64,000 nt of DNA from the IMG/VR virus record IMGVR_UViG_3300050821_003529, positions 45,129-109,128 of that record; one strand, written 5' to 3'. A program made the position numbers and the translations under genes. Numbering within the stretch: the first letter of the stretch is position 1; every line of letters begins with the position of its first letter. Source of the stretch: a virus. The notes under the pieces were generated by a model. That model saw only the letters and a list, made by a program, of their open reading frames with translations. It was not told where the DNA came from and did not search any database. Below are positions 1-64,000 of the stretch, in pieces.

Positions 1-207
1 AAGTGTGCCGTTTGTCGTAAGCCATTTGAAAGAACTCCGCATATTGATCACGACCATAAGTGCTGCCCTAAGTTAAAGAGTTGTGATAAGTGTCGTCGTG
101 GTTTGTTGTGTGAGGGCTGTAACATAGGGTTAGGAATGCTTCAGGAAAATCCTGAAATATTGTCTAATGCTATTCAGTACGTCAATAGTTATAAGAAGGA
201 ACAATGA
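1..207 (+). CDS. Endonuclease VII-like protein, C-terminal part (cut by window edge)
   Basis: The frame is open from the first base and ends TGA at 205-207, so the 5' part lies outside the window. The 68 visible residues show paired cysteines (CAVC near the start, then CC, CDKC and CEGC) and a central HIDHDH motif. This is the zinc-bound HNH signature of the T4 endonuclease VII family (Holliday-junction resolvase or free-standing HNH nuclease). A second family member sits at 23659-24051 with nearly the same core (IDHDHKCCP, then CGKCVRGLLC). The stop overlaps the next start as ATGA. Family assignment is strong; whether it resolves junctions or acts as a homing nuclease is unknown. Confidence 0.85.
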   Translation, partial: KCAVCRKPFERTPHIDHDHKCCPKLKSCDKCRRGLLCEGCNIGLGMLQENPEILSNAIQYVNSYKKEQ

Positions 208-857
208 AAAATATCAATGGTCGTCAGTATGAGGATTTTTTAGCACCAGCAGAAAATCCCATCAATAGTGTTCACGATATGAAGACCACGCAAGCAACTA
301 TAAAAAAGTTACTCGCTAATGGAACTCCAGATTGGGTTCGTTTCCCGCATGATTATAAAGCATTTGTTAAGGAAAGTTTTGCCCAAGAAAAAGAAATCAG
401 CGATACGATGGCGAAAGCCTATCAGATCGAAGATCAAGATATCTTGGCAAATCCCGAAGGTAGAAAAGTAAACGCCATATCTACTCGTGATTTTATTCAG
501 AAACTTCGAGATAATGGGGTGCATTGTTTCACTGTTGATAATGGATACCCGCCTCAAACAGTTGCTTTGTGGGCTATTCGAAAGTGGAGTGATCAAGCAG
601 TTTACGTCTGCTATCTTCAAGTACCAGCTATGTATGAATGGAGTGTTTTGAAGTTGGATCGTCACAATGTTCCCCAGGGAGAAGATTTCAGGGGATGGCG
701 AACTGTGTTGTCTCAATTAATAATTAAAGAAATTGTTACTGAAGATGAGGCTCATCGAATATTCGGTAAGCCAGCTTTGAGTAAGATTAGTAGAGTTTAT
801 AGAAGAACTTTGTGGCTATTTCGTAATGGAAAAAGGCACGAAACTTCATCGTTGTAA
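204..857 (+). CDS. Phage protein of unknown function (217 aa)
   Basis: Not recognised. It starts with ATG overlapping the endonuclease stop (ATGA), which supports translational coupling. The protein is soluble-looking, with no membrane segment or signal peptide. The C-terminal third is basic (SRVYRRTLWLFRNGKRH). The middle has a compact region with aromatic residues (VHCFTVDNGYPPQTVALWAIRKW). Its place just before the virion genes suggests a late gene, but that is inference only. Confidence 0.7.
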   Translation: MKNINGRQYEDFLAPAENPINSVHDMKTTQATIKKLLANGTPDWVRFPHDYKAFVKESFAQEKEISDTMAKAYQIEDQDILANPEGRKVNAISTRDFIQKLRDNGVHCFTVDNGYPPQTVALWAIRKWSDQAVYVCYLQVPAMYEWSVLKLDRHNVPQGEDFRGWRTVLSQLIIKEIVTEDEAHRIFGKPALSKISRVYRRTLWLFRNGKRHETSSL

Positions 858-923
858 ATTTCGTCACCGGAACGTAATCCGGATTAGTTCTCAGAAGAAG
901 TCTAGCCTGAGAAAGGACATGTT

Positions 924-1613
924 ATGGATAAGAAACAAGAAGTCAGTGATTTTCTTTTGTCTGTAGATAAGAAAGTTGAGAAGCCTCAAGAACAGGCTCC
1001 AGCAGTACAACCTATAGCAGCCGCCGCACCAACTACGTTGGAAGGGGCTATCGCTATGTTGGTTCAGATGCAGGTGGAAAACCAAAAGCTGACACAGATG
1101 ATGTTTCAGCGAGAGGCTCGAAAAGAAGTTGAAGAACGAGCATTAATTGAAAGAATTGAACAGAGAGACAAGCAGCGCCGATTGAATGCTAGAGAGTTCG
1201 ATAGAACTCGTCTGCTGACTCAGGCGCAGTGTAAGCATCAGAAGGGTCTAGGTAAGGGCAGTATTAAAGGTCCAGTTGTCGACTATGCTGTTTATCTTCA
1301 TACCTTTATCGATCACTCTCAGACCATTATGTGCCGAATTTGTAAGATGAAGTGGAAACCAGGAGACACCAAGGAATTCTTGATGATCAGTGGAAAACAA
1401 GTCACAAATCATACAAAGGTCGGTTGGGCAGAAGCCGTCGAGATGACTAAGCAGTCGACGGATAAAGAGTCTAGTTCGGAAGCTCCGTTGCACGTAGACG
1501 GCGACATTGCTTTGTTGTTGCAAGGTCGTGATCCATCCTTTATCTCAGCGCTATTGAGTAGTCCTGAAGGTAGAGCGTTCTTGGAACGAACTAAAGATCA
1601 GCCAACAGTATAA
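924..1613 (+). CDS. Putative zinc-binding protein, paralogue of the 29292-29861 product
   Basis: 229 aa. It starts at ATG 924 after AGAAAGGAC. The N-terminal half is charged and Ala/Gln-rich, probably helical or coiled (about residues 55-100). Near residue 102 there is C-x-H (QCKHQ), and near 135-150 the block LHTFIDHSQTIMCRICKMKW, giving a C-H...C-x2-C zinc-ribbon-like set. The same order and spacing (CSH, then HTFVDGNQMIKCVMC and a Trp) occurs in the leftward gene 29292-29861, so the two are paralogues in opposite blocks. The gene is followed by a strong terminator at 1635. Function unknown; scaffold or nucleic-acid binding are both possible. Confidence 0.75.
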   Translation: MDKKQEVSDFLLSVDKKVEKPQEQAPAVQPIAAAAPTTLEGAIAMLVQMQVENQKLTQMMFQREARKEVEERALIERIEQRDKQRRLNAREFDRTRLLTQAQCKHQKGLGKGSIKGPVVDYAVYLHTFIDHSQTIMCRICKMKWKPGDTKEFLMISGKQVTNHTKVGWAEAVEMTKQSTDKESSSEAPLHVDGDIALLLQGRDPSFISALLSSPEGRAFLERTKDQPTV

Positions 1614-1634
1614 AGAAGTCGTTCTACCGCTTTA

Positions 1635-1666
1635 CCGGTTGTGCGATAACAACCGGATTTTTATTT
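1635..1666 (+). terminator. Rho-independent terminator
   Basis: Perfect 8-bp stem CCGGTTGT / ACAACCGG (1635-1642 and 1649-1656) with a 6-nt loop, followed directly by ATTTTTATTT. It lies between the 229-aa gene and the first large virion gene, so it separates two rightward transcripts or attenuates one. Confidence 0.85.
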
Positions 1667-1675
1667 GAGGCCTAG

Positions 1676-2770
1676 ATGCCCACATCTTCTTTAAGTACCG
1701 TAAAGCTTCAGGATATAGTCACAATAGCGCAGGGATTTGGTGATATTGCACCTGTCCTTAATGTCCCTCAGTCTTCTGGTCAACCCGCCAAAACAATTGC
1801 AAACGATGTTATGAATGCTATCTGCGCTCTACCTTTTCCTCATAAATGGAACGAGATCAACTTACCTCAATTTTATACAAACTCGTTTCAACAGGATTAT
1901 GCGGGTATAAATCTTGACGGCTCATCTATTTTTAATTTGTCGTGGTTAGAGAGAGGAATTGTAGTCGATATTAACAATACTGCTGTTCCTAAGCCGTGGC
2001 GTCAGGTTGAAGTAGGTCGTCAGTTGCCACAACAGACTGGTATGCTTTTTAATTCTGCTACGAATTCTCCGTTGTTTTTGTGCAATTGGTTTCCAAATCG
2101 TACGTTGTATTACGGTCAATGGGGTAAAGGAAATACCGGAAGCACTTCTTTCGGTAATAATCCTGTTGCGGGTTCCGTATATCAGCCGCTAGTTAGTCCT
2201 AATTTAACAGCGATGCCGTTTAATCCTATTTTGCAGATTAAGGATTCTAATAACAATCTTTTGGTCTTGACAGTTTTCGGAACTGAGGGCGTGAACCCTC
2301 CTGTAGCTCCTCCAAATTCGGCTCCGGGTTTCTTGGTGACTGCAGCAACTCGTCAGGACGCTTCGACTACAGTTTGGACTGTAGTTGATCCAAATGGTGC
2401 TGGATTTAGAATTCTCCCTGCTCCGTCTCAGACTGGTGTCGTATGGCAGTTTAGCTTATGTGGACAGGCGGTGCCGGTTAGATTCACAAGTCTTTCGCAA
2501 ACATTAGCTCCGTTGCCGGATGAATACGAACCTATTTTTCGACAAGGATTTATTGCTCAGTGCTACAGATATTCTCCGGAAGCGAAAATCAGAGCGAAGT
2601 TTAAAGAAGAGTGGGCATTGTGGCAAGCAGCTGCATACTCTATGCGAGCCAAGGAAGACTTCGAATTAGAAGAGAACAGTTTCGTTCCAGATCGTGGAAT
2701 AATGGGTGGAGTAGTTGGTCGTCAACGTTGGTTCGGTCCTCAATGGCCGTTCCAGTACCCTACCAGATAA
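1676..2770 (+). CDS. Virion protein, possible head-tail adaptor or tail protein
   Basis: 364 aa, no close match recognised. It is rich in beta-forming residues, Asn and Pro, as in phage structural proteins. The C-terminus has a characteristic segment LPDEYEPIFRQGFIAQCYRY followed by a charged helix. The 3961-4890 product ends the same way (PIPDSYSDIYNNLFLGESLAV) and shares an internal IxDxNNxxxxL element, so the two look distantly related. The position ahead of the nozzle and fibre genes supports an adaptor or tail-tube role. The homing endonuclease cassette follows it. Confidence 0.65.
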   Translation: MPTSSLSTVKLQDIVTIAQGFGDIAPVLNVPQSSGQPAKTIANDVMNAICALPFPHKWNEINLPQFYTNSFQQDYAGINLDGSSIFNLSWLERGIVVDINNTAVPKPWRQVEVGRQLPQQTGMLFNSATNSPLFLCNWFPNRTLYYGQWGKGNTGSTSFGNNPVAGSVYQPLVSPNLTAMPFNPILQIKDSNNNLLVLTVFGTEGVNPPVAPPNSAPGFLVTAATRQDASTTVWTVVDPNGAGFRILPAPSQTGVVWQFSLCGQAVPVRFTSLSQTLAPLPDEYEPIFRQGFIAQCYRYSPEAKIRAKFKEEWALWQAAAYSMRAKEDFELEENSFVPDRGIMGGVVGRQRWFGPQWPFQYPTR

Positions 2771-2831
2771 TATTAATAATAAAAGACTTATAGTATTTAT
2801 AGCGAAAATTAGGCGAATATTTAATTTGTTC

Positions 2832-2860
2832 TTGACAATAGCCTCGTGTTGTGATATACT
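2832..2860 (+). promoter_or_regulatory. Sigma70-type promoter of the homing endonuclease gene
   Basis: TTGACA at 2832-2837 and TATACT at 2855-2860 with an ideal 17-bp spacer. The ribosome binding site AAAGGAG (2867-2873) and the ATG at 2878 follow closely. It is the only such promoter I saw on the plus strand, and it gives the endonuclease its own expression within the late region. Confidence 0.8.
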
Positions 2861-2877
2861 CTTATAAAGGAGAAAAC

Positions 2878-3501
2878 ATGGCACAATTTTACGCTTATTT
2901 GTGGCTAAGAAAAGATGGGACTCCATACTATGTTGGTAAAGGCCGAGGTAATCGGGCATTTACAAGTAGAGATCATACTTGTCACAAACCTGTAGATAAT
3001 TCACGAATTTTAATTTTATTGAGAGACTCTGAAGAGGAAGCTTTTGAAACTGAGAAAGAGTTAATTGCAAATTGGGGACGAAAAGATTTAGGAACTGGTT
3101 GTCTTCGTAATCTTACGGATGGTGGCGACGGAGTATCTGGTATCATTTTTACTAAAGAACATCAGGTTAATGCTGCTAAAGCCGGTGGAAAATTTTGTGT
3201 TGAAAATAAGATCGGCTTCTTTAATCCTGTAAATAAAGAAATTTGTAGAGAAGGTTCTCGCAAAGCGGGTAAAAATAACGTCGAGTCAGGTCATCTTCAA
3301 AAGATTTCTTCAATAGGTGGTAAGGTAGCTGGAGCATTAGCGGCAAAGAGAAATGTAGAAAGCGGCCACATGTCGGCAGTGGGTAAGAAATATGGCGGTT
3401 TGAATAAAGAAGAACATGTCGCAGGTTCTAAACGTTATCTTCACATCCGTTGGCATGTAAATCGCAATATTATCAATTCTTCTTGCCAGTACTGTAAATA
3501 G
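2878..3501 (+). CDS. GIY-YIG homing endonuclease with NUMOD3-like repeats
   Basis: About 207 aa from ATG 2878, chosen over an upstream in-frame GTG because AAAGGAG lies just before it. The N-terminus (YAYLWLRKDGTPYYVGKGRGNRA) is a GIY-YIG nuclease core, followed by an E-containing helix (ETEKELIANWG). The middle has several G-GK-xA repeats with NVESGH motifs (about residues 95-185) like NUMOD3 DNA-binding repeats. The end RWHVNR...CQYCK resembles the tail of phage homing enzymes. It is a free-standing mobile gene between two virion genes, with its own promoter and terminator; no intron ends are visible. Confidence is high for the family, and the DNA target is unknown. Confidence 0.88.
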   Translation: MAQFYAYLWLRKDGTPYYVGKGRGNRAFTSRDHTCHKPVDNSRILILLRDSEEEAFETEKELIANWGRKDLGTGCLRNLTDGGDGVSGIIFTKEHQVNAAKAGGKFCVENKIGFFNPVNKEICREGSRKAGKNNVESGHLQKISSIGGKVAGALAAKRNVESGHMSAVGKKYGGLNKEEHVAGSKRYLHIRWHVNRNIINSSCQYCK

Positions 3502-3523
3502 ATTTTAATTATCGTAATCTCAG

Positions 3524-3551
3524 AGCCGCCCATAAATATAGGCGGCTTTTC
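3524..3551 (+). terminator. Rho-independent terminator after the homing endonuclease
   Basis: 7-bp stem AGCCGCC / GGCGGCT (3524-3530 and 3541-3547) with a 10-nt AT-rich loop and a TTTTCT tail. It closes the endonuclease cassette 12 bp before the next virion gene. Confidence 0.8.
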
Positions 3552-3562
3552 TATTGGTGTCT

Positions 3563-3961
3563 ATGCCTGAATCTCCTGTTATCATTACCGTACAACCGCA
3601 GAATCAATCTGTCCTCCATGGGAGTACGGCGACATTTTTCGTCGTAGCGAAAGCAGACGGCGTGTTGTCATATCAGTGGTTTACGACGGATCATGCTATC
3701 TCTACAGCTTCTGGATTCACTCCTTTACCTGGAGCCGAAGCTGATGGGTTCTGGCAAATTACTGGAGCACAAGGCTCAAGTTACACTACACCGGTATTGA
3801 GTACTTCGGATAACGGTTTTCAATTTATATGTTTAGTCACAAATGTGGAGACGGTTTCTCAGAGTATTGGTGGACTGAATGTGACAAATACTCCACAGCA
3901 GACACAACAGGTGCTATTCACTGAGACGTTGACGGCTCCTGCCTTTCTTTTGGTGAGTTAA
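3563..3961 (+). CDS. Immunoglobulin-like domain virion protein
   Basis: 132 aa from ATG 3563; TTG and GTG codons just upstream in frame are less likely starts. The sequence VQPQNQSVLHGSTATFFVVAKADG...YQWF...YTTPVLSTSDNGFQFICLV is a typical bacterial I-set/Ig-like beta-sandwich (residues 5-110) with the Trp core and a DxGxxFxC strand. Such domains decorate phage capsids and tails and can bind surface glycans weakly. The stop overlaps the next ATG as TAATG, so it belongs to the tail operon. No obvious ribosome binding site is visible. Confidence 0.8.
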   Translation: MPESPVIITVQPQNQSVLHGSTATFFVVAKADGVLSYQWFTTDHAISTASGFTPLPGAEADGFWQITGAQGSSYTTPVLSTSDNGFQFICLVTNVETVSQSIGGLNVTNTPQQTQQVLFTETLTAPAFLLVS

Positions 3962-4890
3962 TGGCGAATACGCTTACATCGACTTTAAATTGGTCTTTAC
4001 CGTACATAGAATATAGTCCTATGAATGCCGGTACAAGTAACGAGCCTGCGGTTTCTATTTGTTCAATGATTAGAAATTCTATGTTGTTTCTTCCGCCTAT
4101 TGGGTGGGCGTTTAATCGAGTTGAGGATTCTACTAAATCAACTCAAGTTAATGTTCAGGATTATACTTATACAAACACTGATTTCGGATTTTTGGAAAAA
4201 GCATCTTTGATAGATTCAAATAATCAAGTTATAGAAATTAAGGATGTTTATAATACAGCAGCTTTGTCTTTAGGTGGAGATCAACAACAACCTCATGCTG
4301 TGGCAGTTATTTTGAATACTCCTGGAGTTGGTTTTAAGATTCGTTTTATGGGTATTCCCGATCAAGTTTATACAATTGTTTTGACTTATCAGAAGCTGGC
4401 TGTTCAATTCGGCTCGTTTCCGATTACGTCTGTTATGAATGCTTCGGGTGGAACTACTGAATATGTTGGAACATTTGATCCGTTGTCGTTCTTAATAGGG
4501 CAGAGTGCTTTTGTATCGGGTCTTAAAACTGCCGCAAATAACGGAGCTTTTTCTATTGTGTCTGTCAATTTGACAACTTTGATACTTAATAATCCAAATG
4601 GTCAAGCTGAAACCGATCCTGGTTTGGTAATAAATCAAAGTTGGGCACCAATTCCGGATTCGTATTCGGATATTTATAACAATCTCTTTTTGGGTGAGTC
4701 TCTGGCAGTTGTCGACGATACTAGATCGCAGATTTATAGACAACGTGGAGTCGCAGCTTTCTTGGCGAAAGCCGAAGGGCTGTCCGACACTCAAAAGAAT
4801 ATATTTGCCCAACAATGGTTTGCTCAGGGCAGAGAGCAAAATTCGGTAACGTTGAAACTTCAACAGGGAGTTCAAGGTAGAGGGATTTAA
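3961..4890 (+). CDS. Virion protein with embedded beta-module, adaptor-like
   Basis: 309 aa, TAATG-coupled on both sides. Residues 1-160 resemble the 1676-2770 product in layout. Residues about 163-218 form a small beta-module (YVGTF...GQSAFVSGL...NNGAFSIVSVNLTTLILNN), which recurs in the next two proteins and looks inserted. The end (WAPIPDSYSDIYNNLFLGESLAV, then a helical stretch) matches the C-terminal pattern of the 1676-2770 product. I infer an adaptor or tail-tube component next to the nozzle-like protein; the exact position in the particle is unknown. Confidence 0.65.
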   Translation: MANTLTSTLNWSLPYIEYSPMNAGTSNEPAVSICSMIRNSMLFLPPIGWAFNRVEDSTKSTQVNVQDYTYTNTDFGFLEKASLIDSNNQVIEIKDVYNTAALSLGGDQQQPHAVAVILNTPGVGFKIRFMGIPDQVYTIVLTYQKLAVQFGSFPITSVMNASGGTTEYVGTFDPLSFLIGQSAFVSGLKTAANNGAFSIVSVNLTTLILNNPNGQAETDPGLVINQSWAPIPDSYSDIYNNLFLGESLAVVDDTRSQIYRQRGVAAFLAKAEGLSDTQKNIFAQQWFAQGREQNSVTLKLQQGVQGRGI

Positions 4891-7800
4891 TGAATTTACT
4901 TCAGGCACATGGAGCACAGCCTCAAAAACAGCCTCGGTATACGCCTATCTTTATGGATCGGGCGTTTACAGGATTGTATACTCAAAGAAACGTGCTGCAT
5001 GATCCTTCTGATGTCGCCACAGCTAGATTTTATGGCGGTCGTCCAGACGCATTGTGGATGGGGAAGAATATCGAGCTTACAAATCGCTTGACTCTTCAGC
5101 GTCGTCCCGGTCTGGTTCCTTTTTCGGCTGACATATATCCTACCACCCCTTTACGGGCATTTTCCTTCCAATTAACAGATGGTACAATTAGAGTTATCGT
5201 AGATACTGGAAGTACGGGACCGCTTGCTATCTCGTCTGTTGCGTCCTCTGTCGGTTCTACGGCTGTTTATACCGGAGTTTTTCCTAATGGCGGTAGTAAT
5301 GCTTATCAGGGATTTATTTTTCAGATCGCTGGTTTTGCGACAAACCCTGGGAATAATGGAACCTTTACTGTCACAGCTTCAACCACAACAACTTTGACTG
5401 TTTCTAATTCTGTCGCCGTGTCAGAAATCCATGTGGCGACTGCGGTATCGGCAGGCGCTGTTTATTGGGATGTTCAAAACGGAACTACTACATTTTTGTT
5501 TGGAAAAGGTGTCGGTGCTGGTCAAACCTATTTTCTAGCTGTCGCCGGTATTTTGTACATGGGGGACGGAGTAGAAACCAGAATATATACTCCGTTAAAT
5601 CCTAATGGAACGATTTTTAGTTATGGAGCTTTAGGTCCTTTAAATGCTCCAGCAGTAGTAGCTACGCCGTCTGGTACTGCGGCTGGAACTTGGCAAGCGA
5701 GTACATGGTTTTCGACGATGGGATTGATTGTCGATCCTAATGGTAATATTCAACAGTTAAATTTTATTAATAATCCGTCAGTAGTGATAGGTTCTGTGGC
5801 TGTTTTAGGTACGTCTAGTACAGGCGGTCCTACTTGGAATCAAACTCCAGGTAACACTACATCGGATAATACTGTTACTTGGAGAAATCTAAGTGATGTT
5901 ATTCCGTGGATGCCGAATTTCCCATTTGAAACAGAAACTCAGGCTTTTAGTACAAATGCTCTGCGATGTATTTGTTACGATCAAGCAACCGGTTGTTTCT
6001 TTGTAAATATTTCAAGTCAAGCAACGGCGAATACGGGTCTGTCAAATCCATTCGCTGCTGCAGGTTACGGAACTGCAAATCCTCCACCTCCAGGTACTGT
6101 TATTCCAGATCGTCAAGTAACTTGGATGAGTTTGGGAAATATAAATAATATTCCAAATGGATACTGTCAAGGCATATGGCGACCTTCCCAAGTGATAGCG
6201 ACTCCTCCACCGTCTGTTCGTATTCTGGAGCCGTTTACATTGCCGCAGCCGGGTCATCCACTTCCTGCGGGAACTATTTATTTGCAGGAAAACACCGGTT
6301 CCGGTACAACAGCAGCAAGTAATACTTCTATAACATGGCAAACAGCAGCCGGTCAAACTACTACTGAGCCAGCAGGTTCAGATGGAAGTACTCTAAAGTG
6401 GCTATGCGTAACAGCAACCAATAACGGAACTGGGCTGTGGCAATCGGGAACTCCATACATTGGGTGGTCTTCTCCGGGTTCAGCGTTCGGAGTTGTTAAG
6501 GACAATAACGGAAGTTTGTGGGTTGCGGCTAGTTCAGGAACTTCAGGCGCATCCGATCCGTTCGGTAACTCTGGTGCTCAGCTGTATTACCAAACTGGTC
6601 ATGTCTATGGTGTTGGAACAATTATCATAGATTCGAATTCTAATCGTCAACAGGTGACAGCTTCAGGAACATCGGGAGGTTCGGCTCCGGTTTGGAATAG
6701 AAATCAAGGCGGCACTACTGTTGATAACGGTACTTTGCGATGGCAGAATTTGGGTTCCGCTTATGGTTTCGGACCAGTTCCGGATGGAACTAATGGTCTT
6801 ACATGGGTAAACGTAGGACGAAGTGCTGTTTGGATTGCAAGTCAAAAGTATTATTTGCCTAACGCAGGATTTTTTGCTCCTATTTCAGTTCCATTGGGTG
6901 GTGCTAATGTTAATGATGGAACTAATATAGAGTACGTAGTTCAAACAGGAGTTTCAGGAAGTAGTACTCCAACATGGAATACTTCAACAGCACCGGGTTC
7001 AAATGAAACGTATGATCCGTCTCCTGCGGCTGCAGGTGGTGTAGTTTGGTATAATAATGGGCCGTTTAAGCAGAATTCGTTATCATTCTCTACATCTCTT
7101 TCGTGGGCGTACTCGTATAAAGCACGAACTTTGACAGATTTTTATTCAGTATTAATACCAGGAACTAGCACCCCACAAAATATTCCTCCTCCGGGTCCAC
7201 CATTTAATGGTGCTTTACCTGCTCCAACTGGAAGTGAGACGGGTTTTATTACGACTGCGTCTCCTGCTACAACTTTGACAGGAGCTAATGCGGGAGCCGT
7301 GTTCTCTGTTTACGGTCAATATTCTCCTGATATTCAATTCGATACAATTGTGATATGGCGTTCGGCTGACGGCGGCGGTCCTACGCAGATGTTTGAATTG
7401 ACAGAAATTCCTAACATTCCGTCTCAGGCTGGCTCTGGTAAGTATACAGTTAATGGAGTAAAATATGATTGGGTATTTCAAGACTTTCTACCTAGCGTTG
7501 CGACAAACCAGTTTCCGGGTTTGAATCCTCAAATTATAGCTCCGATAAATGGTATTAATAATCCTGCTCCATCGAATTTCTTGCCGATGGTATTTAATTT
7601 TCAAAGAATTTGGGGAACTGTAGGACAAAATGTTTTATCTAGCGGAGGTCCTGATACTCCAACTGGGAATGCCAATTTCGCATTTCCAGCTATTAACTCA
7701 TTGCCTTTCTTGGCTTCCGTTACCCGTTTAGTTAGAACTCCGCAAGGGATAATAACATTTACGGTGGATTCTATTGAATTAATAGCTGGTGGTCCTGCGA

Positions 7801-8657
7801 CAGCAACTTTCTATTCAGTTACATTATGTCCTGGCGTGGGGTTGTTGAGTTTCAATTTCTTGGATGTTTATGCGGGAGAAATATTCTTCTTTAGCGCTGA
7901 TAACGAATTCATGGTATTGAGTCCTAGTTTGAATTTGGCGAATTTCGGTTTCCCATTAGGCGATCAATTCGCCAATTTGCCTTCTTCTGGTGTTTCGGAT
8001 ACGACGTGGAATGCCGCTACTGGTTATGTGGCTGTTCACCAAAGTGGAATAGATAACTGTATTTTTGTTTGCGACGGTGCTACAGGTTGGTATCGGTTGA
8101 ATCCTAGACAAGTTCCCGGTGGTTTGCAAGGCGCTGAACCTATCTGGAGTCCATTTGCCGCTATTACTGGTGGATGCCACATGGTTCAGAGTATTGAGTA
8201 TACTCCGGGTATTAAGGCTTTGCTGGTAGGTGCGTCAACTGGTGGACACAATATTTTGAAGAGAAGTTTGTCCGTTTTTACTGATAATGGAACACCATAC
8301 GATGCAAATTTCACTATGGGTGGAATTATGTTGGCTCATCCTGGTCAACGAGCGTTGTTAAAGTTCATAGAAGTGGATTTTTCTGGAGTGGATTTTACTC
8401 CTACGGTTTCATATTTATTGAATGAAATATCCGGAACGTTTACTCCGTTTACACAAGAGCCGGTGTTCGATCCGCCTTCAATTTACGGAACAACCATTTC
8501 TCCGGCATCATATAGTCCTAATCGATATTATTTTGCGAGTAATCCGTCGCTAGCTGTTTGTCGTCACTTGCAAATTAAGGTAGACCTAGGAACAACTTCA
8601 AATGGCGACGAGTTGTATAATTTGACTATTTTTGGAAAATTAATTGTTGAACTATAA
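4890..8657 (+). CDS. Large tail nozzle/hub-like protein with inserted binding modules
   Basis: 1255 aa. The N-terminus (FYGGRPDALWMGKNIELTNRLTLQRRPGL, about residues 45-75) matches the Asn...Thr...RRPGL region typical of podovirus nozzle/tail-hub proteins (T7 gp12 or P22 gp10 type). The rest is beta-rich, compatible with a propeller. Inserted segments include the GTF/NNGTFTV beta-module at about 116-185. There are also at least three W-x-Y...G...D-N-R-QQ...GTSG...P-W-N...TT-D-N...W-x-N-L repeats at about 267-334, 567-625 and 647-725, with a looser copy near 480-560, resembling CBM5/12-like carbohydrate modules. The C-terminal 400 residues have the continuous hub-like sequence. TAATG junctions occur at both ends. 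Confidence 0.75.
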   Translation: MNLLQAHGAQPQKQPRYTPIFMDRAFTGLYTQRNVLHDPSDVATARFYGGRPDALWMGKNIELTNRLTLQRRPGLVPFSADIYPTTPLRAFSFQLTDGTIRVIVDTGSTGPLAISSVASSVGSTAVYTGVFPNGGSNAYQGFIFQIAGFATNPGNNGTFTVTASTTTTLTVSNSVAVSEIHVATAVSAGAVYWDVQNGTTTFLFGKGVGAGQTYFLAVAGILYMGDGVETRIYTPLNPNGTIFSYGALGPLNAPAVVATPSGTAAGTWQASTWFSTMGLIVDPNGNIQQLNFINNPSVVIGSVAVLGTSSTGGPTWNQTPGNTTSDNTVTWRNLSDVIPWMPNFPFETETQAFSTNALRCICYDQATGCFFVNISSQATANTGLSNPFAAAGYGTANPPPPGTVIPDRQVTWMSLGNINNIPNGYCQGIWRPSQVIATPPPSVRILEPFTLPQPGHPLPAGTIYLQENTGSGTTAASNTSITWQTAAGQTTTEPAGSDGSTLKWLCVTATNNGTGLWQSGTPYIGWSSPGSAFGVVKDNNGSLWVAASSGTSGASDPFGNSGAQLYYQTGHVYGVGTIIIDSNSNRQQVTASGTSGGSAPVWNRNQGGTTVDNGTLRWQNLGSAYGFGPVPDGTNGLTWVNVGRSAVWIASQKYYLPNAGFFAPISVPLGGANVNDGTNIEYVVQTGVSGSSTPTWNTSTAPGSNETYDPSPAAAGGVVWYNNGPFKQNSLSFSTSLSWAYSYKARTLTDFYSVLIPGTSTPQNIPPPGPPFNGALPAPTGSETGFITTASPATTLTGANAGAVFSVYGQYSPDIQFDTIVIWRSADGGGPTQMFELTEIPNIPSQAGSGKYTVNGVKYDWVFQDFLPSVATNQFPGLNPQIIAPINGINNPAPSNFLPMVFNFQRIWGTVGQNVLSSGGPDTPTGNANFAFPAINSLPFLASVTRLVRTPQGIITFTVDSIELIAGGPATATFYSVTLCPGVGLLSFNFLDVYAGEIFFFSADNEFMVLSPSLNLANFGFPLGDQFANLPSSGVSDTTWNAATGYVAVHQSGIDNCIFVCDGATGWYRLNPRQVPGGLQGAEPIWSPFAAITGGCHMVQSIEYTPGIKALLVGASTGGHNILKRSLSVFTDNGTPYDANFTMGGIMLAHPGQRALLKFIEVDFSGVDFTPTVSYLLNEISGTFTPFTQEPVFDPPSIYGTTISPASYSPNRYYFASNPSLAVCRHLQIKVDLGTTSNGDELYNLTIFGKLIVEL

Positions 8658-10966
8658 TGGCAGAACAGAAATCAAATTTTATAAACGAAGCGGACATTCC
8701 TGAAAATTGGCAAGAAGTAGAAACTAAGCCCATTGTTCCGGGTGAAGTGCCTTCTCCGATTTCGTCAACTCCGATAGTTCTTCCACCGTATTATCGGGGA
8801 AGTATTCCAGCTAATTTGCAGCATGACGCTTATCTTGTCGGCACAGATCGTACGCCACGAGTTACAAGCATTCCAATCATGCCTACTGCACCGTCGGCTA
8901 ATCCACAAAATAACGCTGCTATTCAAAGCGTTATTACTGAGAATAAGTCGACAACAACGGTTATAACGTCCGGTACAGGAATGCGATTTCGTGGGTATTG
9001 GCTTGGATTCGTAACTTATAATCCTGGTGACGTGGTAATTTTTAATGTATCGACGTATGTTGCGAATTCGACAAGCATAGGCTTGCAGCCAGATTTAAAT
9101 GCCGTAGGAGAAATCGGAGAGTCTACTAACCAGCCTCTTACCCCGTCTGCTTGGACTTTAGTATCAGAAAATCTTGTATTTAACGGTACTTATCCAGCTC
9201 AGTTTAGTGCAGGGGGATTCGGTCCCATCGATGCGACTGGAGTTGTAGGGGCTTCCGGTAGTACAGTCTCACCTACGGTTACGGCCACTTCCAGCGGTAC
9301 CTTTCCGAATGAAGTAGCTCTTGTTTTTGTTAGTAACGATAATGCCGGATTCACGTTTACTCCTCCTGCCGGTTGGAACTTATTATACAACATTTCGGGT
9401 GGATCGCATTTGTATTGGAAAGCTATTCCTGGTGGTTCTTCAGTAACTTTTACGGCTACCTTAAGTTCTAGCGATGATTGGGAAGCTCTGATCGCATTTT
9501 TTGGTTTCGGGGGGTTTGCTCCGTTTTCTATAACGCAGATTCAAACTTCGCCGACTGTTTTGACGGTTACAGCTAACAATAGTCTTGTGGCGGGAAATTA
9601 TGTAACGTTTTTCAATCTAGCTAACGCTACATTTTTGAATGGTCAGTCGGGATTCGTGGCATCAGCTTCTCCAACTCAGTTTACGATTAACAGCGTTTAC
9701 GGAAATCCTAATTATGGTCCTACAGCCGATACCGGTACGGCATCTTTGACCATGTTGCAAGCAACAGCATTGGTATCCGGTGGTGGTGGTCCGAATGCGG
9801 TTGGGTTTACTCAGGCTACTACTAAGGGAAGTACGTTTATCTATACGGACTTGTGGGAGGGTCACACCGGCCCTAGCGGAGCCGTATCGTCGGTAGGAGA
9901 TAACAACATTCCTTCCAATGTGTATAAATTAGCAAATACTGATGACGGTGCCTGTCTAGCTGCGGCGCAAAATAATGGAGCCTTGAGTACACCGACTATT
10001 CTTCCTCTTAGCAGCGGATTACAACTTTCCTCGGGTGCTATAGGTTTTGAATTACCAGGATCAGTTCAAAGTACTTCAAAATTTCTTCCTTACGATGTGG
10101 TTGAATTTCGTGGTTCAGTTTTTGTCTGTTTAGCGGAAACTACTGGTGATGCTTTTACATCTCCTTCGAGTTGGGCGCTGATAGGTCCTGCGACTGGCTT
10201 TGTTCAAGCTAAGATGGGAAGTTATTTGGCAGTTCGAGGCGATGAAGGCACTCTTCTATCATTTAACTCGGCTTCTGCTGCTACGTTAACTCTTCCAAAT
10301 CCCGTTCCGGCTCACCCCCAAATCATAGGATTGTCAGATTCGGGTTGGTGGATTTTAGTTCAGAACATAGGTGCAGGGACGTTGACTATTTCTCCGAACG
10401 GATTATTGATTGACGGTTCGTTAAGTAGTCTTACTCTAGGTCAAAATCAGGGCATCCTTATTTTCACCGACGGAACAAATTATTTTACTTGGCACGGTGT
10501 AAATAGTATAGCAGTTCCGTCGTTTTTGACGGCTACAGGTCCTGATGCATCAGGAAAAGTTACCATTGGATCGGGCACTGTATCTCCTAGTTTTGCTATT
10601 ATCGGTCCGACAGCTTGTGCCGGTCCAGGTCCGATAACCGCTCGACAGATTCAAGGGTCAGACCTTTTGAATCTCTCGATTACGTCTGTAACACAATTTG
10701 GAAATACTACAACCGTGACAGGGAATTTGAGAGCTTGTGGAGCTATTCTTCCTACAGGATTGTATAGAATTTCTGTTTATGTGGTTGTTACAACCGGTGG
10801 TACCGGAAATTTAACCGCATCTATTTCTTGGAATGACGGAGTTGCTTCTCAATCGTTTACTCCGGCATCTATTTCGACAACGTCTATAGGGACGATTATT
10901 CAATTTGATTCTGTAATAGAATCAGATGGAATTCACGATGTTTCATACAGTTTTACTTTATCATAA
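8657..10966 (+). CDS. Tail fibre/host-recognition protein
   Basis: 769 aa, Gly/Ser/Thr-rich. The N-terminus is a linker rich in Pro. Two CBM5/12-like elements are visible: YNPGDVVIFNVSTYVAN (about residues 115-135) followed by a PSAW segment, and YDVVEFRGSVFVCLAE...PSSWALIG (about 475-515). A beta-module shared with the two preceding proteins (VTANNSLVAGNYVTFFN...GQSGFVASASPTQFTI) lies near 290-365. The C-terminal 130 residues form a jelly-roll-like domain (YRISVYVVVTTGGTGNLTASISW). Role inferred as fibre or receptor-binding protein, with TAATG coupling upstream. Confidence 0.75.
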   Translation: MAEQKSNFINEADIPENWQEVETKPIVPGEVPSPISSTPIVLPPYYRGSIPANLQHDAYLVGTDRTPRVTSIPIMPTAPSANPQNNAAIQSVITENKSTTTVITSGTGMRFRGYWLGFVTYNPGDVVIFNVSTYVANSTSIGLQPDLNAVGEIGESTNQPLTPSAWTLVSENLVFNGTYPAQFSAGGFGPIDATGVVGASGSTVSPTVTATSSGTFPNEVALVFVSNDNAGFTFTPPAGWNLLYNISGGSHLYWKAIPGGSSVTFTATLSSSDDWEALIAFFGFGGFAPFSITQIQTSPTVLTVTANNSLVAGNYVTFFNLANATFLNGQSGFVASASPTQFTINSVYGNPNYGPTADTGTASLTMLQATALVSGGGGPNAVGFTQATTKGSTFIYTDLWEGHTGPSGAVSSVGDNNIPSNVYKLANTDDGACLAAAQNNGALSTPTILPLSSGLQLSSGAIGFELPGSVQSTSKFLPYDVVEFRGSVFVCLAETTGDAFTSPSSWALIGPATGFVQAKMGSYLAVRGDEGTLLSFNSASAATLTLPNPVPAHPQIIGLSDSGWWILVQNIGAGTLTISPNGLLIDGSLSSLTLGQNQGILIFTDGTNYFTWHGVNSIAVPSFLTATGPDASGKVTIGSGTVSPSFAIIGPTACAGPGPITARQIQGSDLLNLSITSVTQFGNTTTVTGNLRACGAILPTGLYRISVYVVVTTGGTGNLTASISWNDGVASQSFTPASISTTSIGTIIQFDSVIESDGIHDVSYSFTLS

Positions 10967-10978
10967 GTTGGAGAATAT

Positions 10979-11443
10979 ATGGCGACAATTAAAGAAAATT
11001 TTGGCTCATCTACGGCGATAACTATCACATTAGCGAGTTTAGGATCAGGGTCGTGGAGACAATCTGCGTTTGTGGATAACAGCACTAATTTATTTCTAGA
11101 TGCTTTAATTCAGGTTATCGTCACAACTGGAGGGACTGCAGCCGGTACGGTCGATTTGTGGGCGTATGCATCAAATGATGGTGGAACTTCGTATTCTGAT
11201 GGAGCATCAGGCTCAGATGCAGCTTTTACCCCAACTGCAAATCCAAATTTGGTTTTTATAGGTTCGATTCAAACACCGTCAACTACGACGCAGTATACGT
11301 CTAGAATGTTTTCATTGGCTCAGGCTTTTGGCGGCTCTGTTCCCCAACGTTGGGGTCTTGCAGTTAAAAATACTAACGGTGGATCACTAGGCGCAGCCGC
11401 AAGTACATCTCAGTATATGGGCTTAACACAGACGGTGGCTTAA
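10979..11443 (+). CDS. Small tail/fibre-associated beta protein
   Basis: 154 aa, with GGAG 8 nt before the ATG. It is a single compact beta-rich domain (WRQSAFVDNSTNLFLDALIQVIVTTGGTAAGTVDLWAYASNDGGTSY) of a type often found beside phage fibres. It has no signal peptide or membrane segment. It couples to the next gene through TAATG. Probably a fibre tip or accessory adhesin; function not shown by the sequence. Confidence 0.7.
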   Translation: MATIKENFGSSTAITITLASLGSGSWRQSAFVDNSTNLFLDALIQVIVTTGGTAAGTVDLWAYASNDGGTSYSDGASGSDAAFTPTANPNLVFIGSIQTPSTTTQYTSRMFSLAQAFGGSVPQRWGLAVKNTNGGSLGAAASTSQYMGLTQTVA

Positions 11444-12177
11444 TGGCTCGATCTTTTAATGGTACTAGTCAAGCAATTCAATCTCAATCTACGGTAAATT
11501 TGTCTAACACAGCGACAATTACTTTATCGTTTTGGTTGTGGTGGAACGCATTCGCTAATGACGATGAGTTGGCATTGGAAACGAGCGCAAACTATAATAG
11601 TAATAATGGGGCAATCTTGATCGATCCCAATTCGTCCACTAGTTCAGCCTTCGATGTAAATGTTCACACTAGCAACTATAATTCTTGTAATTTTCCTCGT
11701 CCTAGTGCCGCCACGTGGCATCATTATGGAATAATTGCTAGCACGACAGCTCAGGCTCAAGTTTGGGTAGACGGTAAGTCACAGACAGTTTCTGGAGGGG
11801 CATCGCCAGGGGGGAATTTCGGAAATTTTACGTTAAATCTTATGAGTCGAAATAACACTACACTTTGGGGCGCTGGCCGCATGTCCGATTTCGCTATTTT
11901 TAATCGGGCTTTATCGGTGAGTGAAATTTTGTCATTGGCATCACAGCAAATTACTCCCATATCTTTAGATAATGGTGCTCTGGCTGTTAATTATAAGTTT
12001 AATGAACAAACACCGTTGCAAGACTTGTCACAAAATCAGAATTTTGGAACAGCGACTGGAAATCCAGTTGTTGTAGACGGTCCACCAAATTCCCAGAGAA
12101 GACGACGAAAATTTTGGGGATCGTCTGTGGCTGGTCGTGCGTACACATTTTACATTGCTGCTGAAAAGATTATCTAA
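11443..12177 (+). CDS. LamG/concanavalin-A-like adhesin domain protein
   Basis: 244 aa. ARSFNGTSQAI...TITLSFWLWW at the start, then ATWHHYGIIAS, AQVWVDGKSQTV and GRMSDFAIFNRALSVSEI are the hallmarks of a LamG/ConA-like lectin domain (about residues 1-165). A basic linker (QRRRRKF near 218) precedes a hydrophobic C-terminus. In phages such proteins are virion-borne glycan binders. TAATG junctions on both sides place it in the fibre operon. Confidence 0.85.
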   Translation: MARSFNGTSQAIQSQSTVNLSNTATITLSFWLWWNAFANDDELALETSANYNSNNGAILIDPNSSTSSAFDVNVHTSNYNSCNFPRPSAATWHHYGIIASTTAQAQVWVDGKSQTVSGGASPGGNFGNFTLNLMSRNNTTLWGAGRMSDFAIFNRALSVSEILSLASQQITPISLDNGALAVNYKFNEQTPLQDLSQNQNFGTATGNPVVVDGPPNSQRRRRKFWGSSVAGRAYTFYIAAEKII

Positions 12178-12611
12178 TGATTAAATTTATTCCGTCAGTT
12201 AAAGAAGACATAGATCAAATACGAGAGTGGACAGAGGCCGATCCTTGGCATCAAAATCAGAAACAACCCGATTGGTGGTTAACGGGAAGCGACGCTTATG
12301 TTTGCGCCTGTGTGCAAGACGAAATGGGTCCGGTTGTTTATTTGAAAGTTGAGGAAGAGACAAAACAGTTTAGACTTCACTGTCAATTCGGTCCGAGAAA
12401 AGAAGTTAGTCGTTTACGTCTCATATTAGCGATGAACGAAGGTTTACCTCCCCTATTGATGCATTTAATGAGTAAGGGAAAAAGTATTATTTTTAATTCA
12501 TCTAATTCGAGTTTAATTAGATTTATGGTTTCGAGAGGATTTCGTCCTGTAGAGGAATCTGTTGGAGAGTACAAACTATGTGTGGCCCTAGCGGACAAGA
12601 AGAACAATTAG
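12177..12611 (+). CDS. GNAT-like acetyltransferase domain protein
   Basis: 144 aa. The N-terminus IKFIPSVKEDIDQIREWTEADPWH, the WWLTG segment and the end NSSNSSLIRFMVSRGFRPVEES follow the outline of phage GNAT-fold proteins found next to internal virion protein genes. The usual acetyl-CoA loop (Q/RxxGxG/A) is not evident, so it may have lost catalysis. It overlaps the next gene by 34 bp. Confidence 0.6.
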   Translation: MIKFIPSVKEDIDQIREWTEADPWHQNQKQPDWWLTGSDAYVCACVQDEMGPVVYLKVEEETKQFRLHCQFGPRKEVSRLRLILAMNEGLPPLLMHLMSKGKSIIFNSSNSSLIRFMVSRGFRPVEESVGEYKLCVALADKKNN

Positions 12612-13342
12612 CCAATCAGGAAGCATCTTTATCAACTGCGCTCGACAACGCCTATAAAGATAGATTCGCTACACAGACTAATATACTTAGCCAAGTGCAA
12701 GGTGCATTAGGTCAGTTGCAATCAGGTAATTTTCCTCCTGGTTACTCTCCTGCCGTTATGTCTCAATTGCAAGCTAGTGTATTGAATAATGTGGCTGGCG
12801 CTACGAGATCGGCTCGACAAGCTGCCGGGAACGCTATTGCAGGTGAAGGTGGTGGAGCAGGTAGCGCTTTGGTTAGCGGTCCTCAACAAGAAATTCAGGG
12901 TGAGATCGCCGCAGCTGGAGCCACTAAACAAGCTGATCTTTTGAATCAGTTGAATATTAATAGTTTTGATTTAGGTCGTCAGAATTTATTGCAATCAATA
13001 AGTGGCTTACAAACACTAGCTGGAGCAGAAAACCCAGAAGCATTCGCTAGCGGTGCATCTCAAGCTAATCAGGCGGCATTCGGTCAAGCTAAGACAATTA
13101 ATCAGCAGAAGAATCAGAAATGGGCTGATATAACTGGTGCCGTTACAGGGTTAGCTAAAGCTGGTTTGGGTGTTTTAGGTGGTGGTTTGTTAGGTGGCGG
13201 TGGCTCAAGTGATGGCGGTATAGGCTCTTTTGCCAATCCAGGTGTGTTCTCTAGCACTACTCCGTCAGCTACCGGACCGCTAGAAGGACAATTTGGTACA
13301 GATTGGTTAAACATGGGCGCTGCTCCAGGTGCGTCAGAATAA
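12578..13342 (+). CDS. Internal virion protein, gp14-like position
   Basis: 254 aa beginning MCGPSG, a start common to small podovirus internal proteins. It is Ala/Gln-rich and helical through about residue 180. A hydrophobic glycine-rich segment (GAVTGLAKAGLGVLGGGLLGGGG, near 185-210) could insert into a membrane. Its size and its position before two much larger Ala/Gln-rich genes match T7 gp14-type ejection proteins. It overlaps the GNAT-like gene. Confidence 0.7.
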   Translation: MCGPSGQEEQLANQEASLSTALDNAYKDRFATQTNILSQVQGALGQLQSGNFPPGYSPAVMSQLQASVLNNVAGATRSARQAAGNAIAGEGGGAGSALVSGPQQEIQGEIAAAGATKQADLLNQLNINSFDLGRQNLLQSISGLQTLAGAENPEAFASGASQANQAAFGQAKTINQQKNQKWADITGAVTGLAKAGLGVLGGGLLGGGGSSDGGIGSFANPGVFSSTTPSATGPLEGQFGTDWLNMGAAPGASE

Positions 13343-13353
13343 CTTAAAGAGGA

Positions 13354-15396
13354 ATGAACATGGCAGATGGAAACGTAGTTACTCCCGAACAAGCGGGATT
13401 GGATACATTAGCTAATCAACCGGATATGCAGGCTACGCAGCCGGAACAGATTCCACCCTACAAACCTGCACCAGCGACTCCTATTCCACAGGAACCTGCA
13501 GTAAAACCAGGAAGTTTCGGTGCTAAACTGGCTAACGCTTTGAAGGGATTTACAGCTGCTATGGGCGACGCCGGTGCTGTAGGGCAAGTACCAGAAGGTG
13601 CAGGAGCCTTGTATGGTGCTCAGAAGACTATGCAAGCGGCACAGGCACGACAGAAGCAAGAACAAGAGCATAAGGAAGTGTTGGAACAGCAAGCCCGAGA
13701 GAATACACGTGAAGATTGGCGTGCTATGGCTAATGTGGCGACAGCTAATGCTCAGATGCGTCACGAGCAGGCTCTGACTTGGCAGCTTGGCGAAGAACAG
13801 ATGGATAAGTCTATTGCCAGCGGAAGTCAAATGGCTGATCAGTGGTCATCATTACCGAAGGCTCAGTCTCAGGTTGACGCTGAGAATGTTACTGCGTCTG
13901 AATTGACGAATTTGATAAAGACAAGAGACGCTGCTAGAAATGACAAACCCGGAACTTATGCCTCGACACATACAGCGTTTCCTACCGGAAAGAAATATGT
14001 GGGTGAAGATAAGCAAGGGAAACCACAGTATGCTTTGACTTACACTGTTATGTCGGTTCCTGCGGAATATCAGTTGACAAAGGAAGATCAGCCTTGGATT
14101 GATGTTGTCAATAAGATTCCTGGTGGTAATCAATATAACATTAAATACGATGGAAGTGAAAATAAGAGTGATAGAATGCCTGGATACGTGGCCAACAGTT
14201 TGTTTAAGCAGTCTCAGACTATTCAGGCTCAGACTGCGGCTACTAAAAAAGCTGCCTCTGATTTGCAACTGACAAATGAGTATAACACTTTTGCTCCGTC
14301 GGGCGAGTGGACTAAATATCTTGGCGCTGCAAAAGGCGATATCGCTCAAGCTGAAAAGCATATGTTGGCTGATTGGAAAAGTTCTCCCGATATGAAACAG
14401 AAATTTCCTAATTTGCATCAAGATATTGTCAGAATGTTTGCTACGAAAGAAGACCCAACAGGACAGAGTGGCTATACAACAGCATTAGAAAAGCAGCAGA
14501 AAGACGCCGAAGATCAGCGTCGAGAAGAGGAACGAGAAACTCATGATGCAGAAACAGAACGAATTCTTGAAGCTAATAATAAATTGAAAGATGCTACCAA
14601 GAATAAGTACGAGGGTAATCCGGAATTGTTAGAAAAGTATGAAACTACAGCCGATCCCGCCGAAAAAGTTATGGCAAAGCAAGCTTACAGAGCTTCGTTC
14701 CCTGCGAATGAAATGGCAACAATAGATTCTATTGGCGTAGGAAAAGGCGACGTAGGTCGACTTGCGTATTTGTTGTCACGAAATTCAAACTTGGCTGACG
14801 CTGTTAATTTCTTCTATCCTAACTTCGATAGTTCAAAGGTTGGTGGATATGCGGAAGCGGTTAAGAGCATGACTGCCGGTAAGGATAACATACGGCTGCG
14901 ATCAGCCGGTATTGCTTCTAAGCACTTGTTGCAGCTTTACCAAGGTACTACATTAGGTGCCTTAGTGCCAGGATTTGAACCTATACATGAAAAAGAATCT
15001 ATTTATAATCAATTAGCTCAAGAATTAGCTTCATTTAATGCTCAATCAAATTCTCCTGGTAAAACTGAAATCGAAGACGCTAAGAAAACATTGGGCGGCG
15101 AGTTTTCAGCGACGTGGAATGCTAAGGCAAATCTTAGAAAAGTAGCTAGTTTGATGGCAGACGGTATTAGTGAATATAAGACTCGATATAAGCAGGCGGC
15201 TCCGTCTCCAGCTTATGAAACGAAATATTCTGATTTAAGTCCAGAAGCTTATGCTTCACTTCAATTGGTTGCCGATGACGGTAAAGTTACAATCAAAGAC
15301 TCTCAAGGTAGACCGTACACATTCACAGAAGTGGCCCCTCTTGCTAAATACATGCAAGCTAAGATGGCGTTAGAGAAACAGCAAGGAGCACAGTAA
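13354..15396 (+). CDS. Internal virion (ejection) protein, gp15-like position
   Basis: 680 aa, preceded by AAAGAGG 7 nt before the ATG. A Pro/Gln-rich N-terminus (to about residue 50) is followed by long charged helical stretches (for example 100-140 and 380-420 with repeated E/R/K/Q). No enzymatic motif is seen. The order gp14-like, this protein, then a 1045-aa protein with a peptidase domain fits the gp14/15/16 ejection cassette. It ends in TAATG with the next gene. Confidence 0.7.
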   Translation: MNMADGNVVTPEQAGLDTLANQPDMQATQPEQIPPYKPAPATPIPQEPAVKPGSFGAKLANALKGFTAAMGDAGAVGQVPEGAGALYGAQKTMQAAQARQKQEQEHKEVLEQQARENTREDWRAMANVATANAQMRHEQALTWQLGEEQMDKSIASGSQMADQWSSLPKAQSQVDAENVTASELTNLIKTRDAARNDKPGTYASTHTAFPTGKKYVGEDKQGKPQYALTYTVMSVPAEYQLTKEDQPWIDVVNKIPGGNQYNIKYDGSENKSDRMPGYVANSLFKQSQTIQAQTAATKKAASDLQLTNEYNTFAPSGEWTKYLGAAKGDIAQAEKHMLADWKSSPDMKQKFPNLHQDIVRMFATKEDPTGQSGYTTALEKQQKDAEDQRREEERETHDAETERILEANNKLKDATKNKYEGNPELLEKYETTADPAEKVMAKQAYRASFPANEMATIDSIGVGKGDVGRLAYLLSRNSNLADAVNFFYPNFDSSKVGGYAEAVKSMTAGKDNIRLRSAGIASKHLLQLYQGTTLGALVPGFEPIHEKESIYNQLAQELASFNAQSNSPGKTEIEDAKKTLGGEFSATWNAKANLRKVASLMADGISEYKTRYKQAAPSPAYETKYSDLSPEAYASLQLVADDGKVTIKDSQGRPYTFTEVAPLAKYMQAKMALEKQQGAQ

Positions 15397-18300
15397 TGCC
15401 TCAAAATCTAGATGACATTTTAAGAGCAACGGGTAAACCAGCCGATTCTCCAGATTCGCCTGATACTCCGTCCCCTGCGCCTGCTCCAGCTTTGCAACCT
15501 ACAACATTGACGAATCCGGAACATATTGGAACTCTAGATAGTGTACTTCAGCAGACAGGTAAACCTGAGGCAGTTCCTGAAGATGTTCAGAAACAACAAG
15601 GGATGATAGAGCAGTTGAAACAGGAAGTAGCCGGTCCGGGGACTGTTTTGGGCGAAGCTCCGGCAGCTGGTGAGGGTATTCGCCGAATGCTTCAGGGAGA
15701 TATTGTCGGTGGAGCTAAGCAAGCGGCACAGGGTTATAAAAAGATGGCTACCGCTTCATTGACAAAAGGTTCAGAACAAATCGACGGACAGAAGCATCCT
15801 ATTTTGAAAGCCGGATTAGAATTCGCTGAAGGAATGACTTCTCCAATTAATCTTGGTTTGATTGCTGCATCTGGCGGTTTGGGAATGATAGATTCTGCGG
15901 CAAAGATTTATGCAGTGCATCAATTGGCGAATCTTGGTTTGACTTCACAACAGATTGTCGATATGTACAATCGATTCCCTGAAGTTAAGAAAGCGTGGGA
16001 TAAGGGCGATTCCTCAAAAGTTCTGTATGAAGGAACTCATCTTTTGTTGAGTGGTGCGTTGACTGTGGCCGGTATGTACGATATGGCTGGTAAACCGCTG
16101 GAAGTCGCTTCTCCGACAGATCGTGCTGTAGCTGGAAAGGTTGCTGAAGTAGCTGGTAAAACAGCTACAGCAGTTAAAGAGGCTCCAGGTAAGGTTGCTG
16201 CAGCTGTTAAAGATAAGATATCTGTGCCAAGGGTAGAAGTAAAGTCAAATCCAATCAAGGATATCGCTGACGCTTTTCCGCCTTCTAAGACCAATCCTTA
16301 CGACGTTGAGAAGGCACCTCAGGTCGCTTATAACGCTCTTGCGGCTGAACACAAGCTAAACACCATACACGATCCGGCAGAGGCGGCTGAAGCCTTACAG
16401 AGCCAAATTACCAAAGCTGAAGATAAGGTTATGCAAGGTGCTATTAAGCAGGTTCCGGATGAGCCTATCTTAAAGAATAACAAACCCGTCAACGTTTGGG
16501 ACGAAGTTAAGAGTGAATTAGACTCTAGAAAGTACGCTGAAGCTGGATTCGTAGATAAGGCGATGGATGAGTTGGAAAAATTCGGTTTGACTAAAGGTAA
16601 GTCTGTGACGGTTAGCGATGCGGACAGAATTCGTCGACAATTGAATGATCAAACAACAGCTATAGAAAAGAAACCAGATTATCAACAAGTTCGAATCGAA
16701 AACGTTGATCCTAAATACGCTGCTTTACAAGTAGCTAAGGATGTTCTTCGTGACGGAGTTTACGATACAATTGATGCTCACGGTTTAGATAAAGGTGTCA
16801 CGGCTCGTGATTTTCGTCGAGATATTATCGGAAATCTTATTTCATTTAAGAACGCTGTGTTGGATAAGGTTTATGGTGCTGATCAGCAAGTTAAGGGAAC
16901 AGCGCCGGAAGCACCTGAAGAACCTTTGACACGTAGAGTCGCACGAGGCGTGGCTCCGGTAGCTGGTGCTTTAGTGGGTTCTAAATCAGGCGCTTTGGGT
17001 GCTGCGGCTGGAGCTTATCTAGGAAGAGAAGCTGGAGAAAAGCTTCTTCCACCGCCAGAAGTTCCTGAGGATTTGACTCGGTCTGAATTGCTGGATCGTG
17101 CTTTAAATCACCCTGAGGCTGATAAGTTTGTCACAGAGACTCCAGAAGAACAACAGATCAGAGGAAGAATTCAGAAGCCAGAAACTCCTGAGGCGAAAGG
17201 TCAGGAAGAAATTCCATATGGTCCTATACCGTTGTTTGGACGGCTTCAGGGTAAACCTACTCCGCTAGAAATGTATCCAGAGGATTTGAATAAAATTAGT
17301 AATTATATAAACAGTTTACGAGAAGCTCTCGAAAATCCTACAGCCACATCCGTAGAGAAAGATGCAGCACAACATCAGTTAGAACAAATATTTGGTGGTA
17401 GAATTCCAGAGGGCTTTAAACGCCCAAAAGAGCAGGGCGCAGCTGAGCCTGCGCCGAAACTAGTTAAGGCATACGGTGAATTTGAAGCACCGTCTGAAAT
17501 TAAAAGTCAAACAGGATTAGACACAAAAGCTATCTTGAATCACGAATTAGCTCATGCGGTATTAGCATATATGGCGGGTTTTGAAGTTCACGATATTATT
17601 AGCGGTGAACATGTGGCTGCTTCTCCGCAGACAATAGCTGCTTTACGTGTTAGTTTACCAGAGGACTTAGTTAAAAGATCAGATGGTACATTAGAGCCTA
17701 AAGGATTAAAAGAACGTCTTCCTGATGTTTTGTCTATGTATTTAGCTGGTGCTGCTGCGAATGAATTATACGATGGTGTTAAGATAGAAGATAATAAAGC
17801 TTTAGGAGCTGATCTTAGAGAAGTTAAAGATGCGCTGGATTTACTTGGTTTGTCAGAAGAAGAAAAAGATAAGTTTATTGAGTGGGGAATAACAAGAGCA
17901 AAGGCTACTCTATCGGACCCAGAAGTAGAAAATTTGATCAACGAATTTTCGGATACACGAGAGCGTGGTCTTCCTGAATCACATCACTATAGTGTAATTA
18001 GATTGATGGAATTTAAAGATAGATTAGATAGTTTGAGAGGAAAAAATGCAAACAACCCTGAAGGAACTCATGGAGTCGGTACGGAACACAATCCGGCAGG
18101 CGAATCCAACCGAGAAACGAGTGTTGCGTCAAGCGATACAGGAGAAGCTGCGGGAACTGCCGCCGACGAAATAAGAGAAACCGATGACGATGCTTTTAAA
18201 AGAGACTTATTTGAATCTCTAAGATTGCCTTATAAACCACCTCCAACCGGTACAGGGCCGGGTGGTACATTGCTTAAAACAGAGAATTCGTTACCGCCAG

Positions 18301-18533
18301 AGCGGACAACAGGAGAGTACGATGCGCCGATCAAGGAAGCTGGTGCTATACCCGGTGGAATTTGGAAAGGTGATAAAGAATTGAATATTCCAGATATGGC
18401 TTTATTTCACGATCCTACTTCGGGATCGACATTAGCGTTGCCGGTAGACAAGGTTACGAAAGAAGCCGTCACTGAGCAATTAGAAAAGAGTCGAGAGCAA
18501 TATAGACAGGCTGCTCAAAGAAAGGCTTCTTAA
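15396..18533 (+). CDS. Large internal virion protein with FtsH-like (M41) zinc-peptidase domain
   Basis: 1045 aa. It has a Pro-rich N-terminus, Ala-rich helical regions and a glycine/alanine membrane-like segment near 525-545 (GVAPVAGALVGSKSGALGAA). Residues about 700-870 resemble an M41 peptidase: HELAH at 716-720 (HExxH), a following G-F-E-V-H-D-I-I-S-G stretch, LAGAAANELYDG near 785, and GADLREV with Asp 806 where FtsH has its third zinc ligand. T7 gp16 carries a lytic transglycosylase instead, so this ejection protein appears to bear a protease. It is the last rightward gene, ending 5 bp before a palindrome and the convergent leftward block. Confidence 0.75.
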   Translation: MPQNLDDILRATGKPADSPDSPDTPSPAPAPALQPTTLTNPEHIGTLDSVLQQTGKPEAVPEDVQKQQGMIEQLKQEVAGPGTVLGEAPAAGEGIRRMLQGDIVGGAKQAAQGYKKMATASLTKGSEQIDGQKHPILKAGLEFAEGMTSPINLGLIAASGGLGMIDSAAKIYAVHQLANLGLTSQQIVDMYNRFPEVKKAWDKGDSSKVLYEGTHLLLSGALTVAGMYDMAGKPLEVASPTDRAVAGKVAEVAGKTATAVKEAPGKVAAAVKDKISVPRVEVKSNPIKDIADAFPPSKTNPYDVEKAPQVAYNALAAEHKLNTIHDPAEAAEALQSQITKAEDKVMQGAIKQVPDEPILKNNKPVNVWDEVKSELDSRKYAEAGFVDKAMDELEKFGLTKGKSVTVSDADRIRRQLNDQTTAIEKKPDYQQVRIENVDPKYAALQVAKDVLRDGVYDTIDAHGLDKGVTARDFRRDIIGNLISFKNAVLDKVYGADQQVKGTAPEAPEEPLTRRVARGVAPVAGALVGSKSGALGAAAGAYLGREAGEKLLPPPEVPEDLTRSELLDRALNHPEADKFVTETPEEQQIRGRIQKPETPEAKGQEEIPYGPIPLFGRLQGKPTPLEMYPEDLNKISNYINSLREALENPTATSVEKDAAQHQLEQIFGGRIPEGFKRPKEQGAAEPAPKLVKAYGEFEAPSEIKSQTGLDTKAILNHELAHAVLAYMAGFEVHDIISGEHVAASPQTIAALRVSLPEDLVKRSDGTLEPKGLKERLPDVLSMYLAGAAANELYDGVKIEDNKALGADLREVKDALDLLGLSEEEKDKFIEWGITRAKATLSDPEVENLINEFSDTRERGLPESHHYSVIRLMEFKDRLDSLRGKNANNPEGTHGVGTEHNPAGESNRETSVASSDTGEAAGTAADEIRETDDDAFKRDLFESLRLPYKPPPTGTGPGGTLLKTENSLPPERTTGEYDAPIKEAGAIPGGIWKGDKELNIPDMALFHDPTSGSTLALPVDKVTKEAVTEQLEKSREQYRQAAQRKAS

Positions 18534-18538
18534 AACTA

Positions 18539-18560
18539 CAATCAACTAGCGTGTTGATTG
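18539..18560. repeat. Palindromic element, copy 1
   Basis: CAATCAAC and GTTGATTG separated by 6 nt. It sits at the convergence of the rightward virion block and the leftward block, 6 bp past the stop of the 18567-18773 gene. Two close relatives lie at 18928 and 19338. It could be a bidirectional terminator or processing hairpin, or an operator; the T-tract is weak. Confidence 0.7.
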
Positions 18561-18566
18561 CACTTT

Positions 18567-18773
18567 CTAACGAAATAAAGACGAAAGATCGTCGGCGCAA
18601 GCCTCTAACGTCACGGCGCAGTCTGTATAGGCGGTATCTTTTCTTAATTGCTTCGCCCTCTCCATCCACAGTGCACGTAGAGCGATTAGATTGGCTTGGA
18701 CTATCAATTTGTGATAAGGATGCCCGCATACGGTATAGTCGTCACATTGCGGACAGCGTTCAATCTCGGCCAT
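18567..18773 (-). CDS. Small zinc-finger-like protein
   Basis: 68 aa from ATG 18773, chosen because GGAGG lies 8 nt upstream; the longer frame has no site. CPQCDDYTVCGHPYH near residues 6-21 is a Cys/His cluster that could bind zinc. The remainder is helical. Last gene of the leftward block, followed by palindrome copy 1. Function unknown. Confidence 0.7.
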   Translation of the reverse strand: MAEIERCPQCDDYTVCGHPYHKLIVQANLIALRALWMERAKQLRKDTAYTDCAVTLEACADDLSSLFR

Positions 18774-18801
18774 TTTCGTTTCCTCCGGTGCAATCAGCGT
18801 G

Positions 18802-18897
18802 CTACTTTCCGCATAGGCGAAGGACAAAATTTGCCACTACGATGAGTATCACAAAAGTGAGTATCGGGTGGTCGCCAATCCAATTTAGTACGTCCAT
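18802..18897 (-). CDS. 31-aa single-pass membrane peptide
   Basis: ATG 18897 with AAAGGAG 8 nt upstream, stop TAG at 18802-18804. Nearly the whole product after residue 9 is one hydrophobic helix (HPILTFVILIVVANFVL), ending in a short basic tail. It lies between two other small genes. Too small to assign; a membrane effector or regulator is possible. Confidence 0.5.
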   Translation of the reverse strand: MDVLNWIGDHPILTFVILIVVANFVLRLCGK

Positions 18898-18927
18898 TTG
18901 CTATCTCCTTTGTTTCCGTTCCGAGTA

Positions 18928-18948
18928 CAATCAATACGCTCTTGATTG
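18928..18948. repeat. Palindromic element, copy 2
   Basis: CAATCAA and TTGATTG around a 7-nt loop. On the leftward strand the right arm contains the TGA stop of the 18931-19137 gene. The flanks (GTAC on one side, GCACTTT on the other) match copy 1 in part and copy 3 in part. Confidence 0.7.
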
Positions 18949-19137
18949 CACTTTATCTTCTTCGTCCTTGAACCAGCAAAACCGCTCCCGAGGCCACTGG
19001 ATATAACGGTGCTTCGGTGGTTTTGTATATTGGGCGATCACTAACACAGAGTTATTTGCCGTCCAGAAGAAATGTTTCACTCGGTCGTAAACGACTTGCG
19101 TTGTTGAATCGTCCCGATAGATCGTAATTTTTCTCAT
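18931..19137 (-). CDS. Small phage protein of unknown function (68 aa)
   Basis: Starts at ATG 19137, overlapping the upstream stop as ATGA. Basic and aromatic (VKHFFWTANN, KPPKHRYIQWPRERFCWF), with no known motif. Its last codons and stop are formed by palindrome copy 2. Confidence 0.65.
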   Translation of the reverse strand: MRKITIYRDDSTTQVVYDRVKHFFWTANNSVLVIAQYTKPPKHRYIQWPRERFCWFKDEEDKVQSRAY

Positions 19138-19307
19138 AGGTGCGGGTACGTCCTCGGTTTCTTGCCGTCTTTATTGCAATATATACAGGGCCGGTATTCG
19201 ATGTGCGAGTCCTGTCGTAATTCGTAGTTGTAGGAGTAAGCATTTCCGTCAGAAACCGAAACCGGATTCCAGCCGGGATAGACGCAATGTTCGCATTTCT
19301 TCGACAT
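19134..19307 (-). CDS. Small zinc-ribbon-like protein (57 aa)
   Basis: ATG 19307 preceded by AAAGGAG; the stop overlaps the next start (ATGA). CEHC near residue 5 and CIYC near residue 41 form a two-knuckle C-x2-C pair typical of small zinc ribbons. It has a basic C-terminus. Probably nucleic-acid or protein binding; not assignable further. Confidence 0.65.
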   Translation of the reverse strand: MSKKCEHCVYPGWNPVSVSDGNAYSYNYELRQDSHIEYRPCIYCNKDGKKPRTYPHL

Positions 19308-19337
19308 TTCGTAACTCCTTTGTTCTCAGTCGCAGTA

Positions 19338-19358
19338 CAATCAATCGTGCATTGATTG
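19338..19358. repeat. Palindromic element, copy 3
   Basis: CAATCAAT and ATTGATTG around a 5-nt loop, one base past the stop of the 19360-19542 gene on the leftward strand. Same core as copies 1 and 2. Confidence 0.7.
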
Positions 19359-19359
19359 C

Positions 19360-19542
19360 TTACTCAAAATGAACTTTGTAGTAAATTTCTAGTTCCTGTT
19401 TTGCTTTCCATAGCCTAGCACAGGAGTCTAGTTCTGTTGGTATACCAGAAAAAGAGTCTCGTTCAATTCGAAATAATAGCTCAGCGGCTTGTACTTTAGC
19501 TATTAAATGATTCAATTCGTATGTGTCTCTTGGAAGAATCAT
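19360..19542 (-). CDS. Small helical protein of unknown function (60 aa)
   Basis: ATG at 19542 overlaps the upstream stop (ATGA). Predicted mostly helical, Leu/Glu-rich (LNHLIAKVQAAELLFRIERD). Followed immediately by palindrome copy 3, which may mark the end of this small transcription unit. Confidence 0.6.
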   Translation of the reverse strand: MILPRDTYELNHLIAKVQAAELLFRIERDSFSGIPTELDSCARLWKAKQELEIYYKVHFE

Positions 19543-19694
19543 TTCTTCTTTCGTTTCGGTTTAATGTAAGTTTTTTCGGGGACATAATCCTTCCATATCT
19601 CGTCCCATTTCTTTTGAGTCACGCCGCTTCCTGCGGGGGGAAATTGGCATTTAACTCCACCGCTGGCTAGAACATCACCGCCTTTGTTTTCCAT
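19539..19694 (-). CDS. Small basic-tailed protein (51 aa)
   Basis: Starts at ATG 19694, with GGAA 8 nt upstream, inside the end of the 19675-19866 gene. The product ends in a lysine cluster (PKRKKK). It contains KKWDEIWKDY. The stop overlaps the next ATG. No function recognised. Confidence 0.5.
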   Translation of the reverse strand: MENKGGDVLASGGVKCQFPPAGSGVTQKKWDEIWKDYVPEKTYIKPKRKKK

Positions 19695-19866
19695 ATTCCT
19701 CTCGTTCGATCCTTCCTAAATTAACATTAAAGTGACTAGCTTTGAATTTCTTTGCTTCATCGGCTGCATGATAAAAAGCTACAGTCGAAGTTACCGCTTG
19801 GAATTCCTCTTCCTGAAAATCTCGCTGTCCATCGTAAAATAATCTTAGCGTATAAGTTTCCATCAT
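19675..19866 (-). CDS. Small phage protein of unknown function (63 aa)
   Basis: Two adjacent ATG codons at the start, with AAAGGAAG upstream; either may be used. The sequence has the alternating strand-helix look of a small alpha/beta domain (YTLRLFYDGQRDFQEEEFQAV). Overlaps neighbours on both sides. Confidence 0.6.
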   Translation of the reverse strand: MMETYTLRLFYDGQRDFQEEEFQAVTSTVAFYHAADEAKKFKASHFNVNLGRIEREEYGKQRR

Positions 19867-20186
19867 TCTTCCTTTGAGATGTAAGATTCCACAGGCTCAA
19901 TCTCACCACGTTCCTGCTTCTTCCGTTTTGTAAATTCAATCAATTTTTCTTTTGACTCCTGCGTCATTTCTTTGCCCGGAATGATTGTGTATTTGTAATG
20001 ATCTTTAGTTTGCTTTTTTGTTATGGCATCAGTGATGATCTTCACGGCTTCAGACTGGCTGTAATTCCCAAACGCCTCAGGTTGATCGTCTATGATAATT
20101 CGGGCACTGCGGCGACCTGCAGGCCAGTTATCGGTCATTTCCCATCTGTCATCTTTCTTTGTCCAGACTATGCCTTCGATCATCAT
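19863..20186 (-). CDS. Phage protein of unknown function (107 aa)
   Basis: Coupled by ATGA overlaps at both ends. Small alpha/beta N-terminal domain (IEGIVWTKKDDRWEM...RIIIDDQ) and a charged C-terminus. No recognised motif. Confidence 0.65.
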   Translation of the reverse strand: MMIEGIVWTKKDDRWEMTDNWPAGRRSARIIIDDQPEAFGNYSQSEAVKIITDAITKKQTKDHYKYTIIPGKEMTQESKEKLIEFTKRKKQERGEIEPVESYISKEE

Positions 20187-20437
20187 TGTTCCTTATTTAT
20201 TATTTTCTTAACTGAATCTGTACAAGGAACATTTGTGATCGTGAATCCTAAAGATGGAGTTCTATAGAGATTGTCGATTTCCACATATGCAAAACATAAA
20301 TTCGTTCGTGAATCCCAAAAATAAGTTAAAGATGTTTGATAATTTTGAAATACAGGCGGATATTGTTGTGCTTTAGTTTTAATTACGAAGTATCCTACCA
20401 CGAGTATTATACTTATCGCAATTCCTATCTTTTTCAT
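20183..20437 (-). CDS. Secreted or membrane-anchored small protein (84 aa)
   Basis: The N-terminus MKKIGIAISIILVVGYFVIKTKA is a signal peptide or membrane anchor. The exported part has two cysteines (near residues 49 and 72) that could form a disulphide. It lies just downstream of the SPFH gene, so both may act at the membrane. Function unknown. Confidence 0.65.
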   Translation of the reverse strand: MKKIGIAISIILVVGYFVIKTKAQQYPPVFQNYQTSLTYFWDSRTNLCFAYVEIDNLYRTPSLGFTITNVPCTDSVKKIINKEQ

Positions 20438-20458
20438 TTTAGTCTTTCTGGGATCGGA

Positions 20459-20474
20459 GCCGGATTGCTCCGGC
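20459..20474. other. GC-rich hairpin between the SPFH and 84-aa genes
   Basis: GCCGGA / TCCGGC with a 4-nt loop in the 50-bp gap downstream of the SPFH stop. On the leftward strand it is not followed by a T-tract, so it is not a normal terminator. It could stabilise the mRNA end or affect the start of the 84-aa gene. Confidence 0.4.
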
Positions 20475-20487
20475 CCCTTTTCCTCAT

Positions 20488-21375
20488 CTACTTCTTTCGT
20501 GCTGCTTCAAGAACATCCAACATTGGGAGTGCTCCGCTTCCGCCTACCATGGTAGTTGGTAGATGACCATCCCAATTCTTTGACATCATTTCAATCGTGC
20601 GAAGCTGAAGAAGTTCAGGCGTGATTTGTTCCTTCTGAGACTTCAGAGCTTCAGCTTCTCCCTTAGCTTGTTCGATCTTTTGTTGCGCCTCAGTTTTAAT
20701 ACGCTGTAGATCGTTCAAGGCTTTCTCGGCATTTTGCTGAGCCGTCACCTTGGCTTCAATGCTCTGTTCGTACTGCTCAGAAAATTTGAAGTTAGTGATG
20801 CTGACGGTTTCAGCTACAATGTGGTAAGGGAGCAATCGGGTCTTGACAAACGATTCGATCTTATCCCGAACTTCCGGTCGCTTGCCAACCAATTCTTGCA
20901 CATCGTATTGCGCTGTGACAGACTTAATAGCTTCAAGAATAGCTGGAGTGATCACACGGGATTCAGCATCATCATTTAATTGAGTCAAGATTTCTGTTGC
21001 GTGCGCTGAATCAACATGATAAGCGAATGTGACTTCAAAATTTACCATCTGAAGATCACGGCTAGAAGCCTCTTCGCTTGGCTTGACAATTCTAGTTTGA
21101 ACGGCAACAGGTGTGACAGTGTCTGCATATGGCAGAACAAAGTGCGCTCCTGGTTGTAGCTGGCGGGTGGCCTGTCCGAATCGCTTGACAATACCGACAC
21201 TGCCAGCATCGATTGTAGTAAAAGACAGAGCAAGTGTCAAGAAAAACAGAGCGACTCCAATACCTGGAATCGAACGGCTTAGCTTAACCTTCTCAGTCTG
21301 AACGAATGTTACTATCGGCAACACAATTGCCAAAATAATCCCCGCTACGAACAACAGAAAAAACAATATTCCCAT
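20488..21375 (-). CDS. SPFH/band-7 (prohibitin/HflC-like) membrane protein
   Basis: 295 aa from ATG 21375, preceded by GAGGAG. Two hydrophobic segments lie near residues 3-24 and 36-55. A band-7 domain follows (TIDAGSVGIVKRFGQA...LQPGAHFVLPYADTV, about 55-215), then a charged coiled coil (about 215-260: QNAEKALNDLQRIKTEAQQKIEQ). SPFH proteins form oligomeric cages in membranes; HflK/HflC regulate the FtsH protease. A phage-borne copy is uncommon. It may organise the membrane or affect a host protease or superinfection; this is inference. A consensus-like TTGACA/TACAAT pair inside the gene is probably chance. Confidence 0.9.
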   Translation of the reverse strand: MGILFFLLFVAGIILAIVLPIVTFVQTEKVKLSRSIPGIGVALFFLTLALSFTTIDAGSVGIVKRFGQATRQLQPGAHFVLPYADTVTPVAVQTRIVKPSEEASSRDLQMVNFEVTFAYHVDSAHATEILTQLNDDAESRVITPAILEAIKSVTAQYDVQELVGKRPEVRDKIESFVKTRLLPYHIVAETVSITNFKFSEQYEQSIEAKVTAQQNAEKALNDLQRIKTEAQQKIEQAKGEAEALKSQKEQITPELLQLRTIEMMSKNWDGHLPTTMVGGSGALPMLDVLEAARKK

Positions 21376-21386
21376 ATCTCCTCTTT

Positions 21387-21470
21387 TTATTTGTCTAGAA
21401 TTAAACAAATTACAGCATAACATATGGAGCCGATTGCAATTAACAGTAAACTAAATATACCTAAAATCAT
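21387..21470 (-). CDS. 27-aa putative membrane peptide
   Basis: ATG 21470 to TAA 21387-21389, in the gap between recombinase and SPFH genes. The whole product is one hydrophobic helix (LGIFSLLLIAIGSICYAVICLIL). The ribosome binding site is poor (GGGATAG, far upstream), so this is tentative. The gap may otherwise be only a leader. Confidence 0.35.
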   Translation of the reverse strand: MILGIFSLLLIAIGSICYAVICLILDK

Positions 21471-21480
21471 GTAATCTGTG

Positions 21481-22413
21481 CTATCCCACATCAGGAATTT
21501 TGAACCCTAAACCAACCTTTTCGCACCATTCTTTTCGAGTTTGAATATCGGAACCAATCCTAGTGTATTGATCCGTAATATCTCCGGCGGCATGTCCAAC
21601 CCAAAATTGAATCAAAGTATGCGGCACGTTATTGGCTTCAAGATGTGTCACACGAAAGCGGCGAAAGGCATGAAATGCCTCTTCGATTCCTAGTTTATGC
21701 ATCCGGCGAAGTACTGTAGAATAAACAAGGGGTTTATTACTGTTTTGGAATAACAAACCCCTTTTCTCGCCCTCTCTTAAGAGAGTGCCAGTGAGAAATT
21801 TGTTCAATTCTGGATGAATATCAACCTCTCTAATGCCTGCTTCTGTTTTAGGCATCGGTTGAATCTCTCCGTTCTGTAAAACAGTGCTTCGAATGCTTAA
21901 AGTAGCCTTAGCCGGATTCCAGATGTTTAGACCGGTTCCCTGTCCGGTTCCCAGAGCTAGGCACTCTCCGATTCTAAGCCCCGTTCCGGCTAGGATGGCA
22001 TATAGAGGCTTATCTACTCCCTGAGCCTTGGAAATCGCCTCTGAAAGCGATTCCCGGCCTATTACAGGGGCATTTAGGTCTTTCTGGACTATCAAAGGGG
22101 CGTCTATAAAGTCAGCATTCCAGGTCCGGTTATATGTCCGATTGCCATTTTCATCCACAGCAGAGGCTATTACAGCCTTTAAGAGTGACAAAGTAGCTGT
22201 CACGGTGCTTGGAGCTAATTCCTGAGAAATGTCAGCTATAAACCGCCGTACGACGCCATTTTCAATGTCTTTAAGGTCCATCTCGCCAAGTCGAGGCAGG
22301 ATAACGCTATTTAACCGGTTTTGGAAGGTCTTGAGCGTAGCTAAACGGGCAGGAGCACGCTTCCGGTTAGCGATTTGACGGATGAACCTTTCAGACTGTT
22401 CGCTTAGCTTCAT
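21481..22413 (-). CDS. int: Tyrosine recombinase/integrase
   Basis: 310 aa. N-terminal SAM-like core-binding domain (about 1-105) and a catalytic domain with the full residue set: Arg147 (GTGLRIGE), Lys189 (MPKTEAGIREVDI), His248 and Arg251 (HAFRRFR), His274 (VGHA) and Tyr283 (DQYTR). It should cut and join DNA at an attachment site, for integration or dimer resolution. No arm-binding N-terminal domain is obvious. No attP core could be identified without a host sequence. A consensus promoter ends only about 8 bp before the ATG, so the mRNA may be leaderless or nearly so. Confidence 0.93.
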   Translation of the reverse strand: MKLSEQSERFIRQIANRKRAPARLATLKTFQNRLNSVILPRLGEMDLKDIENGVVRRFIADISQELAPSTVTATLSLLKAVIASAVDENGNRTYNRTWNADFIDAPLIVQKDLNAPVIGRESLSEAISKAQGVDKPLYAILAGTGLRIGECLALGTGQGTGLNIWNPAKATLSIRSTVLQNGEIQPMPKTEAGIREVDIHPELNKFLTGTLLREGEKRGLLFQNSNKPLVYSTVLRRMHKLGIEEAFHAFRRFRVTHLEANNVPHTLIQFWVGHAAGDITDQYTRIGSDIQTRKEWCEKVGLGFKIPDVG

Positions 22414-22420
22414 AATCAGA

Positions 22421-22449
22421 AGAATATCAAACTTTCAGATGTTTGTCAA
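22421..22449 (-). promoter_or_regulatory. Sigma70-type promoter for the recombinase gene
   Basis: On the leftward strand TTGACA (22444-22449), 17-bp spacer, TATTCT (22421-22426). The spacer ends CTGAAAGTTTGA, identical to the promoter at 33641. The -35 box overlaps the end of the MazG-like gene. Expected transcript start is about 22414, at the recombinase ATG (22413). Confidence 0.8.
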
Positions 22450-22994
22450 GGCTTATTTTGCCAGTCGTGCCTCCCGTCGTGGTTGTTAGGTAGAAGGCAA
22501 GCATCTCCGTCAGGATATTCTCTACAACCGCAATATCCCCGTTCAAATTTTTTAGTTTGTTTTCTTTCAGGACACGGTTTTCCATAATTACGTCCAAACC
22601 AACCAGTCCCGATTCCGCAGTCTATGCACAAATCGGACATAGATCCAAATCGGTGTGGATATTCCACGGCTTCATAATCCTTGAAGTTTTTTTCAACTAG
22701 ACCAAGTGCCTGTGAGTGTTGTAGATACTCCATGATTCGATTTCGTTTCTTGTTTTTAGCTTCAAGCAATTCTTGAGGAGAAATTTCAGGAAGCTCTCCC
22801 AAGTCCATTAGTACATCTAGCGTGGCGAGAATATCGTTAACTTCAGCACGTAGCAACGCTGTATTGTCATATCTCTTGCCAGTTGTCTGACTTGTTGAGA
22901 AATGTCCAAACTGTATTTGCTTGGCAGCTTGTTGAGCTACTTCGGAACACTCTTCAATCAATTTTAAAAGGTAAAACTGTTTAATGCTCGTCAC
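22446..22994 (-). CDS. MazG-like NTP pyrophosphohydrolase with Cys-rich tail
   Basis: 182 aa, GTG start at 22994 overlapping the upstream TGA (GTGA). Residues 10-75 carry the all-alpha NTP-PPase metal motif: EECSEVAQ (ExxE type) and AEVNDILATLD (ExxD type). These enzymes hydrolyse (d)NTPs or (p)ppGpp-related nucleotides. The last 65 residues add a cysteine-rich segment (CIDCG, CGCREY, then HDGRHDW) that is not part of the usual fold and may bind zinc or arise by fusion. Confidence 0.85.
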   Translation of the reverse strand: MTSIKQFYLLKLIEECSEVAQQAAKQIQFGHFSTSQTTGKRYDNTALLRAEVNDILATLDVLMDLGELPEISPQELLEAKNKKRNRIMEYLQHSQALGLVEKNFKDYEAVEYPHRFGSMSDLCIDCGIGTGWFGRNYGKPCPERKQTKKFERGYCGCREYPDGDACLLPNNHDGRHDWQNKP

Positions 22995-23167
22995 GATTTA
23001 ATCCTCTCTATTAATTCGTCCCAATCCTCTTTAGCGTATTCTCCCCCACTGTCAGGGCCACGCTCAGACTCTAAGAAATCTACGATGACTTTTATTTGAG
23101 CGTCAAGACTTCCGTTTGTTACGTGCCCATCGAAAGTTATCCCGGCTTTATGTAGTTTTTCTCTCAT
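22991..23167 (-). CDS. Small acidic phage protein (58 aa)
   Basis: ATG 23167 overlaps the cREC gene's stop as ATGA; its own stop overlaps the MazG-like GTG. Helical C-terminus (DFLESERGPDSGGEYAKEDWDELIERI). No function recognised. Supported mainly by the coupled overlaps. Confidence 0.6.
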   Translation of the reverse strand: MREKLHKAGITFDGHVTNGSLDAQIKVIVDFLESERGPDSGGEYAKEDWDELIERIKS

Positions 23168-23541
23168 TCTTTGTCCTGAATATCAAATGTTCCAAACGGA
23201 AGCTGTATCGCTCCCGGCAGAATCACTTCAAGGTTTCGTGTACCAGCGGGATTGCAGCTGTGTATGATAGTTCGTCTGCCAATCTTTGGGTCTTGTTCAA
23301 ACATATACTTCGCTATATCAGTGCTAAAAGGTGGCTCGAATGGACCGCCTAGATCGTGATCGAGAAAGAACATATCAATTTCGTTTATGTTAAATGCTCG
23401 CAGGGCTTGGATAGCATTTGCAGGTTTGTCGTGTATTCCAATAATTTTGGAACCGAGTTTATTAATAAACCATCCAATACGGCTTAGATCATCCTCAACG
23501 ATAAAAATATGGGCAAGCGATGGAATGTAGATCGTGTTCAT
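23164..23541 (-). CDS. cREC-type receiver-fold protein (cyclic-phosphate processing receiver)
   Basis: 125 aa from ATG 23541, preferred over the in-frame GTG at 23553 because ATG overlaps the upstream stop (ATGA). IFIVEDDLSRIGWF, MFFLDHDLGG and TIIHSCNPAGTRN are the signature blocks of the cREC family (receiver fold with DD, DHDLG and HSxNPxG motifs). This family is predicted, not proven, to process cyclic phosphates in conflict or repair systems. It lies about 0.5 kb downstream of the NAD+ salvage pair. Confidence 0.8.
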   Translation of the reverse strand: MNTIYIPSLAHIFIVEDDLSRIGWFINKLGSKIIGIHDKPANAIQALRAFNINEIDMFFLDHDLGGPFEPPFSTDIAKYMFEQDPKIGRRTIIHSCNPAGTRNLEVILPGAIQLPFGTFDIQDKE

Positions 23542-23675
23542 ATGCCGAACCACTTCGTTAGATAAAACCTAGCGTGAATTGTTGAGACTTGAATTGTTGC
23601 CCAGATAGCCATAAAATTATCTGGCTTTAATAAACCGTGTTGAGGACAGAACAAAGCTTCATATAGCCAAGTCAT
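23538..23675 (-). CDS. Small coupled protein (45 aa)
   Basis: ATG 23675 lies inside the end of the endonuclease VII gene and the stop overlaps the cREC start (ATGA). Hydrophobic/aromatic content is high (MTWLYEALFCPQHG..., WATIQVSTIHARFYLTKWFGI). No motif. The precise coupling and the filled gap argue that it is real. Confidence 0.5.
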   Translation of the reverse strand: MTWLYEALFCPQHGLLKPDNFMAIWATIQVSTIHARFYLTKWFGI

Positions 23676-24051
23676 GCTTTAGCCTCAAATACTTACAGAT
23701 TCTTTTAAATCCGATTCTTAACATGCGGTCGAGTTGCCCAAGCATTGCGTTGCATGGGATACACAAAAGACCTCGAACACATTTACCACAAGATCGCCTG
23801 CCGGGACAACATTTGTGATCGTGATCTATAACCCATTTCTTCAATGCTACTCTACATAGTTTACATAAACCACTCTGTTTTTCAAACATTCGCTTTACAG
23901 TCTCGGGAGTTAAATTGAACCTGTATTTTAAGCGATATGTATATAATTTCAAAGTAAATTCTTTTAAAGTTAAACTATTTCTCCATCGTTTAAAGTTAAT
24001 GCGTGCTCTTTGCGGCAACGTTTCAACGGGATAAATACGAGGTCTACCCAT
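23659..24051 (-). CDS. Endonuclease VII family protein
   Basis: 130 aa. The C-terminal half holds CKLC, VIDHDHKCCPGRRSCGKC and GLLCIPCN, the zinc/HNH core of endonuclease VII-like enzymes (about residues 62-105). The N-terminal 55 residues are strongly basic and may bind DNA. Closely related to the partial gene at 1-207. It could resolve branched replication DNA or be a free-standing HNH nuclease. The start overlaps the NadV stop at 24051. Confidence 0.85.
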   Translation of the reverse strand: MGRPRIYPVETLPQRARINFKRWRNSLTLKEFTLKLYTYRLKYRFNLTPETVKRMFEKQSGLCKLCRVALKKWVIDHDHKCCPGRRSCGKCVRGLLCIPCNAMLGQLDRMLRIGFKRICKYLRLKHDLAI

Positions 24052-25487
24052 TACTCTGCCCTTTTCCTAATTTCTTCTACCGTCTGGTCGATTTTTAGTT
24101 CCCCGTTTTCAAAGACTGTTTTTAGATTATCGCTTGTGTATATCAGACCGGGTTCAGCTTTGACGGTGATGAATTCTCTGCCATTGTGCCCGAGAACTAA
24201 GCGGCCCCGTTTACTAGCCTTACTTGTATCAGTGATCGTCTCTTTCCATACGTCTCTTTCCACACCGTCAACTGTAATGGAGGAACATTTGATAGCAAAT
24301 CGTTGCGTATCTCGGTCCAGTCTCTGTAGAAGCGCCCCACCCATGCCGAATGCGACGTTTTCAGCCGCCCACCCCCGATTGTGGATATGCGCTAGAATCC
24401 CTCTGATGGATTCATAGTTTACTCCGTCTCCTTGAATCACTCTAACGTGTGGATTAAGAACCTTGAATCCTTTACTATTTACTTCGGACCCATATTTACT
24501 ATCGAGCCATTCGAGGACATTTCCTACAGCAGTCGCCGGGTCCCCTGAGTCTGGACGTACCACGACAGCCCCATCTCGGTGAATGATCTGATTTCGAAGT
24601 TTCCATCCAAGAACTACATTGACGGCTTCCTTCAAATCGTAAGAATCACTGACAATGGCCACAGTGCCGGGATATTGATCAAGCATATTTTTCATTGCCT
24701 GATATTCGTTATCTTTGCCCCAGGATGTGATTGTTGAATGCTCTGCTGCAGGAATACTGAATCCGTACATCCCTGGCCCTGGGAATTGACCACCCTCATT
24801 TTTAAGAGTAGATGTGACTATCTCTTTTGCTTCGATTTTAGAATAATATTCTTGCAAATGCAAGATTCCGGCAATTGTATCCGTGCCCTGAAAATTAAGA
24901 AGATGAGCGGCCCCGCCAACTCCTGCTGTTTCCTCTGAACTGACCCCTCTGTATCCAAAGTCGTGTAGCTTGAAATTTATGCCACTAAGGTCTGAACCTG
25001 TCTTTGTATGATAGTCTGTGATAAGTTTCTTGATTTCCCGAGACAGGGTTGCAACCGTTGTCGGATACCACACCTTCATTAGAATCGTTTCGAGATAATT
25101 CGTCAGCCACGGGAAGTCCGCATCCGTATTCTCGATTGTCATCAAAACATTATGAACTGGAATAACAGAGCCTTCAGGAACTGCCTTAATCTTAATAGGC
25201 AGAACACCATCGTATTTATTGTACAACTGATACCATCCGGTATAGTTGAAACAATCGGTTCGACTGAAATGTGCCAAAGCAAATCGATTTGCAGCTTCTA
25301 TATCTTTCGGTGTGAATACTTTCCCTACCAAGTATTTCTTCAAGAGATATTGCAGACCAAAGAATACTGTGTTGTCGAATTGACCGCCACGACTTTCTAG
25401 ATAAGAGTAGACATACTGTGTCTTTGGCGGGTATTGTTTGAAGTGTGTCAGTTTATATGAGTCGGTCTGCAGCAGTAAATTCGTCAT
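24051..25487 (-). CDS. nadV: Nicotinamide phosphoribosyltransferase (Nampt/NadV)
   Basis: 478 aa, about the length of eukaryotic NAMPT. Family blocks are easily seen: DSYKLTHFKQYP at the start, HDFGYRGVSSEETAGVGGAAHL (about 175-195), GFSIPAAEHSTITSWGKD, VSDSYDL, VVVRPDSGDP and VIQGDGVNY. It makes NMN from nicotinamide and PRPP. It is paired with the NMNAT-Nudix gene, overlapping it by 35 bp, so together they can rebuild NAD+ from nicotinamide. The ribosome binding site AGGAG lies within the upstream gene, as does a promoter at 25508. Confidence 0.95.
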   Translation of the reverse strand: MTNLLLQTDSYKLTHFKQYPPKTQYVYSYLESRGGQFDNTVFFGLQYLLKKYLVGKVFTPKDIEAANRFALAHFSRTDCFNYTGWYQLYNKYDGVLPIKIKAVPEGSVIPVHNVLMTIENTDADFPWLTNYLETILMKVWYPTTVATLSREIKKLITDYHTKTGSDLSGINFKLHDFGYRGVSSEETAGVGGAAHLLNFQGTDTIAGILHLQEYYSKIEAKEIVTSTLKNEGGQFPGPGMYGFSIPAAEHSTITSWGKDNEYQAMKNMLDQYPGTVAIVSDSYDLKEAVNVVLGWKLRNQIIHRDGAVVVRPDSGDPATAVGNVLEWLDSKYGSEVNSKGFKVLNPHVRVIQGDGVNYESIRGILAHIHNRGWAAENVAFGMGGALLQRLDRDTQRFAIKCSSITVDGVERDVWKETITDTSKASKRGRLVLGHNGREFITVKAEPGLIYTSDNLKTVFENGELKIDQTVEEIRKRAE

Positions 25488-26409
25488 TGAAGAAGTCTCC
25501 TGAATTTATACTAACCCAAGCTTTCAAAGTTGTCAACAACTTTTTATGGCAATCTTCCATCTGCGCCTCTTTTATTTCAAAGAGGTTGAACCATCCGGCT
25601 TCAGCTGCGTCGTCTCGACCTTTGGGAGCGCCATATATAAATCGGAGCGCAAAGAGAGAAGTATGTACAGCAATTCCAGCGCCGATAGCTCTCCAATCAG
25701 GCAGACTACAACTGGACGTGACGTAGATCGGGGTTCCGACTTCAAGTCCGGTTTCTTCTCGGACTTCTCGATTGACGGCGGATTCGTAGGATTTGTCATC
25801 GTATTCCACTTTCCCACCAGGAAATTTGAGAAGTTTTTCATCTGGTTTCCTGATCAATACAACTCGAATTTCATCCTCGCTCTTTCTTAAGACAGCGCCG
25901 TCAACGCATGGCACTATCAGACTTGGATTGTTTAGAATTCCATAGATTGCACCGGCACGGAAACTTTCTTTTTCCTGAGGCATGGCTGCTGTATATTCTC
26001 GAACAGTTGTGCCAGAAGATTCAACAGACTGTATAATTTCGCTTGTTTTGTATCGCCCATTATATTGATCGATGAAACTGTCTCGTGCTCCATAAAGTGT
26101 CACTTGACAAAGTGAAAATACACTCTGGATAATTTTATCTACTTGCTCTGACCACTGATCATTTGATTGCGTATCTGTCACTGGTGCAACTAGAAAGTCT
26201 GGATACTCTTGATGAAACATCAATGCCCGAGTATGGTAGTCAAGAGGATCACTCTTACCACCCTTCCACGCAGGCGATCCTAGTAGAATTAAAACCCGTT
26301 TATGTCTAGTTGCGACTAAATCGAGTAGACTCCGATGACCTTCGTGAAGATTCGGCACTTGAAATCGACCGATCACTACACCAACGTCTGTAGCCCCAGG
26401 TAAACTCAT
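25453..26409 (-). CDS. nadM: Bifunctional NMN adenylyltransferase / Nudix hydrolase (NadM-Nudix)
   Basis: 318 aa from ATG 26409, which overlaps the upstream small gene as ATGA; an ATG 36 bp further out is less likely. Residues 14-25 GRFQVPNLHEGH form the nucleotidyltransferase HxGH-type site; the NMNAT domain ends near 150. A Nudix domain follows, with FPGGKVEY and REVREETGL (about 196-221); the spacing from GG to the REV core is one residue longer than canonical. It converts NMN plus ATP to NAD+, and the Nudix part may act on ADP-ribose or NAD-like substrates. It pairs with NadV. Confidence 0.93.
   Translation of the reverse strand: MSLPGATDVGVVIGRFQVPNLHEGHRSLLDLVATRHKRVLILLGSPAWKGGKSDPLDYHTRALMFHQEYPDFLVAPVTDTQSNDQWSEQVDKIIQSVFSLCQVTLYGARDSFIDQYNGRYKTSEIIQSVESSGTTVREYTAAMPQEKESFRAGAIYGILNNPSLIVPCVDGAVLRKSEDEIRVVLIRKPDEKLLKFPGGKVEYDDKSYESAVNREVREETGLEVGTPIYVTSSCSLPDWRAIGAGIAVHTSLFALRFIYGAPKGRDDAAEAGWFNLFEIKEAQMEDCHKKLLTTLKAWVSINSGDFFNDEFTAADRLI
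25508..25536 (-). promoter_or_regulatory. Sigma70-type promoter within nadM, reading into nadV
   Basis: TTGACA (25531-25536), 17 bp, TAGTAT (25508-25513) on the leftward strand. The spacer contains GAAAGCTTG, similar to the other promoters of this block. The predicted start is about 25501, shortly before the nadV ATG at 25487, so nadV could be expressed separately. Confidence 0.65.
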
Positions 26410-26549
26410 GAATAGCATCTCATAATTCTGGTGATAGTTTTCCACGCTGCTTGAATTTCTAGTAGTGTTTGTTCTGCTTTTTCGGCACGTTTCTTTAGTT
26501 GAATATTCTCTTGTTCTAGTTCAGAATTGCGTTTGATAAGATCGTTCAT
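26406..26549 (-). CDS. Small coiled-coil protein (47 aa)
   Basis: ATG 26549 overlaps the transglycosylase stop (ATGA) and its own stop overlaps the nadM start (ATGA). The sequence is a heptad-like charged helix (LIKRNSELEQENIQLKKRAEK). Function unknown; it fills a gap of about 140 bp between two genes. Confidence 0.6.
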   Translation of the reverse strand: MNDLIKRNSELEQENIQLKKRAEKAEQTLLEIQAAWKTITRIMRCYS

Positions 26550-27079
26550 TTGCCAGCCAGTGCCAACACCTTTAGAACATAGGCGTCAGCTTCTGGTCCT
26601 ACGCCGTCGTAGTGACTTATACCAGAGCGTAGTCCATATTGTTTGATCATTTCAGACATAATTTGAGTGCCGACTCGCATGTTCTCTTTCGGATTAAAAA
26701 GATTGATTGCACTAAATTGTTCAAATTTTTCAGATTGCACTTTAACGTTCACTTGAGTCAAACCAACTGCGCCACGATTGCTGATCGCCAGCGGATTGCA
26801 GGACGATTCGACGCTGATGATGGCAGCGATTATGTTAGCTGGTACGCCAGTTCTGAGTGAATTCTCAGCGGTCATTTCAGCAAGAGTTATATCGCCGCAG
26901 CCAGCTTTGCCATAAATTCTGCTAGCGTCAAAGAAGGCTTGGCGATAAGCTGGAACATCGTAGGGACTAGGATTAACCGCCATAGTATGTGTCGGTACCG
27001 GTAAAAGCATCAGGAAAATTAATCCTAGTGGCGACATTGAAGCTACTGTGATTCCAAGTGCCTTTAACCAGTCTCGCAT
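26546..27079 (-). CDS. Membrane-anchored lytic transglycosylase (SLT fold)
   Basis: 177 aa. A hydrophobic segment at residues 10-33 gives a signal anchor to the periplasm. The SLT core starts near 75: Glu91 in IISVESSCNPLAISNRGAVGLTQV is the catalytic acid, followed by NLFNPKENMRVGTQIM and SGISHYDGVG. It cleaves peptidoglycan and may assist lysis with the GH108 endolysin at 28442. A poor ribosome site (GGAGAAACC) precedes the ATG. Confidence 0.88.
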   Translation of the reverse strand: MRDWLKALGITVASMSPLGLIFLMLLPVPTHTMAVNPSPYDVPAYRQAFFDASRIYGKAGCGDITLAEMTAENSLRTGVPANIIAAIISVESSCNPLAISNRGAVGLTQVNVKVQSEKFEQFSAINLFNPKENMRVGTQIMSEMIKQYGLRSGISHYDGVGPEADAYVLKVLALAGK

Positions 27080-27087
27080 GGTTTCTC

Positions 27088-27456
27088 CTAAAGAATGTAC
27101 ATTTCTTGTGCTATGATTATTCGTGGATTCTTAGTGAATCCGCCGTCTCCAATTCCTTGTTTTGTAGCTTTGCGATATCGAACCTTAAAAACCTTATAAA
27201 TGTCTCGGTTTTCTGGTTTCTCACGCCTACATATAAAGTTATCGTACCAACGAACACATTCGTCAGCTTTTTCCCGTGTCGTATAAATATGAAATCCAGG
27301 TTCGTCATGTCCACTATCTTCTGCTATAAGCCACTCATTCCCCGGATTCGGCGTGTCCATGAATGCGGAATACAAAGTATTGTTGTCTACTCGGAAAACT
27401 TTGTAACCATAACCACTCAGCACAGGTTTCTTATTACTAACTTCTTCTATGCACAT
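27088..27456 (-). CDS. Phage protein of unknown function (122 aa)
   Basis: Good ribosome site (AAGGAG 8 nt before ATG 27456). Alpha/beta pattern with YGYKVFRVDNNTLYSAF, GFHIYTTREKADE and KVFKVRYRKATKQG. No enzyme motif recognised; similar single-domain proteins are common in phage accessory regions. Confidence 0.7.
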   Translation of the reverse strand: MCIEEVSNKKPVLSGYGYKVFRVDNNTLYSAFMDTPNPGNEWLIAEDSGHDEPGFHIYTTREKADECVRWYDNFICRREKPENRDIYKVFKVRYRKATKQGIGDGGFTKNPRIIIAQEMYIL

Positions 27457-27471
27457 TTTATCTCCTTAAAA

Positions 27472-27525
27472 TTAGACCGGTACTCGCCGAAAGCGGTGGT
27501 ACTGCCACTCGCCTCCACTTTCCCG
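27472..27525. other. Structured intergenic RNA candidate
   Basis: The 77-bp gap 27457-27533 holds an outer stem GACCGG / CCGGTC closing about 54 nt. Inside are short hairpins CGC-CGAAA-GCG and GTGG-TACTG-CCAC. No T-tract follows on the leftward strand. It could be a processing or leader structure upstream of the 122-aa gene. Confidence 0.4.
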
Positions 27526-27533
27526 GTCATGTC

Positions 27534-27752
27534 TTAGAGTGCGAATCCCGTCTTTTCCTCGTCTGCCTTAGGCTGGAACTGAGCCTCAACCAAGTCCACA
27601 GCCGCTACCAATGCACTGACAATTTTAGTAGCGTACTCCGGATTGGTATTCTGCTTCGCCAACCTACCGACAACTCGGATTGCCTTGATAGCCTTATTAA
27701 CTCGGGCTGTGGCAAGCCGGGTGAATCGCTGCTCTTTTGTTTCTTTTTCCAT
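27534..27752 (-). CDS. Small helical basic protein (72 aa)
   Basis: Start ATG 27752 (GAGGCG upstream), placed just after a promoter at 27769; the longer frame would begin at the promoter itself. Strongly helical, Ala/Lys/Arg-rich (FTRLATARVNKAIKAIRVVGRLAKQ). No motif recognised. Confidence 0.65.
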   Translation of the reverse strand: MEKETKEQRFTRLATARVNKAIKAIRVVGRLAKQNTNPEYATKIVSALVAAVDLVEAQFQPKADEEKTGFAL

Positions 27753-27768
27753 GTTCGCCTCTATTGTT

Positions 27769-27797
27769 AGATTAACAAATTTACTTCTTCTTGTCAA
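27769..27797 (-). promoter_or_regulatory. Sigma70-type promoter
   Basis: TTGACA (27792-27797), 17 bp, TAATCT (27769-27774) on the leftward strand. The spacer contains GTAAATTTG, related to the AAGTTTG of the other leftward promoters. Drives the 72-aa gene and those below it. Confidence 0.75.
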
Positions 27798-28137
27798 GAT
27801 GTTTTTTAACTAATTTCTTCAGAAGTTCATTTGCCACTGCGGCTCCGGTTGTATGATTGTCGTCTATGTTACGTCCAGAAAGAGCCTTCCATGAAGTTTC
27901 TTCAGGCGACCACTGCCCCTCTAATCCGTTGCACGAGCAGTGTGAACCGTTTACTTCATAAAGCTGGCCGTCTTTTTCAAAGATCACTAACGATTGACCG
28001 TCGTAATTGCCGTAGCCATACCAAGCTAGATATATCTTAGCTCCTTTCAGGGCGTCATCAGGAGCATGGTAGTTGTTGATAATATCTTCCCTATCTGTAA
28101 AATTTTCTACATACGGATTTGATGTTCGTCTATTCAT
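27781..28137 (-). CDS. Phage protein of unknown function (118 aa)
   Basis: Start ATG 28137 with TTAGGAG upstream. Contains GAKIYLAWYGYGNYDGQSLVIFEKDG and a Cys pair SHCSCNGLEGQWSPEETSWKAL; phage proteins with this WYGYGNYDG/CSC layout are common but uncharacterised. Ends in a lysine-rich tail. Confidence 0.7.
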   Translation of the reverse strand: MNRRTSNPYVENFTDREDIINNYHAPDDALKGAKIYLAWYGYGNYDGQSLVIFEKDGQLYEVNGSHCSCNGLEGQWSPEETSWKALSGRNIDDNHTTGAAVANELLKKLVKKHLDKKK

Positions 28138-28147
28138 TTTTATTCTC

Positions 28148-28441
28148 CTAATATATTTCTGTGTTTCCATTTTTATCCGGGTGATCTCGCTTCCATTCTC
28201 GGTGTAGTTTTAAGAAGTATGCTTTTTCATACAAAATCTTATACATATAGTAGCACAATTCACAAACTTCACCAAATTCGACAGTGCGATAATTATCTAC
28301 TGACGGTAACGGGTACTTACAATCTGGATTACCGCATTCACCAGGACAGCGTTCTAACAGTTGATCGATCAATCGAGAATTAACTCGGAGTATTTCTCGT
28401 TCCTTCGGAGTCAGCTTTTTAAATTCAAAATCATAGATCAT
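28148..28441 (-). CDS. Cys-rich small protein, zinc-ribbon-like (97 aa)
   Basis: ATG 28441 directly follows the endolysin stop (TAAATG). Helical N-terminus, then CPGECGNPDCKYP and CELCYYMYK give a C-x3-C-x4-C...C-x2-C set near residues 32-65 that could hold zinc. Function unknown. Confidence 0.65.
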   Translation of the reverse strand: MIYDFEFKKLTPKEREILRVNSRLIDQLLERCPGECGNPDCKYPLPSVDNYRTVEFGEVCELCYYMYKILYEKAYFLKLHREWKRDHPDKNGNTEIY

Positions 28442-28909
28442 TTAACTATTCACTCGACGTATCCACCCGTTCAGGAACACCCGATCCTGTGGCTTATCGT
28501 TAGCGATACCGATAGCATATGTAACTAGAGCCGTCTTGTACGTTGTCAACAAATTTGCAGGATCAATTTGATTCAAGCAGGCTAGGGTATGGGGACCGAA
28601 GTCGCAGTCCACCTGGACGCCTAGGAGAATTTGAAGTAGTTTGATAGCTTCGCCGACGCCGAACAGGACGCCCATATCAAAAATTTTATCGGTCACTAGT
28701 TGGGAGCTAATTTCAGAATAGAGACTCTTCCAATAGTGCTCCTGATAATACGCCGTTGCCTGATCTGAAGTTATATCCTGAATGTTCACTCCAGGCATAT
28801 CCTTCTGAGTGATACCGTATTTTGTCGGGCCACCCGAATCGTTTGGGTTGTCGACATACCCGCCCTCATTAATCAGGGTTTTTGCTATTGCAATTTTTGA
28901 ATCCGCCAT
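28442..28909 (-). CDS. Endolysin, glycoside hydrolase family 108
   Basis: 155 aa, AGGAG 10 nt before the ATG. NEGGYVDNPNDSGGPTKYGIT (Glu15 catalytic) is the GH108 signature, and the C-terminal half is a peptidoglycan-binding domain (GVQVDCDFGPHTL). It lacks a signal peptide, so a holin or another pathway must give access to the wall. No clear holin adjoins it; a 45-aa membrane protein at 29995 is a candidate. GH108 enzymes are typical of phages of Gram-negative hosts. Confidence 0.93.
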   Translation of the reverse strand: MADSKIAIAKTLINEGGYVDNPNDSGGPTKYGITQKDMPGVNIQDITSDQATAYYQEHYWKSLYSEISSQLVTDKIFDMGVLFGVGEAIKLLQILLGVQVDCDFGPHTLACLNQIDPANLLTTYKTALVTYAIGIANDKPQDRVFLNGWIRRVNS

Positions 28910-28922
28910 TTAATTGCTTCTC

Positions 28923-29060
28923 CTAAAGTAGTTCTTTTCGTAATTGCTCTAAAATTTGTAGTACAGATTCTCTCCACGTTACTAAGCCAGGATGACGGTC
29001 TTTTAATAAGAGAGCCAAGGTTTCGGAAAGTTCTTGTACCCGGTCGAGATTTAACTTCAT
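28923..29060 (-). CDS. Small helical protein (45 aa)
   Basis: ATG 29060 overlaps the upstream stop (ATGA). Leu-rich amphipathic helix (LNLDRVQELSETLALLLKDR). The stop lies where the endolysin ribosome site begins (TAGGAG), which supports coupling. Function unknown. Confidence 0.55.
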   Translation of the reverse strand: MKLNLDRVQELSETLALLLKDRHPGLVTWRESVLQILEQLRKELL

Positions 29061-29299
29061 TGTTCCTCTTTTTTATCTAAACGATTCCATAAAAATTTAA
29101 CTCTCGCATTAGCCTCTTCCAAAGTCTTTCCGGTCCTGGTTAAATATCCTATCAAGCCGGTGCATACTTGGCAATTATCTGCAAACAATTGCTGCTCTTG
29201 AGTTGACGGAATATAAACTCCGTGAGTGCATTTTTTACCCGGCTCGATATTCGGTACCCAACCACTGACTGGTATTACAAGGTCCTCCCGACTAAACAT
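29057..29299 (-). CDS. Small zinc-binding-like protein (80 aa)
   Basis: ATG 29299 with GGGAG upstream is preferred over ATG 29305, which abuts the ribosome site. CTHG and CQVC (near residues 24 and 43) may bind zinc; the rest is helical. It overlaps the 189-aa gene by 8 bp. Confidence 0.6.
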   Translation of the reverse strand: MFSREDLVIPVSGWVPNIEPGKKCTHGVYIPSTQEQQLFADNCQVCTGLIGYLTRTGKTLEEANARVKFLWNRLDKKEEQ

Positions 29300-29861
29300 T
29301 ATCATCTCCCTTGAATTCTTCTATTGCATCATTTAAAGCTTTTCTTTCATTCGGAGTAGTCAAAGCTATCCAAAACCGTTTCCAGAAACTCTTTTTCAGG
29401 GGAGTCACATACGTGACTATGTTAGGCGGGAGAGCAGACGTCGCTCCATTGATTAATCTTTCACTAGCGGAAGGCTTATTTGAAGAAGCCATGACCATTT
29501 TCAAAGCTTCAGGAAAATCAGGATCAGTGTTATACCACGTTCGGTTGCACATGACACATTTGATCATTTGATTGCCATCTACAAATGTGTGCATGATTAT
29601 ACAGAAATCGAACACAAATAAAGGAAGTTTAGGTTCAAACTTTAGGAAACTCTCGCTATTTATATCCGGAGTCGGGATAGTCCACGCCTGCCCCTTCCTA
29701 TGTGAACAAGCTTGCTGAACTTTCATTAGTTCAATTTGCATCTTTTTCTGCATTCTCGCCATAAAATCGTCTCGCTTTGCCTTATCTATTACTTCTTTCT
29801 CAGCTAGCTCATTAAACTTTTCAAGCAAATGATCTTTTATTTCTTGGTCGTTGTCGGGCAT
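29292..29861 (-). CDS. Putative zinc-binding protein, paralogue of the 924-1613 product
   Basis: 189 aa. The N-terminus is helical (residues 1-50). ACSHRKG near 52 and IMHTFVDGNQMIKCVMCNRTW near 90-110 match the rightward 229-aa protein in order and spacing, suggesting a C-x-H...C-x2-C zinc site. The C-terminus is shorter and differs. A duplicated gene in opposite transcription blocks may have separate early and late roles. Confidence 0.75.
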   Translation of the reverse strand: MPDNDQEIKDHLLEKFNELAEKEVIDKAKRDDFMARMQKKMQIELMKVQQACSHRKGQAWTIPTPDINSESFLKFEPKLPLFVFDFCIIMHTFVDGNQMIKCVMCNRTWYNTDPDFPEALKMVMASSNKPSASERLINGATSALPPNIVTYVTPLKKSFWKRFWIALTTPNERKALNDAIEEFKGDDNV

Positions 29862-29998
29862 GATTCCTCAAATTCTTTACGTTCTTTGTCTCTTAAATCT
29901 TGAAGCATTTTACTGGCTGTCGTGTCAATCAATTCTCCGGCTTCAAACCTATCGAGTATTTCTTTCCAGTGTTCGAATCTATCTAAGTTTACGATCAT
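29837..29998 (-). CDS. Small charged protein (53 aa)
   Basis: ATG 29998 overlaps the stop of the membrane protein upstream (ATGA) and the gene overlaps the next by 25 bp. Charged helix with FEHWKEILDRFEAGELID. No motif recognised. Confidence 0.55.
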   Translation of the reverse strand: MIVNLDRFEHWKEILDRFEAGELIDTTASKMLQDLRDKERKEFEESCPTTTKK

Positions 29999-30132
29999 AG
30001 ATAGTACGTGAACAACTTCAACAATCCTAGAGCGATCAACTTACCGAATAGTGGTATGAGTATAAAAAGAATCGCCACAAACATCAGTGCGGAAAGAACT
30101 ATTCTGCTGATTTTCTCTTCAATCTTTTCCAT
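29995..30132 (-). CDS. 45-aa single-pass membrane protein, holin candidate
   Basis: ATG 30132, stop overlapping the next ATG. Charged N-terminus MEKIEEKISR, then a hydrophobic segment (IVLSALMFVAILFILIPLF) and a second weaker hydrophobic stretch. Small size and proximity to the endolysin (about 1.1 kb upstream) make a holin or spanin-like role possible, but this is only inference. Confidence 0.5.
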   Translation of the reverse strand: MEKIEEKISRIVLSALMFVAILFILIPLFGKLIALGLLKLFTYYL

Positions 30133-30347
30133 GTACACTCCTCGGGATACGCTAGAAAATACCCAGTTTTGTATATGACTCGATTTTTCTGATCCAACTT
30201 GAATTCCTCTTCACTGAGCATGATCGGAACAGGGTCCGAATAACGTATAACTTGACGCTCATTTGGTTCCTCTGATTGACGTAATCGGTTATAGACTTCA
30301 TCCCGCTTCTGCTTGTCGAAATACTGTAACGTTGTCATACCATTCAT
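30099..30347 (-). CDS. Phage protein of unknown function (82 aa)
   Basis: ATG 30347 overlaps the upstream stop (ATGA) and has GGGGAGG upstream, so it is preferred over the longer frame. Soluble, charged (YFDKQKRDEVYNRLRQSEEPNERQ). No motif. Confidence 0.6.
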   Translation of the reverse strand: MNGMTTLQYFDKQKRDEVYNRLRQSEEPNERQVIRYSDPVPIMLSEEEFKLDQKNRVIYKTGYFLAYPEECTWKRLKRKSAE

Positions 30348-30466
30348 AGCTTGAATCCTCCCCATGGTTCATCATTTATCAAATCGGCTGCAATCAAGAC
30401 TACAGCGATCAAGAGAACACCGAACAAAGTAGCCCATTGCGGGGCAGTTAATGTATCCCAACTCAT
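30344..30466 (-). CDS. 40-aa membrane peptide
   Basis: ATG 30466 overlaps the GNAT stop (ATGA); stop overlaps the next start (ATGA). One hydrophobic helix (WATLFGVLLIAVVLIAADLI) with a short acidic tail. Function unknown. Confidence 0.5.
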   Translation of the reverse strand: MSWDTLTAPQWATLFGVLLIAVVLIAADLINDEPWGGFKL

Positions 30467-30891
30467 GTTAGCTCTATGTAGAAGTATTTTCGTCTCAATC
30501 CATCCTGGTCACAATGAGAACATGGTCGTCTAGTTTTTCTTATTTTAACCGGATAAATTTTCGCTAATTTCTCCTGCCACATACGTCGAGAAAATTGATT
30601 CAACGTATTATCAGATTGAATTTGTTTAGCTCCAATGCTCCTGGCTGTTTCAATCAGAGCTATATAAAGATGAATCCCATGCCCTTTGTTTCTAAACTTT
30701 TTGAAAATTTCCGTGGCACTAGTTTCAAAAATTTTACGTCTTTTACTTATTAAATTTAACGAACCGTGCCCAATTGCTTCTCCGTTTAAAAAGAAACCCA
30801 TTGTATGATAGCTCCACCGGCCCTTCACATCTTTGATGGAAGTAATCAGTTTATGCTCAGCAGTAGCGAAAATCGATGTGTATTTTCTCAC
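30463..30891 (-). CDS. GNAT family N-acetyltransferase-like protein
   Basis: 142 aa. FRNKGHGIHLYIALIETARSIGAKQIQSDNTLNQFSRRMW follows GNAT motif A/B: the RxxGxG-like RNKGHG loop for acetyl-CoA, a helix, a strand and an N/S-rich loop. The C-terminus adds a CSHC pair. Substrate unknown. It is more complete than the GNAT-like virion-block gene at 12177. Confidence 0.8.
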   Translation of the reverse strand: MRKYTSIFATAEHKLITSIKDVKGRWSYHTMGFFLNGEAIGHGSLNLISKRRKIFETSATEIFKKFRNKGHGIHLYIALIETARSIGAKQIQSDNTLNQFSRRMWQEKLAKIYPVKIRKTRRPCSHCDQDGLRRKYFYIELT

Positions 30892-31619
30892 TAGTCCCGC
30901 TCCATAGGAGAGGGCGAATAGTTCTCGGCAATCATTTCAGGAGTTCTATTCGCCTCTGCTTTTGGGCAACGGCACTTATCTGATTTACAGATGTGGTTCG
31001 CAAGTCGTTCTTTACGTTTTGCTTCTTTCTCGTCCTGAAAGACTTGTGCCTCATAATCTGCTTCAGCTTCGGCAGCGGGACCACGAGCCTGATACTTGTC
31101 CGGATGAGCAAGAAAATCTTCAAACTCAACAGGACCGTAATCAGCGTATTCGACAGCAAACAAACGCTGCCAACGGTTATGCAATCGGCCTTGGTTATTG
31201 ATCACTCGGGTATCTGGCTCATCTTTGTGAAAACCATGCCAGATGTTGTGCAAATGACCGTGAATGTTCAAGTAAGTGTGCTTCGGCAATGATTGTGCCG
31301 GTCGATGAGTAATCCACGTGTGCCGGAAGATCATGGCATCTATGGCGATATCGAAGCCATTCTCCATCCACCACAAAGACGGATGTTTATCGTGGTTGCC
31401 CCGTACCAATACCTTTCTACCGGGCAACAGCGGGTAAATCTGACGCCAGCCATCCGGCTTGCCGATAAAAACATCGCCCACATGGATAACCATATCATTT
31501 GGATGAACTTTATTCTGCCAGTTCCGGACGATCAACTCGGTAAAATTATCCGGACGTTGACAGTACGTGGCGATATTCTGATGATTAAAATGCGTGTCTG
31601 AAATCAACCAAGTTTTCAT
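30891..31619 (-). CDS. Calcineurin-like metallophosphoesterase
   Basis: 242 aa. Complete motif series: ISDTHFNHQNI (D-x-H), HVGDVFIG (GD), RGNHDKHP (GNHD), and HGHLHN (GHxH). Phage enzymes of this type act on nucleotides, phosphoproteins or nucleic-acid ends. A basic, Cys-containing tail (KRKERLANHICKSDKCRCPKA) extends past the fold and may bind zinc or DNA. Confidence 0.9.
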   Translation of the reverse strand: MKTWLISDTHFNHQNIATYCQRPDNFTELIVRNWQNKVHPNDMVIHVGDVFIGKPDGWRQIYPLLPGRKVLVRGNHDKHPSLWWMENGFDIAIDAMIFRHTWITHRPAQSLPKHTYLNIHGHLHNIWHGFHKDEPDTRVINNQGRLHNRWQRLFAVEYADYGPVEFEDFLAHPDKYQARGPAAEAEADYEAQVFQDEKEAKRKERLANHICKSDKCRCPKAEANRTPEMIAENYSPSPMERD

Positions 31620-31816
31620 TTGTTCACCGTGATATACTTTTTCTTAGACCACCAATGCCAGTGACTCCTAGTAGTACTTTGAAACCAAGTCTCTTCTACG
31701 TAGAGAGTTTCTAACCAACGAGTAGTTCCATCATCACATTCGATTGGAAACCACGCAAATATCTTCCGGAAGCGTTTGTCTCCGTGCTTTGGATGTGCAG
31801 GCGTTAACCACTTCAT
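31616..31816 (-). CDS. Small Trp-rich protein (66 aa)
   Basis: ATGA overlaps at both ends. Basic, tryptophan-rich (FRKIFAWFPIECDDGTTRWLE, SHWHWWSKKKY), a compact beta pattern seen in small phage proteins. Function unknown. Confidence 0.65.
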   Translation of the reverse strand: MKWLTPAHPKHGDKRFRKIFAWFPIECDDGTTRWLETLYVEETWFQSTTRSHWHWWSKKKYITVNK

Positions 31817-32313
31817 CTGATTCTCGCTAAAACATAGTCTAGCACAGCCGGATCACCGAAGTCAAACTCTACCATGGTGCCAATTTCTTCCTTGATTTTA
31901 TGATCAACTTCCAAAGCTCGTATCTTATCTTGATATCGTCCCTCTTGAACGTACGGCTTATCTCCCCGACGAATGAAAATGTTCTCATAAGCGAAGTCTT
32001 GATTGTACGTCTGACTAAGCAAACGCATCGCTGGCTTCAAATGTTCCGGCGAGTAGACGATACTCAAATCAACCGGCGAATCTGTTACAGTGTTCTTGAT
32101 ACCATTCTTCAGAAACCGGTACTCATACTGCATCTGCTTCGCCATGATGTAAATCTGATCATAGTGATCGACAGGTCGCTTGGCGTAGGCCCATGCTTTG
32201 ACGTACTCATTGACGTGCTCTACACTTACCAATCGCCGCTTCAATTCCGAGAACAACCATGCTGCCGTAGTACTCTTTCCACTGCCTGGACCGCCGAATA
32301 AGTTAATTCGCAT
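31813..32313 (-). CDS. P-loop NTPase/kinase-like protein (AAA_28-type)
   Basis: 166 aa. Walker A GGPGSGKST at residues 7-15, then a kinase-like layout: DSPVDLSIVYSPEHL in the middle, FIRRGDKPYVQEGRYQ and a short C-terminal region. It resembles phage AAA_28 proteins, whose fold also includes the NadR ribosylnicotinamide kinase. A nucleoside or nicotinamide riboside kinase role would fit the NAD+ genes, but no specific residue proves it. Confidence 0.75.
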   Translation of the reverse strand: MRINLFGGPGSGKSTTAAWLFSELKRRLVSVEHVNEYVKAWAYAKRPVDHYDQIYIMAKQMQYEYRFLKNGIKNTVTDSPVDLSIVYSPEHLKPAMRLLSQTYNQDFAYENIFIRRGDKPYVQEGRYQDKIRALEVDHKIKEEIGTMVEFDFGDPAVLDYVLARIR

Positions 32314-32316
32314 CGA

Positions 32317-32529
32317 TCAAATTCCCCACGATTTTGATTCCTCTATTTCAGTTAACGATAGAATACCTTCTGTTATTCCCAAACTTTTGATAACTGCTTT
32401 ACCGTTTGAAATAGCCTCTTCTATATCCCACGCCTTGACAACAATTTCTAAATCTATTTTGGCAAACTCAATTGGAGCAGAGTTATACTTGAAAGCACGT
32501 TTGTAAAACTTACAACGAAAATTTGTCAC
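32317..32529 (-). CDS. Small phage protein (70 aa)
   Basis: GTG start at 32529 overlapping the upstream TGA (GTGA). Alpha/beta pattern, FKYNSAPIEFAKIDLEIVVKAWDIEEAISNGKAVI, reminiscent of small ferredoxin-like folds. Function unknown. Confidence 0.6.
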   Translation of the reverse strand: MTNFRCKFYKRAFKYNSAPIEFAKIDLEIVVKAWDIEEAISNGKAVIKSLGITEGILSLTEIEESKSWGI

Positions 32530-32753
32530 AGACTATTTCTCCACAATCCAGTTTGTTCTTTAAGAAAATTTACGATTTCTTCTAGGCATCCAGCATCTAA
32601 TTGTATCAAATTTGAATTACAAAACACATACGTTCGCCACGAAGGATTAAATGAAATGATTCCAAGTTGTCCCCCATATTGAATATTTTCAACCTTCCAT
32701 CGCTTAGTCTTTCGAGTCGGATTCGGAATTTCTGTAAACGTTAGATAGCTCAT
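32526..32753 (-). CDS. Small phage protein (75 aa)
   Basis: ATG 32753 overlaps the upstream stop (ATGA). Contains [30 protein letters not shown], a strand-rich segment found in phage proteins of unknown function, followed by a helix. No active site seen. Confidence 0.65.
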
Positions 32754-33082
32754 GATTTAAAATCCTCAGACGGATTAAACCAATCATCCTTGACAATGTG
32801 CCCGATAGCGTGAACTTTAACATGTTCACAACGGACACGGATAGTTTTTCCTTTCATCTTAGACCATTCAGTCACTCCAGCTATTTCCATGCAGCGATAA
32901 ATAAAATGACCGGCTCCGGAATCGATTGTATGGTTCTTAAAAGATTTCGGAAGATATAAAGCATATCCACCAAATCCTTGACCACTTCCGCCGTAGTCTA
33001 GATAGAGCCATGCAGACAAACACCCGTGATCATCGGAAGTGATTTCTATAGATTCTATCACAGCATTTTTCGTTTCAATCAT
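32750..33082 (-). CDS. Phage protein of unknown function (110 aa)
   Basis: Start ATG 33082, overlapping the upstream stop (ATGA) with AAGGGA upstream. It carries the very recognisable but uncharacterised phage block [22 protein letters not shown] and [11 protein letters not shown]...MKGKTIRV (about residues 20-85). I know of no function for this family. Confidence 0.7.
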
Positions 33083-33276
33083 ATTCCCTTTAAAGTGACT
33101 TGAACTATTGAGTGCCAAGGAAATCCCGCTTTATCTTCTCCATGATAATAAAAGCCATTTTGTTGAACATTCCGTATAAAATCTACTACAATAGCTGAAT
33201 CTGGTCGAGTCTCATGTTCACCTATTTCAATTCTAAAGTTACGATCACCTTTCGTTTCTATGTAAAGGTATTTCAC
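33079..33276 (-). CDS. Small phage protein (65 aa)
   Basis: GTG start overlapping the upstream TGA (GTGA), stop overlapping the next ATG. Beta-rich ([20 protein letters not shown]). Function unknown. Confidence 0.6.
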
Positions 33277-33623
33277 TCTACACCGTGTTTAAACTTATTC
33301 GAGCCGTCTGAATTATGAATAATTCTAGTCACCGGTTCCGGTTCAAAATCGTTCATATGATTCGGGTCCTCTTCCTGAGCCGGAAGCTCAGCCATCTCGA
33401 TGCCCGTCGCTACATGAATAGGTGCAGCTTGAACTAAAGCTTCGCCTAGTTTAATGGCTTCGTCGTAAGCCTTTAAAAGAGCGTCCACTCGTGACATATC
33501 GCCGATATGCAATCCAGCTTCCCGATTCAGACGAAGCTGACGAATCGCCTCTTCTGGAGTCTCAACATGTACTTCTTTAACCTGCTTACCCATACTGGCT
33601 CGGGCTGTCTTGCTTATTTCCAT
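33273..33623 (-). CDS. Phage protein of unknown function (116 aa)
   Basis: First gene after the promoter at 33641; AGTGAGG is the ribosome site. Helical N-terminal two-thirds (PEEAIRQLRLNREAGLHIGDMSRVDALLKAYDEAIKLG) and an acidic C-terminal tail. No motif. Confidence 0.7.
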   Translation of the reverse strand: MEISKTARASMGKQVKEVHVETPEEAIRQLRLNREAGLHIGDMSRVDALLKAYDEAIKLGEALVQAAPIHVATGIEMAELPAQEEDPNHMNDFEPEPVTRIIHNSDGSNKFKHGVE

Positions 33624-33640
33624 TTTGTCCTCACTTTAAG

Positions 33641-33669
33641 AGAATATCAAACTTTCAGAATATTGTCAA
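33641..33669 (-). promoter_or_regulatory. Sigma70-type promoter
   Basis: TTGACA (33664-33669), 17 bp, TATTCT (33641-33646) on the leftward strand, with CTGAAAGTTTGA at the spacer's 3' end as in the recombinase promoter. Drives the 33273-33623 gene and the run below it. Confidence 0.85.
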
Positions 33670-33950
33670 GCCTTATTTAAATCCTGCCAATGTTTCTTTT
33701 GAAGCTCCCAAGGGTGTCCAGCTAATACGCCGGTTCCGAGAAATCTTGCTGACAGAGCTTTAATCTTTCGACCACCATATACGGCGGCAACAGACATAAA
33801 CGCTTCCATTTCACATCCTGATGTAGAATTTAAACCGATGACAAGTTTCTTTCGCACTTCCCAACGCTTATTCCAATATACTTTGTATTCAACTTCCCAA
33901 ACGTTAATTCCGCTCCATAACGGCTCTCGTTTATGAGATATTTCTACCAT
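33666..33950 (-). CDS. Phage protein of unknown function (94 aa)
   Basis: Alpha/beta look with VWEVEYKVYWNKRWEVRKKLVIG. Its 3' end carries the -35 box of the promoter at 33641. Starts at ATG 33950, overlapping the zinc-ribbon gene's end. Confidence 0.65.
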   Translation of the reverse strand: MVEISHKREPLWSGINVWEVEYKVYWNKRWEVRKKLVIGLNSTSGCEMEAFMSVAAVYGGRKIKALSARFLGTGVLAGHPWELQKKHWQDLNKA

Positions 33951-34093
33951 CGCCGATAAATTCCTTTCTTAGTTGCTTCCTGATCATTCAGGACATCCGG
34001 CTGCATTTGTTCCCCGCAGTCTTGACATTTCGGTACAGGAGCATCTTGTTTGACCGGTTGACGAACACGACATTTATGGCAGATGTAGTTCAT
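33944..34093 (-). CDS. Small zinc-ribbon protein (49 aa)
   Basis: ATG 34093, GGGAG upstream. CHKC at residue 5 and CQDC at residue 24 form a classic C-x2-C...C-x2-C ribbon. Basic C-terminus. Likely a nucleic-acid or protein adaptor; function unknown. Confidence 0.65.
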   Translation of the reverse strand: MNYICHKCRVRQPVKQDAPVPKCQDCGEQMQPDVLNDQEATKKGIYRRW

Positions 34094-34102
34094 TTTTCTC
34101 CC

Positions 34103-34261
34103 TTATTGTGTAAATGCTAAACCTAGTAAATAAGCAAAAAGAATTACGAATATCGGTACTCCTATCATTGGTTTTATAATCGCAAACACGATGAGGCAGA
34201 ATGGTGCGAATGCAAATAAGAGTATGCTTAAACCGATTCCTAAACAAGCTAAATGCTTCAT
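34103..34261 (-). CDS. 52-aa membrane protein with two hydrophobic segments
   Basis: ATG 34261 overlaps the NADAR stop (ATGA). Two hydrophobic helices (LGIGLSILLFAFAPFCLIVF and GVPIFVILFAYLLGLAF) joined by a short basic loop. Could be a membrane anchor or a second holin candidate; unknown. Confidence 0.5.
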   Translation of the reverse strand: MKHLACLGIGLSILLFAFAPFCLIVFAIIKPMIGVPIFVILFAYLLGLAFTQ

Positions 34262-34686
34262 TTTATTTCCTCTCTAACTTGCATTAAAAGTTTTCCAAGT
34301 TTATTCTTACCGATTCCGTTGCAGACTCCCCAATATGTGTCATTCCACCAATTCATTTCAACTAACTCCTGATCACCGGTTTCCAAAAGTCTCATACGTA
34401 AGTCCGAGTCGAAAAACTTTTCTCGAAGAATTTGAAGCATGATAGCATCTTTAATGCGATCCCAATCAGCACGTAAACTATGTAAATATTTCTTTCCGCC
34501 CAATCGTTTTGCCTGTGACGGATTTGGTGCATTGTAGATAGTCTCACGGTCAATTGGATCGGTCGTTTTCTCTGATTGGTAGGCGTGTTCGGCTGACATG
34601 AGAATTCTATCTCTCCATTTGATCGGATAGATATAGAAATTTGACAGAAAAGTATATCGACCTGTGAATCCATTGATCATCGGCAA
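34258..34686 (-). CDS. NADAR (YbiA-like) ADP-ribose-processing protein
   Basis: 142 aa with the full family pattern: FTGRYTFLSNFY, MSAEHAYQSEK (Glu33), NPSQAKRLGGKKY, WDRIKDAIMLQILREKF, LLETGDQELVEMNWWNDTYWGV and GKNKLGKLLM. NADAR proteins can be N-glycosidases removing ADP-ribose from guanine in DNA (as in DarT1 antitoxins) or act on ADP-ribosylated ribonucleotide derivatives. In a phage this could undo DarT-type defence or serve NAD+ salvage with NadV/NadM; that link is inference. Confidence 0.92.
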   Translation of the reverse strand: MPMINGFTGRYTFLSNFYIYPIKWRDRILMSAEHAYQSEKTTDPIDRETIYNAPNPSQAKRLGGKKYLHSLRADWDRIKDAIMLQILREKFFDSDLRMRLLETGDQELVEMNWWNDTYWGVCNGIGKNKLGKLLMQVREEIK

Positions 34687-34955
34687 ATTTGCCCTGTATC
34701 GAATTGTTCACACTGTGCCTGATAAGGAATATCTCGAAATGTATCGTCTCCAGAATCTGCGGCTCCGCAAACATCCACCTTGGTGATTCGACCGTCACTG
34801 TTTCTTCGGACAGGGACGCCAGCTTGAATGCTAGATTTACGGCAATCGAGAGGAAGAGTCAATGTCCTAACTGGCGTGGCACTTAAAGCTACCACAAAAA
34901 GAATCCAGAATAGAACTATCAAAAATGCAAACAAAAGTTTAAAGATATGGATCAT
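34677..34955 (-). CDS. Small exported or membrane-anchored protein (92 aa)
   Basis: ATG 34955, with CAGGGGG upstream. Residues 3-25 (HIFKLLFAFLIVLFWILFVVAL) are a signal anchor; the exported part has four cysteines (DCRKSS, DVCGAAD, QCEQF, ICR), perhaps disulphide-bonded. Function unknown. Confidence 0.65.
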   Translation of the reverse strand: MIHIFKLLFAFLIVLFWILFVVALSATPVRTLTLPLDCRKSSIQAGVPVRRNSDGRITKVDVCGAADSGDDTFRDIPYQAQCEQFDTGQICR

Positions 34956-35250
34956 ATGCCCCCTGCATAAACAGATCGTAGAGAACTGCTTTATGAGCAA
35001 TCCCGTGGCTATTCATAGGATGCTTTACATGAGACATTTCGTGCAGAACGACTATGAAGCAGTATTCTGGAATTTCTCGGAGAGATTCGTTGATTAGAAT
35101 TTCTCCATCAACGGTAAACTCTCCGTAAGTCTCCGAATCTAATTCTTTGTCAGTATCGAATTTAATTAGGACAGGGGGAAGCTCATCGTTAAAATAATCT
35201 TTGTTAAATTTACGAAAGGCTCGCTCCAAATCTTTATTAATCAATCTCAT
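34939..35250 (-). CDS. SprT-like zinc metallopeptidase domain protein
   Basis: 103 aa. HEMSHVKH (His70, Glu71, His74) with a later His in SHGIAHK gives a zincin site of SprT/WSS1 type. FNDELPPVLIKFD at the start also fits the SprT fold (residues 19-31). SprT-like proteases act on DNA-protein crosslinks or unknown substrates; the target here is not evident. The gene is short but complete and overlaps neighbours. Confidence 0.85.
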   Translation of the reverse strand: MRLINKDLERAFRKFNKDYFNDELPPVLIKFDTDKELDSETYGEFTVDGEILINESLREIPEYCFIVVLHEMSHVKHPMNSHGIAHKAVLYDLFMQGAYDPYL

Positions 35251-35474
35251 TTCTGAATCACTTCTACCGTGGCACCAAACGGCAGAACTTCAGCGCACAT
35301 TTTAAGTCTCTCAATAGTTTCATTATTCCACCACAATTGACCGTCGAGAGTGCCCATCCCCGCCCAATTACGAATACAGAATTGTTCCTGATACTTTACG
35401 AGTGTACCCGGCTTAAGGGTAAATACAGGTTGATCGCCAACAAGAATCAAATTAACATTTCCAATTTTAGCCAT
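35247..35474 (-). CDS. Small phage protein (75 aa)
   Basis: Beta-rich with VNLILVGDQPVFTLKPGTLVKYQ, possibly an SH3-like barrel. Coupled ends. Function unknown. Confidence 0.65.
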   Translation of the reverse strand: MAKIGNVNLILVGDQPVFTLKPGTLVKYQEQFCIRNWAGMGTLDGQLWWNNETIERLKMCAEVLPFGATVEVIQK

Positions 35475-35640
35475 TGCGTGTCCACCCTAATCCTAGTCCA
35501 GTTTGAATATTAACACCAAGAAATTGTTGCTTCGGTCGAGCCTGATTACGAGCTTGCTTTCGCTCTACATACAAATCATGCGAGCGAGGATTCTTTCTTT
35601 GATAAGACGGCTTTTTCTGTCCAGTACGTTCGTCTTTCAT
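35467..35640 (-). CDS. Small basic protein (57 aa)
   Basis: ATG 35640 overlaps the upstream stop (ATGA). Strongly basic with Lys/Arg/Gln (KKPSYQRKNPRSHDLYVERKQ), disordered-looking. Could bind nucleic acid. No motif. Confidence 0.5.
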   Translation of the reverse strand: MKDERTGQKKPSYQRKNPRSHDLYVERKQARNQARPKQQFLGVNIQTGLGLGWTRNG

Positions 35641-35975
35641 TTTACCTTCTTTTGATAAACACGAGTCCAAACCGAAATTTCATCATCACAACATTCACAT
35701 CCAGACCACGTTAAAGAACATTCAACCCACCGGCTAACTTTTGATTGAACGGCTTGATTTAACGTGTATTGATCTTCCTGTGATGTAGGTAATGTTCCGC
35801 TGATACATACTTCAAAAGAACATGGCTCAGTTGTATACTCAGAATAACAACTACAGACAGATTGAAAAACGATATCTTTCCCCCTAAAAGATTCTTCCAC
35901 AGAAAATTCAGCGTCAGGAAGAAGGGTTTTAATTTCTGACAATAAATCTAAACGCTGTCCTGGGGTAATTTCCAT
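35637..35975 (-). CDS. Cys-containing protein of unknown function (112 aa)
   Basis: Cysteine-rich: SVCSCYSEY, CSFEVCI, WSGCECCDDEI; beta-rich otherwise. Could bind metal. Starts at ATG 35975. Function unknown. Confidence 0.65.
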   Translation of the reverse strand: MEITPGQRLDLLSEIKTLLPDAEFSVEESFRGKDIVFQSVCSCYSEYTTEPCSFEVCISGTLPTSQEDQYTLNQAVQSKVSRWVECSLTWSGCECCDDEISVWTRVYQKKVK

Positions 35976-35982
35976 TAGTCAC

Positions 35983-36159
35983 CTAAATTGAACTTTCCAC
36001 TGTTTTAAATTGAACTTCGCCACAAATTTCACAAACACGTCTTTGAGTTTCTACGGTGCCAATTGACGCATACTTCCCTGGAGCAGTCCAAGGATAGCGA
36101 GCACCGAATCGTTGGGTTTCAATTGTTACCCACTTCGCCCATTTATGAAAAATGTGCAT
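35983..36159 (-). CDS. Small phage protein with CxxCG knuckle (58 aa)
   Basis: ATG 36159 overlaps the upstream stop (TAATG). ETQRRVCEICGEVQFK gives a single C-x2-C-G knuckle after a basic region (WVTIETQRFGARYPW). Common phage type, unknown role. Confidence 0.6.
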   Translation of the reverse strand: MHIFHKWAKWVTIETQRFGARYPWTAPGKYASIGTVETQRRVCEICGEVQFKTVESSI

Positions 36160-36329
36160 TAGTCACCCTTAGGAAAATTCGGAAGTTTTCGTTTCGGAAA
36201 CAAAATTTCCACTGAAAAAGAAGCGTGCTCAACCATCAGAGTGCCGTCCATCTTCGACAAAACACGAGCCAAATTTCGACGCATATCCGAGACAGTGACA
36301 TCTTTTAAATTAACTGTCAGTTTAGCCAT
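36159..36329 (-). CDS. Small basic protein (56 aa)
   Basis: ATG 36329, stop in TAATG with the next gene. Strand-helix-strand pattern (KLTVNLKDVTVSDMRRNLARVLSKMDG, then SFSVEILFP). No motif. Confidence 0.55.
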   Translation of the reverse strand: MAKLTVNLKDVTVSDMRRNLARVLSKMDGTLMVEHASFSVEILFPKRKLPNFPKGD

Positions 36330-36598
36330 CACGACTCCAAGTGGCAGGCTTTCAGAAGGTCGTGACGAATTTGACTACGACTATCATTTCCAGGCCAATT
36401 ATCAGCAGCGTGCCAAACTTCTCTAGAGTAAGGTTGATCATAAGTAGTACCATCAGTGAAAACAGCCATTAGCGGACACTCCTTACCGCTACCTAAATTA
36501 CCAATTATCGGTCCCTCTCCACGTCTAATAGCCCCATCTTTTTCTAGAAACCAACCAGTGGTTTTACTCAAGGCTTCAAGAAACTGTCCGTAATCCAT
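36329..36598 (-). CDS. Phage protein of unknown function (89 aa)
   Basis: First gene after the promoter at 36616, with an AGTGAGG ribosome site like that of 33273-33623. Contains GPIIGNLGSGKECPLMAVF and a helix at the end (SQIRHDLLKACHLES). Similar small proteins occur in many phages without known function. Confidence 0.7.
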   Translation of the reverse strand: MDYGQFLEALSKTTGWFLEKDGAIRRGEGPIIGNLGSGKECPLMAVFTDGTTYDQPYSREVWHAADNWPGNDSRSQIRHDLLKACHLES

Positions 36599-36615
36599 TT
36601 CAACCTCACTTTCCT

Positions 36616-36644
36616 AGAATAGCAAACTTAAGTTTATTTGTCAA
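36616..36644 (-). promoter_or_regulatory. Sigma70-type promoter
   Basis: TTGACA (36639-36644), 17 bp, TATTCT (36616-36621) on the leftward strand. The spacer ends CTTAAGTTTGC. The -35 box overlaps the end of the first sugar-island gene, marking the boundary between the glycosyl genes and the small-gene run. Confidence 0.85.
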
Positions 36645-37293
36645 GTATTTTCTTATAATATTCGTACATCAACTCAGGGCGGTATTTCACCTGCAATGCA
36701 CTAGATAAATGGAAAGTTGTTGCGCCTTTAATCTTCGATCCTGGTCGCCAGCGGTACCCCTTGTGCCATACCGGATAAATGTAGTTATCGCCTAATACCC
36801 CAGAAACATATACATCTTCTGGAAATGATGCGAGTGGTCCATTCGCTACGTAGGACATAGCATCTCGACTTAACCAATAGCCTGCACCGCCACTCGCAAA
36901 CGAAATTTTTCCTCCGACGCATTCAGGAAAAGCCGCATTTAAACTAGGCGGAAGATTATCACAATTTTCAGCGCCCATATAATCATATTGTTCGAATCCA
37001 CTTTCTAAAAGACGCTTCGGATTAACAACGGTATCAGTATCACACTTGAAAAGAAAATCATAATTATTGGTAGCAGCCCATCTACAAATTCCTCTCGTTT
37101 TAACGGCTAGATTATCATATGTATCTAAACAAGGAACCCATACCTCAAGGTGATTTTCAGGCTCACTCAAACCGCCGATAAAGAAACGACAGTCTATATC
37201 CATAGTGGATAAAGTACCAAGCCACGTATCGAGCATAGCTTGATGCAAATGTCGATTTGCCTGACAAGACTCAACAGCAGCCAATATCTTCAT
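36634..37293 (-). CDS. GT31/Fringe-like glycosyltransferase, copy 1
   Basis: 219 aa. RxTW-equivalent LDTWLG near residue 23, DTYDNLAVKTRGICRW, then the metal motif CDTDTVV (DxD intact, near 91-97), GGAGYWLSR and PEDVYVSGVL. This is the pattern of GT31 (beta-1,3-galactosyltransferase/Fringe fold) enzymes, which transfer sugars from UDP donors. One of four such genes in the island and the one closest to the eukaryote-like family. No membrane anchor, so cytoplasmic. Confidence 0.8.
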   Translation of the reverse strand: MKILAAVESCQANRHLHQAMLDTWLGTLSTMDIDCRFFIGGLSEPENHLEVWVPCLDTYDNLAVKTRGICRWAATNNYDFLFKCDTDTVVNPKRLLESGFEQYDYMGAENCDNLPPSLNAAFPECVGGKISFASGGAGYWLSRDAMSYVANGPLASFPEDVYVSGVLGDNYIYPVWHKGYRWRPGSKIKGATTFHLSSALQVKYRPELMYEYYKKILDK

Positions 37294-38081
37294 CGGGTTT
37301 TAATCTCCGGAGTCCAGTTTACACGATAGTCTATCATTTGTCCAGCGAAATCTCGTTCAAGTTCCTCGTGACACTCTTGATAACAAACGTGTTTTTCTTT
37401 CAAGTAAGTATCTGAAAACGACGGACTTTCCAGCGCCCGGAAAAAGTCGGTATGAATTTCCCTCGAATCTACGTTTTTAAGCCACTTAAGCGGTACTTTA
37501 TCGGTGTTAGCTTGATGCTTTCTAGCGACAAGCATTTTCCCTGGACTAAAAATAGCTAATTGATCCTTAAGCCGTGCTGTTCTAGAGAAAACGCTATCCT
37601 CGCCAAAAGTTACATCTGGATACGGGTGCTCACGCCACCAACTTTTCCAGTACATCTGGGACGTTCCGGATGCGAAATAAGGAGGACCGCCTTGATTCCT
37701 ATAAAAACCCCGTGTCTTTTCATCATAACATATTGTCACGTTGTATCCTGTGACGGCTTTCTGAGAATTTTCTAAGTGCATGACTTGAGTTTGAATTCTA
37801 TGAGCCATACTCCAGTCGTCATCATCCCAATTAGCGATTATATCACCTGTGGCTAAATCGGCACCCATGTTTCTTTTTGTGCCTGTCGGTGTACGTTTAC
37901 TCAGACGGACATAAACAAATGGAATATCTAAATTTTGAGTCCATGATAAATCACCACTATCATCAACAAAAATCAGTTCAAGAGGTCGATATGTCTGCTG
38001 TAAAAAACTACGTATAGCCACAGGAAGAAATTGTTGACGATTATATGTTGGACAAACTAGGCTAACTGTTGGGAGCGACAT
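37290..38081 (-). CDS. Family 2-type (GT-A) glycosyltransferase
   Basis: 263 aa from ATG 38081 (GGAG upstream; the longer frame begins with GTG). LVCPTYNRQQFLPVAIRSFLQQTYRPLELIFVDDSGD (donor site) and ANWDDDDWS (DxD region, about residue 88-95) define the GT2 GT-A domain. The acceptor side near 140-200 is divergent. Start overlaps the fucosyltransferase-like gene by 20 bp. Confidence 0.88.
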   Translation of the reverse strand: MSLPTVSLVCPTYNRQQFLPVAIRSFLQQTYRPLELIFVDDSGDLSWTQNLDIPFVYVRLSKRTPTGTKRNMGADLATGDIIANWDDDDWSMAHRIQTQVMHLENSQKAVTGYNVTICYDEKTRGFYRNQGGPPYFASGTSQMYWKSWWREHPYPDVTFGEDSVFSRTARLKDQLAIFSPGKMLVARKHQANTDKVPLKWLKNVDSREIHTDFFRALESPSFSDTYLKEKHVCYQECHEELERDFAGQMIDYRVNWTPEIKTR

Positions 38082-38922
38082 TTGGTTCTCCACTATGAAT
38101 TTTAGTTATCTTCGGAGTCCACGAATCTGTGATAGCGTTAACCAAACGGCCTATCCTATCTGAGTATGTAAGAGACTTCAGATAATTTTCTTCTATCGCT
38201 GCCTGGACCTTAGGTGAATGATAAAAATCAGGTGTCAAGGACAACAAAACATCATTCAAGGTTGTCCTAGCTCTAGGATCGTAAGGATTACCAAAAGACA
38301 AAATGCCGTCTGGATTAAAAAATTCTCCGACATTGGCGCTTCCCCAGAAAATAGGAATCGTCTTAGTAGCAAAACAATCTAAAAGAATTTCCGAGAAGTA
38401 GTTATGCATCTGAGAATTTTGAATTGAAATTGCATATTGAAATGGTATTAGCATACTCCGCTTGTCGGGTAGATAAGGAGGGGACATGTGCATCGTTAAA
38501 GGACAAGGTAGGGCAGAATTACTTCCCTCTAAATACTGTTGTAATTTCTTAAAAGTCATGACACGGAATTTATGCCCAGGACACATCGTCTTTGCACTGG
38601 TCAAAAAGGAAACGGCAAATTTTTTCTGTGATACATCACTTTCGTGGGTCCAAACTCCATTGTTCAAAAAGAAAACAGCATTAGAGCATTCACTTAGTAC
38701 AGTATTATTGTAAGTCAAAATGAGATCGTAGAATTGGTGATTCTTGATGAGTTTCTTTTCCGTTGGAGTGATGTCTTCAGGCTCTAACTGCCAAAATATT
38801 TTGTACGGCGTTCGATCTTCAAAATTGAAGTAGTCTACCGAAATCGATGCTCTCCAATTCAATTCAGGAACATTCAACTCGTGGTTAGCGTAGATGACAG
38901 GTTTGTAAGTTTTATTTTCCAT
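38062..38922 (-). CDS. GT10 (alpha-1,3-fucosyltransferase)-like protein
   Basis: 286 aa. FQYAISIQNSQMHNYFSEILLDCFATKTIPIFWG and FFNPDGILSF (about residues 165-210) match the conserved GDP-fucose site of GT10 enzymes (usual form FxxxxEN...YxTEKxxD...PxYxG), with Gln where Glu is usual. GT10 enzymes use GDP-fucose or related GDP-6-deoxysugars; the island could supply such a donor. Substitutions leave some doubt about activity. Confidence 0.75.
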   Translation of the reverse strand: MENKTYKPVIYANHELNVPELNWRASISVDYFNFEDRTPYKIFWQLEPEDITPTEKKLIKNHQFYDLILTYNNTVLSECSNAVFFLNNGVWTHESDVSQKKFAVSFLTSAKTMCPGHKFRVMTFKKLQQYLEGSNSALPCPLTMHMSPPYLPDKRSMLIPFQYAISIQNSQMHNYFSEILLDCFATKTIPIFWGSANVGEFFNPDGILSFGNPYDPRARTTLNDVLLSLTPDFYHSPKVQAAIEENYLKSLTYSDRIGRLVNAITDSWTPKITKIHSGEPNVAPNS

Positions 38923-39624
38923 CTATCCCCCGTATTTCTGATACATTTGATGCATCCAAGTGGAACCGATAGAATATCCAGTTGATAAAGCATTCTCTTC
39001 TTCCCGGTAATGCCAAGCGGCTACGTGATGAAAATTATCTAGATTCTTTGCAGTAATTGTTCCAGACTTAATATACGGTCCCAAAACTTGTCCTGTATAT
39101 TGATCACTAGTGCCGAAATACTCACCCTGAGTACTGTTAAGAACTATTTCCGATGCTTTACGACTCATAAACCAGCCCGTGCCTGCGTCCGCTGCTACAT
39201 AAGCCTGCCGCTTATAGAAAGGCTCGTAAAAAGTTTCTCCTAACTGACTAAGAGGATAAAAAATCCCCGAGTAATCATATTTTTCGAAGTCTGTCGCTTT
39301 CAGTTTACTAGGGATAATGAACGTGTCATTGCAGCAAAGAAACGTGAAATCGTAACCTTGTTCTAAAGACCACCGAAGCATCTCAATAGTTAATTCTTGA
39401 TAATAAAGATTCCAAAGTAACCAGTCATTTCCGCAAGCACGATTGGCTCGTTCAGGTAAAAGCACTTCATCGTTCTGGATATGCCAGCCTGGGGCGTCTC
39501 GGTGCCCAATCATAAAGCGAACATCCCAAGGCGCTACATGTTTACCCCAGGTATTTCGAATTTTTTGATGGTTTCCATTGACGGAATCTCCGGAATGAGA
39601 ATAAACAGCCACTAGAATTCTCAT
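38923..39624 (-). CDS. GT31-like glycosyltransferase, copy 2
   Basis: 233 aa from ATG 39624 (ATGA overlap). GNHQKIRNTWG near residue 18 and GTGWFMSRKASE match the other copies. At the metal motif it has CCNDTFII instead of DxD, and it ends with AAWHYREEE. Closest to the next copy (39621-40325). Catalysis may be altered or the metal bound differently. Confidence 0.78.
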   Translation of the reverse strand: MRILVAVYSHSGDSVNGNHQKIRNTWGKHVAPWDVRFMIGHRDAPGWHIQNDEVLLPERANRACGNDWLLWNLYYQELTIEMLRWSLEQGYDFTFLCCNDTFIIPSKLKATDFEKYDYSGIFYPLSQLGETFYEPFYKRQAYVAADAGTGWFMSRKASEIVLNSTQGEYFGTSDQYTGQVLGPYIKSGTITAKNLDNFHHVAAWHYREEENALSTGYSIGSTWMHQMYQKYGG

Positions 39625-40325
39625 TGATCTGCTCCGTGCTGCCGATACATATCGAACATCCAACGAGAGCCTACCGGATAGCCGTCTCTAATCACCGGGT
39701 CTATAATTCCTTGCGCTCTATAGTGCCACGAAGTCTCGTTCCAAAAATGATCTAGAGACTTAATTGTCATTTCCCCACGTTCCTGCATCGGCTTTAAAAC
39801 GTCGCAAGCAAGATTTTCAAAATGCAAATGATCCGGAGTTGTTTTCAGAATAGCTTCAGAGGCTCGTCGTGAAAGAAAATATCCAGCACCGGGTTCAACG
39901 TAATATTGATCAGGCTTATCTGAGTGGGTATACATCATCCAGCCAGAAAAATCGTAGTTTTCAAAACCACTTTTCATCAACTTCCGTGGTATCAAGAAAG
40001 TGTCATTTTCAGCGAGAAACGTGTAATCGTATCCGTTACGTAGCGACCAATCAAGAATTCCTCTATAAAGGACTTGCCAGTATTCGACGCAGCAGCCTGC
40101 TACGGCTGTCCAATAAGGGTGCTGACACTTCCTAGTTCCGTCCTCTTGCCAAGGAATCGATGTTTCATCAGCTTTTGGCTTATAAAACTTATCACGTCGC
40201 CCAAGGAAAAAGCGTAGATCGGCACCGGTTATAGCAACGTCTTTCCCCCAAGTTTGCCGAATCTTATCGTGATTCCCGTTTTCAGCGTCTCCCTGAAAAG
40301 AAATAATCGCTATTAAAACTCTCAT
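39621..40325 (-). CDS. GT31-like glycosyltransferase, copy 3
   Basis: 234 aa. GNHDKIRQTWGKDV near residue 18, FLAENDTFLIP (E-N-D in place of DxD), PGAGYFLSRRASE, and SWHYRAQG. Tandem neighbour of copy 2, so a likely local duplication. The ATG overlaps the FkbM stop region. Confidence 0.78.
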   Translation of the reverse strand: MRVLIAIISFQGDAENGNHDKIRQTWGKDVAITGADLRFFLGRRDKFYKPKADETSIPWQEDGTRKCQHPYWTAVAGCCVEYWQVLYRGILDWSLRNGYDYTFLAENDTFLIPRKLMKSGFENYDFSGWMMYTHSDKPDQYYVEPGAGYFLSRRASEAILKTTPDHLHFENLACDVLKPMQERGEMTIKSLDHFWNETSWHYRAQGIIDPVIRDGYPVGSRWMFDMYRQHGADQ

Positions 40326-40972
40326 TGATACCTCTCATTTTTCATCAGAACATCGCCAATAGTGTCGAAATCGATTACGATTGACCAGCCTCTTTGTTCT
40401 AATAAGGAAACTAATTCTTCTTTAAGAGCTTCTCCTACATATTGTTCTTCTTTAACGACTTCCATAAACAAGTAACGAGTTTTAGAAAGGGCCGCTTCGC
40501 CGCCTTCAAGCATTCCTCTTTCCCCGCCTTGAACGTCGGCCCACAGTAAATCGACGTGAGTTAAGCCCTGTTGCTGAAAAATCTCATCGAGAGTGTAGCA
40601 TTGAACTTCAATCACCTCATCGAAGTTCATCTGCCGAAATGCATCTTTCCGTGGTTCTAATAACGATCCACAAAATCGATAACCAGTTTTTATTTCAATT
40701 GCACGATTAAACTTTCTAAAACCAGAATATTTGGCTACTGCGCCTTCAATCAAGCGTCTGCCTGGAATGTCTAGTGCGGTTCGTCGAATAACTTCACAGT
40801 TCTCGGGATCGGGTTCGATCATTACGTGGATAATATTCTCGGGATAAGTAGCTGCATAAGTTAACATTTGGCTATCTTCACCGTGACAGGCTCCGGCTTC
40901 CACGATAACCGGAAACTTTACATCCTTTAAAATACTAATGATTACATCACGTCTTATTTCTTGAATCGTCAT
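40322..40972 (-). CDS. FkbM-family methyltransferase
   Basis: 216 aa. IVEAGACHGEDSQML (SAM motif I, near residues 23-37), VMIEPDPENCEVI (motif II), and DLLWADVQGGERGML (motif post II) are the FkbM family blocks. Such enzymes O-methylate sugars or natural products. Its place inside the sugar island suggests methylation of the glycan or donor. Confidence 0.88.
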   Translation of the reverse strand: MTIQEIRRDVIISILKDVKFPVIVEAGACHGEDSQMLTYAATYPENIIHVMIEPDPENCEVIRRTALDIPGRRLIEGAVAKYSGFRKFNRAIEIKTGYRFCGSLLEPRKDAFRQMNFDEVIEVQCYTLDEIFQQQGLTHVDLLWADVQGGERGMLEGGEAALSKTRYLFMEVVKEEQYVGEALKEELVSLLEQRGWSIVIDFDTIGDVLMKNERYQ

Positions 40973-40978
40973 TTTGCT

Positions 40979-42136
40979 TTAATAATCCTTGATCACTTTA
41001 GCGATATACTGCATGTCATCACCATTTAGACCTTGGTGAATTCCTATAAAAAAGCCCCGTTCTGCTAATCCCACAGCGTTATAGTGTTTAGACTCTTCTC
41101 GTGGAAATAATTTCTGATAAATCGGTTGACTCAACAGAGGAAACATATATCTCGTCTCAATTCCGTTTCGTTCTAAATAAATAAGAAAATCATTTCGTTT
41201 CTTTGTAAAAGGTTTAACGACTATAGGATACATCATAAAACTATGCGTCATCTTTTCGGGAATTTTCGGTAACTGCAACCAATTAACATCCTTCAACAGT
41301 GTAGTCAATTCGTGGGCATTTCGTCGCCGTGCTATAATGTTGTTTTCACGTTGTTCTAATTCTGCTAAAGCGAGGGCGGCTTCTAGCTCTGTGGCTCTAT
41401 AAGAATAGCCTACTCTTTCAAATTCGTAACGTCGATCCATAATGTCCGTCGGGAGGTTATCATCATCATCTATTGAAATATAATCTGTACTACGACCATG
41501 ATTCATCAAACTGCGACATATGTCGTATAATTTAGAATTCGATGTAGTGACAATACCACCAACTCCACCGACAATTAAATGAGCAACATAAGTTGAGAAA
41601 CAAGCTAAATCTCCAAAACTTCCAACTGACTTACCATTTTGTGTAGCAAACATAGTTTCACACGAATCTTCAAGTACCTGCAATCCGTAACCCTTCGCAG
41701 TAATCATTATGTTGTGCATATCCGCTGGCAAGCCAAACAAATGAACAGGAATGATACAACGTGTTCTATCAGTAATAGCTTTTGAAATTTTGAATGGATT
41801 GATATTATAAGTTTCAGGACTGACATCAACGAACACGGGTTTAAGATTATTTTGTAGGACGATATTAGACGTAGCGATAAACGTAGTTGCTGGAACAATG
41901 ACTTCGTCCCCATCTTTATATCCGTAAACTTCTTTCAATGCCGCCAAAGCGATTTGTAGCGCAGATGTACCGCTATTACAAAATAACGCATGTTTTACTT
42001 GATGTAGTTCAGCGAAAGAAAATTCAAACGACTCGGTAAATTTACCACGACTTAAACGATTAGCATTCAACGCATTATTAACATAACGTTTTCCGTTTTC
42101 ACTGATATTCAAATGTCCTAAAGTTATCGATCTCAT
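40979..42136 (-). CDS. DegT/DnrJ/EryC1-fold enzyme, ColD-like dehydratase candidate
   Basis: 385 aa. NSGTSALQIAL (54-64), PATTFIATSN, and LEDSCE (Asp157, pyridine nitrogen) are the PLP-binding features. At the position of the Schiff-base lysine it has His186 in YVAHLIVGGVGG. This substitution marks the 3-dehydratases ColD (GDP-4-keto-6-deoxymannose) and E1/RfbH (CDP pathway). No FeS cysteine motif is evident, and the GDP-mannose dehydratase upstream points to a ColD-type reaction. Alternatively it is an inactive or repurposed aminotransferase. Confidence 0.8.
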   Translation of the reverse strand: MRSITLGHLNISENGKRYVNNALNANRLSRGKFTESFEFSFAELHQVKHALFCNSGTSALQIALAALKEVYGYKDGDEVIVPATTFIATSNIVLQNNLKPVFVDVSPETYNINPFKISKAITDRTRCIIPVHLFGLPADMHNIMITAKGYGLQVLEDSCETMFATQNGKSVGSFGDLACFSTYVAHLIVGGVGGIVTTSNSKLYDICRSLMNHGRSTDYISIDDDDNLPTDIMDRRYEFERVGYSYRATELEAALALAELEQRENNIIARRRNAHELTTLLKDVNWLQLPKIPEKMTHSFMMYPIVVKPFTKKRNDFLIYLERNGIETRYMFPLLSQPIYQKLFPREESKHYNAVGLAERGFFIGIHQGLNGDDMQYIAKVIKDY

Positions 42137-42675
42137 AGATGGAAAAACTCCTTCGCAGTCATGGCGTGCCTATCCCTATCTGATAAAGTGGGGTCTTTAA
42201 CTGGCCAATCGATACCTATCATAGGATCGTTCCATAGAATTGCGTCATCAGATGCTTTGTCGAAATGACTAGAACATTTGTACTGTACTTCAGATTCCTG
42301 TAAAGCACAAAATCCACGAGCGATATAAGAATCACCCCAAAGTAAAAGTTTGTCTCCCTTCTGCATAATAAGACTATAGTACTGTAAAAATGTAGCGGAC
42401 TGTTTGTGAACATCGACTGCTACCATAAAAATTCTTCCTTGAGTGACCCGCATTAATTTTGCCATTGGGGGCGTAAATTGAAAGTGTAAACCTCGTATAA
42501 CATTTTTCATTGACCGAGAGTGAAGATCACGAACAAATCGTGGAAGTCCCATTTCTTGCATTTCATTATCGAGATAAGTGATGTTGAAATATCCACGCTC
42601 ATCTTCAAAGCAAGTGGAACGAATCAACTTGACACGTCCATTAAACTTTTCCTCTTCAATCTTAAAATGATCCAT
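42133..42675 (-). CDS. dTDP-4-dehydrorhamnose 3,5-epimerase-like (RmlC fold)
   Basis: 180 aa from ATG 42675 (GGAG upstream). DERGYFNITYL, VRDLHSRSMKNVIRGLHFQ and VTQGRIFMVAVDVHKQS (cupin blocks, residues about 20-95) and a Trp/Tyr-rich C-terminus. It should epimerise C3/C5 of a 4-keto-6-deoxysugar; with the neighbours this would give an L-configured dideoxyhexose. Small overlap with the SDR gene. Confidence 0.85.
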   Translation of the reverse strand: MDHFKIEEEKFNGRVKLIRSTCFEDERGYFNITYLDNEMQEMGLPRFVRDLHSRSMKNVIRGLHFQFTPPMAKLMRVTQGRIFMVAVDVHKQSATFLQYYSLIMQKGDKLLLWGDSYIARGFCALQESEVQYKCSSHFDKASDDAILWNDPMIGIDWPVKDPTLSDRDRHAMTAKEFFHL

Positions 42676-43660
42676 ATAATCTCCGTTGCCACTCAATTGT
42701 TCTCTTCAGACCTTCTTCCAAAGTGGTATAGTTCATCTTTCCCATATCCGCTTCCATTAAACCGATATCCATTCTAGGTAAGGCGTGGGAACCGGGTAAT
42801 TCTTTATCCTCTTCCGGAATGTGAATAGTTGAATTAGTTAATCGGGCAACAATCGTAGCTAATTCAGCAATACTAGTGGTAGAGCGCTCACCAACGTTAT
42901 AGACGGGTTTAGTGCCGTGCAGAACAACCTTCCAGAGCATCGTTGCGACATCTTTGGCGTAACAACAAGTTCTCATTTCCTTGCCTGAAAACTTCATCTC
43001 AATATGATTCTTCGTGATCGCCTGATCAATAAATTGGCTCAAAGCACGTTTATCATCCTTACGAACGCCTGGGCCATAAGTCAAATTTAACCGGGCAGAA
43101 GAGGCATTTACTCCATTTTTACGATAGGCATAAGTTATGGCTTCACCGCTTCGTTTTCCTTCGACATAACCTGCCCGTGGATGGTAAGGAGTAGTGCTCC
43201 CGATATCTTCTTCCGTAGCGAATTCTTTCTGTAAACCATGATAAACTTCATTCGAACTTACAAAAAGGAAGCGACCGCCAGGAGCGAGAGATTTTAATAA
43301 TCGTTCCGTGATAGTTGTATTTACATGGATTGTATCTGCTGGATTTTGCATAAAAATGACAGGTTGACCGTATCCAGCCGCATGAATAATAATATCGGCT
43401 GATACAAATCGCATTGAATCGTGATAGAGATTAAATCCAGCCCGTTTTGCAAGTTGGTTAGTATACCACGCAGGCTCGTTATGATACTGTCCAAAAGCTT
43501 CTATCTTATACCCTCGCTGTTTAAGAACGTACAAAATTGTCATCAAGTGCATACCGATCAAACCTGTGGCCCCAGAAATAAAGACACGAGCACCATCTAG
43601 TGGACTGTAGTCAACTATGTTTAAAGTTTCTTCGGCGTCACGAATTAAAAGATCGAGCAT
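42662..43660 (-). CDS. NAD(P)-dependent SDR (nucleotide-sugar epimerase/reductase)
   Basis: 332 aa. ISGATGLIG (29-37, NAD(P) loop), [18 protein letters not shown], and the YVEGK catalytic Tyr/Lys pair. Family: extended SDR like dTDP-glucose dehydratase/UDP-glucuronate decarboxylase. Here it could reduce the 4-keto group as the last step of the pathway. An N-terminal extension of about 25 residues precedes the fold. Exact specificity is not readable. Confidence 0.82.
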
Positions 43661-44600
43661 TTAACTCCGCTTCCATCATAATTTTAACCAACTCTTTAAA
43701 CTTCACTCGTGGCTCCCAACCTAACTGTCGTCTAGCCTTTGAAGCGTCTCCCAATAACAAATCCACTTCAGCGGGGCGATAATACTTAGAATCGATCTCT
43801 ACATACTTAGTCCAGTCTAGATTAACATAGCTGAAGGCTTCTGTCAAGAACTCTTTTATGGAGTGGGTTTCGCCCGTGGCGATCACGTAATCATCTGGTT
43901 TATCTTGTTGAAGCATAAGCCACATAGCCTCAACATAATCCTTGGCGTAGCCCCAATCCCTTCGGGCATCCAGATTACCTAGGAAAAGTTTGTCCTGCTT
44001 ACCTTGAGTGATCCGAACAGCTGCTTTGACTATTTTCTGTGTGACAAACGTATCACCTCTACGAGGCGACTCATGATTAAAAAGAATCCCATTACAAGCA
44101 AACATATTATAAGCTTCACGATAGTTCACCGTACTCCAATATGCGAATTGTTTTGCGATGCCGTAAGGACTACGTGGCCAGAACGGAGTAGTTTCTTTCT
44201 GAGGAGTTTCGACAACTTTTCCGAATAACTCACTTGATGAGGCTTGATAAAATTTAGCGTGACCATATTGAGTAGTAGCTTCTAACATATTCAAAGCACC
44301 TAGACCGGTAGCTTCGGCAGTATAAACCGGCAACTCAAATGAAACTTTAACATGTGATTGTGCGCCAAGATTATACACTTCGTCTGGTTTCGACTCCTGA
44401 ACAATATGACGAATAGAATTGGCGTCGGTCAAATCTCCATAATGAAGATGTAGATCATTAAAAATATGGTCTATGCGACCCGTATTTAATGAACTAGATC
44501 GACGTATAATTCCATGAACTTCATATCCCTTTTCGAGAAGCGACTCCGCTAAATACGATCCTGTTTGTCCGGAAACCCCGGTAATTAAAGCTCGTTTCAT
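43638..44600 (-). CDS. gmd: GDP-mannose 4,6-dehydratase
   Basis: 320 aa. [14 protein letters not shown] (6-19), [53 protein letters not shown] and NHESPRRG are hallmark GMD blocks. It makes GDP-4-keto-6-deoxy-mannose, the shared precursor of fucose, colitose and perosamine. Ends over the SDR start; its own start overlaps the broken HNH gene. Confidence 0.93.
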
Positions 44601-45049
44601 AAAGACACCTTGCTAATCCAATAGTGGTAAATTTTATTTACCCATTCTCTAAATTCATTTTCTGAACGTACATTTTTAGCTTGATTACATATCATACAAC
44701 AGGCACGAAGATTTTCAAGTGTATAACCTTCGGAAGAATTAATACGATCTAATCCACTGCCGGTTTGCAATAGTGCTAATTTTTCTCCGCAATAATAACA
44801 GGGATTCTCTATTAATGATTTGTATTGCTCAAAAGAAATTGAACAAATCAATTCATAACTTTTAGCGTGAGCCTTCAAACGAGCGTATCTAGCTGGTAAC
44901 TTCTTTTATTGTGCTTTACGTCGTTCAGGATGTTCTTTACTGTATTTTCGTGAATATGCACGATGGTGCTCTCGATTAGCCGCTCTCCACTCCCTTTGTT
45001 TAATTTTATTGATTTCTCGGTGTGTTTCTCTATAAGTTTGAGACGACAT
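44597..45049 (-). pseudogene. HNH endonuclease interrupted by an in-frame TAA
   Basis: From ATG 45049 the frame reads a basic helical region (REWRAANREHHRAYSRKYSKEHPERRKAQ), then TAA at 44906-44908, then continues in the same frame with KKLPARYARLKAHAKSYEL and the HNH core CYYCGE...GLDRINSSEGYTLENLRACCMICNQAKN to 44597. The downstream open part (from a TTG at 44878) has the catalytic region but lacks the N-terminal DNA-binding half. Nonsense decay of a homing gene is the simplest reading; readthrough or re-initiation is possible. Confidence 0.85.
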
Positions 45050-45052
45050 AAT

Positions 45053-45808
45053 TTAAATCCTTATCCAGCGATCAGGTACTAAATCAGAAGTATTAATTGT
45101 TTCATCTTGAAACCATTTCTTTGGAGCTATAACAATTTGACTTGAATGCTCGCCTAACCATGCCCCGAACCACGAAAATGTAGAGTTAGCCAAGATTGCA
45201 TGAGAATACTTAGTCATCGTGTGTAAATCTAGATGCTGATTTCCAGTTGAAACTACAGGATAACCCATGAACTCTTTCATGTCGGGATCATCTGTAAAGA
45301 CTTCAAAAGTTATATCAGGAACACGCTCTTTAATATAGGCAACTGCCGCTTGATAATATTCCAATGGAAGCGATCCATGGAATTCCTTAGTACCTCGATT
45401 TAGATAATCACCACGACGGACGTGAATGAAGGCTTTGTTTCTAAACTGTACTCTCAGCGGAGAGTTAACCCACCAATCGAAATCTTTTCTAATCAAATCT
45501 ACATTGAAATATTTTTCGCTCTGCCAATAACCACGAAAATAAATTCTTTCACATGGACGAGGTCTGGAAGATACCCTTATTCCACTAGCTATTTTTGAAT
45601 CGTAAAAGAATCCTGACTCTTCATATGTAAGCTCCGCTCCATCAGGAGAACCTAGTATTATTGGAAGATGAAAGGGTTCAAGAGCATAATCCCACGTTGA
45701 ACGACACCAATGAAACTTCAAAGGTTCATTAGCTATCGCTGCAACTGATCTTCCGAATGCGTACATGAACAACTGATTTCCTAAGCCACCAGTTAATCTA
45801 ACTATCAA
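45053..45808 (-). CDS. GT11 alpha-1,2-fucosyltransferase-family enzyme
   Basis: 251 aa from TTG 45808, with AAGGAG 7 nt upstream, giving the canonical start MIVRLTGGLGNQLFMYAFG. HVRRGDYLN (donor-binding, near 140), VFTDDPDM, and NSTFSWFGAWL (near 213) complete the GT11 signature. GT11 includes fucosyl- and colitosyltransferases (for example WbwK of E. coli O55), so it may use the GDP-dideoxysugar proposed here. Overlaps the GT31-like gene. Confidence 0.92.
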   Translation of the reverse strand: MIVRLTGGLGNQLFMYAFGRSVAAIANEPLKFHWCRSTWDYALEPFHLPIILGSPDGAELTYEESGFFYDSKIASGIRVSSRPRPCERIYFRGYWQSEKYFNVDLIRKDFDWWVNSPLRVQFRNKAFIHVRRGDYLNRGTKEFHGSLPLEYYQAAVAYIKERVPDITFEVFTDDPDMKEFMGYPVVSTGNQHLDLHTMTKYSHAILANSTFSWFGAWLGEHSSQIVIAPKKWFQDETINTSDLVPDRWIRI

Positions 45809-46478
45809 AGAAATGCTCCTTATACATTTCACACATCCACAGTTTCATTCGTTCCCGAGTCCACCCAAGTTTATGCGCCGGATAATGCCAGCTTGCTTCA
45901 TTCTCGAATCTCATTAAATCACTCGCCGTCACATTACCAGACTGAATCTCAGGGCCAAGACAATTGCCGACCATCATGTCCTCGGCCCACATTCCAGATT
46001 CTGTACGAATAACTATTTCAGCTGCTTTACGGGACAGCGCATACCCAAATCCCCCTGACGCCCACGGGTGGCAATGAAAGTGATGAATTCCTCTTCCATC
46101 CTTAAAGTGAAAAGTAGACCCTATCTTGGGCGAAGAACCAAATCGTCCCGAATAATCAAATTTCTGAAAATCAGTTTGAAATAATTTATACGGGATCAAG
46201 AATGTGTCTACATCGCAAAGAAATATAAAATCGTAATCCCTCCCAAAAGACCACTGAAGGATTCGTTTTGTTTTTTGAGGCAAACTATTATAATCGTCTT
46301 TCACGTCTAAATAAATAGTATCTAAAAGACCGCCCCATCTCCAAGGTGTTCCAACTTTCTGACCCACGAAGAAACGTAAATCACATTGAACATTTTTACC
46401 CCAAGTTTGTTTAATAGTATCGTGACAACCCTTATCTAGATCATCGTGACACGACTTTACTGCTATCAACGTTCTCAC
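45798..46478 (-). CDS. GT31-like glycosyltransferase, copy 4
   Basis: 226 aa from GTG 46478 (GTGA overlap with the DHH gene). CHDTIKQTWGKNV, FLCDVDTFLI (DxD intact), SGGFGYALSRKAAEIV and EASWHYPAHK. It keeps the metal motif that copies 2 and 3 have lost. Donor and acceptor unknown. Confidence 0.8.
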   Translation of the reverse strand: MRTLIAVKSCHDDLDKGCHDTIKQTWGKNVQCDLRFFVGQKVGTPWRWGGLLDTIYLDVKDDYNSLPQKTKRILQWSFGRDYDFIFLCDVDTFLIPYKLFQTDFQKFDYSGRFGSSPKIGSTFHFKDGRGIHHFHCHPWASGGFGYALSRKAAEIVIRTESGMWAEDMMVGNCLGPEIQSGNVTASDLMRFENEASWHYPAHKLGWTRERMKLWMCEMYKEHFFDS

Positions 46479-47458
46479 TGAAACTTTACTCCCAATCCAC
46501 ACTTTCGATTCAAAATAGAGTCGATCAATGCTCGCCCCTGATAAATTGGTAATGGTGCTCCGGACGCCGACTGATGCCCACCACCGACTCCAGGTGCGAT
46601 AAGTGCAGCTACTTTAGAAACATCTACAGGACCGCCTTTTAAAGATCGAAGACTGAACTGAATCATTCCATCGCCACGTTCAAACCAAGTCAAGCCGATA
46701 TCTGCGCCCGATTCAACTAATGCTGCTCCGACTTCAGAAGCATCCGTATATTGAGTATTGACTATTTTCACCGAGTAATCGCACGAAAAAGCTTCTGGAT
46801 CGAATCCTCCTGGGTTAATTACTAACCGTCCTTCAAAAGCTTGCTGTAGTGCTAATTTAACTCGACGTTCATTGTTACGAACCACATACTTACCACGCTC
46901 TGCTGCATCAAGCCAGTGTATATTATCGAGTTCTTCCCACTCAGCGAAGTCGAAATTTAACGAATGCAAAAAGGCGTTAACTTCCTCAGTGCTTATTAAT
47001 TTATGATTCCACAGATCGTAATCCTCGATATAATTAACGTACCAAGGGCGTCTCATCTCTTCAAGAATTTTATTGTATTTATACATATCCACAACAGAGC
47101 AATTTGCTGCGTCCTGTGCTCGTGGAGAATCTTTGCCGAAAAGATAATCCCACGTCAACCCGGCACCAGATCGACTCATGTCAAACGTAGCATATGGTAA
47201 ACCCTGGCAAGCTTGAAGAGATGTTTTATGATGGTCTAAAATCCAGATTGACTTGGCTGAAGCAGCGACAGCTTCATTATCTTCTCGACGTTTCCAAGAA
47301 AAATCTAAAACGATGACATCTTTCCCTCTAACCTGTTCAATAGGCAGAGGATCACCGTGATTCAACGGGAGAATTTCAGCCTCGGGATATCGCTTATGTG
47401 CTATGAACGAAGCACAGAAGCCGTCAGGACACGATTTATGACTTATTATCAGGTCCAT
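46475..47458 (-). CDS. DHH-family phosphoesterase (NrnB/nanoRNase-like)
   Basis: 327 aa from ATG 47458 (GGAG upstream). SHKSCPDGFCA (D-x-D-like), VLDFSW, ILDHHKT (DHH) near residue 75, and VGGGHQSASGA near the C-terminus (DHHA1-type GGGH). Such enzymes degrade short oligonucleotides or cyclic dinucleotides. In a phage it could recycle nanoRNA or destroy signalling nucleotides of defence systems; the sequence does not decide between these. Confidence 0.85.
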   Translation of the reverse strand: MDLIISHKSCPDGFCASFIAHKRYPEAEILPLNHGDPLPIEQVRGKDVIVLDFSWKRREDNEAVAASAKSIWILDHHKTSLQACQGLPYATFDMSRSGAGLTWDYLFGKDSPRAQDAANCSVVDMYKYNKILEEMRRPWYVNYIEDYDLWNHKLISTEEVNAFLHSLNFDFAEWEELDNIHWLDAAERGKYVVRNNERRVKLALQQAFEGRLVINPGGFDPEAFSCDYSVKIVNTQYTDASEVGAALVESGADIGLTWFERGDGMIQFSLRSLKGGPVDVSKVAALIAPGVGGGHQSASGAPLPIYQGRALIDSILNRKCGLGVKFQ

Positions 47459-47846
47459 TATTTTCTCCATTGTAAAGCCACAAACTTTTCTCCCCGGCGT
47501 ATTTAATAGCGTCAAACGGTTTCAAACAACTAGGAATTTCCATCAAATCTATGAAATCTGCGTCGTGATAAGTCTTCAAGATGTACTCTCGATAAAGACG
47601 CAACGTCACTTTCAATGCTTCAATTTCCTTCTTAAGCAACTCCGCTTCTTTTGTATTTACAATAAAAGGCGGTTGAATTTGAAAAGCTAAATTATCGGCT
47701 AACACACCAGCATAGTGATTTAACTGTCCCTCTAGTTGGCATATTCTCATGTCCTTATTTTTCAAATACACTTCGTACTGTTGAAGAAGATGTCGAAGAC
47801 TTTCAATTTCTTTCTTGCGATTCTGATAAGATTTAACTGATGGCAT
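47436..47846 (-). CDS. Coiled-coil protein of unknown function (136 aa)
   Basis: Heptad-like regions at about 10-50 (KKEIESLRHLLQQYEVYLKNKDM) and 67-90 (EAELLKKEIEALKVTLRLYREY). Overlaps both neighbours by 14-23 bp. No motif. Confidence 0.65.
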   Translation of the reverse strand: MPSVKSYQNRKKEIESLRHLLQQYEVYLKNKDMRICQLEGQLNHYAGVLADNLAFQIQPPFIVNTKEAELLKKEIEALKVTLRLYREYILKTYHDADFIDLMEIPSCLKPFDAIKYAGEKSLWLYNGENNGPDNKS

Positions 47847-48639
47847 CGTAATCTACCTGTCCATTTCCAAGGATGTAACGCTTGATACCTCTTCGCTCAA
47901 AACAAGGACGCTTCGGAGAATGTGCTCTAGCACGATATTTCCGATACTCTTGAGAACTCGGACGATTTTGTTCATTAATATTTACTCCTGGTACATAGGC
48001 CACTTTAAATCCCGCCCTCTTAACATCTAAGAACCACGCCCCGTGCTCACCACCACCGATCTTGACATCATCATCCCATCGCACAAAATTGAAAACTTTC
48101 TTTCTAATCAGAGAATAATTGACAGTCAGGTCACACTCTATGAACGACTGCCCACGACCATTAATATCAACATCAAGAGGGTGTTCCGTGATGACTCCAT
48201 CCTTTTCCTCTAGAAGAAACTCATAAGGACGATTTCTAACTCGGCCACTAGCAACGGCTATTTCTGGATTGTTATCCAGAATACTTTGCAACTTCAATAC
48301 ACCTTCCGCTGCTTCATATGTAAAATCAAAATCATCTGATCCTATCAGGAGATAAGGATGTTCATTTGCTTGCGATATGACATTACTTTTAGCTCCAAAA
48401 CCAGAGTCATAAGGCATATACATAACATAATGTCCCCAATATCTAAGATTATCATAAAATAAAGATTTCGCTGGAGTCATTCTTCCATCGTCAGCTACGA
48501 TAATTTGAGCACCGGGCATATTATGAAGAATACCTTTAACAGCCACTTCCAAATGCTCGTCTCTCAAAAATGTTTTTATACCGATAGCGATATTTGTAAA
48601 TGGGCTAGCCACGCTCTTTCCTCTTTTCATATCCAGCAA
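47833..48639 (-). CDS. GT-A fold glycosyltransferase
   Basis: Up to 268 aa; the start may be GTG 48612 (AGAGGAAAGAG upstream) rather than 48639. IKTFLRDEHLEVAVKGILHNMPGAQIIVADDGR (GT2-like donor site), IGSDDFDFTYEA (DD motif, near 105), FIECDLTVNYSLIRKKVF, and GEHGAWFLDVKRAGFKVAYVPG (acceptor/C-terminal). It resembles the polypeptide GalNAc-transferase-like GT-A group. The last gene of the sugar island. Confidence 0.82.
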   Translation of the reverse strand: MLDMKRGKSVASPFTNIAIGIKTFLRDEHLEVAVKGILHNMPGAQIIVADDGRMTPAKSLFYDNLRYWGHYVMYMPYDSGFGAKSNVISQANEHPYLLIGSDDFDFTYEAAEGVLKLQSILDNNPEIAVASGRVRNRPYEFLLEEKDGVITEHPLDVDINGRGQSFIECDLTVNYSLIRKKVFNFVRWDDDVKIGGGEHGAWFLDVKRAGFKVAYVPGVNINEQNRPSSQEYRKYRARAHSPKRPCFERRGIKRYILGNGQVDYDAIS

Positions 48640-48832
48640 CTAACTTCTTTCGAAGCTCTAGAGTCTGCTGCCAATTAATAGCCCCAGACTTCTTATCACG
48701 AGCAAAGCATTCTCGTAAAGAAGCGTTAAACCAATGATCCGGCTTCCCTGTCTTCCCAATAACGCCAAGAGTTTCACACTCTTCTCTGGCATGTAATTCT
48801 CTTATTTCGAATTCGTGATCCGTGACCGACAT
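48605..48832 (-). CDS. Small helical protein (75 aa)
   Basis: ATG 48832 with AGAGGG upstream. Charged and helical (EIRELHAREECETLGVIGK, NASLRECFARDKKSG). Resembles small phage proteins without known function. Confidence 0.65.
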   Translation of the reverse strand: MSVTDHEFEIRELHAREECETLGVIGKTGKPDHWFNASLRECFARDKKSGAINWQQTLELRKKLVAGYEKRKERG

Positions 48833-48833
48833 T

Positions 48834-49289
48834 CTACCCTCTATTAATTTTTCTAGACAACTTCTGCTGATGCTGAATTTGTTGACTACGTGCGTGCCAC
48901 TTTTTTCGAAGTGCATTCATAGCAGCCGAACGAGCTTTCTTAACATCTTCATTACCATTAGGATAAAAAATAATTAGTTTACGTGTCAAATCAACCAGTT
49001 CAAGACTTCGTTTATTCCAGTGCCGATTAATTCGACCTTTTCCGTGACCGTGCCCTCGGGCTACTAACTCAACACCTTCCTCAGTTTTAGCGAATCTCTG
49101 TAGACAGATTTCAGAAGTTCTATGACGACGGTCGCATATAGGACAATTGATCATACGACCTAACTCAGGGTGCCGACCAGAAAAAGACTTATTGTGATAT
49201 TTTTCTCTAAATCTATCTATGGCATTCTGAATTTCCGTACGTTCATATTCATTTTGCAATTTTCCTAAAGCTTCTTCGTGCGGTTCCAT
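48834..49289 (-). CDS. Zinc-knuckle phage protein (151 aa)
   Basis: INCPICDRRHRTSEIC near residue 50 forms a possible Cys/His zinc site, and a very basic C-terminus (ALRKKWHARSQQIQHQQ) could bind nucleic acid. RGHGHGKGRINRHW is another histidine-rich stretch. Function unknown. Confidence 0.65.
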   Translation of the reverse strand: MEPHEEALGKLQNEYERTEIQNAIDRFREKYHNKSFSGRHPELGRMINCPICDRRHRTSEICLQRFAKTEEGVELVARGHGHGKGRINRHWNKRSLELVDLTRKLIIFYPNGNEDVKKARSAAMNALRKKWHARSQQIQHQQKLSRKINRG

Positions 49290-50032
49290 TATTTATGTCC
49301 TCCAGGTGTCCGATCATCATTCGGAAAGGGAAAGATTAATCGACCTTCTGTTGGATCATCCTTGAAACCTTTTCGCTTAATTTCATCGGCTTTATTTTCT
49401 AACTGTTTTCTTTCCTTGCCGTGAACAATTCTAGTTTTGTTCTGATCTGCATGATAAAGACGTTTCAAATCTTGGGCCACTTCAGGAGCGAATAAATCTA
49501 AACGATTTAACATATACAAATCATGTACATTTTCAATGTGATCTATATAAAAATGCCGACCATCTATATAAGCTCTTTCTATATCCTCTTGCGTAATCAA
49601 ATCTACTCGGGGCACTCTAGGCTGCTGTCGTCGCCACACGTGAAAAATAAGCTGCATTGTGCCGGTTCTTCGTTTTTCACCATTGACAGTTTCTGTTTCA
49701 TATCTTCGCTCGGTAAACAACTCCATTCGGTGCTTCTTTAAATTCAACGTCCAAACCGCTTTAGCTCCACCGATGGCAAACAAACTCTCCGAGTAAGAAT
49801 ACGTTTCAAACTTACGACAGTTACATTTTCCTCGAATTTTAACCCCGTTAACGGTCCTATTTTCGTCCAAAGCGAAGTAAAACTTCGTCCCGTCTAACGG
49901 AATAATACTCATTTCTTTTGGATCGATACCATCAAGAACGTACTTTTTACCTACTTGAAGGCTCGCCTCGGGATAACTTATAGCTTCCTTTTCACACGAA
50001 TGAACTAATACAGACTTTACAATAACACCCAT
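49289..50032 (-). CDS. Phage protein of unknown function (247 aa)
   Basis: Two-part protein: beta-rich N-terminal 125 residues with KCNCRKFE (Cys pair near 70), and a charged helical C-terminal half (about 150-235). No catalytic motif. It may be part of the replication region. Confidence 0.65.
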   Translation of the reverse strand: MGVIVKSVLVHSCEKEAISYPEASLQVGKKYVLDGIDPKEMSIIPLDGTKFYFALDENRTVNGVKIRGKCNCRKFETYSYSESLFAIGGAKAVWTLNLKKHRMELFTERRYETETVNGEKRRTGTMQLIFHVWRRQQPRVPRVDLITQEDIERAYIDGRHFYIDHIENVHDLYMLNRLDLFAPEVAQDLKRLYHADQNKTRIVHGKERKQLENKADEIKRKGFKDDPTEGRLIFPFPNDDRTPGGHK

Positions 50033-50096
50033 TCTTGCACACTTCTCCTAGAGGAAGCTTAACATTCTTCCCATAGTGGTCGCAGTAGGTACACGA

Positions 50097-50495
50097 TTAA
50101 ATTTTAGCCGGTCGCCCCCTTTTTTGACGTGCTAATCCCTTGGCAGCACTCTTTCCGTTTGCCGCTCGTCTTATACTAATCAAAACTCTTTTAATTACAT
50201 TAGGTTTAGCATGTAATTCTTCGGCTATATGTCCAACGGTCAATCCAACCCGATAATACATATGAATTATTCGCATCCAACGAGCCGCCCCGGCTCGGTG
50301 CTTTATGTTAGTTTTCAACTTAGGGAAAGAACACAACAATAGTTTCTTAACGGCATCGTCATCCTTACTCCATGCTGGAACCTTCTTTCTTGAATCTGAT
50401 CGTGGCGAGATAATCTGATGCCCGTCAGTCATAAACGGATCAGAACCATCCATAACCGTTCGTAATTCACTAAATGTGTCTCTCAGATTAGGCAT
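50097..50495 (-). CDS. HTH DNA-binding protein (sigma region-4-like)
   Basis: 132 aa. RWMRIIHMYYRVGLTVGHIAEELHAKPNVIKRVLISIRRAANG (about residues 72-115) has the spacing of a helix-turn-helix with a sigma-like second helix. The basic C-terminus (RQKRGRPAKI) resembles an AT-hook (GRP). A candidate phage regulator; no target known. A 64-bp gap separates it from the 247-aa gene. Confidence 0.7.
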   Translation of the reverse strand: MPNLRDTFSELRTVMDGSDPFMTDGHQIISPRSDSRKKVPAWSKDDDAVKKLLLCSFPKLKTNIKHRAGAARWMRIIHMYYRVGLTVGHIAEELHAKPNVIKRVLISIRRAANGKSAAKGLARQKRGRPAKI

Positions 50496-50496
50496 A

Positions 50497-50787
50497 TTAG
50501 ATCAAATTAGTCAAAAGCAATTCATTTAATTGTCGTCCGACAAATTCGTTCGTCTGATTTCCTTGACGACGAACATGATTTGTACCCAAAGGTTTAACTG
50601 ATCGTCTAAGATCGGGATCAAATTGACGATCTTGAAATGAAACTTCTTCTTGAGTTTTTCGTTTCCGTCCTATCGCCTTATTTTGATCATGCTCCGGGTG
50701 TTTACTACATAGATACGTCGTATTCTCCGTAGCGTTCTCTACTTCAATAAATGATGGACAATCTTTAATTCTGCATTGAATTTTCAT
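50497..50787 (-). CDS. Small zinc-ribbon-like protein (96 aa)
   Basis: CRIKDC and CSKHPEH in the first 35 residues may bind zinc; the C-terminal part is basic and Asn/Gln-rich. Overlaps the nuclease gene by ATGA. Confidence 0.6.
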   Translation of the reverse strand: MKIQCRIKDCPSFIEVENATENTTYLCSKHPEHDQNKAIGRKRKTQEEVSFQDRQFDPDLRRSVKPLGTNHVRRQGNQTNEFVGRQLNELLLTNLI

Positions 50788-51905
50788 TCATTATCCTCTA
50801 GTAGGTCGTCGAAATTTTCTTCGTCCGTCTTTGTAAAATTTTGTTCTTTAAACATCTGATCCTCAAGAACAAATGCTCGAAAATAAGGATCATTTCGATC
50901 ATCATGAGGATATCTTATGCCGAAGGTATTCGGCCAAGAATTGTTCTTCCACGAGTTTACAATCTGAACTATCTGCCGGGCTGCTATTTCTCCTGCTTCC
51001 ATGGCAGATTTCTCTGTGACTCGACCTGTCAGGAATTGTAACCGCTGTCGAGTCAAGATAAAGTTCGGTACTGGAATACCGTACTCTTTTCCTAGATTTT
51101 CACTAGGTACAATCAAACTTGTCTCTTCTCCAGCTTCAGCGATAAAAACTTCCTGACCAGCTTCATAGTCTATTTTAAACTTTGCCGAATGAGCATCACC
51201 CAACAACGTGACTCGACTTCCTTTTCGTAATGACCGTCCGGTTTTCTTGAAGACTAACAAAGCAACGTCTCGGATACCTGATAGCCAAGAGTACCGTCTA
51301 AGCTGTGTATCAAATGAAGCTATGCCAGATTGTTCTGGAAAATCTATACCGCTAGTCTTAATATCAACGATCAGAGGACGATATACTCCATCCTGAGTAT
51401 TCCAAACGACAGTTTCAAGCATAGGATGGTCAGGCTGAACATAAGTTATAATATCCAACTTACCTGCATCCTCAATCTCCCCGTAATTAGGATCACCGGG
51501 AAATACTTCCTTGGCTATCTCTCGTTGAAAGACAGAACAACCGCCGAGAGGAATTGGAAGTTTAGGCTGCATGATCTGATACAACTTGATCATTTCTTGA
51601 CCGTCAAGATTCAGCGTTTCCCAATCCTTCTCTGTAGCGGTATACAGCAAATCCTTTCGATCTTTATGTTGCGCCCACCGATGTTGAAAATCCTCAAGAG
51701 CACCTATTCCTTCGTGATCATGATGCCACTGAATAGATTCTTCAAGCGCACGTCCGAAAAGAAAACGTGCTTTATTTTCAATTTCTCGCCAGCCACCAAT
51801 ACGGCGTAGATAGTACTTAAGTGGACACTGATCATATTCGTTTCCCGCACTATAACTGTGCTTTCTGTGAGGTTTTCCTTTCGTATTAATATATAAAAAT
51901 GCCAC
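50784..51905 (-). CDS. PD-(D/E)XK exonuclease (Cas4/RecB-like)
   Basis: 373 aa, GTG start at 51905. YDQCPLKYYLRRIGG at the start (helical arch), EIEDAGKLDIIT and PLIVDIKTSG (D...DxK catalytic core, near 145-190), and LRRYSWLSG (Q/R-x-x-x-Y motif). Likely a replication/recombination nuclease working with the adjacent helicase and annealing-like protein. No FeS cysteines of Cas4 are seen. Confidence 0.88.
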   Translation of the reverse strand: MAFLYINTKGKPHRKHSYSAGNEYDQCPLKYYLRRIGGWREIENKARFLFGRALEESIQWHHDHEGIGALEDFQHRWAQHKDRKDLLYTATEKDWETLNLDGQEMIKLYQIMQPKLPIPLGGCSVFQREIAKEVFPGDPNYGEIEDAGKLDIITYVQPDHPMLETVVWNTQDGVYRPLIVDIKTSGIDFPEQSGIASFDTQLRRYSWLSGIRDVALLVFKKTGRSLRKGSRVTLLGDAHSAKFKIDYEAGQEVFIAEAGEETSLIVPSENLGKEYGIPVPNFILTRQRLQFLTGRVTEKSAMEAGEIAARQIVQIVNSWKNNSWPNTFGIRYPHDDRNDPYFRAFVLEDQMFKEQNFTKTDEENFDDLLEDNE

Positions 51906-52279
51906 TACTCCCCCTGCCGATCTCGGTCGGCTTTTTCAATCGACAACTTTAACGCTTGTGTCAAATCACCTAACTCTTCGGCACGTTGCGCCTCTTTCTT
52001 TTTCTCTAACTCCTCGTTTTGTTTCTGCCAATCCATACTATTACGCATTCCTGTACTACGTATTCCTGTAGGTCTAATGCCATAACTAAGCCATCCAGCA
52101 TTGGTTATGTAATAATTTTCTAGAGCTGATGTGGCTCTAATTCGTTTAAGCTCATCTTGAAGAATCTTTCCAGCCACGTATGACTTATCAATATTAATTT
52201 GTTCTGGAGCAATCTTCTTCAACTTGTCAAACAAGTCTGTGAAAGCCAGTGTCACTGCTGTCCATTCTCTTTCGTTCAT
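51905..52279 (-). CDS. Phage protein of unknown function (124 aa)
   Basis: Helical and charged with a central YGIRPTGIRSTGMRNSM repeat-like segment (GIRPTG/GIRSTG). Coupled with the nuclease gene. No motif. Confidence 0.65.
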   Translation of the reverse strand: MNEREWTAVTLAFTDLFDKLKKIAPEQINIDKSYVAGKILQDELKRIRATSALENYYITNAGWLSYGIRPTGIRSTGMRNSMDWQKQNEELEKKKEAQRAEELGDLTQALKLSIEKADRDRQGE

Positions 52280-52711
52280 TTAAATCTTCCCCATTTTTTC
52301 AAGTAATTTATCCCATAAAGTAAGAGCGTAATCTTTTCTCCTTCCACATATCCTATTCAAAAATGTTTTAATGCACACATCCTCGTAATTTCCTTCAAAG
52401 CACTCTTGATGTCCTGGCGATAAACGTATTTTAACGTGTTCTAAATTATTCTTTTCTAACCACGCATACCTTCTAAGTTGATCTCGCTTAATAAGATCAT
52501 TTCCAAGTTTTACCTCTAATCTAAATCCATCGTCGGGCCAACCACAATAAAGCTTTCCTCGTTTAGCTAAAGCGAGACGCAACTGATATAACTGGCCTTC
52601 CATCCGTTTATGCTCACGATGTTTAATATGCCACTCTCTGCCGTATTTTCTAAGTAATGCTCGGTGATTTTTACGCCACTCTTTTTCTTTCTTCTTAGTT
52701 TTGTAAGCCAC
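52280..52711 (-). CDS. Basic phage protein of unknown function (143 aa)
   Basis: GTG start at 52711, inside the helicase end. Very basic N-terminus (KTKKKEKEWRKNHRALLRKYGREWHIKHREHKR) that resembles the DNA-binding arms of homing HNH proteins, but no HNH core follows. C-terminal half is alpha/beta. Function unknown. Confidence 0.65.
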   Translation of the reverse strand: MAYKTKKKEKEWRKNHRALLRKYGREWHIKHREHKRMEGQLYQLRLALAKRGKLYCGWPDDGFRLEVKLGNDLIKRDQLRRYAWLEKNNLEHVKIRLSPGHQECFEGNYEDVCIKTFLNRICGRRKDYALTLWDKLLEKMGKI

Positions 52712-54278
52712 TTGTATGAACCTTAATTTGATCTCCGAACGAATTTAAAAACATAGATCGATCTCCATTATAACTTATACTCAGAGTCTTGGCTGCTCTT
52801 GAGCAAGCGACGAAAAATATTCGTCTCTCTTCGTTAAGTTCTCCGTCTCTATGGGGCATTCTACCTTCATTTACCCCAATAACATAAACATGATCCCACT
52901 CTCGACCTTTTGCCATATGAACCGTAGAAAGAGTCACAGTTTTAACTTTCTTCGTAGATTTTCTACCATACATTAATTTCCGCATAAAATCTAAAAACTC
53001 TTTTATATTACCGCCTTTTTCCACTGCGATTTTAACTAAGCCGTTCATATTATTTATAGGATCGGCCTCGTCCGGATTAAAATTTCTAAATAACGCTGGA
53101 AGATTATGTTCACGTATGATCGCTGATAAAATTTGGTGCGCTGGTCGAGTATCCTCAAGATAGCCTTTAGCTAAAGACAACATATGTTTAATTTCCTTCT
53201 GATCAAAGAAATCTTTTTTACCCAGGAACACATATTTAATTCCACGACTAGACATTAATCGCTGATAAATAAACAACTGCCGATTCGTTCTAGCTAAGAT
53301 TGCTGTCCGTGGCGGATCAAGTAAGTGATCGATGATCCAACTCGCTTCTGAAAAGTCGTCGAAAAATTTAGTGAATGATGGCTTTTCTCCCAAAGGGTTC
53401 CGAGTGACCATATGCGATGCAATGCCGTTGTCCACCGGGAGGATCGTTTTGAAAAAGCTGACCAACTCTCCCGTGGAGCGAAAATTTTCTCCGAGATACA
53501 ACTTTCTAGCGCCTGGAAACAATCTTTCGAAGTTTGAGAGGCTTCCTGGCTGAGCACTTCGCCATTCGTATATAAGCTGATTCTCATCTCCAACAACGAA
53601 GATGTTTCCTGCGAAGATAAGCTGAAGCAGTCGGAATTGGACGATATCAGTGTCTTGGGCTTCATCCACGCTGATGTAGGACCGTTGATATCTAGAACGA
53701 ACGGTTCCATCGGCTTCAAGGAGCTTGACCGTTTCCCGCATAAGCGAATCAAAGTCCAGCCACCCTTCTTCTCGACAACGACGCTCGTAATCTCTATATG
53801 CCAATCCGTAGAAGTATTCTCGTTCATTATTTGACTCCGCTATAACTTGCTCTGGCTCCATATTAGAACGTTTCCAACCACTGATCATCTCTTTCAACAA
53901 CTGATAATTATTAATTGCTTTGTACGATTCGACTAATTTAAATATCAACTTGTAATCTTCCAAAGCAACTGGAATTACCGTATCTGACAATTTGAACGGC
54001 AGGTGCTGCCGTTCGTTCTTAATCAACTCCAAGGCGAAACTATGAAACGTTCTAAACACTTTGTTAGCATTCAATAAGCCGACTCGGTTGACCATCTCTT
54101 CTGCTGCGGCAGCAGTAAATGTTAGATTAAGGATATCCTTAGACTTAATACCGCCCATCAACATATTCAAATATCGTTGAATTAAGACAGTCGTCTTACC
54201 GCTTCCCGGCCCTGCGACGGTCACCCACGTTCCGTCAATAGCCTTAACTACCGCCTGCTGTTCATCATTAAGTATCAT
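52695..54278 (-). CDS. UvrD/Rep-type superfamily 1 DNA helicase
   Basis: 527 aa, shorter than full-length UvrD (about 720), so accessory 1B/2B regions are reduced. Motifs are complete: Walker A VAGPGSGKT (18-26), DEAQDTD (motif II, near 200), GDENQLIYEWR (motif III), GENFRST (IV), TVHMAKGREWDHVYV (V) and FFVACSRA (VI). Expected 3'-5' helicase for replication or recombination. ATG overlaps the preceding gene. Confidence 0.93.
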   Translation of the reverse strand: MILNDEQQAVVKAIDGTWVTVAGPGSGKTTVLIQRYLNMLMGGIKSKDILNLTFTAAAAEEMVNRVGLLNANKVFRTFHSFALELIKNERQHLPFKLSDTVIPVALEDYKLIFKLVESYKAINNYQLLKEMISGWKRSNMEPEQVIAESNNEREYFYGLAYRDYERRCREEGWLDFDSLMRETVKLLEADGTVRSRYQRSYISVDEAQDTDIVQFRLLQLIFAGNIFVVGDENQLIYEWRSAQPGSLSNFERLFPGARKLYLGENFRSTGELVSFFKTILPVDNGIASHMVTRNPLGEKPSFTKFFDDFSEASWIIDHLLDPPRTAILARTNRQLFIYQRLMSSRGIKYVFLGKKDFFDQKEIKHMLSLAKGYLEDTRPAHQILSAIIREHNLPALFRNFNPDEADPINNMNGLVKIAVEKGGNIKEFLDFMRKLMYGRKSTKKVKTVTLSTVHMAKGREWDHVYVIGVNEGRMPHRDGELNEERRIFFVACSRAAKTLSISYNGDRSMFLNSFGDQIKVHTSGLQN

Positions 54279-55510
54279 GCTTTTGTTTTCAAGGCTGTTT
54301 CATCAATCAACTTAACCAAACCTACTGGAGTTAAACTATCAAACATCTTAAACATATTTTCCCACTGAGCGACAGTCAGTTGATTCAGGACTTGACCGTA
54401 CGTTGCTTGAGCAAATAAACGAACCTTCATGCCGATACCACCAATGTTCTCTGTTGGAACCATACCTGCTTGTGGCAGGATCGTATTCGTATATGTGAAC
54501 AAACGATCACGAAATGCTTTCATCTGCTGATCATTCGGTAATTCAGGAATAGGAGCCTTCATCTCGGGAATGATATCTTCTGCCTTAGGAATAACAGGCA
54601 TTACATCTAAACGTTCAAAGTCAACCGGTTTTGGCAAAGTTACTGTAAGATGCTCTGGATAAGATTTCCAGGTTTCGATAACCGATACTTCTTTTACCGG
54701 TGTCGTCGTTTGCTTACTTTCCGGAATGTCGGCGTTCACTGACTTTGGCACTGGAACGGGGTTATCAAAAGAGAATGGAGTATCCAACTCTACTGGCTTC
54801 TGCCGTTGTCGACGTTTAGGAGCCTCAGGGAGCGTTTCCCCGGCTTCCTTGGCTAGAACCGTCTCCGGCACCTTAGACAAGGCTTGTTGAGCCTCTAATT
54901 GGGCTTGGGTAGGTCCTAGAGGTTCACTTCGTAGCGTTTTAACTACTTCTAGATCGATGGGGCTAGAAAGATTACCGATTCCACTGTCAGTTATATCTTT
55001 ACCCGCCGCTGCATTGGGTCTATTCACTGGCTGCGGCGTTGTTAAAGCTTCCTTAACGTCAGTTGTCTTTGAATCTGCTTGAAGCTCAGTTTCATCGATT
55101 AAACCTGCACCAGCAAACTGCAGTGTCATTCGCCGAATAGCCCGAGTCTGAGCGACCATTATGGCGACTTCCAATGCTCTGCCCGTCAAACCATCGATAT
55201 AAGACGCACCGACAGCTATTTCAAATCGACCGTCTTTATTCTTACCAAAGCAAGTATAAGTCAGGGTACCGTTAAAGATTTCCTTTCTAAGATCAGCGAC
55301 GGAGATTCCCAACCGTTCACGAATAATATCCGTGGCACCTTTCTTAGCGTACAGGACTCGACGACGTGCTCCGTCTCCGGAATCCATGTAGGTGAATGCC
55401 AAGACGTTTAACTCAGGCGGCACACCATGGAATTGACATGCATCAAGATAATACTGCTGAAGTTCTTCCTTGGACAAGCGATCCAAGTCATACATAGGTA
55501 CAAATTTCAT
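54275..55510 (-). CDS. Putative RecT/Rad52-like single-strand annealing or ssDNA-binding protein
   Basis: 411 aa from ATG 55510 (ATGA overlap). Residues 40-140 show YAKKGATDIIRERLGIS...GRFEIAVGASYIDGLTGRALEVAIMVAQTRAIRRMTLQFAGAGLIDETEL, a block known in phage proteins near recombination genes. The C-terminal 270 residues are Pro/Glu-rich with a final helical domain, typical of a disordered linker. Its place beside helicase and nuclease fits an annealing protein, but the assignment is moderate. Confidence 0.55.
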   Translation of the reverse strand: MKFVPMYDLDRLSKEELQQYYLDACQFHGVPPELNVLAFTYMDSGDGARRRVLYAKKGATDIIRERLGISVADLRKEIFNGTLTYTCFGKNKDGRFEIAVGASYIDGLTGRALEVAIMVAQTRAIRRMTLQFAGAGLIDETELQADSKTTDVKEALTTPQPVNRPNAAAGKDITDSGIGNLSSPIDLEVVKTLRSEPLGPTQAQLEAQQALSKVPETVLAKEAGETLPEAPKRRQRQKPVELDTPFSFDNPVPVPKSVNADIPESKQTTTPVKEVSVIETWKSYPEHLTVTLPKPVDFERLDVMPVIPKAEDIIPEMKAPIPELPNDQQMKAFRDRLFTYTNTILPQAGMVPTENIGGIGMKVRLFAQATYGQVLNQLTVAQWENMFKMFDSLTPVGLVKLIDETALKTKA

Positions 55511-55668
55511 CGCTCCCACTCCCCGAAAATTAATTTGTTCAATAGACAACCCAATAAATAAAACGGAATACTAACAATAAACATCAGAATAACAAACGGT
55601 CCTAGAATTCCAGTCAAAACTATCTCTACGTACTTTTTAGACCGGTCATCCTTAGTCATCTTTTCCAT
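55507..55668 (-). CDS. Small membrane protein (53 aa)
   Basis: ATG 55668, with GGAGAAAGG upstream; an ATG nine bases further in is also possible. Basic N-terminus and one long hydrophobic segment (IVLTGILGPFVILMFIVSI) with a second weak one. Function unknown. Confidence 0.55.
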   Translation of the reverse strand: MEKMTKDDRSKKYVEIVLTGILGPFVILMFIVSIPFYLLGCLLNKLIFGEWER

Positions 55669-55930
55669 TACCTTTCTCCGTCGTGATGTGAAAGCCCTCG
55701 CAAATTTCACAGTTGTATGCCGAAAACGCTGGCGCTTCCGGATGCTTCTTGAACCACATTGCATTCATCGCTGCACCGTGCGAAGTGAAACGAGTCTTTC
55801 GAAAGCAAGAATAATACGCATTCTTATGACGCTCTTTCAGCTTCTTAAGAAACGGAAGTATCCTTTCAAGCACCAGGATACGTTTCCTGCCACGACTGAT
55901 AGTAAAATCTATTTTAAAATCCCACTTCAT
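55652..55930 (-). CDS. Small Cys/His phage protein (92 aa)
   Basis: Very basic N-terminal 60 residues, then YNCEICEGFHITT near 73, a zinc-knuckle pattern typical of small phage proteins. Overlaps the next gene. Function unknown. Confidence 0.65.
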   Translation of the reverse strand: MKWDFKIDFTISRGRKRILVLERILPFLKKLKERHKNAYYSCFRKTRFTSHGAAMNAMWFKKHPEAPAFSAYNCEICEGFHITTEKGNGKDD

Positions 55931-55936
55931 TTTGCC

Positions 55937-56923
55937 TCACTTATGATAATAAACATCCTCAAAGCCATCTGCTCCTAGAGGTAAATCTGGTGCCCATCTG
56001 ACCGGCTGTGACATCAAATGAACCATCTCTCGATAGCCAGGGTGAAACGGATCATTGTCTGTTTCACTAATTCCTTCGTCATGTACGTGACCACAGATTG
56101 AACAAATCTGATCGATTTCTAAAAGTTTATCACATAGAACATCTCGGGCTATCGCTTGCACAGCATTTTCAAAAACTTTTCCACCGTGACTGACAATACC
56201 GTTCTTCCACTGCTTTGTTTCCTGATCGACGCCACTATAAATCAATCCGGGTTTGAATACTTCATTATCTTCAGTGCTCCACGGCATTCTAATATCGTCG
56301 ATGTGAGCATCCACATAATGAAGATATCTACCTGACGGCAATTGCATTCTAAGAATCTGGCGATCATTTCCTCTATCGTTAAAAGGAAGCTTATCGAACT
56401 TTATTCCTATTTGATCCAGTCTGCTCAAGGAGAACAACATATCCGGATTCGTCGTTGTCACCGGTCTATTCTGCAAAACCGACTTGATAGCTATTTCTAA
56501 CGCATACCACATATGGACGATTTCGGGATATGACTCACGAAAAACGTTTGTGATATTCTGAGCCTCTGCAAGAGTCATATCTATGCCCATGTTTTCAGCA
56601 TAGCCCCACAATCCTAGCTTCTTAGGATCACCAGTCTTTTTATCCTTACCCATTCCACCGGCACCTTGACGATACACCGCCGCAAGAACTCCCGGCTTCG
56701 CCATCTGCCGCATGAACTTCGCTGCGGCTTTCTTGACCGGATCATCGGAATGTAAATCAGCTTCTAAAGTTTCATAAGGTATGCCGTACATTTTGACGGC
56801 GAAAGCTAAATAGGGGTCTTTTCCCTCATAAAATACTTGAAGTAGAGGCTCGCAGCCAGCGATCCAAGCGGCTACTCTCGTCTCGATTGCATTAAGATCG
56901 GCGACATTCAGTCTAGTGTCCAC
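55937..56923 (-). CDS. DNA polymerase I family, C-terminal (catalytic) subunit of split enzyme
   Basis: 328 aa from GTG 56923, with GAGG 7 nt upstream. VADLNAIETRVAAWIAG (motif A; Asp is the catalytic metal ligand), a motif B-like region (MRQMAKPGVLAAVYRQGAGG) and GHVHDEGI (motif C HDE, near 285). It ends WAPDLPLGADGFEDVYYHK as in phage family A polymerases. It lacks the exonuclease and thumb parts, which lie in the 57184-58425 gene, so the polymerase is split immediately before motif A. Confidence 0.88.
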   Translation of the reverse strand: MDTRLNVADLNAIETRVAAWIAGCEPLLQVFYEGKDPYLAFAVKMYGIPYETLEADLHSDDPVKKAAAKFMRQMAKPGVLAAVYRQGAGGMGKDKKTGDPKKLGLWGYAENMGIDMTLAEAQNITNVFRESYPEIVHMWYALEIAIKSVLQNRPVTTTNPDMLFSLSRLDQIGIKFDKLPFNDRGNDRQILRMQLPSGRYLHYVDAHIDDIRMPWSTEDNEVFKPGLIYSGVDQETKQWKNGIVSHGGKVFENAVQAIARDVLCDKLLEIDQICSICGHVHDEGISETDNDPFHPGYREMVHLMSQPVRWAPDLPLGADGFEDVYYHK

Positions 56924-57194
56924 GAACTGTCCTCAAACTCCCGTTGCAAACTCGGCATCTATTTGTGTCATGAACATAACGAGGCGCATCGTTCCACCAA
57001 TAAACGCCGTCTTGTTTATAAAAATTATCGTGTAATGGTAACTCAAATTCTTTACATTGACACTGAGAACCTATTTTCAAAAATGAAAGCCATTGTGGAA
57101 ACCAGTGTAAACACTCCCCACGGATTGCTTCATCATCTAAATAAATTTGACGATGTTCCTTTCTAGCATGTCCGCAGATACAATTATCTGGCAA
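56913..57194 (-). CDS. Small Cys/His-rich protein between the polymerase halves
   Basis: 93 aa. TTG start at 57194, inside the end of the polymerase N-terminal gene, and it overlaps the start of the C-terminal gene by 11 bp. CICGHARKEH, GECLHW and CQCKEF are a cysteine/histidine pattern seen in small phage zinc proteins. It has no HNH or GIY-YIG motif. Role unknown; it separates the halves of an otherwise normal polymerase. Confidence 0.65.
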   Translation of the reverse strand: MPDNCICGHARKEHRQIYLDDEAIRGECLHWFPQWLSFLKIGSQCQCKEFELPLHDNFYKQDGVYWWNDAPRYVHDTNRCRVCNGSLRTVRGH

Positions 57195-58425
57195 CTTCGA
57201 ATACCGTCCGTATCAAATTTTTCACAACAATCAAGACTGCGCCGTAATCGATGTCACCATTGTTATTTTCTGGCTTCTTACCGAACGCATCGATAATTCC
57301 CTGATAATCTTCAGTCAACACCAGCGCTCGGGCTTTCTTAATATTTTTCTGATCCTCGAATCGCTTGTCAGGGCGTGCCAGATTGTGAACTTGGAATCCG
57401 TTCCCTGTCCACCGACCACACCGTGCCGATCCCATATATATAAATTGGTGACGAAGTCTGTTGTCTGGACAAACCTGTCTGATGATGGCAGCCAATTTCT
57501 TGTACGTTGTGGAACTAGCCGCTGCACGAGCTTCTAACACCCGGACACATAATGGAGTTATAGTATCTTTCTCATATTTCAAAGTAGCAGTGACACGTTC
57601 TTTACGAAGCGTATTTGGCTTATAACCCTGTCCCTGTGCCCACTCAAGCATTTGCAAAGGCGAATTAGCATTCTCTAAACCAGTCAAGCGCTGCTGATTT
57701 GCTAGGGCTGCTTCCTTAGCTCGACAAGCTAATTTATATGCTTTAATGACGAACTCCATATTGACTGGAAGCCCTCGGTCGTTGACTTTTTGATCAAATA
57801 TCCAGATTCTTCGCTCTCGCTCGGGCAAAGGAAATACTCCGAGAAGTTGAAGTCGGCGAGCGTTTTCTCGTTCTGCAACAATATCTTGGCGACAATATTC
57901 TCCAAATTCCTGCCACTCCTTAGGATGTGAATTGTAGTCATTAAAGAAACTTGCTGCTTGACGTTTCTTTGTAGCTTTGACAACTGTCAATCGGCTAAAC
58001 AAATGAATTAAATCTTCACCACGTTCGTCCTTCGCAAATTCTTTTCCAAGATTTAAAACTTGACTATCAATTTCCAATTTACCCGTCAAAGACAGATATC
58101 TAGAACTAGCTTGTGGATCATACCAACGTTCTATCGGAATATCTATTCCAAGTTTCACTAATGTCATCCCACGTTCAAACGCCGAGTACCACGCTGCCAT
58201 CAACTGATTCGGGTCTGTCATACGTTCCCAAACGAATTTAGGCATAGGCTCGCCCTGAGCTATCTCCCACAGCTGCGGTTTTGCATCACCAAGAGCGTAC
58301 GCCATCATTAAAGGCTTTGTCGTCGGATGATGCAGATAATTGTAAAGGCCTACACCTTCACGTTTATTCTTATCTCCGATCTCAACTTCACTTCGAGACT
58401 CGTAGTCGATATGGAATAGTTCCAT
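57184..58425 (-). CDS. DNA polymerase I family, N-terminal (exonuclease and thumb/palm) subunit of split enzyme
   Basis: 413 aa, ATG in TAATG with the GMP reductase stop. FHIDYESRSEVEI near residue 4 is exo motif I; EYCRQDIVAERENARRL (about 175-192) is exo III-like; the palm entry GSARCGRWTGNGFQVHNLARP lies at about 325-345. The product ends LIRTVFEVAR exactly where the single-chain enzymes read on into motif A. Together with the 55937-56923 product it would form a complete 3'-5' exonuclease/polymerase. Confidence 0.88.
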   Translation of the reverse strand: MELFHIDYESRSEVEIGDKNKREGVGLYNYLHHPTTKPLMMAYALGDAKPQLWEIAQGEPMPKFVWERMTDPNQLMAAWYSAFERGMTLVKLGIDIPIERWYDPQASSRYLSLTGKLEIDSQVLNLGKEFAKDERGEDLIHLFSRLTVVKATKKRQAASFFNDYNSHPKEWQEFGEYCRQDIVAERENARRLQLLGVFPLPERERRIWIFDQKVNDRGLPVNMEFVIKAYKLACRAKEAALANQQRLTGLENANSPLQMLEWAQGQGYKPNTLRKERVTATLKYEKDTITPLCVRVLEARAAASSTTYKKLAAIIRQVCPDNRLRHQFIYMGSARCGRWTGNGFQVHNLARPDKRFEDQKNIKKARALVLTEDYQGIIDAFGKKPENNNGDIDYGAVLIVVKNLIRTVFEVAR

Positions 58426-59372
58426 TAAATTCGATAATCCAGCAGCGATTTATTAATCTGATTATTCACTCTAATAAACGTGGCGCATTTCGGTAAATCT
58501 TTCAATCGCTTAGCTCCCACATAAGCACAAGCACTTCGCAATCCACCTTTAATATCTTGCAGAACATCTTTCAGAGAACCTTTAGGCGGAAGTGTCATCT
58601 CCCATCCTTCAGCCGCTTTATAATCTTTTAATCCGCCAGCCATTTCCTCATTGGCTCGTCTAGATGACATGCCGTAGAAATCAGGACCATTTTCTTGACA
58701 ACCGGCAAGCATTCCGCCAAGCATGACAAAGTCTGCGCCTGCAGCGAATGCTTTAACAACATCACCCGGAGCAGTACATCCGCCATCAGAAATAATATGT
58801 GCTCCTAGGCCGTGAGCAGCGTCTGCAGCCTCTGCTATGGCACTCAATTGCGGATAACCAACGCCGGTCTTTAATCGAGTTGAACAAGCACTTCCAGAAC
58901 CGATACCAACTTTAACTACGTCGGCACCTGCTAAGATCAAAGCTTCTGTCATTTCTGCCGTGACAACGTTTCCAGCCATAATCGTAACATTTTTATATAA
59001 TGAACGTAACTGAGAAACTCTTTGAACCAGTTGCTCAGAATAACCGTTGGCCACATCTACACACAGATTATTTAAAATCACATCGGGATTTTCTTTTAAA
59101 CCTACAGTTTGAATACAATAATTTGATGTAATTAAAAAACCCTTCGGTAAAGCAGCTAACATATGCTCTGCAAACATAACATCAGCAACCGCTTTATTGG
59201 TCACACTAGACATATTAGCCGAAATAACAGGAATACCTCTCCACGTTCTTTCAGAATACTTAAATTTAAATTCTCGTTCCAAATCCACTTCAGATCGACT
59301 AGACAAAGTAGATCGTTTCGGTTTTAGAAGAACATCGCTAAAATCTAATTTAAGATCAGTTTCAAGTCGCAT
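58425..59372 (-). CDS. guaC: GMP reductase (IMPDH/GMPR family)
   Basis: 315 aa from ATG 59372. DFSDVLLKPKRSTL at the start, KVGIGSGSACSTRLKTGVG (catalytic Cys loop, about 165-180), and ISDGGCTAPGDVVKAFAAGADFVMLGGMLAG (phosphate site). No CBS domains. It converts GMP to IMP with NADPH. With ThyX, the dCMP deaminase and the deoxyribosyltransferase it reshapes the host nucleotide pool. Confidence 0.92.
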   Translation of the reverse strand: MRLETDLKLDFSDVLLKPKRSTLSSRSEVDLEREFKFKYSERTWRGIPVISANMSSVTNKAVADVMFAEHMLAALPKGFLITSNYCIQTVGLKENPDVILNNLCVDVANGYSEQLVQRVSQLRSLYKNVTIMAGNVVTAEMTEALILAGADVVKVGIGSGSACSTRLKTGVGYPQLSAIAEAADAAHGLGAHIISDGGCTAPGDVVKAFAAGADFVMLGGMLAGCQENGPDFYGMSSRRANEEMAGGLKDYKAAEGWEMTLPPKGSLKDVLQDIKGGLRSACAYVGAKRLKDLPKCATFIRVNNQINKSLLDYRI

Positions 59373-59373
59373 A

Positions 59374-59895
59374 TTACAAATTTGCTGGAATTCCAACACT
59401 CGGACATTGACGTAAATGATTTCCAGCTTCATCGCCTCCACAACATAGAAGACTATTCGGGTAAACTCCAAGGTAACGCTGTGATATATGATCTAAAAAC
59501 TTTTGCCGGTCAAAGAAAACTCCTGTTGCAAATCGGTACATCACGTCGTATCTCTCCGGTTCTTTATCGAACAAGACGAATCCCGGCTTTCCCTTCCCGA
59601 TAGTGTAGCCCAATTCCATATGTCCAGATTTACCGGCAGGTGCCATTAGGACAGCAGCGTCGGTACGGTCGAGATGGGACTTGTCATACGAGAATATATG
59701 ATCAGCCATAGTTCCGTTAAGTGCCTCTCCGTATGTGCGCCCTCTAATCTTTTCATATTTCTGCCAATAATCATCCGTCTCAGGACCTGAGCTAAACCAA
59801 TCGTCAAAAACATCCAAGCCTAGTTTTCGCAAATCATTCGCTAACAATGGAATATTTGGATTCCGTAAACTTCCTATCACATAAATCGATTTCAT
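59374..59895 (-). CDS. Nucleoside 2-deoxyribosyltransferase-like protein
   Basis: 173 aa from ATG 59895 (ATGA overlap). IYVIGSLRN (4-12), a WFSSGPETDDYW segment and AAVLMAPAGKSGHMELGYTIGKGKPGFVLFD (Glu in the active site, about 90-125) fit PF05014-type enzymes. C-terminal CCGGDEAGNHLRQC may bind zinc. It may salvage or exchange bases of deoxynucleosides. Confidence 0.82.
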   Translation of the reverse strand: MKSIYVIGSLRNPNIPLLANDLRKLGLDVFDDWFSSGPETDDYWQKYEKIRGRTYGEALNGTMADHIFSYDKSHLDRTDAAVLMAPAGKSGHMELGYTIGKGKPGFVLFDKEPERYDVMYRFATGVFFDRQKFLDHISQRYLGVYPNSLLCCGGDEAGNHLRQCPSVGIPANL

Positions 59896-60386
59896 ACTGT
59901 CTCCTCGTAAGTTCTCCAGACACATCCTGCTTCAAGCCACATTTCCCGTGAAGTCAGTATAGAATCCTTCCATCGCTGAACACGGGGGTCCGCTTCATTT
60001 GGTACATAACCGACAATTTTTCTGATACCCGCTTGAATGGCCGATTTACAGCACTCATGACAAATCGGTGGAATCATAAAAGACGGATAAACATATAATG
60101 TCGAATTACGAGCCTGAGAACCAGCTTGAATAATCGCATTTACTTCAGCGTGAACGACTAACTTATATTTTGTTTCACGATCATTTAAACGTTCATCAGT
60201 ATCTTGAACACCACGAGCGAAACCATTGTAACCCATACCGACAACCTGTTTAAGATCGTTAACTAGAACGGCACCGACCTTTGTTGACGGGTCTTTACTC
60301 CAACTGGAAATATGCTTCGCTAGCTCAAGAAAACGAATGTCCCACTTCATACATCCATTCTCATGCCATAACGGATAATTACTCAT
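59892..60386 (-). CDS. dCMP deaminase
   Basis: 164 aa. STKVGAVLV and HAEVNAIIQA (zinc His and proton-shuttle Glu, near 78-87), and PPICHECCKSAIQAGI (zinc Cys pair). It makes dUMP, feeding ThyX for dTMP. The start overlaps the ThyX stop (ATGA). Confidence 0.93.
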   Translation of the reverse strand: MSNYPLWHENGCMKWDIRFLELAKHISSWSKDPSTKVGAVLVNDLKQVVGMGYNGFARGVQDTDERLNDRETKYKLVVHAEVNAIIQAGSQARNSTLYVYPSFMIPPICHECCKSAIQAGIRKIVGYVPNEADPRVQRWKDSILTSREMWLEAGCVWRTYEETV

Positions 60387-61069
60387 GGTGCCATCCTTTC
60401 ATTTTCTACAAAATATTGCCATGTGATCGGCATAACTTCTTTAAAAATATTTTCCAATTGTGCTGCATACTGCCGAATTTCCCACATAGCTTTAGGAGCA
60501 TTCCGCAAACTCAGAAAGTTCATCAAGCTACGAGCATTACAAGACCAGTACATCTCACTATAAATATTTACTGGTAGAAGAAAACGTGCCTGTTCTTTAG
60601 CTATTCCCCATTCTAAAGCCTCTTGGTAATCTTTAAAACAAAACTCACTACTTATCTGTAGCTTATTAATAAATTGTTGGGCTAATTCTGACGAAGCCGT
60701 TTCATAAGTATAATATCCCGGTTTTCCCAATTGAATGCGAACGTTTTCTAAGCTTGGGATATAAAACTCACCTTTTAATTCAGAATAACGAGCGCTCCAC
60801 TCATTAATACTGATTCCAATCCTATGCCGATGCCACTCCCTAAACACGAAGATAGGAGCTTTGACTCGAAACCGGAAGAAATTCTGTTCGAATGGCGTAC
60901 CGTGCCGGTTCTTCATCAAGAAACCGATCAGCTTGTCGTCACCCTCTTCCATCTTTTCGTGATATTTATTAAAGGAGACTCGTGCCGAATTAACTACGCT
61001 CAAATCTGTAGCACAAGAATCTTCCAAACTTACAAAACCGTGATCTAGAACCTTAATTTCAGGTATCAT
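60383..61069 (-). CDS. thyX: Flavin-dependent thymidylate synthase
   Basis: 228 aa from ATG 61069 (ATGA overlap). HRHRIGISINEWSARYSEL contains the ThyX signature RHRxxSxNExSxR with one-residue variation, and the C-terminal REIRQYAAQLENIFKEVMPITWQYF matches the family. It methylates dUMP using flavin and methylene-THF. Works with the dCMP deaminase. Confidence 0.94.
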   Translation of the reverse strand: MIPEIKVLDHGFVSLEDSCATDLSVVNSARVSFNKYHEKMEEGDDKLIGFLMKNRHGTPFEQNFFRFRVKAPIFVFREWHRHRIGISINEWSARYSELKGEFYIPSLENVRIQLGKPGYYTYETASSELAQQFINKLQISSEFCFKDYQEALEWGIAKEQARFLLPVNIYSEMYWSCNARSLMNFLSLRNAPKAMWEIRQYAAQLENIFKEVMPITWQYFVENERMAP

Positions 61070-61353
61070 TTTCTTCCTGTCAGAGGGTTGATTAATTCTC
61101 CAAAATCCCATTCTTCATATTCATAATTCTTACGTATAGTCAACAAGCGTTCTGCCGCAACGGCATCACCTTCAACGGCCTTATTGAAAAGTTTTTCTTG
61201 AACGGCGTCTAAATCGTCCGGTTGATAAACATCCCACTCTTCATTAAGAAAACGAAACAAAGCTAAAAATCCTGCCGCTCGTTTCTCGGGGGTTGATATG
61301 TCCCAAATAATATCCTCTTGTTTACGATTTCCATAAATAAGAAGGTCACTCAT
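61066..61353 (-). CDS. Phage protein of unknown function (95 aa)
   Basis: ATG 61353 in TAATG with the primase-polymerase stop. Helical; contains FRFLNEEWDVYQPDDLDAVQEKLFNKAVEGDAVAAERLL. Could be a partner of the primase-polymerase, by position only. Confidence 0.65.
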   Translation of the reverse strand: MSDLLIYGNRKQEDIIWDISTPEKRAAGFLALFRFLNEEWDVYQPDDLDAVQEKLFNKAVEGDAVAAERLLTIRKNYEYEEWDFGELINPLTGRK

Positions 61354-63419
61354 TACTCTTCCTCTTCGGGAATCCACAAAAGTTGCCATTGCTTAGGATC
61401 ACCCCTTGTACCACTACCTAGAACTTGAATTTTTCCCGACATGACTAATCCTTGCCATGAACGACTCCACAAAAATGTTCCCCACTGCTCAACAGGATGC
61501 AAGGCTCGCTCAACATCTCGTTGCAAAGCCGTGCCGTTATGCCGCATCAAATAACCAATTACTTCCATCTGAATTTGAGCTTCTTTTGTCTGTGTCTCGA
61601 AAGTTTTCAGATATTTCTTTACGGTTTGTTCATAATCAACGATTGCTATGGCACGCTCGATACATTCATCATCTATAGCGTCCAAACCCAAATCTACAGC
61701 AAAGGCTAATGCAAGACGCTCGACTCGTTGCTCTTGACGATCATCCATCCGCTTTGAAATATTATCCAACATTTCCGGGTAAATAATATCATAAGTTTTC
61801 TTTAACAAAGCTGCGTCAATCAACTTCCGAGTTCTCAGAACACCTTCGCCCCAATTCACATCTACGAATGGCTTCTGATCCTTCAAGCGCTGCGGTTGAT
61901 ATAAGAAAAAGAACCTGTCTTTCAGACCAGAACTCTCGTTGCCAAGTAGTTTGCTCCAGAGCCGAATGAAATTCTTGTCGGTTGTATTAGCGATAAAGCT
62001 TACGCAATACGTTCCAAACTCTAATGAGAAACTATCTTTGCGAGCCTTAATCAAATTCGAAAATTTACCTGACTCATAGAGCTTCAACAGTGTTGCCACG
62101 AGATCAGACGTATCTATTCCGGCTTTATTAACTAACGTCATAAATTCGTCGTAATAAAGAATAGCGTTTTTACACTGAGTTCTCTGCATCTCCAAGCCCA
62201 ATCCTTCGGGTGATCCAGGGCTATAGATTAAGCTCTTTCCTTCAGCATTTCGGGTCATCACACCGCCATTATCGCACACACCCATACAAGCGAAATAACG
62301 GATTGCGTCTTCAACCGATGCGGACTTGTGCAGTCGTCCTTTCATACCTATGTTGATCAAGAAAAACGACGGTATTAGACGCTTTTTATTTACGTTGACT
62401 TTCAGTGCAAGAAAGTTCATCAGGATAACCATAGCCGACATCCACATATATTCAGGATATCGACTATTAACGTCACATACTGGCTTAACGAAGCCTTCAA
62501 ATAAACTAGTACCATTCATCACCCACTCTGGAAACTTTGGGTAAGGTACGCTAGATATCGTTATTGGCTCCGGAGCTTCTTCCAGAGCTTCTTCCGGAGC
62601 TACTGGTTGCTGCGCTTGGGAAGCCCGTACGTCAATCGGGACTCCACGGACGAGGGGAATGTCATTCTTTACAGGATAACGGGCTATCGAAGCCGCAATG
62701 ACTCTTATATCCTCATCTGCCAGGGGCGGCTGACACTGCTTTCTATTTACTTCTCTCAGATAAGCATAAATCTCGTCTTCGTCGGCTTGCATTCGGTGCC
62801 GCATCTTACCAGCAAGTGAAGCCAGCGTAACATTGCGAGCACCATGAGGGATGACACCACCCTCTTCAATAGTTTTCTGGACAACTTTTTTGTCAAGTTT
62901 CTGACTAATGCACCAATCTATTAACCAATCTGGTGCTTCAACAATTTCAGCGTTGCTGACAATCTCATATTGCCGACCTGACTTTGGGTGCCAGCTGCCC
63001 GGACTGACCACATATTCATTGTCGACACGGGCTGACCAATCTGTGTCTCTGACAAAATTTTGCGAAATATTCCCCATCGCCAACGACTTTGCATTCTGTT
63101 TCCAGTAAAGATGCCCTCTACCAGGAGACGAACGTACACGAAATGTCTGAGGGACACTATGCCCGGTTTCAGCTTCAATACGTTGTCCTGCTTCTGGCCT
63201 ATCTAATTCTAGAAACCAGTAACCACTAGGCGTAGCTTTAGCAACCGATCCGCAGTTATGATCAGGATATTGAGTATCCCAAGCTTCAATTTGATTCAAA
63301 TCGAAACTAGCTAAATTTTGCCACCCAGAAAGGAAAGCATTTTTAGCCTTAGGCAACAGAGGCATTACTGGAATGCCTCGTGCAATTAGAGGTAGAGCTA
63401 TGTCTTTAAACTGGCCCAT
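61353..63419 (-). CDS. Primase-polymerase with degenerate helicase-like domain
   Basis: 688 aa. N-terminal AEP/Prim-Pol domain: GIPVMPLLPKAKNAFLSGWQN, GYWFLELDRPEAG (acidic pair), RSSPGRGHLYWKQ and YVVSPGSWHPKSGRQYE (about 15-160). A PriCT-like stretch (IPHGARNVTLASLAGKMRHRM, near 195-215). The C-terminal part resembles DUF3987-type ATPase modules, but the Walker A is altered (IGMKGRLHKS), with ILYYDEF in the Walker B position. It probably primes replication. Confidence 0.85.
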   Translation of the reverse strand: MGQFKDIALPLIARGIPVMPLLPKAKNAFLSGWQNLASFDLNQIEAWDTQYPDHNCGSVAKATPSGYWFLELDRPEAGQRIEAETGHSVPQTFRVRSSPGRGHLYWKQNAKSLAMGNISQNFVRDTDWSARVDNEYVVSPGSWHPKSGRQYEIVSNAEIVEAPDWLIDWCISQKLDKKVVQKTIEEGGVIPHGARNVTLASLAGKMRHRMQADEDEIYAYLREVNRKQCQPPLADEDIRVIAASIARYPVKNDIPLVRGVPIDVRASQAQQPVAPEEALEEAPEPITISSVPYPKFPEWVMNGTSLFEGFVKPVCDVNSRYPEYMWMSAMVILMNFLALKVNVNKKRLIPSFFLINIGMKGRLHKSASVEDAIRYFACMGVCDNGGVMTRNAEGKSLIYSPGSPEGLGLEMQRTQCKNAILYYDEFMTLVNKAGIDTSDLVATLLKLYESGKFSNLIKARKDSFSLEFGTYCVSFIANTTDKNFIRLWSKLLGNESSGLKDRFFFLYQPQRLKDQKPFVDVNWGEGVLRTRKLIDAALLKKTYDIIYPEMLDNISKRMDDRQEQRVERLALAFAVDLGLDAIDDECIERAIAIVDYEQTVKKYLKTFETQTKEAQIQMEVIGYLMRHNGTALQRDVERALHPVEQWGTFLWSRSWQGLVMSGKIQVLGSGTRGDPKQWQLLWIPEEEE

Positions 63420-63433
63420 TCACGGTCCTAAAG

Positions 63434-64000
63434 TTAGATAATGATTGGTTTGACGGTACGTACTAAGCGGTAATTTTCATCCACAGAGGTAGGCGAAATA
63501 TAGACGATGATTTTAGTTTTACGATTAGATTCATCGACTTTTAATTTTAGCTGAACGCCTTGAATGCTCGGGTTGAAAGTACCTCTACTAATGCCATCAC
63601 CAAAATGAAATTTATGATTATGATTTTTCCATTCGTAAAACGTCTGGTCAACAATCAAATGCAAACCTGTTCTATGCATCACGTAAAGCTGATCATTCAC
63701 CTGAGTAACATATAACTCAGCTTTGCTTTTATAATCTCGGCCTACTCCATTGCGGGGATCATTCGGACCGAACCAAGGTTCCCAAACATCTAAACCGATA
63801 TCGATACCTGTTTGACGATACTTAGATTGAAACGGAATATAAAGATGCTGATCATTACTCAGATAGCCATCAATTTTAAGTTCTATATCTTCATGCTTAG
63901 TGGCAGGTTTAAGGTAATAGCCGATGCTCTTAAGATTTTCAAACATCTGAGCCTCGCATAACTTACCCAATCGTAACCGTTCTTCAAAGGGTTTTGATGC
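63434..64000 (-). CDS. Possible PD-(D/E)XK-like nuclease, cut by window edge
   Basis: The frame is open to the right edge (SKPFEERLRLGKLCEAQM precedes the internal TTG at 63970), so the N-terminus is missing. The order Glu in LCEAQMFENL, then DIELKIDGYL, then PFQSKYR looks like a nuclease fold of D-xn-(E/Q)-x-K type, with Gln in the third-residue position. The rest is beta-rich. A restriction-like or Holliday-type role is possible but unproven. Confidence 0.55.
   Translation of the reverse strand, partial: ASKPFEERLRLGKLCEAQMFENLKSIGYYLKPATKHEDIELKIDGYLSNDQHLYIPFQSKYRQTGIDIGLDVWEPWFGPNDPRNGVGRDYKSKAELYVTQVNDQLYVMHRTGLHLIVDQTFYEWKNHNHKFHFGDGISRGTFNPSIQGVQLKLKVDESNRKTKIIVYISPTSVDENYRLVRTVKPIII

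Follow-up and report, generated by a model that had tools for sequence, protein, structure and literature searches.

In descriptions elsewhere, peptidases of the M41 family make up the protease half of a membrane-anchored machine that is driven by ATP. Polyvalent proteins, described as multidomain and injected into the host cell, contain zincin-like metallopeptidases (MPTases) with a glutamate as the third metal ligand (Iyer et al. 2017, PMC5512222), and either self-processing or action on host targets has been proposed for these enzymes (PMC5512222). The main text of that paper mentions neither 'M41' nor 'FtsH', and a search of the literature for M41 peptidases in phage virions found nothing relevant. 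Tunturiibacter phage Tunturi_3, which has an Acidobacteriota host, is cultured and short-tailed, a podovirus by electron microscopy (PMC11924767).

Here, we analysed 64,000 nucleotides (the window) of the 109,128-base IMG/VR virus record of a soil phage, in which an FtsH-like (M41) peptidase domain had been proposed, from the letters of the sequence, to reside in a phage ejection protein (the original prediction). Our main reading, to which we assign a probability of roughly 0.6, is that the 1045-aa protein concerned, probably one of three ejection proteins and the largest among them, contains an M41-type peptidase without an ATPase, most likely engaged in self-processing. The features are collected in Table 1.

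Table 1. Coordinates in the window of the carrier gene, its companions and the proposed parts of the encoded protein
Feature	Position	Strand	Basis
144-aa companion, GNAT-like	12177..12611	+	homology to Tunturi_3 gp22 'acetyltransferase', E 5e-5
254-aa companion, resembling gp14 in size and order	12578..13342	+	homologous to Tunturi_3 gp23, E 6e-15
680-aa companion, resembling gp15 in size and order	13354..15396	+	homologous to Tunturi_3 gp24, E 3e-4
1045-aa ejection-type / polyvalent-like carrier of the putative peptidase domain	15396..18533	+	ORF; syntenic relatives; Tunturi_3 gp22-gp25 block
Short N-terminal motif, copy 1, LDDILRATGKP	15408..15440	+	sequence
Short N-terminal motif, copy 2, LDSVLQQTGKP	15534..15566	+	sequence
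Hydrophobic segment rich in Gly/Ala, residues 518-547, candidate for membrane insertion	16947..17036	+	Gly/Ala-rich block in alignment A5
Predicted M41-type (FtsH-like) zinc peptidase domain, residues 691-889	17466..18062	+	AlphaFold, Foldseek PDB, hhalign
HELAH, residues 716-720, two putative zinc ligands and putative general base Glu717	17541..17555	+	family conservation
LAGAAANEL, residues 783-791, equivalent to the 'GGRxAEE' helix of FtsH	17742..17768	+	hhalign pairing with that helix; G785 in 22/22
GADLREV, residues 804-810	17805..17825	+	Asp806 (17811-17813), proposed third zinc ligand
RE-GL----H-S--R motif, residues 855-869, phage-family signature without FtsH counterpart	17958..18002	+	invariant residues in 22/22
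C-terminal module, residues 967-1045, PPERTTGxxDxxIKxxGxIPGG...FHDPTSGSTLAL	18294..18530	+	recurs in relatives

The carrier gene and its place in the late operon

The carrier is encoded by the final gene of the late (structural) operon, where genes for the terminase, the portal and the major head proteins are followed by those for the 144-, 254- and 680-aa companions. In five relatives (L011, L013, L014, L015 and L018), the M41 protein is likewise preceded by this block. The portal has its best GenBank match in Tunturi_3 (E 9e-87), and gp22-gp25 of that phage match the block of the window in order, gp25 at its N-terminus only (E 0.004). The host would belong to the Acidobacteriota, judging only from the match of the portal and from the gene block common to both phages.

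The assignment of an ejection protein to the 'gp16 position', as made in the original prediction, stands with respect to gene order and size, given the succession of a GNAT-like protein and proteins of ~250, ~700 and >1000 aa at the operon end, in synteny with a podovirus. Sequence kinship was not detected: in hhalign comparisons of the carrier and its companions with the internal virion proteins of T7 (gp13-gp16), phiKMV and SP6, the probability was 1.2% or less in every case. Because no relation to these proteins was found, we infer the ejection role only from gene order, size and the podovirus relative; delivery of the carrier with the virion nevertheless appears likely. The genome was also searched for a T7-type RNA polymerase, but none of the controls was detected, so that this search carries no weight.

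The occupant of the same genomic slot in Tunturi_3, gp25 (PP885686; L048:26674-29886), is a 1070-aa protein that likewise has short N-terminal repeats and a lone HExxH in the C-terminal third (HELTH at 803; 0.004 expected by composition). However, this HExxH region does not match the M41-like profile, and the overall similarity of the two proteins is weak. Relatives of gp25 were sought in viral contigs and none was found. Another metallopeptidase may fill the same role in this slot of Tunturi_3.

Paired or tripled short phage-specific motifs are seen in the disordered N-terminal tail of the ejection-type proteins of the window, L011, L013, L014, L015, L018, L045 and L048, in versions that include DFFxQFGGxVVSKP (L018), MMTDLQGNxVPIPxGA (L011) and LDMSTAQP (Tunturi_3 gp25); such repeats are candidate docking or packaging signals. 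The Gly/Ala-rich segment may function in membrane insertion, and the C-terminal module recurs among the sequences of L013, L014, L015, L016, L018 and L045. Elsewhere in the window (24051-26445, minus strand), a gene for a nicotinamide phosphoribosyltransferase (PF04095, PF18127) adjoins one for a Nudix protein (PF00293) with an unassigned N-terminal part, a pair that we take to be possibly an NAD-rebuilding counter-defence.

Evidence for an M41-type domain and its phage family

The motifs HELAH, LAGAAANEL and GADLREV, the last with Asp806, are present exactly as originally claimed, all within 17490-18050, and HELAH is the sole HExxH of the 1045-aa protein (0.03 expected from composition). An AlphaFold model of residues 691-889, computed from an alignment of 14 copies of the domain, has a pLDDT of 80.6 and a pTM of 0.82. 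When this model was compared with the PDB using Foldseek, the first 24 matches were all M41 chains (FtsH, AFG3L2 and FtsHi), with probabilities mostly above 0.9 (best 0.96-1.0) at modest E values of 0.02-0.6; among the first 20, 19 had a probability of at least 0.92 (E 0.02-0.3, TM by query 0.41-0.53), and past the M41 chains the probability drops to ~0.1. In a viral structure library, an uncultured phage supplies the second match, a protein of 214 aa named 'Peptidase M41 domain-containing protein'. Residues 130-715 yielded a low-confidence model (pLDDT 55), and the structure search with it returned no matches, M41 or other.

Profile comparison points in the same direction. Aligned by hhalign with 17 FtsH-type M41 domains, the family reached a probability of 95 (P 3.4e-8); with 22 copies, P was 2.3e-8 and the match extended from the HExxH helix through the C-terminal helices. 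The true score was 57.5; column shuffles with the HExxH block left intact, 100 in number, reached 36.8 at most, and full shuffles 20.6. The predicted fold, the check named with the original prediction, was M41 and no other by AlphaFold and the top 24 Foldseek matches in the PDB. This fold and the profile comparison both bear out the FtsH-like (M41) zinc-peptidase domain of the original prediction, and residues 691-889 very probably form an M41-fold domain with a metal site.

Curated models do not reach this domain. Searches of Pfam, PHROGs and NCBIfam with the 1045-aa protein gave no family above noise; the curated M41 model, PF01434, did not match the window protein at E<=10, and its best match among the relatives (E 0.016) lies below the curated cut-off. 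The window protein had no phmmer match in the PDB, and neither its domain nor that of L007 had a tblastn match among GenBank phages, even at E 10; an hmmsearch of the PDB with the family profile gave helical-repeat noise only and was set aside. Because PF01434 misses the window protein, the domain is, as far as sequence goes, a divergent M41-type branch outside the reach of that model.

The family comprises 22 distinct domain copies from 17 contigs, in large viral proteins of up to 2.3 thousand residues. Peptide-seeded scans yielded a single relative, L001 (91% identical), whereas a gapped DNA pattern (HExxHA - AGxAAxE - D) run over viral contigs retrieved L006, L007 and L009 and opened the family; an alignment of these led to L010-L018, and a second pattern to L051-L055 and L058. 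A further member, of 2329 aa and with two domain copies, comes from the same assembly as L018. Two candidates were excluded, L019 as a DnaE false positive and L005 as not a family member. Between the window and L001, dN/dS of the domain is 0.08; the domain is under purifying selection.

His716, His720 and Asp806 are present in all 22 copies, and so are, beyond the HExxH motif, G785, N800, R855, E856, L859, H864, S866 and R869. Because both the metal-site residues and residues outside the motif are invariant, HELAH is, by the measure of conservation, more than a chance occurrence. In the ungapped hhalign alignment, Asp806 lies four residues (one helical turn) past the zinc Asp of FtsH, and a match in register needs a gap; Asp806 is the putative third zinc ligand. 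Zinc would then be held by His716, His720 and presumably Asp806, with Glu717 as the general base of a peptidase, and the domain is probably active.

Position 717 is Glu in 17 of the 22 copies and Asp in the other 5. The 5 HDxxH copies belong without exception to the first-copy type (L011, L013, L014, L015 and L016) and keep the three metal-site residues; 4 of the 5 proteins that bear them also contain a second copy with HELGH, and L016 has the HDxxH copy only. Because of L016, activity may not be universal across the family. In the tree, the window domain clusters with the first-type copies (support 0.97). Both members of the window pair, as well as L045, fall outside the HDxxH lineages, which makes HExxH the apparent ancestral state.

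The relatives contain one or two M41-like copies per large multidomain protein, together with ART-PolyVal in L016 (E 3e-11) and DUF7178 in L010, L011, L012, L018 and L045; in the window protein itself, the M41 domain is the sole recognised domain. DUF7178 cargo also occurs in gp40 of Roseobacter phage CRP-738 (L049:8101-10608), close to the gene for the portal, and has matches among phage proteins with glycosylase annotations.

Three further observations concern the contigs surveyed. A 2034-aa protein of L012 has an extra C-terminal HEAGH domain (L012:13085-13651), more FtsH-like than the others, with a sub-threshold PF01434 match (E 0.06). Two contigs assembled with the uncultured archaeon LFW-28 (L018 and L045) are binned as archaeal and contain the structural genes of this phage family; they are probably mis-binned viral contigs. 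Finally, a full AAA+ plus M41 FtsH-like protein (PF01434 E 3e-16) is encoded near the end of the viral contig L008 (IMGVR_UViG_2858625304_000001), and this gene may be host flank.

Possible roles of the peptidase domain

We propose that the long helical N-terminal core of the carrier, together with its Gly/Ala-rich segment, which is probably membrane-active, would be packaged into the head and pass into the host along with the DNA. Directly behind this core, ahead of a low-complexity linker and, in relatives, of effector-type cargo, lies the M41 domain, which could cleave its own carrier or the partner proteins, during head maturation or after ejection, such that the core is parted from the C-terminal parts. 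Where the core is recognisable, the domain lies between it and the linker or cargo, so that its placement would suit cleavage between them. Self-processing by metallopeptidases of injected polyvalent proteins provides a precedent (PMC5512222), and this role appears to fit the architecture of the relatives and the published precedent at least as well as the cutting of host targets. Only about 155 residues follow the domain in the window protein, which leaves little to release and counts against self-processing, and no cleavage site is visible in that protein. Self-processing as the main role is a tentative proposal, with somewhat less than an even chance of being right.

Alternatively, the domain could act as an effector, injected to cleave a protein of the host (one involved in defence, the envelope or transcription) straight after DNA entry; defence and envelope proteins were the examples given in the original prediction. 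This agrees with the likely delivery of the carrier, with the presence of other effector-type domains in relatives, such as ART-PolyVal, and with the published model, which lets polyvalent metallopeptidases act on host targets (PMC5512222). Yet the domain is tied to one kind of carrier and to a fixed gene block rather than being a stand-alone effector, and the apparently unrelated HExxH in the Tunturi_3 slot points to a requirement of ejection rather more than to any single host target. We consider a host protein a less likely main target, albeit the main rival.

Still less probable is a mainly structural or regulatory domain, in which the M41 fold persists because it binds zinc or serves assembly, and proteolysis is slight or absent. 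The 5 HDxxH copies, with their intact metal sites, indicate that fold and site can persist without the usual general base, and in L016 such a copy is the only one; nevertheless, HExxH is retained in the window copy and 16 others, and an HExxH copy accompanies HDxxH in 4 of the 5 proteins. The least credible view is that the domain resembles FtsH by coincidence and is a member of a different zinc-peptidase clan (for example Glu-type polyvalent zincins, or M50): searched alone against Pfam, the domain gave just weak M50/M50B matches confined to the HExxH helix (E 0.1-0.2), whereas M41 stood alone in the structure search, the whole-domain match to the FtsH profile lies far above the motif-preserving shuffles, and the invariant residue is Asp as opposed to the Glu of published MPTases (PMC5512222).

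A broader and rather doubtful reading would be that (probably) Acidobacteriota phages with short tails employ a proteolytic step in DNA ejection, performed by an HExxH peptidase in the gp16 slot (M41 here, a different one in Tunturi_3), and that duplication of the M41 domain has, in several lineages, given rise to an HDxxH regulatory partner. A motor-less branch in a probably injected phage protein would be a naturally ATP-independent M41 enzyme, and proteolysis would join the means by which phages are known to deliver their DNA. The 22-copy family, some of whose members have a Glu-to-Asp change in the catalytic motif, makes the proposal testable, and with Tunturi_3 there is a phage in culture on which one can ask whether this slot requires a peptidase.

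Comparison with known systems

With FtsH and the m-AAA proteases (MEROPS M41, PF01434), the phage domain shares the HExxH helix, two strands, the AG-x-A-x-E helix, the Asp-bearing helix and the C-terminal helices, in the same order. By contrast, the transmembrane parts of FtsH are missing from the phage protein, and no AAA+ domain was found on its 1045 residues by Pfam. The phage domain is also ~11 residues longer than that of E. coli FtsH between HExxH and the AG motif, has Asn at the first Glu of 'AEE', possesses the phage-specific RE-GL----H-S--R tail and falls below every curated cut-off.

Like T7 gp16 and other large ejection proteins of podoviruses, the carrier is the last in a structural-operon series of a small, a ~700-aa and a >1000-aa protein, and is large and mostly helical, with a hydrophobic segment. 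It differs from them in having no detectable sequence relation and in carrying a peptidase domain where no transglycosylase domain was found. The C1 domain of the N4 virion RNA polymerase (PMC12633501) offers another parallel, by description only, as a conserved HExxH domain with unproven function in a giant ejected virion protein, although that protein is an RNA polymerase and otherwise different.

The polyvalent proteins with MPTases (PMC5512222) are alike in being large, multidomain and thought to be co-injected with DNA, often with at least one HExxH domain and an ART domain, as ART-PolyVal is found among the relatives here; they differ in that their third ligand is Glu, and no M41 member is described among them. 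The family is thus best called, on present sequence evidence, an M41-type peptidase in a polyvalent-type ejection protein, and what is new is M41 in that setting.
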